DNA of 38,681 nt from Acidimicrobiaceae bacterium (lineage in GTDB: Bacteria; Actinomycetota; Acidimicrobiia; Acidimicrobiales; RAAP-2). Of the stretch, positions 1 through 38,681 are shown one piece after another. The position numbers and the translations under genes were made by a program. The DNA is taken from contig DAHUZS010000047.1 in the NCBI GenBank assembly GCA_027315045.1, forward strand, positions 1-38,681. The letters are read 5' to 3'. Each line of letters opens with the position of its first letter. The first letter of the stretch is position 1. Under the pieces are notes generated by a model, which saw only the letters and a list, made by a program, of their open reading frames with translations, ran no database searches and was not told the origin of the DNA.

Positions 1-1
1 C

Positions 2-277
2 GTACCCGACGCCGCAATGCCGCCGCCGCCTCCGGGGTTCGTACCCGACGCCGCAATGCCGCCGCCGCCAGGGTTCACCTCGTCCCCGACCCACTCTACG
101 GAACTGCTCGTGAACCTTCAGGCGGTGACGTCCCTGTCGGCTCTGAACGGCGAATCGACCGGAGCCACTCCATACGAGCAGCCAGCGCAGGCCCAGACCG
201 AGGCCGAGCCCGCCCACGCAGCGCCGCCGATCACCCCCGACTTCTTCGCCCGAGCCGTCGGCAAGGGGCGTCGCTAA
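2..277 (+). CDS. C-terminal end of a proline-rich repeat protein (5' partial)
   Basis: The frame is open from the window edge to TAA at 275-277, so only the last 91 residues are seen. It opens with two near-identical repeats (DNA 2-40 and 41-76) of the form VPDAAMPPPPPGF, the second one proline shorter. An alanine-, glutamate- and proline-rich low-complexity stretch follows, then a basic end, PDFFARAVGKGRR. The repeats suggest an extended, disordered linker and the array probably continues upstream of the window. No enzymatic domain is visible and the function is unknown. The ATG codons inside the repeats are unlikely to be real starts. A set of stem-loops follows the stop codon. Confidence 0.6.
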   Translation, partial: VPDAAMPPPPPGFVPDAAMPPPPGFTSSPTHSTELLVNLQAVTSLSALNGESTGATPYEQPAQAQTEAEPAHAAPPITPDFFARAVGKGRR

Positions 278-302
278 CGACCTGAGGCCAGCGGCGCATC
301 AC

Positions 303-390
303 GTGGTCCTCTCGGGCCCCGAGAACCACCTCAGCGTCCACCGTGCCCACATCGTGGGCCAGACCGGATCCAGATCAGCCGGGTCCGGTC
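303..390. terminator. Three consecutive stem-loops between convergent genes
   Basis: Three inverted repeats lie between the proline-rich gene and the end of moaC. The first is 303-329, GTGGT..ACCAC outside TCTCGG..CCGAGA with loop GCC and a 2-nt bulge. The second is 345-359, GCCCAC-atc-GTGGGC. The third is 362-390, GACCGGATCC paired with GGGTCCGGTC with one G-T wobble. None has a T-tract. The position between converging stops fits bidirectional transcription termination. Confidence 0.5.
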
Positions 391-405
391 GGCAGAAGAG
401 TCCGT

Positions 406-903
406 TCAGTCCTGAGCGCCGGCCGTCTGGGTCCGTTGCCAGTGGCCCGAACGACCACCGGACTTCTCCCAGAGGCTGACTCCCTCGACGGTCATCGTGC
501 GATCAGCGGACTTGCACATGTCGTAAATCGTGAGCGCGGCCAAGGTGCACGCCGTCATCGCCTCCATCTCGACCCCGGTCCGATCGACCGTCTCGACGCC
601 GGCCTCGACCTCTACGTAGTCATCACCGATGGAGAAGTTGATGGCCACCGACCCGACCAGGACCGGGTGACACATGGGGAGCAGCTCGGCCGTTCGTTTG
701 GCCGCCTGGATCCCGGCGATCCTGGCCGCAGCGAGGACGTCACCCTTGGTGATGGCGTTGTTGGCCACCTTGGCGGTCGTCTCGGGCTGCATGAACACCC
801 TGCACCGAGCCAGGGCCCGGCGGTGCGTCGGCTCCCGTGGGCTGACATCCACCATCCGGGCACCTTCCAGGGGATCGAGGTGCGCAAGGCTTCGGTCAGT
901 CAC
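406..903 (-). CDS. moaC: MoaC, cyclic pyranopterin monophosphate synthase
   Basis: MoaC, with MoaA, converts GTP to cyclic pyranopterin monophosphate, the first step of molybdenum cofactor synthesis, in the cytoplasm. The 165-residue product has the family signatures in order: MVDVS (17-21), KGDVLAAARIAGIQAAKRT (53-71), the CHP of the LCHPL-type motif (78-80), EAGVETVDRTGVEMEAMTA (100-118) and TIYDMCKSADR (125-135). Asp128 and Lys131 match the catalytic residues of the E. coli enzyme in both identity and number, which supports the GTG start at 903. A TAGAAT box at 911-916 lies 7 nt upstream of that GTG with no Shine-Dalgarno sequence, so the mRNA is probably leaderless. It is divergent from the FmdB-type gene. 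No other moa genes are in the window. Confidence 0.97.
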   Translation of the reverse strand: MTDRSLAHLDPLEGARMVDVSPREPTHRRALARCRVFMQPETTAKVANNAITKGDVLAAARIAGIQAAKRTAELLPMCHPVLVGSVAINFSIGDDYVEVEAGVETVDRTGVEMEAMTACTLAALTIYDMCKSADRTMTVEGVSLWEKSGGRSGHWQRTQTAGAQD

Positions 904-910
904 AGTGGAG

Positions 911-916
911 ATTCTA
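911..916 (-). promoter_or_regulatory. Probable -10 box of moaC (leaderless layout)
   Basis: TAGAAT on the minus strand ends 7 nt before the GTG start of moaC. Transcription would begin at or within a base or two of the start codon. No TTGAC-like -35 element is visible 16-18 nt upstream. Confidence 0.55.
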
Positions 917-955
917 GGTCCGCCTCGGCACGGCTCCCCGACCGACCCGTTACGG

Positions 956-977
956 TAGGATTAGCAGTCGAAGACTG
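956..977 (+). promoter_or_regulatory. Possible promoter and small inverted repeat upstream of the FmdB-type gene
   Basis: TAGGAT at 956-961 is a candidate -10 box for the rightward gene. Directly after it, at 965-977, is the perfect inverted repeat CAGTC-gaa-GACTG, which would overlap the transcription start and could be an operator or the base of a 5' stem. This is a reading of short motifs only. Confidence 0.3.
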
Positions 978-1010
978 TGAGTGCCAGTCCAGCGCCAGCC
1001 GGGAGTCCAG

Positions 1011-1343
1011 ATGCCGACCTATGAGTACGCCTGCACGTCGTGCGGACACCGCTTCGAGGCGGTGCAGTCGTTCTCCGATCCCGCCCTAACCGCCTGCCCG
1101 GCCTGCCGCGGTTCGCTCCGCAAGGTCTTCGGCAACGTCGGGATCGTGCTCAAGGGCAACGGCTTCTACAAGACCGACAGCCGGAAGGCCGGCTCGAACG
1201 GGTCGAGCCCGAAGGCGAACAGCTCGTCGGGCGACGGCGGCTCGGAGAAGACGACCGCGGCCGGCTCCACCGGCTCGTCGGAACCTGCCACGGCCTCGAC
1301 CGCCGCCAGCACCGGAACGGACAAGGGGACCTCCGCCGGCTAG
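1011..1343 (+). CDS. FmdB/CxxC_CxxC_SSSS-type zinc-ribbon protein
   Basis: A 110-residue protein beginning MPTYEYACTSCG, the typical start of the FmdB regulatory-type zinc-ribbon family. It has CTSC (8-11) and CPAC (about 29-32) as the two metal-binding knuckles, then a GNVGIVLKGNGFYKTDSR segment that is also typical. After about residue 65 there is only Ser/Gly/Thr/Ala-rich low-complexity sequence. Members of the family are small and usually of unknown role; the name comes from a putative regulator near formamidase genes. An upstream in-frame GTG at 981 exists, but homologues begin at MPTYEY, so the ATG at 1011 is preferred. Sharing a divergent region with moaC is an arrangement I recall from actinobacteria, but it does not prove a shared function. 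Confidence 0.85.
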   Translation: MPTYEYACTSCGHRFEAVQSFSDPALTACPACRGSLRKVFGNVGIVLKGNGFYKTDSRKAGSNGSSPKANSSSGDGGSEKTTAAGSTGSSEPATASTAASTGTDKGTSAG

Positions 1344-1401
1344 CGCTAGGGCCGCGCACCCGGGTCCTCCCAGCATCCCCGGGTTCTCGTCTCGACCTTC
1401 T

Positions 1402-1407
1402 TAGGCT
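1402..1407 (+). promoter_or_regulatory. Probable -10 box of the 1416 gene (leaderless layout)
   Basis: TAGGCT ends 8 nt before the GTG at 1416, and the intervening bases ggcccttc contain no Shine-Dalgarno sequence. The box lies in the 72-nt gap after the FmdB-type gene, which indicates separate transcription. Confidence 0.45.
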
Positions 1408-1415
1408 GGCCCTTC

Positions 1416-2822
1416 GTGTCGGACCGGCCGTCCTCGGCGAACCTCCTCGGGCGTGCGCTCGGCGTCCTGCTCAAGGAGCGAGGCCCAGGCCCGTTTCGAA
1501 ATGGCAGGTTCGATCGATATCTCTCGGTGCCGACGACACCGGGATTCCGGGTTGCGGGCTGGATCGTCGCCTCGGCCATCTTCGCCACCAGCCTGATCGT
1601 CTGGTATGGCATGGATCACGGCCCCTCCGGTCCCATCACCCCCACCGGCGACTCCTGGGAGAGCTCGACGCCGGCGATCGCCGTCGAGCACGGGGTCTTC
1701 CGTTGCGCCTACCCGGCCAGCGCCCGCTCGTCGGTCCCTCCCCTCTACCCCACGATCGCCGGGGGCATCCTGGCGGCCACCGGGTCGCTGTTCCGGATCG
1801 GGCCCTGGGTGCACGCCTCGGCCTGTCCCGCCCTCGGCCAACGGGCCAACGGCACCGCCTACCCCGAGTGGTCCTTCCTCCTCACCGGCCTGGTCGCCTG
1901 GCCGGCGCTCCTGGCCGGCTTCGTTGCCCTCCTCTCGGTGTCGGGCCGGGGCGGCACCCGCTTCGAGCTGCTCGGAACCTGGACGCTCGGCGCCATCCCG
2001 GCCATCGCCTCGGCCTACATGCAGTACTTCCACCCCGAGGACCTGCTCGCCATGGGCATGGCCCTGATGGCGATCGCCCTGGCGGTCAGGCGCCGGTGGG
2101 TCGCCGCCGGCGTCTGCCTCGGGCTCGCCTGCTGCGCGAAGCAGTACGCCGTGCTGGCCGCGATCCCGCTCATCTTGGGTGCGCCCCGCGGCGCCCGAGC
2201 CCGGCTGACGGCCGCAGCCGCCGGGACCGGCGCTCTCGTCCTGGCCCCGCTGGCCGTGGTCATGGGCAAGGGCATGCTCCTGAGCCTGGCCGGGCGCTAC
2301 GCCACCACCATGAACGGCCAGACGCTGGTCGGCCAGCTCGGAATGCACGGGGACCTGCGTCTCGCGCTGGCGCGTGGCCTGCCGCTCGCGATCGCCGCCG
2401 GACTGGCGGTCCTCGCCCGGGCCAGGCTCGGCGACGACCTGCTCGATCCGGTGCCGCTGACCGCCCTCGTCGCAGGGTCGCTGATCCTGCGCCTGGTCTT
2501 CGAGGTCAACCTCTACAGCTACTACTTCCTGGCCGCCGCCGTCTCGCTGGTGGCGCTCGAGGTCGTCGGCGGGCGTTTCCGTCTCGGCACCGTCACCTGG
2601 CTGGTGGTCACCGGGGCGCTGTACCCGCCGGCCTACGAGGTGCTCGTGCCGATCCAAGAGCGCGCCGCGCTGTTCGTCCAGGCCGGCGTGGTGCTCAGCG
2701 CCCTGGCCCTGGCCCTCGGGCCGCTTCTCCGGCCCGCCCCGGCCGGGTCGCTCGTGCCGGCGTCGGTGGCGGCGCCGTCGACGCCGAGCCTGCGGGTTCC
2801 GGCCCGGTCGGCAGCGGGCTGA
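1416..2822 (+). CDS. Polytopic membrane protein, possible GT87/GT-C-like glycosyltransferase
   Basis: The 468-residue product is dominated by hydrophobic segments. The first transmembrane stretch is around residues 45-65 (GWIVASAIFATSLIVWYG), an extracytoplasmic loop follows to about 115, and then roughly eight to ten more segments alternate with arginine-rich cytoplasmic turns. The C-terminus is a proline/alanine/serine-rich tail. The layout, and motifs such as YMQYFHPEDLLAMG and CCAKQYAVLAAIPL, recall polyprenyl-phosphate-sugar-dependent mannosyltransferases of the GT87/GT-C kind, in which an acidic residue in a loop is catalytic. That assignment is from general resemblance only. The GTG start is supported by the -10 box 8 nt upstream. 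It converges on pmbA with a 3-nt gap. Confidence 0.6.
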   Translation: MSDRPSSANLLGRALGVLLKERGPGPFRNGRFDRYLSVPTTPGFRVAGWIVASAIFATSLIVWYGMDHGPSGPITPTGDSWESSTPAIAVEHGVFRCAYPASARSSVPPLYPTIAGGILAATGSLFRIGPWVHASACPALGQRANGTAYPEWSFLLTGLVAWPALLAGFVALLSVSGRGGTRFELLGTWTLGAIPAIASAYMQYFHPEDLLAMGMALMAIALAVRRRWVAAGVCLGLACCAKQYAVLAAIPLILGAPRGARARLTAAAAGTGALVLAPLAVVMGKGMLLSLAGRYATTMNGQTLVGQLGMHGDLRLALARGLPLAIAAGLAVLARARLGDDLLDPVPLTALVAGSLILRLVFEVNLYSYYFLAAAVSLVALEVVGGRFRLGTVTWLVVTGALYPPAYEVLVPIQERAALFVQAGVVLSALALALGPLLRPAPAGSLVPASVAAPSTPSLRVPARSAAG

Positions 2823-2825
2823 GCG

Positions 2826-4184
2826 TCAGTTCCCGCTCAGCTGCATGTCCCCGACGGCCACGGTCTGGCCGGCCGCCACGCCGGGCAACCACTCGAGGTC
2901 GTTACCGACGTGCACGACCGACAAGAGCATCCGCTGGAGCGTGGAGGCGACCGTCGCCTCCCGGACCGGCTCGGCCAGCCTGCCGTCGCGGACCATGAGC
3001 CCCTCGACGCCGACCGAGAAATCACCGCTGACCGGGTTGACCCCGGAGTGCACGCCGATGATCGACTGGACGAAGAGCCCCTCGCCGACCAAGGACATGA
3101 TGGCCCCCTGGTCCTGGTCCCCCGGCGCGAGCACCACCGCCCGGGCGCCGACCCCAGGGGTCCCGGCGTAGCCGCCCCGCACCGCCGAACCGGTTGAGAC
3201 CGTCCCGGCCCGTCGGGCCGACACCGTGTCGTAGAGGAACCCGAGCAGGACGCCGGACTCGACGAGGAGGTTGCGGCGGCAAGCCAGCCCCTCGGCGTCG
3301 TAGGCGGAGGCCCGGAAGGCCCGGGGGTCCGTCGGGTCGTCCACCAGGGTGAACGACTCGGTCGCCACCTGCTCGCCAGTCCGCCCGGCGAAGAAGGACC
3401 GGCCCTTCACGACCGCCTCGCCCGACAGGGCGGCCGAGATGATCCCGAGGAGCGTCGAGACCACCCGGCGGTCGAAGATCACCGTGAGACGGTCCGAGGT
3501 CGGCTTGACCGCTCCGAGCATCCGGGTCGATCGCTCGACCGCCTCGGTGCTGACCCGATCCGGGTCGAGCCCTTCGAATCCCCGGGCCACGCTGAATCCC
3601 ACCCCGATGTGGCTGTCGGCTCCTTCTCCGGCGATGGCCGCGGCCGAGAGGTAGGCGCCCGTGCGCCGGCTGAAGGCACGGATCCCGGTCGTCGAGGCCA
3701 AGGCGACCTCGACCCGTTCGTCGGCGTAGTCGGCCGAAGGGACCTGGCGGATCCTCCGGTCGGCCGACCGGAGGCGCCGCTCGAGATCGAGCGCCAGCGC
3801 GACCTTGTCGTCGGTGGGCACCTCGCCGACGGTCGGGTCCCAGAGGTCCAGCCCGGCGGGATCGACCCCGTCGGGGGTGGCGAAGGCCAGGTGGGCGTCG
3901 GGGGTGGCGAAGGCGGCGTTGTCGCGCGCCGCCAGGACGGTCTCCGCGACGACCTCGGGCTCGAGCGATCCGGCCCAGGCGAACCCGAGCCTCGGCCCCT
4001 CGGCCCCCCCGGTCAACAGGACCCGCACTCCCACACCCCCGGTCGTCGCCGAGGACAGGGACTCGACGTCGCCGTCGTAGGCACAGACCTCGACGTCATG
4101 GCCCCGGGCGACGTAGGCCTCGATTTCCTCTCCGCCTCGAGCGGCGGAGATGACCCGCTCTGCCAGGGTCATGAGGTCGCTCAT
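2826..4184 (-). CDS. pmbA: PmbA/TldE, partner subunit of the TldD metalloprotease
   Basis: A 452-residue TldD/PmbA-family protein. TldD and PmbA (TldE) form a heterodimeric zinc protease that trims unfolded peptides; in various bacteria it matures microcins and related peptides or degrades antitoxins. PmbA carries the fold but not the zinc motif, and none is seen here. Recognisable blocks are the N-terminal ERVISAARGGEEIEAYV, GVGVRVL, the central SAALSGEAVVKGRSFF, and the C-terminal SGDFSVGVEGLMVRDG. The ATG at 4184 overlaps the tldD stop as ATGA (4181-4184), so translation is coupled. A longer open frame continues upstream inside tldD but is only out-of-frame tldD sequence. No precursor-peptide gene or modification enzyme lies next to the pair. 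Confidence 0.95.
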   Translation of the reverse strand: MSDLMTLAERVISAARGGEEIEAYVARGHDVEVCAYDGDVESLSSATTGGVGVRVLLTGGAEGPRLGFAWAGSLEPEVVAETVLAARDNAAFATPDAHLAFATPDGVDPAGLDLWDPTVGEVPTDDKVALALDLERRLRSADRRIRQVPSADYADERVEVALASTTGIRAFSRRTGAYLSAAAIAGEGADSHIGVGFSVARGFEGLDPDRVSTEAVERSTRMLGAVKPTSDRLTVIFDRRVVSTLLGIISAALSGEAVVKGRSFFAGRTGEQVATESFTLVDDPTDPRAFRASAYDAEGLACRRNLLVESGVLLGFLYDTVSARRAGTVSTGSAVRGGYAGTPGVGARAVVLAPGDQDQGAIMSLVGEGLFVQSIIGVHSGVNPVSGDFSVGVEGLMVRDGRLAEPVREATVASTLQRMLLSVVHVGNDLEWLPGVAAGQTVAVGDMQLSGN

Positions 4185-5578
4185 GCCGCGGTCCCGCCGA
4201 TGGTGATCCCGGTGATCCGCAGCGTCGCCTGGCCGCAGCCGACCGGGACGCTCTGGCCATCTTTGCCGCAGGTCCCCGGCATCATGCCGAAGTCGTCGGC
4301 GACGGCGTCGATGCGCCCGAGGATGTCCGGGCCGTTGCCGATCAGGTTGGCGTCGCGCAACGGGGCGGTGATCCGACCGTCCTCGATAAGGTAGGCCTCC
4401 GAGGTGCCGAAGACGAAGTCCCCGGTGGCGGTGTTGACCTGGCCGCCGCCCAGCTTGGCGACGTAGACGCCCCTCGGCGTCTGCGCGACGAGCTCGTCGG
4501 GGTCCTCGGTCCCGGCCATGAGGAACGTGTTGGTCATCCGGACGATCGGCAGGTGCTGGTAGCTCTGCCGGCGGCCGTTCCCCGACGAGGCCCGGCCCTC
4601 CTTGCGAGCACGGAGCCAGTCCCACAGGTAGTCGGTGAGCACGCCGTCTCGGATCAAGACGTTGCGGGCCGACGGCTTCCCTTCGTCGTCGAAGGCGAAG
4701 TTGCCCCACTCACCCCCCACCGTCCCGTCGTCGACGAGGGTGACGAGCGGGCTGGCGACCAGCTCGCCTACCCGGCCAACATAGACCGAGGCGTCCTTCA
4801 CGATGTGGTCGGCCTCGAGCCCGTGGCCGCAGGCCTCGTGGAACAAGAACCCTCCGCTCCCCCCGGCGAGCACCACTGGCAGCTCCCCGGAGGGCGCGGG
4901 TCGGGCCGAGAGCTTGCCGAGGGCCCGGTTGGCCGCCACCCGTGCCAGGTCCTCCACCGCGATCCGGTCGAACACCTCGAAGCCCTCGGTCCGGGCGACC
5001 GACTCGTACCCGGTCTGCATACCGGTGTCCCCGGTGGCCACGCATTGCACGCTCAGCCTGGTGCGGGTCTGGTCGTCCTCCACGTGGATGCCGTCGGTCG
5101 AGGCCACCAGGATCCGGCGTCGGCTGTCGCCGTAGCCCACCTGGACCTGGGTGATGGAGCCGCCGACCGAGCGGGCTGCGTCGTCGGCCCGGTTCAACAG
5201 CTCGAGCTTGCGCGGCTTGTCGACGTCGGCCGGCGCGACCAGCTCGCGAGGCGGCGGGGTGCTCCGTTGGGGGAAGCCGACCGTTCTCGTCCCCCCGCCA
5301 CCGCTTCGGGCCACCGCCGCCGCGGCCTCGGCCGCCGCCACGAGACCGGCCTCGGACAGGTCGGCCGTGTGGGCGAAGCCGGTGGTCTCCCCGACCACGA
5401 CCCGGATCCCCGCGCCCCGCTCGCGGCCCGAGGAGAGCTCCTCGACCTTCCGGTCGTCCAGAACGGCCGAGCCGGTGCGTCGGTCCTCGGCGAAGACCTC
5501 CGCCATCTCGCCGCCCTTGACCAGCGCCTTCGACAGCACCCGTTCGAGAACGTCGGCTTCGATGAGGGGAGAGGCCAT
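4181..5578 (-). CDS. tldD: TldD, zinc metalloprotease subunit
   Basis: The catalytic subunit of the TldD/TldE peptidase, 465 residues. The zinc motif HExxxH is His247-Glu248-Ala-Cys-Gly-His252, within FLFHEACGHGLEADH. The third-ligand region near the C-terminus keeps the family sequence CGKDGQSVPVGCGQATLRI. The start is taken at MASPLIEADVLERV (5578) because homologous sequence begins there; the frame stays open further up but is low-complexity. TACGAT at 5585-5590 is 6 nt upstream of the ATG with no ribosome-binding site between, which again suggests a leaderless transcript. It is first in the tldD-pmbA operon and divergent from dxs. Confidence 0.96.
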   Translation of the reverse strand: MASPLIEADVLERVLSKALVKGGEMAEVFAEDRRTGSAVLDDRKVEELSSGRERGAGIRVVVGETTGFAHTADLSEAGLVAAAEAAAAVARSGGGGTRTVGFPQRSTPPPRELVAPADVDKPRKLELLNRADDAARSVGGSITQVQVGYGDSRRRILVASTDGIHVEDDQTRTRLSVQCVATGDTGMQTGYESVARTEGFEVFDRIAVEDLARVAANRALGKLSARPAPSGELPVVLAGGSGGFLFHEACGHGLEADHIVKDASVYVGRVGELVASPLVTLVDDGTVGGEWGNFAFDDEGKPSARNVLIRDGVLTDYLWDWLRARKEGRASSGNGRRQSYQHLPIVRMTNTFLMAGTEDPDELVAQTPRGVYVAKLGGGQVNTATGDFVFGTSEAYLIEDGRITAPLRDANLIGNGPDILGRIDAVADDFGMMPGTCGKDGQSVPVGCGQATLRITGITIGGTAA

Positions 5579-5584
5579 CGGCGT

Positions 5585-5590
5585 ATCGTA
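5585..5590 (-). promoter_or_regulatory. Probable -10 box of tldD (leaderless layout)
   Basis: TACGAT on the minus strand lies 6 nt upstream of the tldD ATG. The 230-nt region between tldD and dxs is otherwise GC-rich and holds no other gene that I can support. On the plus strand, TAGCCT at 5762-5767 is a weaker candidate -10 box for dxs, 41 nt before its start. Confidence 0.45.
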
Positions 5591-5808
5591 CCGACCGCCC
5601 CTGGGGGCCCCGGGGCGGGGCGCCCGAAGTGAGCGGGTGGGTGCGGTCACCCGCACCGGTCGATCGACCAGCTCACCGGGCGAGGGAGGTCGGGGGGCCC
5701 GGGAACCGCCCGCCACGCCGGTCGCGACAAGGACGAACCCGGTCAGGGCCGATCGGCCGGGTAGCCTGGCCTGATCATCCCCGTGCGCCCCCTCCTCGTC
5801 GTGAGCCG

Positions 5809-7794
5809 ATGATCCTGCCGAGTATCGAAACGCCAGCCGACCTCCGGACTCTCGGGTACGAGCAGCTCAGCGAGCTGGCCACCGAAATTCGCGCCTTCAT
5901 CGTCGAGACGGTGACCAAGACCGGCGGCCACCTCGGCTCCAATCTCGGGGCCGTCGAGCTCACCTTGGCCCTGCACCGGGTGTTCAACTCCCCCAACGAC
6001 CCCATCCTGTGGGACACCGGACACCAGGCCTACGTCCACAAGCTGCTCACCGGGCGTCGGCACCGGTTCGTCGACCTCCGCAAGGAGGGGGGGCTGTCGG
6101 GCTACCCCAACCGGTCGGAGTCCGATCACGACTGGATCGAGAACAGTCACGCCTCCACCGCCCTCTCCTACGCCTACGGCCTGGCCAGGGCGCTGGCGCT
6201 GAGCGGCGAACTGGTCGGGTTCGGCGGGACACGCCGCGTCGTCGCGGTGGTGGGCGACGGGGCCCTCACCGGGGGCATGGCCTACGAGGCGCTCAACAAC
6301 CTGGGCCACTCCGGCAGCCGGGTGGTGGTCGTGCTCAACGACAACGGGCGCTCCTACGCCCCGACCGTGTCCTACCTGTCCCAGAGCCTCACGAGCCTGC
6401 GCCTCCACCCTGCCTACGTGCAGACCAGGGAACGGGTGCGGCGGCACATCCGCAGCATCCCCGCCCTGGGCGAGATGGCCGCCACCGGCGTTCACGGCCT
6501 GACGAGCGCCCTGCGCGAGATCGTGGCCCCCCACGTCTTCTTCGAGGCTCTCGGCGTCCGGTACGCGGGGCCGATCGACGGCCACGACATCGCCCAGATG
6601 GAACAGGCGTTCGCCAACGCCGCGGCCTGGGACGGGCCGATCGTCGTCCACGTGCTCACCCAGAAGGGTCGTGGCTACGCCCCGGCCGAGGAGGACGAGG
6701 TCCAGCGACTCCACGACGTGAAGGCGACCCGCCTCTCCCAGCCCGACACCGTGGAGGGCACCCCCCCGGCGATGGAACCGAGCGGTCCGGCCGGGGCGAG
6801 CGTGCCAGCGGCCACCTACACCGACGCCTTCACCCGGGCCCTCATCGCCGAAGCCGAGCGCGACCCCCGGGTAGTCGCCCTGACCGCCGCCATGCCCGGG
6901 CCGACGGGCCTGCTCGCCTTCCAGCAGCGCTTCCCGGACCGCTGCTTTGATGTCGGGATCGCCGAGCAGCACGAGGTCACCGCGGCGGCCGGCCTGGCCA
7001 TGGGTGGTCGCAAGCCGGTGGTTGCGGTGTACTCGACGTTCTTCTCCCGCGCCTTCGACCAAGCCAACCTGGATGTCGGCCTCCACAACCTTCCGGTGGT
7101 CTTCGTGCTCGACCGGGCCGGGATCACCGGGGAGAACGGCCCGAGCCACCACGGCATCTGGGACCTCGCCCTCACCCTGACCATGCCCAACATGACCGTC
7201 TTCGCCCCCTCGTGCGCCGAGGAGGTCGGCGTGATGCTGGCCGAGGCGCTCCGCCTGGACGGCCCCTCGGTCATCCGGTTCCCGACCACGCCGCCACCGC
7301 GCCGAAGCGTCGAGAAGGTCGGTCAGGGCCTGTGCGCTCGCCGGAGTCGGGTCGGAGACGGCTCGGTGTGCCTGCTCGGGGTGGGCAAGATGGTGGCGGC
7401 GTGCGAGGACGCGGCCCGGGAGCTCGATGCCGAAGGTGTGGCCACGAGCGTGTGGGACGTCCGGGTGGTCAGCCCACCGGACCCCGACCTGCTGGCCGAC
7501 GCGGCCAGACACGACATCGTGGTCACGGTCGAAGACGGAGTCCGCTTCGGCGGAGCCGGCATGTTCCTGGCCGATGCCCTCGTCTCCTGGGCGCGTGGCG
7601 AAGGGGTGCCCATGCCGACGGTCATCAACCTCGGCATCCCCCGGGCCTACATCCCCCAGGGTCGGCCGGACGATCTCCTGGCCGAGCTGGGTCTGGACGG
7701 GCGCGGGATCGCGGCGTCGGTGCGCCAGCTGGTCGACCGGGCCGAGCGGCGCGTCCCCGATTCCAGGCTGAGCGAGCGACGAGGGGTCGAGTAG
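5809..7794 (+). CDS. dxs: 1-deoxy-D-xylulose-5-phosphate synthase
   Basis: DXS condenses pyruvate with glyceraldehyde 3-phosphate, using thiamine diphosphate, to give 1-deoxy-D-xylulose 5-phosphate, the entry step of the MEP isoprenoid pathway. The 661-residue product has the normal family length. Domain I contains GGHLGSNLGAVELT (39-52), WDTGHQAYVHKLLTGR and the thiamine-diphosphate motif GDGALTGGMAYEALNN (149-164) with NDN at 177-179. The pyrimidine-binding domain has the catalytic glutamate in VGIAEQHEVTAAAGLA and then YSTFFSRAFDQ. The transketolase C-terminal domain follows. The start is taken at MILPSIETPADLRTLG (ATG 5809). The open frame further upstream is non-homologous proline/arginine-rich sequence. 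It is transcribed alone and converges on rmlA. Confidence 0.98.
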   Translation: MILPSIETPADLRTLGYEQLSELATEIRAFIVETVTKTGGHLGSNLGAVELTLALHRVFNSPNDPILWDTGHQAYVHKLLTGRRHRFVDLRKEGGLSGYPNRSESDHDWIENSHASTALSYAYGLARALALSGELVGFGGTRRVVAVVGDGALTGGMAYEALNNLGHSGSRVVVVLNDNGRSYAPTVSYLSQSLTSLRLHPAYVQTRERVRRHIRSIPALGEMAATGVHGLTSALREIVAPHVFFEALGVRYAGPIDGHDIAQMEQAFANAAAWDGPIVVHVLTQKGRGYAPAEEDEVQRLHDVKATRLSQPDTVEGTPPAMEPSGPAGASVPAATYTDAFTRALIAEAERDPRVVALTAAMPGPTGLLAFQQRFPDRCFDVGIAEQHEVTAAAGLAMGGRKPVVAVYSTFFSRAFDQANLDVGLHNLPVVFVLDRAGITGENGPSHHGIWDLALTLTMPNMTVFAPSCAEEVGVMLAEALRLDGPSVIRFPTTPPPRRSVEKVGQGLCARRSRVGDGSVCLLGVGKMVAACEDAARELDAEGVATSVWDVRVVSPPDPDLLADAARHDIVVTVEDGVRFGGAGMFLADALVSWARGEGVPMPTVINLGIPRAYIPQGRPDDLLAELGLDGRGIAASVRQLVDRAERRVPDSRLSERRGVE

Positions 7795-7806
7795 GCCACC
7801 CGCTCT

Positions 7807-7846
7807 GGTCCGGGCTCATGACGAGCACCGGCCGTCTGCCCGGACC
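7807..7846. terminator. Inverted repeat between dxs and rmlA
   Basis: GGTCCGGGC (7807-7815) pairs perfectly with GCCCGGACC (7838-7846), enclosing 22 nt. It fills the 52-nt gap between the convergent stops of dxs and rmlA and touches the rmlA stop. There is no T-tract. A bidirectional terminator is the simplest reading. Confidence 0.5.
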
Positions 7847-8590
7847 TCAGCCCTTGTTCGCCCCGTGGGCCCGCACGAAGTCGTTGACGGCGTAGTAGAC
7901 GTCGATCGACTCGCCGGCGTCGCCCCAGAACCCTTCGAGCACGTCGTAGCGGAGACGACCCCGCTCGGCGTAGTGGTTGTTCACATCGGCGATCTCGAGC
8001 TCGCCGCGAGCGGAGGGGGTGAGCATCGAGATCACCGAGAAGACCGTGGGGTCGTAGCAGTAGACGCCGGTCACCGCGTAGCGGCTGGGAGGGTCGTCGG
8101 GCTTCTCGATGATGCGGAGGACCCTTCCTTCTTCGTCGAGCTCGGGGACCCCGAGATGACGAAGGTGTTCGGGCTGTTCGACCGGGCTGAGCAGGATCCT
8201 GGCACCGGCCGGATCGGCGGCGAAGGCGCGGACGGTCGGCGCGATGGAACGCTCGACGATGTTGTCGGCGAGCATCACGAGCACCGGCTCGTCGGCGGCG
8301 AACCGCTCGGCCAGGGCCAGGGCGTCGGCCACCCCACCCTCGCGTTCCTGGTAGGCGTAGGTCAGCAGGTCCAGGCCGACCTCGTGGCCGTTGCCCAGCA
8401 GGCGGAGGAACTCCCCGGCGTGTGCGCCACCGGTGACGAGCATCACCTCGGTGACCCCGGCCTTGACCACCGCCTCGATGGCCCACTGGATCATCGGGCG
8501 GTCGTAGATGGGCAGCAGGTGCTTGTTGGTGATGCGGGTGAGCGGGAGGAGCCGGGTACCGCTCCCGCCGGCAAGGATCACGCCCCTCAC
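7847..8590 (-). CDS. rmlA: Glucose-1-phosphate thymidylyltransferase (short RmlA-like form)
   Basis: The 247-residue product carries the nucleotidyltransferase signature GVILAGGSGTRLLPLT (3-18), then KHLLPIYDRPMIQW, a ADN metal-binding motif and IIEKPDDPPS. RmlA makes dTDP-glucose from glucose 1-phosphate and dTTP, the first step towards dTDP-L-rhamnose. It is shorter than the E. coli enzyme (about 290 residues), matching the short nucleotidyltransferase class, so the nucleotide preference is not certain. A TTG start at 8608 is possible. However, the GTG at 8590 gives the usual VRGVILAGG start and has a TAGGGT box 7 nt upstream, which would lie inside the longer version. It stands apart from rmlB-rmlD, which are 11 kb away on the same strand. 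Confidence 0.9.
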   Translation of the reverse strand: MRGVILAGGSGTRLLPLTRITNKHLLPIYDRPMIQWAIEAVVKAGVTEVMLVTGGAHAGEFLRLLGNGHEVGLDLLTYAYQEREGGVADALALAERFAADEPVLVMLADNIVERSIAPTVRAFAADPAGARILLSPVEQPEHLRHLGVPELDEEGRVLRIIEKPDDPPSRYAVTGVYCYDPTVFSVISMLTPSARGELEIADVNNHYAERGRLRYDVLEGFWGDAGESIDVYYAVNDFVRAHGANKG

Positions 8591-8597
8591 CGCGCCA

Positions 8598-8603
8598 ACC
8601 CTA
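8598..8603 (-). promoter_or_regulatory. Probable -10 box of rmlA (leaderless layout)
   Basis: TAGGGT on the minus strand is 7 nt before the GTG at 8590. The same hexamer occurs 10 nt upstream of rmlB and in the upstream regions of the rhodanese-ThiF and SDR genes. Confidence 0.5.
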
Positions 8604-8632
8604 GCCAAGACCCATCACCCCTGCTCACTGTG

Positions 8633-8657
8633 CACAATTGTGACGAGGTCACACCTC
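8633..8657. promoter_or_regulatory. Cluster of overlapping palindromes between rmlA and msrB
   Basis: Three perfect inverted repeats overlap in an AT-richer patch of the 123-nt divergent region: CACAATTGTG (8633-8642), TGTGAC-gag-GTCACA (8639-8653) and GAGGT-cac-ACCTC (8645-8657). The central one has half-sites TGTGA and TCACA, as in CRP-family operators, but separated by 5 bases rather than the usual 6. It may bind a repressor or activator of msrB or rmlA. No regulator gene is adjacent. Confidence 0.4.
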
Positions 8658-8713
8658 GAGTCCCGCGCCCGGTACGGTCCCAACCAGAAGCGATCCGGAG
8701 AAGGACGGTGCCC

Positions 8714-9121
8714 ATGGCGCGTGAGGTCGAGCTCACCGAGAAGGAATGGAAGGACAAGCTCAGTCCGGACCAGTTCGCGGTCCTGCGCCAGAGCGCGACC
8801 GAGCCGGCATGGTCCGGGAAGCTCCTGCACGTCGACTCCGACGGGGTCTTCCACTGTGCCGGTTGTGGTGCCGTGCTGTTCTCGACCGAGCACAAGTTCG
8901 AATCGAGCTCCGGCTGGCCGAGCTTCGACCGCGCGATGCGCGACGGCACCGTCGAAGAGCACGTCGACCGCTCACTCGGGATGCTCCGCATCGAGATCAA
9001 TTGCACCCGGTGCGGCGGACATCTCGGGCACGTCTTCCAGGACGGGCCGACCGAGACCGGTCAGCGCTTCTGCGTCAACTCCCTGGCCCTGGAGTTCACA
9101 CCGCAGAACGAGACCTCCTAA
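8714..9121 (+). CDS. msrB: Peptide methionine-(R)-S-oxide reductase MsrB
   Basis: MsrB reduces the R form of methionine sulfoxide in oxidised proteins, regenerating through thioredoxin. The 135-residue protein has the zinc site CxxC pairs Cys48/Cys51 and Cys97/Cys100, the substrate-binding SSSGWPSF (64-71), GGHLGHVFQDGP (101-112) and the catalytic Cys120 in RFCVNS. This is the four-cysteine zinc-binding form. The ATG at 8714 has a purine-rich ribosome-binding site, GGAGAAGG (8697-8704), at a good distance. An in-frame GTG at 8708 is less well placed. The gene stands alone next to a palindrome-rich divergent region that may respond to oxidative or other stress. Confidence 0.97.
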   Translation: MAREVELTEKEWKDKLSPDQFAVLRQSATEPAWSGKLLHVDSDGVFHCAGCGAVLFSTEHKFESSSGWPSFDRAMRDGTVEEHVDRSLGMLRIEINCTRCGGHLGHVFQDGPTETGQRFCVNSLALEFTPQNETS

Positions 9122-9127
9122 TCGGCC

Positions 9128-9352
9128 TCAGATCGCCACACGCCGCCCGATCAGCTCGAGCACAGAGGCGACCTCGTAGGCGGCTAACCCGTCGCCGGCC
9201 CGGACGAGGCACCGATGGGCGAGCACGAGCCGGCCACACAACTCGAATACTTCGTCCCTCGAGAATTCGATGACGTCCCGGAAGCCGGCCGGCCGGAACG
9301 AGGGTGGTCGAAGCTCGCCCGGCGTTCGACGGCGGTCGCAGGCCCGGCTCAC
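9128..9352 (-). CDS. Small 74-residue protein translationally coupled to ssb
   Basis: I do not recognise this protein. The GTG at 9350-9352 overlaps the ssb stop as GTGA (9349-9352), a typical coupling arrangement. The first 25 residues are basic and proline-rich. The rest, GFRDVIEFSRDEVFELCGRL and on through RAGDGLAAYEVASVLELIGRR, has the look of two or three amphipathic helices with acidic and hydrophobic positions alternating. Codon third positions are GC-rich as in neighbouring genes. It ends 6 nt before the convergent msrB stop. The coupling to an SSB paralogue hints at a role in DNA metabolism, but this is inference from position only. Confidence 0.55.
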   Translation of the reverse strand: MSRACDRRRTPGELRPPSFRPAGFRDVIEFSRDEVFELCGRLVLAHRCLVRAGDGLAAYEVASVLELIGRRVAI

Positions 9353-9777
9353 CGACGCACCCGGGCTGACTCGGAGGCGTGGCCGGCACCCGCTGTGTCG
9401 GAGGGCGCGTCGACGCCGCGGCGCTCGTTGGGTTGGACCTCGGCCGTGGCGAAACGCAGGCTCGGCCCGAGGTCGTCCGCCACGACCTCGACCTTCGAGC
9501 AGGGGGTACCCCCCTCCTGTTCCCAACTGCGTTGTTGGAGCCGACCTACGACCATGATCCGCGACCCGCTGCCCAGGCTGAGCACGGCGTTCTCGGCCAG
9601 GTCGCGCCAGCAGACCACATCGAAAAACGAAGTCGTCTCCTGCCCGTGATTGGTGTCGCGGTTCTGGCCTGGCCGATTGACGGCCACAGCGAACGTCGCC
9701 CTCGCCTGGCCGTCGCGCGTGTAGCGAATCTCGGGCTCCCGAGTCAGGTTGCCGATCAAGATGGTCGTCGTGGTCAT
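9349..9777 (-). CDS. ssb: Single-stranded DNA-binding protein paralogue without acidic tail
   Basis: The 142-residue product begins MTTTTILIGNLTREPEIRYT, the standard first strand of the bacterial SSB OB-fold, and continues with ATFAVAVNRPGQNRDT, SFFDVVCWRDLAENA and SGSRIMVVGRLQQRSW. The core ends near residue 115. The remaining tail is short and basic (ending SESARVRR) and lacks the acidic DDDIPF-like tip that housekeeping SSBs use to recruit partner proteins. It is therefore probably a secondary SSB, as seen in many actinobacteria, with the essential ssb elsewhere. GAGGAG just upstream of the ATG at 9777 is the ribosome-binding site. The following small gene overlaps its stop. Confidence 0.92.
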   Translation of the reverse strand: MTTTTILIGNLTREPEIRYTRDGQARATFAVAVNRPGQNRDTNHGQETTSFFDVVCWRDLAENAVLSLGSGSRIMVVGRLQQRSWEQEGGTPCSKVEVVADDLGPSLRFATAEVQPNERRGVDAPSDTAGAGHASESARVRR

Positions 9778-9969
9778 GCGCTCCTCGATGGGCTCGGTCT
9801 CCTCGGTCCGGCCACCTTGCCGCGGTCACCTTGCCCCGCTCCTCGCCGACCGATTTCGCCGGTCGTGTCGAGGCCTTACCCCCGACCCCGCAAAACCCTC
9901 GATCCCCGCGTGTCCATCCTTGAGCGGCCCCTCGTCGTGTAGCTTCCGACACCGGCCAGGAGGTGAGCG

Positions 9970-10716
9970 ATGGAAGAGATCCATGTGATTCCGACGAGCG
10001 ACGGTGAGATGGGGGTGGTGGTCGACCACCCAGATGGTGGCGATCCGCACCCGGTCGTCCTCTTCTTCCACCACGGGCCGGGCCTCGACGAAGGCTCGAA
10101 AGAGGCGATCCGACGGATCGCCGATGCCGGCTACTACGTCATGGCTCCGGACCGCTACCACCGGTTCGGGCAGTTCCTGGTCATCGACATGCGGGCGGCA
10201 ATGGCCCCCGGGGCGGACCCTTCCGAGCGGGACCGGGTCATGGGGATCCTCAACGGCACCACCGACGAACACGTCGAGCGCGACGTCCAAGCGGTGCTGG
10301 ACTACGTGAAGACGGACTCCGCCGCTCGGGAGGGACCGATGGGCTGCATCGGTTACTGCATCGGTGCGCGCTCCGTGCTCCGTACGATCGGTGCCCATCC
10401 CGATCAGTTCAACGTCGGGGTCCTCCTCCACCCTTCATACTGCGTGACCGACGACGCGGACTCCCCGCACCACGTCGTCGAGAACTATCACGGTCTCCTG
10501 TACGTGGGCATCGGCGCCGAGGACCGGATGCAATCGGCGGAGATGAACAAGCCGCTGATCGACGCGGTTGGCGCGCTCGGCGACCAGGGCGTGGCCGAGA
10601 TCCACGAGGGTGCCAATCACGGCTTCGCCGTCCCCGGGTCCGCCTACCACGAGCAAGCGGCCTCCCGGTCCTACCAGCGGGCACTCGAGATGTTCGCCGC
10701 GGGGCTCGCCCGCTAG
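9970..10716 (+). CDS. Dienelactone hydrolase family protein
   Basis: An alpha/beta hydrolase of 248 residues with the dienelactone-hydrolase type triad: nucleophile Cys130 in GYCIGAR, Asp185 in GAEDRM and His217 in NHGFAV. True dienelactone hydrolases open the lactone ring in chloroaromatic breakdown, but most family members have other or unknown ester substrates, and nothing nearby indicates aromatic catabolism. There is a strong ribosome-binding site, AGGAGGTGAGCG, directly before the ATG. TTGAGC (9920-9925) and TAGCTT (9940-9945) might be a promoter, but their 14-nt spacing is short. It is monocistronic and converges on the cell-wall-binding gene. Confidence 0.92.
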   Translation: MEEIHVIPTSDGEMGVVVDHPDGGDPHPVVLFFHHGPGLDEGSKEAIRRIADAGYYVMAPDRYHRFGQFLVIDMRAAMAPGADPSERDRVMGILNGTTDEHVERDVQAVLDYVKTDSAAREGPMGCIGYCIGARSVLRTIGAHPDQFNVGVLLHPSYCVTDDADSPHHVVENYHGLLYVGIGAEDRMQSAEMNKPLIDAVGALGDQGVAEIHEGANHGFAVPGSAYHEQAASRSYQRALEMFAAGLAR

Positions 10717-10745
10717 ACACTCCTCGACACGAGAGGGGAGGGTTG

Positions 10746-10761
10746 CCCGCCCGGAGGCGGG
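10746..10761. terminator. GC hairpin between convergent genes
   Basis: CCCGCC (10746-10751), loop CGGA, GGCGGG (10756-10761), in the 51-nt gap between the dienelactone-hydrolase gene and the end of the cell-wall-binding gene. No T-tract follows on either strand. Confidence 0.4.
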
Positions 10762-10767
10762 GGGCGG

Positions 10768-12987
10768 CTATCCGGTCGCCACGGCGGCCACCAGTGCCGA
10801 GAGCGTGGAGGCATTGAGGGCCAGCGGCCCGCCCAGGGGCTGCACGATCTGGATGTTGCCGCTGTACCCGGTGACCAGGTTCAGGTTGTCGATCCCGGCC
10901 GCGCTCCCGCCGGCGTTCAAGAAGGCGGGGAGGTAGGTCCCGAGCGAGGTTGGGTCCTCGGTCAAGAGGAGCGGGGTCGGAGCGAGTTTGGCCAGCACGC
11001 TGCCCGCCAGGGCGTCGGAGTAGAAGTCGCCACGGGCCACCAGCACCGTGTTGCCCCACTTGCCAGTGGCACCCCAGCCCAGGCCGGTGAAATTCGTCCC
11101 CTGTTGGTTGAGCTCGAAGGAGGCCAGGTGGAGCGCCGTGTCGGTCGCGTCCTGGCCGGCGATGCGGATCACCGAGATCCCCATGCCGATGATCGAGGTG
11201 ACGTCGGCGTTGGACACCGCCAGGGGCCCGCCGAGCACGATCACCTGCTTGATCCCGAGGGCGGAGAGCGCCGTCGATGCCTGAGAAGACAGGGTGTTGG
11301 GGTCGGTCAGTACCAGCGGGAACTGGTCGTAGTAGGCCATGACGCTGGCCGCCGACGCGTCGGGGAAGTTGGCGCCCGAGGCGACGATGGCCGTCTTCAA
11401 GGCGCCGGTGGCTCCGGGGGACCCCGAGTCGTTCCCGGTGGTGTCGTTGTACTGGTTGGCGTAGGCACCGGCCAGGTCGATCGAGCCCACGTTCGACAGC
11501 GGCGGCGTCACGGCGATGTCCTGGGACGTGTCGTACTGGGTCTGGCCGAAGATCGGGCCGGTGACGTTGATATCGGCCCCGGTCGCGGTCCCAACCCCCG
11601 GGCCACCGCAGCTGTAGGCGGGTGTCGAGGTGATCTGGCTAATGGTGTTCTGGCTCACCGCGAGCGGACCGCCGACCACGTAGACGTTGGTGATGCCCTC
11701 GGCCTGGAGGGCCGCCCGGGTCTCACTGGACAGGTTGGCGGTCGGGGTGAGCAGCAGTCCGGTGTGGAGGTACCCGGCCAGGTAGCTCGCCGACAGCGCG
11801 TCGGGGAAGTTCTGGTCCGTGGCCAATACCACCGTCTTGGACGCCACGCAGCCGCTTCCGATCGGATAGGCGGCCTCGAGCTCGGCGATCGCTGTGGCGT
11901 CGGTGTCGGGGCCCGAGATCGACGCGTTGAGCTTCGGTGCCGAGTTGAAGACCGGGATCTGGGCAGCGACGACCGTCCCGGTGTCAGCGGCGCAGGTGGC
12001 ACCCCCGGTCGTCACGGCGGCGTACGCGAGGCCGGTGCCCGAACCCGAGTTGCTCACGCTGATGCCGCTGATCGTGTAGGTGGTGGCGACAGTGGACGAG
12101 CCCGTCACCGTGACGAGGATGTCCCCGGAGCCGTCGATGGCGGTCGAGGTCACCGTACCGGCCCCCGTTGTGGTCGGAGCAGCCGTCGTGGTCGGGTTGG
12201 GAGCGGTGAAGGTGAAGCTGGTCACCCCGCTGATCGGCGTGATGCAGATGGATCCGGAGACGGCCTTGGCCGCGGTTTCGGTCACCACGATGTTGCTGAC
12301 CGATCCGGTCCCTCCCCGCGCGATAGTGGCCGCCGGGCTGTTCCCGCTCGCGGTGGCCGACGCCTTGGTGACGACGTTGGCGTTGGACACCGCCGTCCCA
12401 GTGGACGCAACAAAGTAGACGTCCCCGGTCACCGCGGTCGACCCGACCGAGTAGGTGATGTTCGAGATGGTGACGGTGAAGGTGTCAGTGGAGGTGCCGG
12501 CGGGGGCGTTGGTGATGATCACGCTCAAGACGTCGTTGAGACTGGTACACGAGGCGTTGTTCGTCTTGTCATTCGCATTGCTGGTGAAGGCGGTCGAGAA
12601 GACCGGGGCGGCGTCGCTCGTGCTGTTGCCGGCGGCACCAACCGCGGTGATCGTCGGGGCGGCGGTGTAGGTCACGTAGTCCGCGGTACCGGCGATGCAG
12701 TTCCCGGGTGCCACAGCGCTGACCGCGTCGGAGGGCGCCACGGTGAAGGTCAACGTGGTCCCTGGCGACCAGTTGTTCTGGAGCGTGAAGGTCTCGCTCG
12801 AGGCCGTCTGGCCGGTCGCGCCGGTGTAGACGAAGGCCGCCGGCGACGGTGAGATCCCGAAGCTCGATACGGTCACGGCGGCACCGGCCGGACCGGCACC
12901 GACCACGGCCAAGGTCCCGACGGCAAGGAGGATGCCCGCCACCAGTCCCAGCGATCTACGGATGCTGAACAACCTCGATCTCACCAT
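10768..12987 (-). CDS. Secreted protein with C-terminal cell-wall-binding repeats (PF04122-like)
   Basis: A 739-residue exported protein. Residues 1-36 form a signal peptide: basic start MVRSRLFSIRR, hydrophobic core LGLVAGILLAVGTLAVVGA, and cleavage near AGA/AVTV. Residues 40-330 are Thr/Ser/Gly/Val-rich, probably beta-sandwich or adhesin-like, and resemble nothing I can name. Residues from about 360 to the end contain three cell-wall-binding type-2 repeats with the marks NFPDALSA/NFPDASAA/FYSDALAG, then LLLTP/LVLTD/LLLTE and VVGGPLAVS/VLGGPLAVS/PLGGPLALN. Such repeats attach proteins to cell-wall polymers. The ATG at 12987 has AAGGA close upstream; an in-frame GTG at 13002 is the alternative. 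The protein lies downstream of ftsEX but beyond a terminator. Confidence 0.88.
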   Translation of the reverse strand: MVRSRLFSIRRSLGLVAGILLAVGTLAVVGAGPAGAAVTVSSFGISPSPAAFVYTGATGQTASSETFTLQNNWSPGTTLTFTVAPSDAVSAVAPGNCIAGTADYVTYTAAPTITAVGAAGNSTSDAAPVFSTAFTSNANDKTNNASCTSLNDVLSVIITNAPAGTSTDTFTVTISNITYSVGSTAVTGDVYFVASTGTAVSNANVVTKASATASGNSPAATIARGGTGSVSNIVVTETAAKAVSGSICITPISGVTSFTFTAPNPTTTAAPTTTGAGTVTSTAIDGSGDILVTVTGSSTVATTYTISGISVSNSGSGTGLAYAAVTTGGATCAADTGTVVAAQIPVFNSAPKLNASISGPDTDATAIAELEAAYPIGSGCVASKTVVLATDQNFPDALSASYLAGYLHTGLLLTPTANLSSETRAALQAEGITNVYVVGGPLAVSQNTISQITSTPAYSCGGPGVGTATGADINVTGPIFGQTQYDTSQDIAVTPPLSNVGSIDLAGAYANQYNDTTGNDSGSPGATGALKTAIVASGANFPDASAASVMAYYDQFPLVLTDPNTLSSQASTALSALGIKQVIVLGGPLAVSNADVTSIIGMGISVIRIAGQDATDTALHLASFELNQQGTNFTGLGWGATGKWGNTVLVARGDFYSDALAGSVLAKLAPTPLLLTEDPTSLGTYLPAFLNAGGSAAGIDNLNLVTGYSGNIQIVQPLGGPLALNASTLSALVAAVATG

Positions 12988-13098
12988 GTCCTTCTCTCTC
13001 ACCCAAAAGTGGGATGTCGGTTCGACCCGATGTCAGCACCGAGTCACGCACGAATTCTCCGGGTAGCCGATCTCGCGTCCCCACGGAACGGTCCCGTC

Positions 13099-13117
13099 AA
13101 AACGCTACGGCGTAGCG
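13099..13117 (-). terminator. Intrinsic terminator after ftsX
   Basis: Read on the minus strand, CGCTAC-gcc-GTAGCG (13117 down to 13103) is followed at once by TTTT (13102-13099). This is the clearest hairpin-plus-T-tract terminator in the window, and it lies 67 nt beyond the ftsX stop. A second inverted repeat, GGACCCC/GGGGTCC (13140-13173), lies between it and ftsX. It separates ftsEX transcription from the cell-wall-binding gene. Confidence 0.65.
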
Positions 13118-13183
13118 CCAGAGCGAACGGGGATGGTCGGGACCCCGGACCAGGGTCGACGCGAAAGGGGTCCGAGGGGTTGC

Positions 13184-14068
13184 TCAGACTTCGAGGAACC
13201 GGCGGATTGCCACCGCCGAGCCGATGGAGCCGATGAGCACACCGATCACCACCACCACCGCGTCGGTGCTGAACAATTGCCACCCGCTCAGGCGCATCTG
13301 CGAGAGCACCGAGCCGGGCTGGTCCGGATTTGCCAGCCCGTTGAGCAGCGCGTGCAGGCCCAAGACGATGGCCGCCGCCGCCGCCGAGCCGATGAGCCCC
13401 TGAACGAGGCCCTCGGACATGAAGGGCAGTCGAATGAACCAGTTGGTGGCACCGACCAGCTTCATCACCGAAACTTCCCGGCGACGGGCGAAGATGGCCA
13501 TCCGGATGGTGTTGAGGATCAGGACGCCGGCCGAGAGCAGGAGCACCAGGGCCACCGACACGAAGACCCACTGCAAGATGGTGATGGTCTCCTCCATGGC
13601 GTGGATGGCCGAGTTCGGCGAGCCGACGGCGTAGACGCCGGGTTGGTGGACGAAGCGGTCGTACACCGCCGTCGCGTACTGGGGTTGGTTCGGGGTGCAC
13701 CGGATCGAACTCGGCGTCGAGCTCACGGTGAGGGCGGAGAACTCGGATGCCGGGAGCAGCTTGGAGGCCTCATGATAGTCCTGGGTCTGGGACCAGAACG
13801 CGCAGCCGTGCACGTAGGGCAGCTGCTTGAGCTCCGATCGGACGGCGTTGGTCTCCGACGTACTGGCGGTGGGCTTCATCCACACGGTGACCTGGACCCC
13901 ACGCTGCCAGTCCACCTCGGCGTTGGCCGCCCCCTGCTTGAGCAGCAAGGCCGCGCCCACCAGGGCGAGCGAGACGGCGACGGTGAGCACCGCGGCGATC
14001 GTCATCAGACGATTGCGCCAGAGGTTGGTGGTCGTCTCCCGGACGATGTAATCGGCGGAAAGGGGCAA
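13184..14068 (-). CDS. ftsX: FtsX, membrane subunit of the FtsEX cell-division complex
   Basis: FtsX is an ABC-type integral membrane protein that, driven by FtsE, activates peptidoglycan hydrolases at the septum. The 294-residue product has a first transmembrane segment near 22-44, a large extracytoplasmic domain (about 45-165), and three further transmembrane segments near 170-195, 220-245 and 268-290. The family motif ARRREVSVMKLVGAT lies in the cytoplasmic loop after TM2. The extracytoplasmic domain has two cysteines (HGCAF and IRCTP) that could pair. Its start is 4 nt after the ftsE stop, so the two are one operon. The extracellular partner (RipC in mycobacteria) is not in the window. 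Confidence 0.96.
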   Translation of the reverse strand: MPLSADYIVRETTTNLWRNRLMTIAAVLTVAVSLALVGAALLLKQGAANAEVDWQRGVQVTVWMKPTASTSETNAVRSELKQLPYVHGCAFWSQTQDYHEASKLLPASEFSALTVSSTPSSIRCTPNQPQYATAVYDRFVHQPGVYAVGSPNSAIHAMEETITILQWVFVSVALVLLLSAGVLILNTIRMAIFARRREVSVMKLVGATNWFIRLPFMSEGLVQGLIGSAAAAAIVLGLHALLNGLANPDQPGSVLSQMRLSGWQLFSTDAVVVVIGVLIGSIGSAVAIRRFLEV

Positions 14069-14072
14069 CCCG

Positions 14073-14804
14073 CTAACTCCTTCGGGCAGCGACCTCGGTC
14101 CGGGGTACCGGCCCGGTGGCGGCGTCGATGCCGTAAACGCCGCGCGCCTGGTCTCGCACCACCGTGCCCTGATCGAGCTCGACGACCCGGCGGCGCATCC
14201 AGTCGACGAGTGCCGCGTCGTGGGTGGCGATCACCACCGTCGTGCCGGTGCGATTGATCCGGTCCAGCAGTCGCATGATCCCCTGGCTGGTCCCCGGGTC
14301 GAGGTTGCCCGTCGGCTCGTCGGCCAGGAGGATCAGCGGTCGGTTGACGAAGGCCCGGGCGATCGCCACCCGTTGCTGTTCGCCGCCCGAGAGCTCGCCC
14401 GGGAGGTTGTCGCGCTTCTTGGCCAGCCCGACGAGGTCGAGTACCTGGGGGACCTGGGTCTCGACGACGCTCTTCGGGCGCCCGATGACCTCGAGGGCGA
14501 AGGCCACGTTCTGGAACACGGTCTTGTTGGGGAGCAGGCGGAAGTCCTGGAACACACACCCGACGTTGCGCCGCAGGTAGGGCACTCGCCACTTGGGCAT
14601 GTGGATGATCTCGCGTCCGGCCACCCAGATCCGACCGCGGTCGGGGAGCTCCTCGCGAAGCAGCATGCGGATGCAGGTGGTCTTGCCCGAGCCCGAGGGC
14701 CCCACGATGAAGACGAACTCACCCTTTTGGATGTCGAGAGAGACGTTCCGAACCGCGACGGTCCCGCTCTTGTAGACCTTGGTGACGTTCTCGAAGCGAA
14801 TCAT
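14073..14804 (-). CDS. ftsE: FtsE, ATPase subunit of the FtsEX complex
   Basis: The cytoplasmic ABC ATPase of FtsEX, 243 residues. Walker A is GPSGSGKTT (35-43), the Q-loop lies in [18 protein letters not shown], the ABC signature is [14 protein letters not shown], Walker B is [13 protein letters not shown], and the switch histidine is in [20 protein letters not shown] is the usual FtsE start, giving ATG 14804; the open frame upstream has no homologous sequence. The C-terminal extension after VVELDQG is about 25 residues and poorly conserved. The 251-nt gap to prfB and a candidate TAGTCT box at 14887-14892 suggest its own promoter rather than simple read-through from secA-prfB. Confidence 0.97.
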
Positions 14805-14928
14805 GGGTACCGCGTCGCCACCGGCTCGGGTGCCGTCCGCACGAGCAGACGGTCGGGCGCGCAAGGCAGGAGCATCAGACCCGCCAAGACTAGCCAGTGA
14901 AGGTGGCAGGGGTTGGAAAAGCGGTCTT

Positions 14929-14954
14929 GACCTCCCCGAAGGAGAGACGAGGTC
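14929..14954 (-). terminator. Stem-loop between prfB and ftsE
   Basis: GACCTC and GAGGTC (14929-14934 and 14949-14954) form an outer stem, with an alternative inner CTCC/GGAG stem closing a TTCGG loop. On the minus strand a TTTT lies about ten bases further on. It could end secA-prfB transcription or be part of an ftsE leader. The remainder of the 251-nt gap (14805-15055) shows no gene I can support. Confidence 0.3.
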
Positions 14955-15055
14955 CAGGCCGGAGTGCCGGTCAGCCATCGCCGCTTCTCGCCCTGCGGAC
15001 GCGACGAGTGCGTGAGGGACTGGATCATGGCCGGTGGCGCGCCGTCAGGGCGGGT

Positions 15056-16193
15056 TCAGCTGGCGGACCGGCGCCGGCGGAGCTCGGCCTCAATGAACTC
15101 GTCGAGGTTCCCGTCCAGCACGGCCTCGACGTTGCCGGTCTCCACCCTGGTTCGCACGTCCTTCACCAGTTGGAACGGCGCCAGCGTGTAGGAGCGGATC
15201 TGGTTCCCCCACGCGTTCTCGGTACGATCGCCCGAGAGCTGATCGAGCTCGGCCTGGCGCTCCTCACGATTCCGTTGCGCCAGCTTCGCCGCCAGGATCT
15301 GCATGGCCCGGGCCTTGTTCTGGTGCTGGCTCCGCTCGTTCTGGCACGAAACCACGATGCCGGTGGGCAGGTGGGTCAGCCGGACGGCCGAGTCGGTCTT
15401 GTTGACGTGTTGGCCTCCCGCCCCCGAGGACCGATAGGTGTCCACCCGGAGGTCCTTCTCGTCGATGGGCACCTCGTCGGAGAGGTCCTCGAAAAACGGG
15501 ATGACGTCGAGGGAGGCGAAGCTCGTCTGGCGCCGGCTCTGTGAGTCGAACGGCGAGATCCGCACCAGCCGGTGGACGCCACGTTCGGCCGAGAGCAGAC
15601 CGAAGGCGAAGCGACCCTTCACGATGAAGGTGGCCGAGAGCAGGCCGGCCTCCTTGCCCTCGGTCACCTCGTCGATCTCGACGACGAACCCACGGCGCTC
15701 GGCCCATCGGCTGTACATCCGCAGCAGCATCTCGGTCCAGTCCTGTGCGTCGGTCCCACCAGCCCCGGCGTGGACCTCGGCGATGGCGTCGCGCTCGTCG
15801 TGCTCGCCGGAGAGCAGGGATTGGAGTTCCAGGCGTCCGAGCCTGGCGTCGAGCTGGTCGACCGTCTCCTCGAGTTCCTGGGAGAGGCTGGCGTCCGGCG
15901 CCCCCCCGGCGACGGCCTCCTCGACCAATTCGAGCAGCACCTTGGCGTCCTCGAGGTTCGTGCGCAGCGCGTCGAAGCCGTCCAAGTCGTCGGCGACCCG
16001 CCCCAGCTCGGTGGTGACGGCGCGGCCGTGCTCGGGGTCGTCCCAGAGGTTCGGGCGGCCCGCCTCGGCCTCGAGCTCACCCCGGCGCCGGCGCAACGAC
16101 TCGATGCCCAGGTACCCCTGGGCCTCCTCGAGGCGGCCCGCCAACCGATCGAGCTCCGCGAGGGGGTCCCGACGCTCGGCTGCCGCCGGCGCC

Positions 16194-16207
<14 letters not shown>
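15056..16207 (-). CDS. prfB: Peptide chain release factor 2
   Basis: RF2 recognises UGA and UAA stop codons and triggers peptide release. In the 383-residue product the stop-codon-reading tripeptide Ser-Pro-Phe is at 218-220 (RISPFDS), which distinguishes RF2 from RF1. The catalytic GGQ is at 264-266 in SSGAGGQHVNKTDSAVR. The acidic, coiled-coil N-terminal domain covers about 1-110. No programmed frameshift is present: the frame is continuous from the ATG, unlike the E. coli gene. The ATG at 16207 lies inside secA, overlapping its last 14 bases in another frame, so translation is likely coupled to secA. The prfB-ftsE-ftsX order is common in actinobacteria. Confidence 0.97.
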
Positions 16208-18980
<2,773 letters not shown>

Positions 18981-18990
18981 GCTTTTGTCG

Positions 18991-18996
18991 ATCCTA
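18991..18996 (-). promoter_or_regulatory. Probable -10 box of secA
   Basis: TAGGAT on the minus strand, 10 nt before the secA ATG. The intervening cgacaaaagc is not a Shine-Dalgarno sequence. The transcript would begin about 0-4 nt before the start codon. Confidence 0.5.
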
Positions 18997-19098
18997 CCTG
19001 GGGGTTCTCGCCCGATCGGGCCGGGTGGACGTCGTGGGCTGGGTACGGCTGACCTGGTCTTTGCCCCCACACTCGCCTGCTGCAGAGCTGGCGGCCCC

Positions 19099-19128
19099 GG
19101 GACCGGCGGCCTTCGGCCCTTCGGTCCC
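19099..19128 (-). terminator. Two-part stem-loop downstream of the rhamnose cluster
   Basis: GGGACCG (19099-19105) pairs with CGGTCCC (19122-19128), and inside it GGCC-ttc-GGCC (19108-19118) forms a second stem. There is no T-tract. Being 174 nt past the glycosyltransferase stop and about 120 nt before secA, it may end the rml transcript. Confidence 0.4.
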
Positions 19129-19302
19129 AACCACGGCTCGCGTCACCCCGTCTCCGTCATCACCCGACCGTCGGGCGGGACAGGCAGGACTTACGTCTAA
19201 ATCGCACCATGCTCAGCAACCAAGAGTTGCCTTACGTGGGTCGTTTCGCCTGCGACTGGCCTCGACTTTCAACCACAGACCCGTACCGAGCCCACACCGA
19301 TC

Positions 19303-20205
19303 CTACGCGGGCCGGGGCCCGATCGGTGCCCGGCGACGCTCCCGGGCCCGCCGCAGAAAGGTCGCCGACCAGACCGCCCCCAGGCGTGCCGCCAGGCCGA
19401 GGGCGACGGCCGGCAGGAGGACGCGGCGGAGGCCCGCCAGGGTGCCGGCGGCGAAACGCAGGGCCGAGAGGTGGTGGGCCAGCGTCATCTTGTAGGGATG
19501 ATGCTGCCGCGAGACCCCCTCGTGGTGGGTGACCTCGGCCGAAGGCTCGAATCCCACCTTCCAGCCGGCACGGCCCAACCGCCAGCAGAGATCCATGTCC
19601 TCGGCGAACATGAAGTACCGCTCGTCGAACCCACCCACCTGCTCCAAGGCGCTACGGCGGGCGAGGAAACACGAGCCCGAGACCCAGTCGACCTCGGCCG
19701 ACCGCCCCTGGAGGTACGGGGTCCGGTAGCGGCGGGTGAACGCGTTGTTCGGGAAGACGGCGCCCAAGAGGGCATGGCCGGCGGCCACCACCGGTCCGGG
19801 GAAGAGCCGGGCCGAGGGGTAGGGGACCCCCTCTGAGGTGAGGATCCGTGGGCCCACCACCGCCCAGTCCGGATGGTCGTCCAGTGCCGAGACCAGGGCG
19901 GTCAACGCCCCGGCGTGGAGCGCGAGATCGGCGTTGCAGATCAGCAGGTACTCGGTCTCCCCGGTGGCGGCGACCCCCCGGTTGGCCCCGGCCCCGAAGC
20001 CGAGATTCCGGCCGGTGGCGATCAGCGGGGTCCGCTCGAGGCCGGCGGCGCCCAGCGCGGCCCGGGCGTCGTCGGCGTCGCCGTTCTCCACCACCACCGG
20101 CCGAGCGACTCCCTCGTCGGTCAGCGAGCGCAGGCACTCGGGCAAGTACGGCCCGGTGTCGTAGTCGACGACCACTGCCGAGCACGAACGCTGCTCCGGG
20201 CTCAC
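19303..20205 (-). CDS. Family 2 glycosyltransferase, rhamnosyltransferase-like
   Basis: A 300-residue GT2 enzyme. Blocks in order are SAVVVDYDTGPYLPECLRSL, GRNLGFGAGANRG, the metal-binding-type NADLAL, DWVSGSCFLARRSALEQVGGFDE and the acceptor-side EDMDLCWRLGRAGW. These are typical of the rhamnosyltransferase/WbbL-like branch that adds sugars from dTDP-rhamnose to cell-wall or exopolysaccharide intermediates. The last 45 residues are hydrophobic and basic and may associate with the membrane. The GTG start at 20205 overlaps the rmlD stop as GTGA, so it is coupled to rmlD. Its place directly after rmlB-rmlD supports dTDP-L-rhamnose as donor; the acceptor is unknown. Confidence 0.88.
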   Translation of the reverse strand: MSPEQRSCSAVVVDYDTGPYLPECLRSLTDEGVARPVVVENGDADDARAALGAAGLERTPLIATGRNLGFGAGANRGVAATGETEYLLICNADLALHAGALTALVSALDDHPDWAVVGPRILTSEGVPYPSARLFPGPVVAAGHALLGAVFPNNAFTRRYRTPYLQGRSAEVDWVSGSCFLARRSALEQVGGFDERYFMFAEDMDLCWRLGRAGWKVGFEPSAEVTHHEGVSRQHHPYKMTLAHHLSALRFAAGTLAGLRRVLLPAVALGLAARLGAVWSATFLRRARERRRAPIGPRPA

Positions 20206-21059
20206 CCCCCCCGCCCCTCCAGCCCGACCAGCAAACGGGCGAGGCCGTCGCGCCAATCGGGCAGCGCCCGGTACCCGGCGGCCACGAATGCCGAGTTGTC
20301 GAGCACCGAGTAGGCGGGGCGGGCGGCGGGCCGCAGCGGATCGAGCTCGGCGGTGGCGATCGGCCGGACCCTGTCCGGGTCTCCGCCGAAGCGGGCCACG
20401 ACCTCCCGAGCCAGCTCGTAGCGGCTCGCTTCGCCGGCGTTGGTCACGTGGAAGCGGCCGGGGCGCCGGTCGTTGGCGAGCGCGACGAGCGCGTCTGCGA
20501 GGTCGGCGGTGCAGGTCGGCGAGCCCCGCTGGTCATCGACGATCCGCAGCTCCCCCGGCGAGTCGGCCAGTTTCAGGATCGCCGTGACGAAATTGGCGCC
20601 GTGGACCCCCGAGAGCCACGAGGTGCGCACCACGGTGGCCTCTGGCGGACACGCCCGCTCCCCGGCCAGCTTGGTCCGTCCGTAGACCGAAATCGGGTTG
20701 GGTTGGTCGGTCTCGGTGTACGGGCGGCACGACCGGCCGTCGAAGACGTAATCGGTGGAGACGTAGACCAGGTGGGACCGGGCCGCGACAGTGGCCCGGG
20801 CGACGTTCGCCGTCCCGGTGGCATTGACGGCCTGGGCCAGCGCGGGCTCCCGCTCGCACCGGTCGACGTCGGTCATGGCCGCGCAGTGGATGACCACGTC
20901 GGGCCGGAAGGCGTCCATCGAGGACGCCACGGCGACCGGGTCGTCGATAGCCAGCGTCCGGTGGTCGGCGGCAAGCAGCTCCACCGCCTCGTCTCGCCCG
21001 AGGACCGCCACGACGTCCCGGCCGAGCTGCCCGGCCGAGCCGGTCACGAGGACCTTCAC
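20202..21059 (-). CDS. rmlD: dTDP-4-dehydrorhamnose reductase
   Basis: RmlD reduces dTDP-4-dehydro-L-rhamnose to dTDP-L-rhamnose with NAD(P)H, the last step of the pathway. The 285-residue product begins with the nucleotide-binding VLVTGSAGQLGRDV (3-16), then has HCAAMTDVDRCE, YVSTDYVFDG, the catalytic YGRTKLAGE (Tyr and Lys of the SDR pair) and RTSWLSG. The GTG at 21059 is chosen because homologues start here. An open frame further upstream overlaps rmlB and is not homologous. The gap from rmlB is 34 nt, so both are in one operon with the glycosyltransferase. Confidence 0.95.
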   Translation of the reverse strand: MKVLVTGSAGQLGRDVVAVLGRDEAVELLAADHRTLAIDDPVAVASSMDAFRPDVVIHCAAMTDVDRCEREPALAQAVNATGTANVARATVAARSHLVYVSTDYVFDGRSCRPYTETDQPNPISVYGRTKLAGERACPPEATVVRTSWLSGVHGANFVTAILKLADSPGELRIVDDQRGSPTCTADLADALVALANDRRPGRFHVTNAGEASRYELAREVVARFGGDPDRVRPIATAELDPLRPAARPAYSVLDNSAFVAAGYRALPDWRDGLARLLVGLEGRGG

Positions 21060-21093
21060 CGTGGCGAGACCCCCCCGGCGCACCGGGAACCCC

Positions 21094-22113
21094 TCACCGT
21101 CCCCCGGCGCTCCCGTTGCTCCAGGCGTGCTCGTCGACCGGGGCCAGTTGGGCCAACGGCTCCCACCAGGCCCGGTTGGCCCGGTACCAGTCCACGGTCG
21201 CGGCCACGCCCTCCTCGAGGGCGATCTGCGGGGCCCAACCGAGTTCACGACGCAGCTTGGTCGAGTCGAGCAGGTAGCGGGAGTCGTGCCCCGGACGGTC
21301 CGGGACGATCTCCTTCAACGATGGGGGTTTGCCCGCGGCGGCGAGGACCAGGTCGACCATCTGCTCGATCGTCGCCTCCACGCCACTGCCGACCAGGTAG
21401 GTCTCGCCCACTTCCCCGTCGAGGAGCACCCTCTCGATGGCCCGGCAGTGGTCGAGGACGTGCAACCACTCCCGCCGGTGGTCGAGCGACGCGTAGAGCG
21501 GGAGGGGGTGGTCATCGAGGGCTCTGGTGGTGCACAACGCCACGAGCTTCTCGGGGAATTGGTAGGGCCCGTAGTTATTGGCGCAGTTAGTGATGGTCAC
21601 CGGAAGCCCGAAGGTCTCGGCATAGCAGCGGACGGCGTGATCGGCACCGGCCTTGGACGCGCTGTAGGGAGTGCGGGGCCGGTACGGGCTCGACTCGGTG
21701 AACGCGACGGGATCGTCCAGTGCCATCTGCCCGTACACCTCGCAGGTCGAGATGTGATGGAACCGGGCCACGCCATGCTGGCGGGCCGCTTCGAGCAGCG
21801 TCTGGGTCCCGATCACGTTGGTGCGGAAGAAGAGCCCCGGGTCGAGTGCCGCCCGGCTGTTGTGCGACTCGGCGGCGAAGTGGACGATCGCGTCGATCCG
21901 GTGCTCCCGCAGGGTCCACGAGGCTCGGTCGGCGTCGGCCACGTCGCCGTGCACGAACTCGATCGCCCCCTCGAGGTCGGTCAGGCTCTCCCGGTTTCCG
22001 GCATAGGTCAGGGCGTCGTAGACGACCACCTTGTCGTCCGGGTGCTCATGGACCCAGTGGCGGACGAAATTGGAGCCGATGAAACCCGCTCCCCCGGTGA
22101 CCAGGAGCCGCAT
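21094..22113 (-). CDS. rmlB: dTDP-glucose 4,6-dehydratase with altered active-site motif
   Basis: RmlB converts dTDP-glucose to dTDP-4-keto-6-deoxyglucose. The 339-residue product has [12 protein letters not shown] (5-16), the SDR pair Tyr150/Lys154 in [10 protein letters not shown], and the [13 protein letters not shown] and [14 protein letters not shown] blocks that mark this family strongly. The usual STDEVYG active-site motif reads STCEVYG: Thr123, Cys124, Glu125. The codon is TGC. In the well-studied enzymes this position is an Asp that helps eliminate water. The HVDRS motif is also changed, to HNSRA (84-88). It may be a natural subgroup with altered chemistry or a different sugar. TAGGGT lies 10 nt upstream of the ATG. 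Confidence 0.92.
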
Positions 22114-22123
22114 AGAATGGTCC

Positions 22124-22129
22124 ACCCTA
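22124..22129 (-). promoter_or_regulatory. Probable -10 box of rmlB
   Basis: TAGGGT on the minus strand, 10 nt before the rmlB ATG, in the 52-nt gap after birA. It indicates that rmlB-rmlD-glycosyltransferase can be transcribed independently of birA. Confidence 0.45.
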
Positions 22130-22165
22130 CTCGCCCCACCCCGCGCGACCGGGGGCGGTGAGCGA

Positions 22166-22927
22166 TCAGCGCAGGTGCACGACATCGCCGACCGACACCA
22201 CCCGCTGGGCGCCGTCGACCTCGACGATGAGCTGTCCCCTCGGGTCCAGACCCACTGCCGTCCCGACGAGCGTGGATGCCGAGGTCTGCACCCGGACCCT
22301 CCGACCCACGGTTACGGTGCAGGACTCCAGCTCATCGAGAAGTACGGCCCGCCCATCGGCGACGTCGAGCTGGTGCCGTCGGCGCTCGACCGAGCCGAGC
22401 ATCGCTTCGAGCAGCCTCCTGCGGTCGACCGGGTGCCCGCACAGCGACTCCAGGCAGGTGGCGTTGAGCTCGGTCGCCTCGGGCCCCGGCGTGGGCCAAC
22501 TCACGTTGATACCGATCCCCACGACCACTGCAACGTCCTCGCCGCCCACCCCCCGGGTTTCGGCCAGGACCCCGGCCAACTTGAGATCGCCGGCAACCAG
22601 GTCATTTGGCCACTTGGCATCGACCGACACGCCGGCCTCCTCCGCGATGGCGGCTCGGGCCGCGAGGGTGACCAGCGCCGACACCGAGAACAGCTCGAGC
22701 GGGTCGAGGTGCGGACGGAACAGGACCGAGGCCAGCAGACCCGAGCCCGGGGGGGACTCCCAGCGCCGCCCGAGCCGGCCGCGCCCGGCGCTCTGGCGGT
22801 CGGCCACGGCCACCGTCCCCTCCGGCGCCCCGGTGCCGGCCGCGTCGAGGAGCCAGGTGTTGGTGGAGTCCAGCTGATCAAACCAGCGGACGTCGACAAA
22901 CCTGCGCCGGGGACCGGGGTCGTTCAT
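22166..22927 (-). CDS. birA: Biotin-[acetyl-CoA-carboxylase] ligase, monofunctional
   Basis: The enzyme activates biotin as biotinyl-AMP and attaches it to the biotin-carrier domain of carboxylases. The 253-residue product begins at the catalytic domain: STNTWLL (21-27), the biotin/ATP loop GRGRLGR (48-54) with [17 protein letters not shown] (105-110), GVLAET and GIGINV. A C-terminal SH3-like domain follows, with VGRRVRVQT and [11 protein letters not shown]. There is no N-terminal helix-turn-helix, so it is a class I ligase without repressor function. It lies divergent, 147 nt away, from a gene for a biotinylated carboxylase subunit, its likely substrate. No clear -10 box is seen. Confidence 0.96.
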
Positions 22928-23074
22928 GGGTGCCTGGCCAGTCACCGCCGTTGTCCCTTCGGCCCGGGGCCGACGTGGCAACCGCCCTCGGTGCCGTGCC
23001 AGTGTATGCGCCGAAAGACCGGATCGTGGCGGCACGCCGTGTTCAGCCGTCGAGCGGCGACCAAGAGGAACCAG

Positions 23075-24829
23075 GTGCTGGACAAGGTACTGATCGCCAA
23101 CCGCGGCGAGATCGCCGTACGGATCATGCGGACCTGCCGGGAGCTCGGTCTCGGAACCGTGGCCGTCTACTCGGAGCTGGACCGGGACTCGCTGCACGTG
23201 CGGATGGCCGACGAGGCGTACGCGCTCGGCGGCCTGACCGCCACCGAGAGCTACCTGAACGTCGATGCGATCCTCGGCGCCATTGAGGCCAGTGGCGCCG
23301 ACGCGGTGCACCCGGGTTACGGCTTCTTCTCCGAGAACGCCGACTTCGCCCGGGCCATCGTGGCCAAGGGGGTGACCTTCGTCGGTCCACCTCCCGAGGC
23401 CATCGAGATCATGGGCGACAAGATCAGCGCCCGGCTGGCCGCCGAACGGGCCGAGGTGAGCGGGGTTCCCGGGCGTTCCGAAGCTGTCACCGATCCGGCC
23501 GAGGTCGTCGCGTTCGGCGAGGAGTTCGGCTGGCCGGTCGCGATCAAGGCCGCGTACGGCGGCGGCGGGCGGGGCATGAAGGTGGTCCCCGCGCCCGCCG
23601 ATGCGGCCGACGCGATGGCCTCGGCCCAGCGGGAGGCCAAGGCCTCCTTCGGGAGGGACGAGATCTACCTCGAGCGTTACTTGGAGTGGCCGAGGCACAT
23701 CGAAATGCAGGTGCTGGCGGACGGTCACGGCAACGTCCTGTGGCTGGGCGAGCGCGACTGCTCCTGCCAGCGGCGCCACCAGAAGCTGATCGAGGAGTGC
23801 CCGGCTCCCGATTTCCCCGAGGAGATCCGAACGGCCATGGGCGAAGCGGCGGTCAAGGTCGCCCGGGCCTGCAACTACACCAACGCCGGCACGGTCGAGT
23901 TCCTGTACCAGGACGGGCACTTCTACTTCTTGGAGATGAACACCCGCCTGCAGGTCGAACACCCCGTCACCGAGCTCGTGACCGGGCTGGACCTGGTCGC
24001 GTGGCAGCTCAGGATCGCCGGCGGTGAGGCCCTGGACTTCACCCAGGACGACGTGATGACGAACGGCCACGCCATCGAGGTCCGGTTGAACGCCGAGGAC
24101 CCGGCGGGCGGGCGCTTCCTCCCGTCCCCCGGAACGATCCTCCGGTTCACCCCCCCGGCCGGACCCGGCGTCCGCTTCGACACCGGGTACGAGGTCGGGG
24201 ACACGGTGAGCCAGCACTACGACAACCTGATGGCCAAGCTCTCGGTGTGGGCGCCCGATCGGGAAGCGGCCCGCAAGCGGATGCTCCGGGCCCTCGAAGA
24301 GACTCGGATCGAAGGAGTGGCCAGCACCATCCCGGCCGACACCGTCATCCTGAGCCACCCGGACTTCGCGCAAGCCACACACTCCACCCGTTGGGTCGAG
24401 GACACCCTCGACCTCTCCAGGGTCACGTCCGCCCCCGAGGTCGACGACCCCGACCCCGAAGGCGACGCCAAGGTGCTCCGGGAGGTGACGGCCGAGGTGG
24501 ACGGGCGGCTCTACCGGGTCAAGCTGTGGGTTCCGGACCTCGAAGCCGGTCCCCGCGGCTCGCTCGCCCGCCCGGCCCCGCGACGAAGCCGGAGCCACAC
24601 ACCGAGCGCGACCGGCACCGGAACGATCACCGTGCCCATGCAGGGGACGATCGTGCGGGTGCTGGTTTCGGTGGGAGACACGGTCGAGGCAGGCCAGACG
24701 ATCTGCATCCTCGAGGCGATGAAGATGGAGAACGCCATCGCCGCCGACAAGGACGGGACCGTCGCCGAGCTGCGGGTGAGCGAGGGTGCCTCGGTCGGCG
24801 GCGGTGACGTCGTCGCGGTCATCGAGTAG
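23075..24829 (+). CDS. Acyl-CoA carboxylase alpha chain: biotin carboxylase plus BCCP
   Basis: This subunit carboxylates its own biotin with bicarbonate and ATP and passes the carboxyl group to a beta (carboxyltransferase) chain, giving malonyl-CoA or methylmalonyl-CoA. The 584-residue protein has the biotin carboxylase domain (1-450: [27 protein letters not shown], the ATP-grasp loop [13 protein letters not shown], and [13 protein letters not shown]) and a C-terminal biotinyl domain with EAMKMEN. The biotin-accepting lysine is Lys550. The size and layout match AccA3-like chains of actinobacteria. The GTG at 23075 is preceded by AGAGGAA. The beta chain is not in the window. The M20 gene follows after 10 nt. 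Confidence 0.96.
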
Positions 24830-24839
24830 ACCTGGCCGC

Positions 24840-26018
24840 ATGGCAGCCACCGCCGCAGAACTGAAGGACCGGGTCCGGCGGGCCCTCGAACGTCAGCGCG
24901 ACGAGCTGGTCGAACTCAGCCACGACATCCACGACCACCCGGAGCTGGCCTTCGAGGAGCACTTTGCGCTCGAGCGACTGACCGGGACCCTCGCCAGCCA
25001 CGGCATGGCCGTCGATGCCGGCGTCTGCGAGCTGACCACCGCGTTCAGCGCCCGCTCGGGCGAGGGCCCGCTGGTGGTGGCGTTGTGCGCCGAGTACGAC
25101 GCGCTCCCCGAGGTCGGCCATGCCTGCGGGCACAACATCATCGCCGCGTCCTCTGTCGGTGCCGGCCTGGCGCTGGCCGAGGTGGCCGACGACCTCGGGC
25201 TGACCGTCAAGGTGCTGGGGACGCCGGCCGAAGAGGGTGGCGGCGGGAAGGTGCTCATGCTCGAACGCGGCGCGTTCGACGACGCCCACCTGGCGATGAT
25301 GGTGCACCCGTGGCCGGCCGACTGGCTGGCGGCGCAGTGCCTGGCCGTCTCCCACTTCGACGTCCACTTCACCGGCAAGGAGGCCCACGCCTCGGCCGCA
25401 CCCTACGAAGGCGTCAACGCCGGCGACGCCATGGTGGTCGCCCAGGTTGCGCTGTCACTGCTCCGCCAGCAGTTCCATCCAGGCGATCAGGCCCACGGGG
25501 TCGTGTCCGAGGGCGGCCAGGCCGCAAATATCATCCCGGCCCGGGTGAGAGGCCGGTTCATGTGCCGGGCCCCGTCACTCGAGGGTCTCGAGCGGCTCGA
25601 GCCCCGGGTGCGGCGCTGCTTCGAGGCGGGGGCGCTCGCCAGCGGGGCGCAAGTCTCCTTCGAGGTCCTCTCCCCCGTCTACACCCACATGGAGTCGGAC
25701 CCCGATCTGCTGGGCGCCTACCGGGCCAACGCCGAGGCGCTCGGGCGCAGTTTCGGCGCCGACGACCAGGGGCTCGACCTCCCCACCGCGTCGACCGACA
25801 TGGCGAATGTCTCGCTCCAGGTGCCCACGATCCACCCGCTCATCGGGATCGACGCCAAGGGGGCGGTCAACCACCAACGCGAGTTCGCTTCGGCCTGCGC
25901 GACGCCCTCAGCCGACTCGGCGCTCTACGACGGGGCACTGGCGTTGGCCTGGACCGCGATCGACGCCGCCACCACGCCGAGCGTGCGAGAGCGCCTGCTC
26001 AACCGCGCGGGGCCCTGA
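24840..26018 (+). CDS. M20 family metallo-amidohydrolase (PM20D2/AbgB-like)
   Basis: A 392-residue zinc-dependent amidohydrolase. The metal-binding segments are VGHACGHNI (His94, Cys96, His98), GTPAEEGGGGK (Glu131/Glu132) and MMVHPWP (His156), with a dimerisation domain containing GKEAHASAAPYEGVNA between about 180 and 290. The sequence resembles the branch with aminobenzoyl-glutamate hydrolase subunit B and PM20D2 dipeptidases, so a small amide or dipeptide substrate is likely but unknown. The ATG lies 10 nt after the carboxylase stop, so it is probably co-transcribed, although no metabolic link is obvious. Confidence 0.9.
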   Translation: MAATAAELKDRVRRALERQRDELVELSHDIHDHPELAFEEHFALERLTGTLASHGMAVDAGVCELTTAFSARSGEGPLVVALCAEYDALPEVGHACGHNIIAASSVGAGLALAEVADDLGLTVKVLGTPAEEGGGGKVLMLERGAFDDAHLAMMVHPWPADWLAAQCLAVSHFDVHFTGKEAHASAAPYEGVNAGDAMVVAQVALSLLRQQFHPGDQAHGVVSEGGQAANIIPARVRGRFMCRAPSLEGLERLEPRVRRCFEAGALASGAQVSFEVLSPVYTHMESDPDLLGAYRANAEALGRSFGADDQGLDLPTASTDMANVSLQVPTIHPLIGIDAKGAVNHQREFASACATPSADSALYDGALALAWTAIDAATTPSVRERLLNRAGP

Positions 26019-26039
26019 CCGAAGGACGCCAGGCAACCG

Positions 26040-26055
26040 GGGCCGAGAAGGGCCC
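26040..26055. terminator. Short hairpin between convergent genes
   Basis: GGGCC (26040-26044), loop gagaag, GGCCC (26051-26055), in the 39-nt gap between the M20 gene and the mutase gene. There is no T-tract, so this is a weak call supported mainly by position. Confidence 0.35.
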
Positions 26056-26057
26056 GC

Positions 26058-27650
26058 TCAGACCGGTTCGTAGACGCCGAACTCGGCCCGCAACACGTCG
26101 GAGACCTCGCCCAGGGTGGCCATCGCCCGCAGAGCCTCTTTCATCGGGACGAGGAGGTTCTCGGTGCCCGCCGCGGCCTGGGCCACCCGGCCGAGGGCAT
26201 CGTCCACCTCCCGCTGGTCTCGTTCGGCCCGCACCCGCCCGGTGCGCTCGACCTGGGCCCGTTGCAGCGCGGCGTCGATCGGGAAGACGTCGGTCGGCTC
26301 GTGGCTCTCCTCGACGAACTGGTTCACCCCGACCACGACGGTCTCGCCGTCATCGACCGACTTGGCGTGGGCGTAGGCGGCCTGCTCGATCTCGTCCTGC
26401 ATGAACCGGGCCTCGATCGCGGCCACCGCCCCACCCATGGCGTCGATGCGGTCGAGGTACTCGGAGGCGGCCCGTTCGACCTCGTTGGTCAGCGACTCGA
26501 CGAAGTACGAGCCGGCGAGCGGATCGACGGTGTCGACGACCCCAGACTCGTAGGCGATGACCTGCTGGGTCCGCAGCGCGATCTTGGCCGCCCGCTCTGT
26601 CGGCAAGCCCAGTGCCTCGTCGAAACCATTGGTGTGGAGACTCTGGGTGCCCCCGAGCACCGCGCTCAGCGCCTGGATCGACACCCGGACGACGTTGTTC
26701 TCGGGTTGCTGGGCCGTGAGGGTCGACCCACCGGTCTGGGTGTGGAAGCGCAACATCTTCGAGCGCTCGTCCTTGGCGCCGAACCGGTTGGTCATGATCC
26801 GGGCCCACATCCGTCGGGCGGCGCGGAACTTGGCGACCTCCTCGAAGAGGTTGTTGTGGGCGTTCCAGAAGAATGAGAGTCTCGGCGCGAACGCGTCGAC
26901 CTGCAGGCCGGCAGCGATCGCCGCCTCCACGTAGGCGATTCCGTTGGCCAGCGTGAACGCCAGCTCCTGGACAGCCGTCGAACCGGCCTCCCTGATGTGG
27001 TAACCCGAGATCGAGATGGTGTTCCAGTTGGGCAGGTTGGCGGCGCAGTAGTTGAAGGTGTCGGTAATGAGCCGCATCGACGGGCGCGGTGGGTAGATGT
27101 AGGTCCCTCGAGCGACGTACTCCTTCAAGATGTCGTTCTGGATGGTGCCGCCGAGGTGCTCACCGGAGACCCCCTGCTCCTCGGCTACCAGCTGGTACAG
27201 GAGGAGCAGGATGGCCGCCGTGGAGTTGATCGTCATCGACGTGGTGACCTCGTCGAGCGGAAGGCCGGCCAGCAAGAGGCGCATGTCGGCGAGCGAGTCG
27301 ATGGCGACGCCGACCTTGCCAACCTCGCCCTCCGAGCGTGGGTGGTCGGAGTCGTAGCCCATCTGGGTCGGTAGGTCGAACGCGCAGGAAAGCCCGGTCT
27401 GCCCCGCGCCGAGCAGGAACTTGAACCGTTCGTTAGTGGCCTCGGCCGTTCCGAACCCGGCGTACTGGCGCATGGTCCAGAGGCGCCCCCGGTACATATC
27501 GCGACGCACGCCCCTCGTGTAGGGCGCCCGGCCGGGCTCGCCCAGGGCGTCTTCTGGGTCCCAGGCCCCGAGGTCGCCGGGACCGTAGAGGGGACGGATC
27601 TCGATGCCCGAGTCAGTGCGGCGCTCGGTTCCCTGGCGCTCGGGAGTCAC
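26058..27650 (-). CDS. Methylmalonyl-CoA mutase family catalytic chain lacking the B12 domain
   Basis: The 530-residue protein is the acyl-CoA-binding barrel of a B12-dependent acyl-CoA mutase: [18 protein letters not shown] (53-70), [39 protein letters not shown] (170-188), [12 protein letters not shown] and [15 protein letters not shown]. Tyr63 and Arg181 occupy the positions that distinguish methylmalonyl-CoA mutases (Tyr/Arg) from isobutyryl-CoA mutases (Phe/Gln); their 118-residue spacing matches the family. This predicts succinyl-CoA/methylmalonyl-CoA specificity. The C-terminal cobalamin domain (DxHxxG) is absent, so a separate small subunit is needed and must be encoded elsewhere. The GTG start at 27650 lies 9 nt after the rhodanese-ThiF gene, indicating one operon. 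Confidence 0.94.
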
Positions 27651-27659
27651 CGACCCAGG

Positions 27660-28841
27660 TTACGCCCGCGCGAGCGAGGGAGCCTCCTTGGGGTGCGGCA
27701 TGCAGAGCTCGTCGTACTCGGCGATGACGATCTCGCCGGCGTCGGCGCCGCAGGCCGGACACTCCGGGTCGCGCTGGACCTTGAAGACCCGGAAGGTCTC
27801 CTCCAACGCGTCGAAGGCGAGGAGCCGGCCGACCAGCGAGTCGCCCAGGCCAAGCAGGAGCTTGATCGCCTCCAGCGCCTGGATAGAGCCGACGATCCCA
27901 GGCAGCACCCCGAACACCCCGGCCTCCGCGCACGACGGGGCCAGCTCGGCGGGGGGCGGCTCTGGAATGAGGCACCGGTAGCAGGGTCCGTTGTAGGGGT
28001 CGAAGATGGTCACCTGGCCTTCGAAGCGGAAGATCGAGCCGTGCACGACCGGGATCCGCTTGAGCAGGGAGGCGTCGTTGACCAGGTACCGGGTCGGGAA
28101 GTTGTCGGTGCCGTCGACGATGAGGTCGTAGCCGTCGATGATCTCCAAGATGTTGTCGGCGCCGAGCCGCACGTCGTAGGTCGACACGTTCACGTCGGGG
28201 TTGATAGCGGTCAGGGTCTTCTTGGCCGAGTCCACCTTGCGCTCGCCGATCCGGTCCATGTTGTGCAGGATCTGACGCTGGAGGTTCGAGGCGTCCACGA
28301 CGTCCATGTCGATGATCCCGATGGTGCCCACCCCGGCCGCGGCGAGGTAGAGGGCGGCCGGGGACCCGAGGCCGCCCGCCCCGAGCAGGAGCACCTTGGA
28401 GTCGAGGAGCTTCTGCTGGCCGGTCTCACCCACCTCGGGGAGCAGCAGGTGGCGCTGGTAACGATTCCGCTGCTCGTGGGTGAGGGTGCGGGGTGTCTCC
28501 CAGGGGTGGCCGCCCTCCTTCCACCGGTTGAAGCCCCCGATCAGCGACGACACGTTGGTGTAGCCGAGCTGCTCCATGGTGTGGACGGCGAAGGCGGATC
28601 GCACCCCGCCGGCGCAGTAAACGACGATCGGCGCGCTCTTGTCGGGGAGCTTGCCCTCCACCTGGAACTCCAGGTTCCCCCGGGGCAGGTGCACCGCTCC
28701 GACCACCGCCCCCTGGTCGTACTCGTCGGGCTCCCGGACATCCAGGAAGATCGAGGTGCCGACCCTGCGCTCGGCCTCTTCTGGCTCGATCTCGGCGATG
28801 ACGGCCTTGACGGCGTTCAGCAGATCTCGCGGACTAGGCAT
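27660..28841 (-). CDS. Rhodanese-ThiF/MoeB fusion (sulfur-carrier adenylyltransferase/sulfurtransferase)
   Basis: The 393-residue product has an N-terminal rhodanese domain (about 15-115) with active-site Cys76 in YCAGGVRS, then an E1-like adenylyltransferase with RYQRHLLLPEVG (128-139), the nucleotide loop GAGGLGSPAALYLAAAGVG (154-172), VDGTDNFPTRYLVND and two zinc CxxC pairs (CYRC and CPAC). Such enzymes adenylate and thiolate small sulfur carriers (MoaD, ThiS, CysO) for molybdopterin, thiamine or cysteine synthesis. MoeZ/MOCS3 proteins have the opposite order, ThiF then rhodanese. ATG 28841 begins MPSPRDLLNAV. TAGGGT at 28879-28884 could be the -10 box. The carrier protein is not nearby, so the pathway is open; moaC is 27 kb away. 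Confidence 0.9.
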   Translation of the reverse strand: MPSPRDLLNAVKAVIAEIEPEEAERRVGTSIFLDVREPDEYDQGAVVGAVHLPRGNLEFQVEGKLPDKSAPIVVYCAGGVRSAFAVHTMEQLGYTNVSSLIGGFNRWKEGGHPWETPRTLTHEQRNRYQRHLLLPEVGETGQQKLLDSKVLLLGAGGLGSPAALYLAAAGVGTIGIIDMDVVDASNLQRQILHNMDRIGERKVDSAKKTLTAINPDVNVSTYDVRLGADNILEIIDGYDLIVDGTDNFPTRYLVNDASLLKRIPVVHGSIFRFEGQVTIFDPYNGPCYRCLIPEPPPAELAPSCAEAGVFGVLPGIVGSIQALEAIKLLLGLGDSLVGRLLAFDALEETFRVFKVQRDPECPACGADAGEIVIAEYDELCMPHPKEAPSLARA

Positions 28842-28871
28842 CGGACCCCCAGACTGGGACGAACTTGCTTG

Positions 28872-28884
28872 GGGTAAAACCCTA
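28872..28884 (-). promoter_or_regulatory. Promoter region of the rhodanese-ThiF gene with a small palindrome
   Basis: On the minus strand, TAGGGT (28884-28879) is a candidate -10 box 37 nt upstream of the ATG. It overlaps the perfect inverted repeat GGGT-aaa-ACCC (28872-28882), which could serve as an operator. The region is shared with the divergent nitroreductase gene. Confidence 0.35.
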
Positions 28885-28941
28885 CCAGTCCGCTCATGAT
28901 TCCCGCCCCAGGCACGCTGGCCGGCGGGCGAAAGGAGCCCC

Positions 28942-29562
28942 GTGGAGCTCACCCAGGCAATCCGGAGGCGCCGGATGGTCCGCAGCTTCGCCGCCGACCG
29001 GCTGGACCCCGACCTGGTCGGGCGCCTGGTCGACGACGCCCTGCGGGCACCCTCGGCGGGGAACACGAGGGGGGTGGCCTGGCTGGTCCTCGAAGGGCCA
29101 GACACCGCTGCGTACTGGTCGCAGACCACCACGCCCGAGTGGCGCCAAACCTCGAGCCGCTTCGCGGGACTGGCCAGGGCCCCGCTCGTCGCCCTCTCGC
29201 TGTGCTCGCCGAGCGCCTATGTCGAGCGGTACGGCGAGGCCGACAAGCGGGGGTCGGGACTCGGTCCCGTCGACCTCGGAGAAGGGGGCAAGGCTGCCTG
29301 GCCGGTGCCCTACTGGTTCGGCGACGCCGCCTTCTCGACCATGCTGCTCCTCCTCGGCGCGGAGGACGCCGGGCTCGGAGCGGTCTTCTTGGGCAGCTTC
29401 CGGGGGGAGGCCGCACTGCTCAGCTCACGCGGGGTGCCCGAGGAGTGGCGGCTCTTCGGGGCGGTCGTCATGGGCCGCCCCGACGGCCAGGACGTCCCCT
29501 CTGCCTCACTCGCCCGCCGACCGGCCCCCGGTGCCGGTGCGTTGCATCGGTCGCGGTGGTGA
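28942..29562 (+). CDS. Nitroreductase family protein
   Basis: A 206-residue FMN-dependent oxidoreductase of the nitroreductase fold. The N-terminus MELTQAIRRRRMVRSF and the following ALRAPSAGNTRGVAWLV are the typical flavin-phosphate-binding and substrate-loop segments. The C-terminal GLGAVFLGSFRGEAALLSSRGVPEEWRLFGAVVMGRP is the dimer and flavin-edge region. The substrate cannot be told from sequence. The GTG start at 28942 has AAAGGAG at a good distance. It is divergent from the rhodanese-ThiF gene and converges on the SDR gene with a 13-nt gap. Confidence 0.88.
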   Translation: MELTQAIRRRRMVRSFAADRLDPDLVGRLVDDALRAPSAGNTRGVAWLVLEGPDTAAYWSQTTTPEWRQTSSRFAGLARAPLVALSLCSPSAYVERYGEADKRGSGLGPVDLGEGGKAAWPVPYWFGDAAFSTMLLLLGAEDAGLGAVFLGSFRGEAALLSSRGVPEEWRLFGAVVMGRPDGQDVPSASLARRPAPGAGALHRSRW

Positions 29563-29575
29563 TACGCCCGCCCGC

Positions 29576-30544
29576 TCAGGAGCCGAAGCCGCCGAAGAGG
29601 CCCTTGGCCCGGATTCGCTCCCAGAACTCGACGTCGTAAGCGTGCTCGGGGTCGGCCCGGACCTCGGCGTCGATCCGCTCGGCATCCTCGCCGACCAGGA
29701 TCCGCCACCGGTTCTCCCGCACCCCGTTCAAGATGATGGTGGCCGCCTGCGCCGCGCTGGTGGGCGCGTGGTCACGGAACGCCTCCCCCATCATCTGGAC
29801 TCCCTTGCGCAGGTCCTCATCGGACACCCCGTCGGCCGGCAGGCCCCGGGAGACGAGCTGGCGCCGTACACGCTCGAGATCCTCGTCGTCCATCGAATCG
29901 GCGTCTCGGCCGAACACCTTCGCCGAATTGAGCACGATCGACGTCCCGATATGACCGGGCATGACCACCGACACACGCAGGTGCGGAGCGTTCACCCGGA
30001 AGTCGGCGATGAGCGCCTCCGAGAAGCCGCGAACGGCAAACTTCGCCGCGCTGTAGGAGGTGTGGGGCGTGGTCGGTCCGATCGAGCCCCACACACCGTT
30101 GATGCTCGACGTGTTGACCAGGTGGCCCTCCTCGGACGCGAGGAGCATGGGCAGAAAGACCCGGGTGCAGTTGTAGACCCCGCCCCAGTCCACGCCGAAG
30201 GTGCGCTCCCAGTCGGCACGGTCGTCGCCGATCATGCTTCCCCCGCCCCCGATGCCCGCGTTGTTGAAGAGCAGGTTGATGTGGTCGGTGGTGTGCTCGG
30301 TCGAGACGGCGTCTCGGAACGACAGCACCTGGCGCTCGTCGGAGACGTCGGCAACGAAGGTGCTGACCCGGGTGCCCGACGGCGCGTCGGCGAGAGCTGA
30401 CACCCGCGTCTCGTCCAACGGTTCGGCAAACACGTCGCACGTGGCCACGTGGCACCCTTCCTTGGCGAGCTGTCGGACTAGCTCGCGCCCCATGCCGGTC
30501 CCGCCGCCGGTGACGACCGCGATGCGCTCCTCGAACCGCTCCAT
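29576..30544 (-). CDS. Short-chain dehydrogenase/reductase
   Basis: A 322-residue classical SDR with a long C-terminus. TGGGTGMG (12-19) binds the dinucleotide, Asp37 at the end of the second strand suggests NAD(H) preference, NNAG is at 94-97, and the catalytic Ser lies in NTSSINGV with Tyr164 and Lys168 in YSAAKFA. After about residue 200 there is an extra helical region (GRDADSMDDEDLERVRRQL) seen in longer members. The substrate is unknown. ATG 30544 has GGAGGAG directly upstream, and a longer start at 30562 is less likely. TAGGGT at 30572-30577 is a candidate -10 box. Confidence 0.92.
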   Translation of the reverse strand: MERFEERIAVVTGGGTGMGRELVRQLAKEGCHVATCDVFAEPLDETRVSALADAPSGTRVSTFVADVSDERQVLSFRDAVSTEHTTDHINLLFNNAGIGGGGSMIGDDRADWERTFGVDWGGVYNCTRVFLPMLLASEEGHLVNTSSINGVWGSIGPTTPHTSYSAAKFAVRGFSEALIADFRVNAPHLRVSVVMPGHIGTSIVLNSAKVFGRDADSMDDEDLERVRRQLVSRGLPADGVSDEDLRKGVQMMGEAFRDHAPTSAAQAATIILNGVRENRWRILVGEDAERIDAEVRADPEHAYDVEFWERIRAKGLFGGFGS

Positions 30545-30571
30545 CACTCCTCCAATCTCCAACCTGGCAGA

Positions 30572-30601
30572 ACCCTAATGGGCCCGTCCTGGGTAACCCA
30601 G
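30572..30601. promoter_or_regulatory. SDR promoter box and 13-bp palindrome in a divergent region
   Basis: TAGGGT on the minus strand (30577-30572) is a probable -10 box for the SDR gene. Just upstream of it, 30589-30601 is the perfect palindrome CTGGGT-a-ACCCAG, in the 92-nt gap shared with the divergent unknown gene. Its length and position suit a repressor operator. No regulator is encoded next to it. Confidence 0.4.
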
Positions 30602-30636
30602 CGCCGTTAACCGTCGGCGGCAAGCTCCGGCGCAAG

Positions 30637-31320
30637 GTGCGCGGCAAAGACGGTGCTCGACCATGCGTCGTGGCCATCGATCAACCGAGGACCGGAGCGG
30701 CGCCGATCGAACCGGTGGTCGACGGCCGATCTCGCACCGTCTGGGTCCAGGCGTGGGAGGACCCGGCGCTCCGTGGGCCGCTCTGTGGCGTCGACCCGCG
30801 CTCGCGCTACGTCGAGCGGTTCTGGCTGCCGGTGCTCGGACCCACCGCCACCTGGCTCATCCGCAGGTTTGCCGATCTTCTCGAGGCCGACCCGGGCGGA
30901 TTGGACCTCGACATGGCCGAGATGGCGACGTGCCTCGGACTCGTGTGGACCGGAAACGATCGTTGCCCGTTGTGGCGAGGCCTGCGTCGATGCCTCCACT
31001 TCGGCCTGGTCCGGTGGTCGGACCCCGAGGTCCTCGCGGTCCGGACCCGGATGCCCATGTTGTGGCGACGCCTCGTGATCCGGCTCCCCTTCACCCTGCA
31101 GATCGAACACCGGGACTGGCTGGCCGAGATGGCGGCGGCGGACCCCTCGTCCCGTCGGCGTCGCCACGCCAAGTTGGTGGCCCTGGACCTTTGCGAACTG
31201 GGCGTCGACGCCGCCGCCATCGAGCGTCACCTGATCCGGCGGGGCTCGCATCCGGCGATCGCCTTCGAGGCGGCCCGGTGGGCGTGGTCCTCGGAGGGCG
31301 AGATCCTCCAGTCCGACTGA
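30637..31320 (+). CDS. Conserved-looking protein of unknown function
   Basis: A 227-residue protein I cannot assign to a named family. It is rich in Arg, Trp and Leu. The central part, RYVERFWLPVLGPTATWLIRRF (about 57-78), then LDLDMAEMATCLGLVW and GLRRCLHFGLVRW, looks like a compact helical or winged-helix fold. The motif RMPMLWRRLVIRLPFTLQIEHRDWL resembles, from memory, unannotated actinobacterial proteins. The last 50 residues form a basic helical tail. The GTG start at 30637 is uncertain, and GTG 30670 is an in-frame alternative. There is no signal peptide or clear membrane segment. A decayed penicillin-binding-protein gene follows on the same strand. Confidence 0.6.
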   Translation: MRGKDGARPCVVAIDQPRTGAAPIEPVVDGRSRTVWVQAWEDPALRGPLCGVDPRSRYVERFWLPVLGPTATWLIRRFADLLEADPGGLDLDMAEMATCLGLVWTGNDRCPLWRGLRRCLHFGLVRWSDPEVLAVRTRMPMLWRRLVIRLPFTLQIEHRDWLAEMAAADPSSRRRRHAKLVALDLCELGVDAAAIERHLIRRGSHPAIAFEAARWAWSSEGEILQSD

Positions 31321-31380
31321 GCGCGACCGTCGGTCACCCCAAGTTGTTCAGAGCCCTTCGGGTCGGCGGAGGGAGAGGGT

Positions 31381-31920
31381 TTGGGTCGCCGCATCCGCTG
31401 GCTGGGGCTGGCTGATCCTCTGCTTTGCCCTGGGGTTCGTCCAGCTCACCAACATCCAGTTCCGACAGGCCGACACCCTCGCCCATTCGGGGAACAACCC
31501 GGTCAACCGGGCGCCGACCTTCAACAACGAGCGCGGCGCCTCCCTCGCCGCCGACAACAACATCAGAGTCGGTGAGGATCGCCCAAAGGGGGCCAAGACC
31601 TCCCAGTTCCAACGCCGCTACCCGGAGGGGTCGCTGTACTCCCAGATCGTCGGGACCTGCTCCTTCTCCTTCCACGACACCGGCATCGGGGCCGTCAACA
31701 GCGAGCAGCTGGGACTACAAACGCTCGGCCGACCACTTGAGCGAAGTGCTGAACCTGCCCGCGCCGACGGTCCGCAACCCTGACGATCGACCCGACACCG
31801 CAACCGGTGGCGGCGAACGAGCTGAACGGCCTGCCCGGCCCGAACAAGGACGGCGCCGTGGTCGTGCTCAACCCGAGCACAGGCGCGGTCCTCGCCATCC
31901 TCCAGGCCGCGCTGGGATAG
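31381..31920 (+). pseudogene. Decayed penicillin-binding protein (PbpA/FtsI type), transpeptidase domain lost
   Basis: The protein remains are spread over three frames. Frame one from TTG 31381 gives GRRIRWLGL. The next frame (from about 31409) gives WLILCFALGFVQLTNIQFRQ, a membrane anchor plus start, and later RRYPEGSLYSQIVGTCSFSF, the N-terminal PBP domain. A third frame (about 31700) gives WDYKRSADHLSEVLNLPAP. From about 31777 the first frame resumes with TLTIDPTPQPVAANELN and DGAVVVLNPSTGAVLAILQ, then stops at 31918-31920. In intact class B PBPs the last motif directly precedes the transpeptidase domain, but no SxxK, SxN or KTG motif follows here. At least three frameshifts plus loss of the catalytic domain make a product very unlikely. 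A functional paralogue must exist elsewhere. Confidence 0.8.
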
Positions 31921-31947
31921 ACCGGGTCGAGCGGCGACCTGCAGCGC

Positions 31948-33453
31948 TCAGCTGGTGGCGGAGAAGTCCTGGAGGTATTCGAGCAGGGTCCGGACGCCGA
32001 ACCCCGTTCCCCCCTTGGTGAGGTAGCCCGACGACTCAGCCGAGCGCGCCGGGCCGGCGATGTCGAGGTGCGCCCACGGCCCCTCGCCCACGAACCGGGA
32101 CAGCAGCATGGCGGCGGCGATGGAGCCGGCTTCGCCGGTGCGCCCGGTGTTCTTCATGTCGGCGACGTCCGAGTCGATGTGCTCGGCGTACTCCTCAAAG
32201 AGCGGCATCGGCCACAGAGGCTCACCGGCACGCCTGCCCGCCTCGCGCAGCGCCTCGGTCAGTGCGGGGTCGTTGCCGAACAGCGCCCCGATGGAGCGGC
32301 CGAGGGCGATCACCTGGGCACCGGTCAGCGTCGCCACGTCGACGATCGCGTCGGGTTCGAGCTCGGACGCCAGCGACAACCCGTCGGCCAGCACCAACCG
32401 CCCTTCGGCGTCGGTGTTCAGGACCTCGATGGTCTTGCCGTTGCGGGCCCGGAACACGTCGCCGGGCTTGAGCGCACTCGGACCGGGCATGTTCTCGGTC
32501 ACCATGGCGATGGCCGTCACCCGGACGCCGACCGACAGCTCGGCGCAAGCCGACAGTGCCGCCATGACCACCGCCGCGCCGCTCATGTCGGTCTTCATCG
32601 TCGTCATGCCCTCGGGCGTCTTGAGCGACAGCCCGCCCGAATCGAAGGTGATCCCCTTCCCCACCAATACGACGTGGGGCCCGGCTCCGCCCTCGGGGAT
32701 TGAAGCCGGTTCGTAGCGGGCCAGCACGAGACGCGGCGGCTCCGAAGAGCCGCGGGCGACCGCCAAGAGGCCACCCAGGCGCTCGGACGCGATGCGGTCG
32801 CCCTCCCAGACCTCGACGCTCGTGCGGGCCAAGCCGGCCAGACGCTCGGTCACCCGGGCGGCGAACTCGCTCGGGTCGAGGTCGCTCGGTGGCGTGTTGA
32901 CCAGGTCGCGCGCAAAGGCCACGGCGTCGGCCCGGGACACCCCGAGCGCCACCTCGTCGCGCAGCGCCGCCTCGTCGTCGGGCGAGGCCGGCACTAGGAC
33001 CAGGCGTTCGAGCGGCCCGGGGGGAGGTTGGCTGCGGTAGGGGTCGAACCGGTAGGCGGCGAGCACGGCGCCCTCGGCCAGCGCCGCCCCCGGGGCCCCC
33101 GGCGCCACGATCATGGTGGCCTCGCCCCCCTGGCCGGCGGAGCGCACGAAGGCGGCCATCGCCCGGCGATAGCGGTCGGGCTCGAGCCCCCCGGGGTCGC
33201 CCAGGCCGACCACGTGGGCCCACCGTCCCGGCGAGACGGAGACCCGCAGGACCTGGCCGACCTTGGCCCCGAACCCCTCCCGGGCGCACTCGGCCGCGTC
33301 GAGCTGGCGCGGGAGCCCCGCGTCAACCTGGTCCGCCGAGGGGCCGGTCTGCACGCTCGGTGTGCTCTCGCCGGCAAGAGCCAAAGCGAACAGCCCGATG
33401 GGGCCGGCGTCCGGTGCCCGGGATGCCTCGCGGACCTCGATCACCAGGGTCAT
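31948..33453 (-). CDS. pepA: Leucyl aminopeptidase (M17)
   Basis: A cytosolic aminopeptidase with two metal ions that removes N-terminal residues from peptides. The 501-residue product has a variable N-terminal domain (1-170) and a catalytic domain with VLVGKGITFDSGGLSLK (Lys266, Asp271, Lys278), MKTDMSGAA (Asp289) and the signature NTDAEGRL (346-353). All metal-binding and catalytic positions are present. The ATG at 33453 overlaps the pduO stop as ATGA, so translation is coupled to the adenosyltransferase. A role beyond peptide turnover is not implied by the neighbours. Confidence 0.96.
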   Translation of the reverse strand: MTLVIEVREASRAPDAGPIGLFALALAGESTPSVQTGPSADQVDAGLPRQLDAAECAREGFGAKVGQVLRVSVSPGRWAHVVGLGDPGGLEPDRYRRAMAAFVRSAGQGGEATMIVAPGAPGAALAEGAVLAAYRFDPYRSQPPPGPLERLVLVPASPDDEAALRDEVALGVSRADAVAFARDLVNTPPSDLDPSEFAARVTERLAGLARTSVEVWEGDRIASERLGGLLAVARGSSEPPRLVLARYEPASIPEGGAGPHVVLVGKGITFDSGGLSLKTPEGMTTMKTDMSGAAVVMAALSACAELSVGVRVTAIAMVTENMPGPSALKPGDVFRARNGKTIEVLNTDAEGRLVLADGLSLASELEPDAIVDVATLTGAQVIALGRSIGALFGNDPALTEALREAGRRAGEPLWPMPLFEEYAEHIDSDVADMKNTGRTGEAGSIAAAMLLSRFVGEGPWAHLDIAGPARSAESSGYLTKGGTGFGVRTLLEYLQDFSATS

Positions 33454-34010
33454 GGCCGCTCTCCCGCCCGGCCGGCCCGCCGGGCTGCCGGGTGCTCGTC
33501 GCCCTCCTGCCACCGGGCCATCGTCCAGAGGAGGTCAGAGAGCCGGTTGAGGTATGTGGTGACCAGGGAGCCGGCGACGGTGTGGGCGAGCGCGACCCGC
33601 TCGGCGCGACGGACGGCCGTGCGGGCGAGGTCCAGAGCGGCCGACCGACGATTGGCCCCTGGGATCACGAACTCGGCGGGCATGAACGTGCGCGCCGTGA
33701 GCTCGTCAATCCGCCGCTCGAGCTCCTCCACCATGGCCGCGGTGACCAAGGAGGTTTCGGGAACCAGCTTGTGACGGTTCTCATCGGCCGTGGCCACCTC
33801 GGCCATCAACACGTAGAGGTCGTGCTCCAGGAAGACCAGGAGCCCATCGAGCTCGGAACCGGGCTCTGCCTCCGCCCGGGCCATCCCCATCGCCGCCTGG
33901 GCCTCGTCGACGGCCCCGTTGGTCTCGATGCGCGAGGAGTCCTTCGGGACCCGGCCGCCGAAAAGCAGCCCGGTCGTGCCGTCGTCACCCTTGCGCGTGT
34001 AGATGGGCAT
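33450..34010 (-). CDS. pduO: PduO-type cob(I)alamin adenosyltransferase
   Basis: The enzyme transfers the adenosyl group of ATP to cob(I)alamin, making adenosylcobalamin for mutases. The 186-residue product has the N-terminal ATP-binding segment IYTRKGDDGTTGLLFGGRV (3-21), then ETNGAVDEAQAAMG, and the cobalamin/ATP site FVIPGANRRSAALDLARTAVRRAER with YLNRLSDLLW near the C-terminus. It could supply the cofactor for the methylmalonyl-CoA mutase chain encoded 6 kb away. ATG 34010 has TAGCAT 8 nt upstream and no Shine-Dalgarno sequence. It shares a 42-nt divergent promoter region with metH. Confidence 0.95.
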   Translation of the reverse strand: MPIYTRKGDDGTTGLLFGGRVPKDSSRIETNGAVDEAQAAMGMARAEAEPGSELDGLLVFLEHDLYVLMAEVATADENRHKLVPETSLVTAAMVEELERRIDELTARTFMPAEFVIPGANRRSAALDLARTAVRRAERVALAHTVAGSLVTTYLNRLSDLLWTMARWQEGDEHPAARRAGRAGERP

Positions 34011-34018
34011 CGTCGGGG

Positions 34019-34043
34019 ATGCTACCGGGGGCCCCACTACCCT
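34019..34043. promoter_or_regulatory. Back-to-back -10 boxes of pduO and metH
   Basis: In a gap of only 42 nt, TAGCAT (minus strand, 34024-34019) is 8 nt before the pduO ATG and TACCCT (plus strand, 34038-34043) is 9 nt before the metH ATG. The two promoters face outward and must overlap in their upstream parts, so expression of the two genes may be linked. There is no room for a cobalamin riboswitch. Confidence 0.4.
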
Positions 34044-34052
34044 GGGAGGCCC

Positions 34053-37000
34053 ATGACCTCCGCCGGCGAGCTTCTCGGCCGCCTCGACACGGCCTCCTCG
34101 AGCTACCTGCGGGCGCTGCGCGAGCGAGTGGTGATCTTCGACGGCCCGGCGGGCACCAGCTTCCAGGCGCTCGCTCTGGGCGCCGAGACGTTCGGCGACC
34201 CCCACCTCGAGGGCTGCTTCGAGATCCTGTCCCTCTCCGCTCCCGAGATCGTCGGGCACCTGCACCGCTCGTTCCTCGACGTGGGGGTAGACGCAATCGA
34301 GACCAACACCTTCGGCGCCTTCTCGGTGGTCCTGGCCGAGTACGGCATCGCCGAGCGGGCGAGGGAGATCAACCGGGCCGCGGCCGAGCTGGCCAAGGCG
34401 GTGGCCAAGGACTACGAGACGCCGCAACGGCCGATCTGGGTGGCCGGGAGCATGGGACCGGGGACGAAGTTCGCCACCCTCGGCCAGATCTCCTATGCCG
34501 ACCTCCGGGACGCCTACGAGGAGCAGGCGCTCGGCCTCCTCGAGGGCGGTGTCGATTTGCTGCTGGTCGAGACCGTCTACGACCTGCTCGGGGCAAAGGC
34601 CGCGATCAACGGTGCCCGGGCGGCGATGGTGGCCCGTGGCACCCAGGTCCCCATCCAGGTCCAGGTCACGATCGAGCTGACCGGGCGGATGCTTCCGGGC
34701 ACCGAGATCGCGGCCGCCCTCACCACCCTCGAGGCGATGCGGGTCGACGCCGTCGGCCTCAACTGCGCGACCGGCCCGGCCGAGATGGGCGAGGCCCTCC
34801 GCCACCTGTCGGCCAACTCGACGGTTCCGATCGCCGTCCAGCCCAACGCCGGGCTCCCGAGCGTGGTCGACGGGGCCATGCACTACGACCTCAAGCCCGA
34901 GGAACTGGCTGAGTACCACCACCGTTTCATCACCGAGTTCGGCGTCAGCGCCGTCGGGGGATGCTGCGGCACCACCCCGGCGCACCTGGCCGCGGTGGTG
35001 GCGGCCTGCGCCGACGCGGTGCCGGCCCGCCGGCACCCCGACCCCGAGCCGGCGGCCACCTCCATCTACTCGGCCACGCCGTTCCGCCAGGACACCTCGT
35101 TCCTCGTCGTCGGCGAGCGGGCGAACGCCACCGGCTCCCGGCAGTTCCGGGAGGCCATGCTCTCGGGCGACTGGGACACCTGCGTGGCGATCGCCCGGGA
35201 CCAGGTGAAGGAGGGCGCGCACCTCATCGACCTGTGCGCCGACTACACCGGCGCCGACGGGGTCGCCGACATGGAGCAGCTGGCCAGCCGGCTCGCCACC
35301 CAGTCGAGCGTGCCGGTCATGGTGGACACGACCGAGGGCCCGGTCGCCGAGACCGCGCTGCGCTGGCTCGGCGGCCGGCCCGTCCTCAACTCGGTCAACC
35401 TGGAGGAGGGTGACGGAGCCGGCACCCGCCTCGACACCTTCCTGCGGCTGGCCCGCACCTACGGCGCCGCTGTGGTGTGCACGTGCATCGACGCCGAGGG
35501 CCAGGCCCGGACGGCAGAGTGGAAGCTGCGGGCGGCCAGGCAGATCGCGTCCATCGCCCTCGAGCGCTATGGGCTCGAGCCGGAGGACCTGTTCTTCGAC
35601 CCGTTGGCCCTGCCCCTCTCGACCGGCATGGCCGAGAGCCGGCGCGACGGGCTCGAGACCATCGAGGGCATCCGGCGCATCAAGGCCGAGCTGCCCGGGG
35701 TGTCAACGATCCTCGGGCTCTCCAATGTCTCCTTCGGCCTCAACCCGGCGGCTCGACAGGTGCTGAACTCGGTGTTCCTGCACGAGTGCGTCGAGGCCGG
35801 CCTAGACGCGGCCATCGTGCAACCCTCCAAGATCCTGCCCTTGGCAAAGATCGACGACCGGGTCAAGGAGGTGTGCCTGGACCTCGTCTACGACCGCCGT
35901 CGCGCCGACTACGACCCCCTCCAGGAGCTCCTGGCCCTCTTCGAGGGAGTCTCGGTCTCGTCGGGACCGAGGGACGAGCACCTGGACTGGCCGGTCGAAC
36001 GTCGGCTCGAGCAGCGCATCGTCGACGGCCACCGGACCGGCCTCGAGGCCGACCTGGACAGCGCGCTCGAGGGCGGCTTCGACGCCCTCTCGATCATCAA
36101 CAACTTCCTCTTGGCCGGGATGCGCACGGTGGGCGATCTCTTCGCCTCCGGAGAGATGCAGCTCCCCTTCGTCCTCTCCTCGGCCGAGACCATGAAGATG
36201 GCCGTCGCCTATCTCGAGCCCCACATGGCCCGAGCCGACCAGAGCGGCAAGGGGACGATCGTGCTCGCCACCGTGAAGGGTGACGTGCACGACATCGGCA
36301 AGAACCTGGTCGACATCATCTTCACCAACAACGGTTACGACGTGGTCAACCTAGGCATCAAGGTCGGCATCGGCGAGATGATCGCGGCGGCCGAAGAGCG
36401 CGGGGCCGACGCCATCGGCATGAGCGGCCTTCTGGTCAAGTCCACCCTGATCATGCGGGACAACCTTGAGGAGCTGAACGACCGGAAGCTCTCGGCGATC
36501 CCCGTCCTGCTCGGCGGGGCCGCGCTCACCCGCACCTATGTCGAGCGCGACCTGCGCACCGTGTACCACGGTCGGGTCTTCTACGGACGCGACGCCTTCG
36601 AGGGCCTGCGGACGATGGACCGGCTGATGGAGATCAAGGCCGGCGCGAACGACGCGGACTTCGGGCGGGTGGTCTCGGAGCGCAACGTCCCGGCCCGCTC
36701 CGGGCTGCTGGTGAAGGTCGGTCCGGACGACGCGCCCGACCGCTCGCCGGCCGTTGCGACCGACAACAAGCTCTTCCCCCCGCCCTTCATCGGGACCCGG
36801 GTAGCCAAGGGCATCCCGCTCGACGACATTGCCGAGTACCTCAACCTGACCTCCCTGTTCCGCAACCAGTGGGGCTTCCGCCCCGACAAGACCCGCAAGG
36901 AGTCCGACGCCGAGTTCAAAGAGCGGGTCTCGGCGGTCCTGCGCGACCAACTGGACCTGGTCAAGCAGGCAGACCTCCTCGTCCCCCAGGTGGTCTGGGG

Positions 37001-37562
37001 CCACTTCCCCGCCAACGCCGACGGTGACGACCTGGTGCTCTACAAGGACGAAGCCCGCGCCGAGGAACTGGCCCGGTTCGCCTTCCCCCGCCAGGCCAAG
37101 GAGCCGTGGCTGTGCATCGCCGACTTTTTCCGCCCCGTCTCCTCGGGCGAGGGCGACTGGGCCAGCTTCCAGTTAGTGACGATGGGGCGCGCACTCTCCG
37201 AGGAGACAGCACGGCTGTTCCAGACGAACCAGTACCAGCGCTACCTGTTCCTCCACGGGCTGGGGGTCGAGATGACCGAGGCACTGGCCGAGTACTGGCA
37301 CCGGCGGGTCCGCGAGGAGCTCGGCTTCGCCGACGAGGACGGTCCCACCCTGACCGGGCTCTTCCGCCAGCAGTACCGGGGCGGTCGCTACTCGTGGGGC
37401 TATCCCGCCTGCCCGGACCTCGCCGACAATGCCAAGGTCGTCGACCTGCTCGACGGGGGCCGCATAGGGGTGAGCATCAGCGAGAACTTCCAGCTCGAGC
37501 CGGAACAGACGACCGACGCCATCATCTGCTCCCACCCGGCGGCCAAGTACTTCGTCGTCTGA
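34053..37562 (+). CDS. metH: Cobalamin-dependent methionine synthase
   Basis: MetH methylates homocysteine to methionine using methyltetrahydrofolate through methylcobalamin. The 1169-residue product contains all four modules. The homocysteine domain (1-330) has zinc ligands Cys238, Cys304 and Cys305 (GGCCGTTP). The folate domain (about 345-620) contains FLVVGERANATGSR and GLSNVSFGLNPAARQ. The B12 cap and binding domain has axial His746 in GDVHDIGKN. The reactivation (AdoMet) domain ends with YSWGYPACPDLADN and HPAAKYF. The length is close to that of other actinobacterial MetH proteins. The start is taken at ATG 34053, where GGGAGG precedes it. The open frame further upstream overlaps pduO and is not homologous. 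Confidence 0.98.
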   Translation: MTSAGELLGRLDTASSSYLRALRERVVIFDGPAGTSFQALALGAETFGDPHLEGCFEILSLSAPEIVGHLHRSFLDVGVDAIETNTFGAFSVVLAEYGIAERAREINRAAAELAKAVAKDYETPQRPIWVAGSMGPGTKFATLGQISYADLRDAYEEQALGLLEGGVDLLLVETVYDLLGAKAAINGARAAMVARGTQVPIQVQVTIELTGRMLPGTEIAAALTTLEAMRVDAVGLNCATGPAEMGEALRHLSANSTVPIAVQPNAGLPSVVDGAMHYDLKPEELAEYHHRFITEFGVSAVGGCCGTTPAHLAAVVAACADAVPARRHPDPEPAATSIYSATPFRQDTSFLVVGERANATGSRQFREAMLSGDWDTCVAIARDQVKEGAHLIDLCADYTGADGVADMEQLASRLATQSSVPVMVDTTEGPVAETALRWLGGRPVLNSVNLEEGDGAGTRLDTFLRLARTYGAAVVCTCIDAEGQARTAEWKLRAARQIASIALERYGLEPEDLFFDPLALPLSTGMAESRRDGLETIEGIRRIKAELPGVSTILGLSNVSFGLNPAARQVLNSVFLHECVEAGLDAAIVQPSKILPLAKIDDRVKEVCLDLVYDRRRADYDPLQELLALFEGVSVSSGPRDEHLDWPVERRLEQRIVDGHRTGLEADLDSALEGGFDALSIINNFLLAGMRTVGDLFASGEMQLPFVLSSAETMKMAVAYLEPHMARADQSGKGTIVLATVKGDVHDIGKNLVDIIFTNNGYDVVNLGIKVGIGEMIAAAEERGADAIGMSGLLVKSTLIMRDNLEELNDRKLSAIPVLLGGAALTRTYVERDLRTVYHGRVFYGRDAFEGLRTMDRLMEIKAGANDADFGRVVSERNVPARSGLLVKVGPDDAPDRSPAVATDNKLFPPPFIGTRVAKGIPLDDIAEYLNLTSLFRNQWGFRPDKTRKESDAEFKERVSAVLRDQLDLVKQADLLVPQVVWGHFPANADGDDLVLYKDEARAEELARFAFPRQAKEPWLCIADFFRPVSSGEGDWASFQLVTMGRALSEETARLFQTNQYQRYLFLHGLGVEMTEALAEYWHRRVREELGFADEDGPTLTGLFRQQYRGGRYSWGYPACPDLADNAKVVDLLDGGRIGVSISENFQLEPEQTTDAIICSHPAAKYFVV

Positions 37563-37639
37563 GCTGGTCGACCGGCGATGGCCAGGTGGCCGGGCGACCC
37601 GAGCCGGGCACCGACCCCAAGACGGGGTTCCCCCGAGTG

Positions 37640-38462
37640 GCCCCCGTCTTTGATCGAGAAGTTCATCGACCAGGGGAGCGCCGACGCTGCCGCCGACTAC
37701 GCCCAACAGATCCCGGTCCGGGTCATCGCCAAGGTCCTCGGCGTCCCCGAGGGCATGTCCGACACCTTCACCGGATGGTGCGCGACGTCCTCGAGTTCAG
37801 CGACGACACCGACCGCGCCCAGGCCGGGGCGATGGGGCTCCTGTCCTACCTCTCGAGCAGGTCGAGCAGCGCAAGGTGGAGCCGGGGGACGACCTGATCA
37901 GCAAGCTGCTCGGTGCCACCCACGACGGAGAGCCGATCGACGTGGGGACCGTCCTCGGCATCGTGGCCCTGGTGCTGATCACCGGGATCGACACCACGTG
38001 GAGCGGGATCGGCTCCGCCCGGTGGCACCTCGTCAACCATCCCGAGGACGCCGCCCGGCTCGTCGACGAGCCGATGCTGATGCCGCTGGCGGTGGAGGAA
38101 CTGCTCCGCGCCTACTCCCCGGTCACCATGGTCAGGCAGGTCAGATCGGACACCGAGTTCGCGGGCTGTCCGATGCGCGAGGGCGACGAGGTCCTTCTCA
38201 GCTTCCCGGCCGCCAACCGCGATCCCGAGGCATTCGAACGACCCGACGAGGTGATCTTGGACCGGAAGCACAACCGCCACGTCGCCTTCGGCGTCGGGAT
38301 CCATCGGTGCGCAGGCTCCAACCTCGCCAGGATGGAGTTCGGGTCGCCCTGGAAGAGTGGCTGGCCAGGATTCCCACCTTCCGGCCGGTTGAGGGGGTGG
38401 AGGTGACGTGGGCGGGGGGCCAGGTCCGCGGGCCGCGATCGCTTCCGGTCTCCTTCCCCTGA
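37640..38462 (+). pseudogene. Decayed cytochrome P450, N-terminally truncated with three frameshifts
   Basis: Pieces of a bacterial class I P450 follow each other in three frames. IEKFIDQGSADAAADYAQQI with PVRVIAKVLGVPEGMSDTF reads to about 37777. VRDVLEFSDDTDRAQAGAMG is in a second frame to about 37850. PGDDLISKLLGATH is in a third, with the I-helix ITGIDTTWS, the ExxR motif EELLRAYSP and the haem loop FGVGIHRCAGSNLARME. ALEEWLARIPTFRPVEGVEV returns to the first frame after about 38341 and ends at the stop codon at 38460-38462. Roughly the first 100 residues of a normal P450 are missing. Each shift equals loss of one base in a short run of G or C. The haem ligand Cys remains but no continuous product can be made. 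Confidence 0.82.
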
Positions 38463-38572
38463 TCAGCCGCGCCGAGACCGGCGCGACACCGGGGGCCTTC
38501 TCCCCGGCCCGGCCGGTTGAGGAGAAGACGGTGCGCTAGTCCTTCCGGTCCATGAGTTGAGGTTGCACATCC

Positions 38573-38587
38573 ACCCCTTGGAGGGGT
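38573..38587. repeat. Short stem-loop upstream of the edge ORF
   Basis: ACCCC-ttgga-GGGGT, 50 nt before the start codon at 38638. A second, looser inverted repeat CTTCTCC/GGAGAAG spans 38497-38527. One or both may belong to the left end of an insertion sequence or to termination after the P450 remnant; neither can be proved inside the window. The 175-nt gap 38463-38637 holds nothing else I can support. Confidence 0.3.
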
Positions 38588-38637
38588 CCGGCGATGGACT
38601 CTGTGGTTTCGAGCAAGAGACCAAGGAGCCCATCACC

Positions 38638-38681
38638 GTGACCCCAGCAGAGATCATCTACCAGCGCCGCATCGCGCTGCT
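38638..38681 (+). CDS. Start of a possible IS481-type transposase (3' partial)
   Basis: GTG at 38638 has AAGGAG 9 nt upstream and opens the frame VTPAEIIYQRRIALL, which runs off the window. I recall this N-terminus (xxPxEIIYQRRxxxL) from IS481-family and related helix-turn-helix transposases, where a domain recognising the element's ends follows. Fourteen complete codons are too few for a firm call, and the terminal inverted repeat is not identified. A mobile element here would fit the gene decay in the last 7 kb. Confidence 0.4.
   Translation, partial: MTPAEIIYQRRIAL

Follow-up and report, generated by a model that had tools for sequence, protein, structure and literature searches.

The window, by which we mean the whole 38,681-nucleotide stretch of Acidimicrobiaceae DNA that was analysed, carries a paralogue of the single-strand-DNA-binding protein (SSB) gene, followed on the same strand by a small gene whose start overlaps the ssb stop codon. 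Two direct repeats of GCAAGGT stand ahead of ssb, msrB converges on the pair from its other side, and a degenerate form of the same repeat lies at the start of an uncharacterised gene some distance away (Table 1). The initial annotation had read an OB-fold SSB lacking the acidic tip and coupled through GTGA to the frame behind it, and both parts of this description hold: Pfam recognises the SSB domain, the protein ends in ESARVRR at its stop codon, and the overlap is read directly from the DNA. Among 39 homologous pairs, the small gene starts at -3 in 21 (RTGA, a 4-bp overlap) and at -7 in nine. The same genome has a second ssb, in an rpsF-ssb-rpsR-rplI setting, whose product ends in ADEEPF.

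Table 1. Features of the ssb paralogue locus and of the second repeat-bearing gene in the window.
Feature	Position	Strand	Description	Basis
ssb paralogue	9349..9777	-	142 aa, OB fold, without acidic C-terminal tip, basic end ARVRR	Pfam SSB, E 5e-27
Small gene	9128..9352	-	74 aa; probably disordered low-confidence arm 1-31, conserved two-helix hairpin 32-72	Homologues, coding signature, AlphaFold2
GTGA overlap of ssb stop and small-gene start	9349..9352	-		Direct reading
Two GCAAGGT direct repeats	9814..9834	-	14 bp apart, oriented toward ssb	
msrB (SelR)	8714..9121	+	Convergent neighbour	Pfam SelR, E 4e-45; synteny, stays next to the pair in many relatives
Three repeats at 12-bp spacing	30620..30649	+	GCAAGC, GCAAGG, GCAAAG; degenerate form of the GCAAGGT element	Direct reading
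227-aa gene	30637..31320	+	GCAAGGT-type element at its start; real start may be further downstream	Family homologues

In a tree of 86 SSB sequences, one branch with support of 100/98 separated 56 paralogue rows from 30 housekeeping rows, although the alignment offers few columns and the window's row is a long branch. The acidic EEPF-type end was missing in all 52 paralogues compared and present in the 29 sampled housekeeping SSBs, as it is in the genome's own housekeeping protein (L001). A basic tail in place of the acidic tip, as first described, is correct for the window but is not a general trait of the paralogues: the last 14 residues are net positive in only four of the 52, all from the window's genus, and it is the missing tip that they have in common. 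Two of the four basic-tailed paralogues are accompanied by the small gene (the window and L052) and two are not (L054 and L058, which cluster in the SSB tree with G005 and G006). Searched against PDB entries, the window SSB matched 3eiv at E 9e-20 and 4dam at E 2e-5, which we take to be S. coelicolor SsbA and SsbB, respectively; if these identities are right, the paralogue and S. coelicolor SsbB are probably not closely related. In G124 (L384) the paralogue match falls into two parts, 11099-11311 and 15276-15482, with about 4 kb between them, which looks like the result of an insertion. Around the paralogues L062, L074, L081, L067, L077, L098, L122 and L129, the DNA available shows neither a small gene nor a GCAAGGT repeat nor an msrB match (L067 stops at ssb); L062, L074 and L081 have one MAG prefix in common.

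The small gene is real, with a coding signature that is clear for the closest pair of genomes. Between the window and its sister G003, third codon positions hold 29 of the 40 differences in the small gene, and dN/dS is 0.11 for the small gene and 0.26 for ssb; over six pairs drawn from four genomes of the genus, the ranges are 0.11 to 0.64 and 0.11 to 0.35. A single-sequence search found homologues in 11 of 61 genomes, own included, so the outcome that the initial annotation had named as fatal, a non-coding frame or one without homologues in related genomes, did not come about. At ten of the eleven homologue loci outside the window (L004-L013) an ssb paralogue lies upstream on the same strand, and at the eleventh (L014) the match begins 92 bp from the contig end. 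Profile searches, with the genome of the window counted each time, gave matches in 27 of 298 genomes of the order, 12 of 395 of the class and 2 of 396 of the phylum; an absent match is weak evidence, since the first pass of these searches scores only part of the candidates. All matches but one fell within the order, the exception (G344, L050) being weak and at a contig end. Outside the window, the order gave 27 matches: 20 have ssb upstream, and of the seven that do not, six are weak and one, L029, is strong, with no ssb match on either side over about 11 kb upstream and 8 kb downstream. The 19.5-kb stretch holding this homologue (L145, G095) contains no ssb, Tad or BTAD match.

The initial annotation had proposed looking for homologues of the small protein beside tail-less ssb genes in other genomes, and this search was positive. 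Named genomes were scanned with an SSB alignment and the best 80 of 581 confirmed stretches were used, so the sample leans to close relatives. Within these best 80, 29 loci are rpsF-linked and end in EEPF, and 51 are unlinked with none ending so. The small gene follows ssb in 39 of the 51 paralogue loci as against 0 of the 29 housekeeping loci, a call made at E < 1e-4 with a profile partly trained on the same genomes; a weak copy at L093 (E 0.05) is left out of the 39, and L067 and L124 end at or just past ssb. The pair travels together in a group of environmental actinobacteria. Within the window's genus, the paralogue was found in six of seven genomes and the small gene in four: G004 gave no match to either, and G005 and G006 retain the paralogue with its basic tail and gave no match to the small gene. 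The distribution of the small gene, scattered over the SSB tree, looks like one ancestral gain followed by several losses. Two near-alike loci, L010 (G026) and L011 (G044), come from genomes placed in different families; mis-binning may explain this.

The conserved part of the small protein is about 45 residues long and is preceded by an N-terminal arm that is variable, often rich in Pro, Gly and Ala and, with the starts chosen, 10 to 163 residues long. AlphaFold2, supplied with 39 sequences, placed helices at residues 32-52 and 55-72; block means run from 94 to 99 over residues 31-70, and the overall pLDDT and pTM are 83.7 and 0.57. The second half of the protein, described earlier as amphipathic helices, can thus be refined to a confidently predicted two-helix hairpin that follows an arm of low confidence. 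The protein has no name in any structure or family library searched: Pfam, NCBIfam and PADLOC gave weak hits only, in one to three of the 39 members each (best E 0.0088), PHROGs gave 0.38 at best for the window's protein alone, comparison of the hairpin fold with the PDB returned 48 matches, all generic hairpins and none below E 1, and a profile search of PDB sequences returned a single match at E 5.1. A likeness of the hairpin to UVR or TPR repeats was considered but had no profile support. A phage or plasmid origin was also set aside, as tblastn with the small protein gave no matches in phages or plasmids and a single viral-contig scan, run with a relative's protein, yielded no encoded relative. 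The SEFTQ-like tail of some small proteins is, on our reading, antisense to the CVNS motif of msrB.

The repeats ahead of ssb in the window belong to an element shared by most paralogue loci. GCAAGG occurs no more than 200 bp upstream in 44 of the 51 paralogue loci having upstream DNA. L107, whose ssb sits at a contig end, is not among the 51; it enters only the shuffle and spacing figures, to which it adds no copy. Within 220 bp upstream of the 51 paralogues there are 83 gene-oriented copies and one opposed copy, compared with three and one before the 29 housekeeping ssb genes; a shuffled control gave a mean of 6.8 copies in either orientation and a maximum of 16 in 200 runs, against 80 real copies. 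A second copy with no more than two mismatches lies exactly 12 bp further on in 40 of 80 cases (median over offsets, 4%), and 12 bp is the commonest spacing between successive copies (17 cases, followed by 35 bp with six and 21 bp with five). The commonest form is C-G-GCAAGGT, with C at 64% and G at 44% in the first two places. The full GCAAGGT is found in 35 of 40 loci with the small gene, L093 and the window included, and in 2 of 11 without it (Fisher test, 3e-5, a value that treats related genomes as independent although they are not).

Across genomes, two exact copies at 12 bp occurred in 41 of 148, with 73 matches as against 17 for the reversed control, and three copies occurred in 9 of 397 genomes of the order, the control matching none in the table. 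The 73 matches form 52 arrays, and in the 40 of these that were read (L195-L234) the genes behind include the ssb paralogue (7), the family of the 227-aa gene (6), BTAD genes (3), a secreted-protein family (3 or 4) and an HNH-endonuclease-like family (2); apart from four coincidental arrays, the others have no assigned gene. Arrays in L222, L224, L232 and L233 were dismissed as coding coincidence, as they lie inside genes that by eye resemble trigger factor, and the matches L264, L265 and L268 (G000, G003) and L266, L270 and L271, all within open frames, were dismissed likewise. No clear gene follows at L267 (short open frames only) or L269 (no open frame), and L272 has no repeat at the spacing scanned. 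Five of seven triple-repeat arrays lie in open frames of more than 100 codons, and L304, L305 and L308 have no clear target; the L304 array (G271) precedes an uncharacterised gene and then a P-loop protein, similar by eye to coupling proteins of conjugation. Homologues of the 227-aa gene occur in 41 of 61 genomes, own included, with GCAAGG just upstream in all seven genomes of the genus; of the 30 family loci read, 13 have it there as well. Its product had no Pfam hit and resembles a winged-helix protein by eye only. Arrays also stand before putative CpaB genes (L309-L312, L218), a call that has Pfam support at L218 alone (SAF domain, E 8e-6; RcpC below cut-off); for L309, L311 and L312 Pfam returned nothing. 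Behind five arrays read on longer stretches (L321-L325) there are Tad operons, with T2SSE, T2SSF and TadE confirmed by Pfam.

The pair is also physically linked to the Tad pilus in relatives. Twenty regions around the pair, every one from a family of the order other than the window's, were read by tblastn, and ten of them show the gene order CpaB-TadA-T2SSF-T2SSF-TadE-BTAD-ssb-small gene, or the part of it that lies within the contig (G156, G295, G314, G999, G212, G044, G137, G074, G120 and G184, from families f45, f9 and f39). Two of these are cut by contig ends, L382 inside TadA and L399 inside BTAD, and TadA is accordingly present in nine of the 20 regions. G999 and G212 were chosen as known carriers of a repeat-headed Tad operon; excluding both, the count is 8 of 18. 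Seven of the ten regions without Tad genes have at least 11 kb upstream, and three have less than 4 kb. Between the BTAD stop and ssb lie 81 to 1,132 bp in nine linked regions and about 4 kb in L386, and msrB is convergent behind the pair in four of the ten, most of the other stretches ending too early to tell. At least two copies of GCAAGG lie within 900 bp before CpaB in only two of the eight linked regions that hold CpaB (L397, L398), so the pilus linkage and the repeats are largely separate lines of evidence; in L380, L381 and L382 there is no GCAAGG between BTAD and ssb. In the upstream DNA available for 20 further TadA loci, a near-exact 12-bp pair was found at none. Looser GCAAGG pairs, 23-24 bp apart, precede five of these loci (L360-L364), all among the closest TadA relatives, and there is none at G056 or in the other 13, G020 being truncated. 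The window itself gave no Tad or BTAD match, and in the window's family there was none within 3 kb upstream of the pair.

The BTAD gene is the candidate regulator. Direct repeats of CGGCAAG are binding sites of SARP-LAL regulators (PMC5930380). The element described here resembles such SARP/PimR operators in being a heptameric direct repeat, and PimR's CGGCAAG is contained in its commonest form. It differs in its period, mostly 12 bp here as against 10-11 bp (classically 11, with 4-bp spacers), and in preceding ssb and pilus genes. Three BTAD genes are themselves headed by the repeats; Pfam matched only the BTAD part of the BTAD protein. Head-to-tail binding of direct repeats in varying number is a feature of BldC (PMC5859096), but we rank BldC behind BTAD because its motif, AATTXXXX(C), differs from GCAAGGT and because BTAD genes, repeat-headed in three loci, show linkage to the pair.

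Alternative SSBs offer the nearest comparison. SsbB of B. subtilis and of S. coelicolor is described as lacking the acidic tail, and that of S. pneumoniae as having one (PMC5945547); the latter is expressed only in competence and protects internalised ssDNA (PMC3128108). Like these SsbB-type proteins, the paralogue is a second OB-fold SSB beside a housekeeping one, and like those of B. subtilis and S. coelicolor it is missing the acidic tail, which is true of some SsbBs only. Unlike them, it groups with its own clade's housekeeping SSB (L001, 62% identity) and not with the presumed S. coelicolor SsbB, is coupled to a new small protein and, in relatives, stands next to a Tad operon. As to membership of a competence regulon, the paralogue shares repeats and, in relatives, a locus with Tad pilus genes. 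In M. luteus the Flp/Tad genes are required for transformation (PMC4322843), and these too are actinobacterial Tad genes, with a CpaB/CpaE operon that adjoins a regulator gene (PMC4322843, PMC8467076); that regulator is an HTH_17 protein, whereas the linked candidate here is a BTAD protein. The term ssb is absent from the three M. luteus papers searched for it. In Liberibacter crescens, Tad pili are required for DNA uptake, and its authors' model includes an ssb among the DNA translocation genes; the locus tag of that ssb is far from the two named Tad genes, and the parts of the article available make no mention of a small partner gene (PMC8513845). We found no description of an SSB in a Tad locus, or of this small protein, in the accessible parts of the open-licence PMC literature.

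Taken together, the role of Tad pili in uptake by M. luteus and L. crescens, the SARP-LAL-type repeats and the linkage in relatives make a pilus-linked ssDNA module the best account of the pair. We judge the chances to be about even that it is a Tad-pilus-linked ssDNA-handling module of the Acidimicrobiales, with DNA uptake its likeliest use. A SARP-like (BTAD) regulator, by binding the GCAAGGT direct repeats, would turn on ssb and the small gene along with the pilus. The paralogue would coat ssDNA that is kept away from the replication and repair partners docking on the acidic tip of SSB, and would shield incoming strands in DNA uptake, the part played by SsbB in pneumococcus. Produced through translational coupling, the hairpin protein would serve the SSB-ssDNA complex as its own adaptor or cap. 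Of the roles suggested by the initial annotation, namely repair, competence or recombination, competence is favoured because of the Tad-operon linkage in relatives, and its interpretation overall is partly supported.

In the window's own genome, the pair could be the decaying relic of a lost pilus system, a reading that we consider a serious though minority possibility and that is compatible with a pilus-linked module in the wider group. TadA, at a limit of E 1e-30 or better that we set ourselves, was matched in none of the seven genomes of the genus (87-95% complete) and in 34 of the 61 genomes searched, and as described above the paralogue was not found in one genome of the genus and the small gene in three. 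The window SSB deviates at 10 of the 66 conserved columns (those kept in at least 90% of the 52 paralogues), the most of any of the 52 (median 1), and has lost two conserved tryptophans, W37 and W45. In E. coli SSB the ssDNA-stacking residues are Trp40, Trp54, Phe60 and Trp88 (PMC5945547); W37 aligns with Trp40 and is Gly in the window, and the other three positions are still aromatic in the alignment. The lack of a close Tad ATPase in the genus and the divergence of this SSB lead us to conclude that the module here may be decaying or repurposed. Decay alone is at odds with the purifying selection on both genes seen against G003 and with the fact that both frames are open and the repeats retained.

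It is rather unlikely, in our estimate, that the paralogue is instead a stress or recombination SSB of the kind of mycobacterial SsbB, sharing only a neighbourhood or a regulator with the pilus, with the small protein tuning the SSB. SsbB of M. smegmatis is reported, in the part of the article available, to be a RecA accessory factor (PMC8931766), and such a role would fit a pair that is kept in the window's genus, where no close TadA was matched, and that is found without Tad genes in the seven regions having at least 11 kb upstream. The physical linkage to the Tad operon in three families argues against this reading, and so does the apparent distance of the paralogue from the protein that we presume to be S. 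coelicolor SsbB. So does the scan for one SOS-type site, GAAC-N4-GTTC, which was found in the 300 bp upstream of none of the 51 paralogues with upstream DNA and before none of the 29 housekeeping ssb genes.

The small protein might also be no partner at all but a translationally coupled neighbour with a function of its own, for example as a regulator, that makes no contact with the SSB; this, too, we hold to be improbable, at about one chance in four. The small gene is lost where ssb stays, and L029 is an orphan homologue. In a mirror-tree comparison of 32 loci, the small core correlated with ssb, msrB being allowed for, at a partial r of 0.36 (reached by none of 2000 permutations), and with msrB, ssb being allowed for, at 0.43. 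Since the small core tracks msrB at least as well as ssb, the correlation contains nothing specific to ssb, and we do not use it as support for the pair. What speaks for a tie to this SSB is the presence of the small gene beside most of the sampled paralogues and beside none of the sampled housekeeping genes, a pattern kept across families. Regarding the suggestion that the two proteins are stoichiometric partners, the association is confirmed, but a strict partnership is not shown, given that G005 and G006 keep the paralogue alone, that the orphan exists and that msrB correlates equally well or better.

Outside Micrococcus luteus, natural transformation of actinobacteria is, to our knowledge, poorly documented. 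A Tad pilus operon that ends in an SSB gene allows one to predict, in a form open to test, DNA uptake by a mostly uncultured group of bacteria, and the small protein becomes a candidate partner family for SSBs that are unable to use an acidic tail. More speculatively, and with a likelihood that we place below even, the Acidimicrobiales may carry a SARP-controlled competence regulon in which the Tad pilus imports DNA and the tail-less SSB and its hairpin partner receive the strand. If true, an SSB would be wired into a Tad locus and a partner protein family would replace tail-based recruitment.
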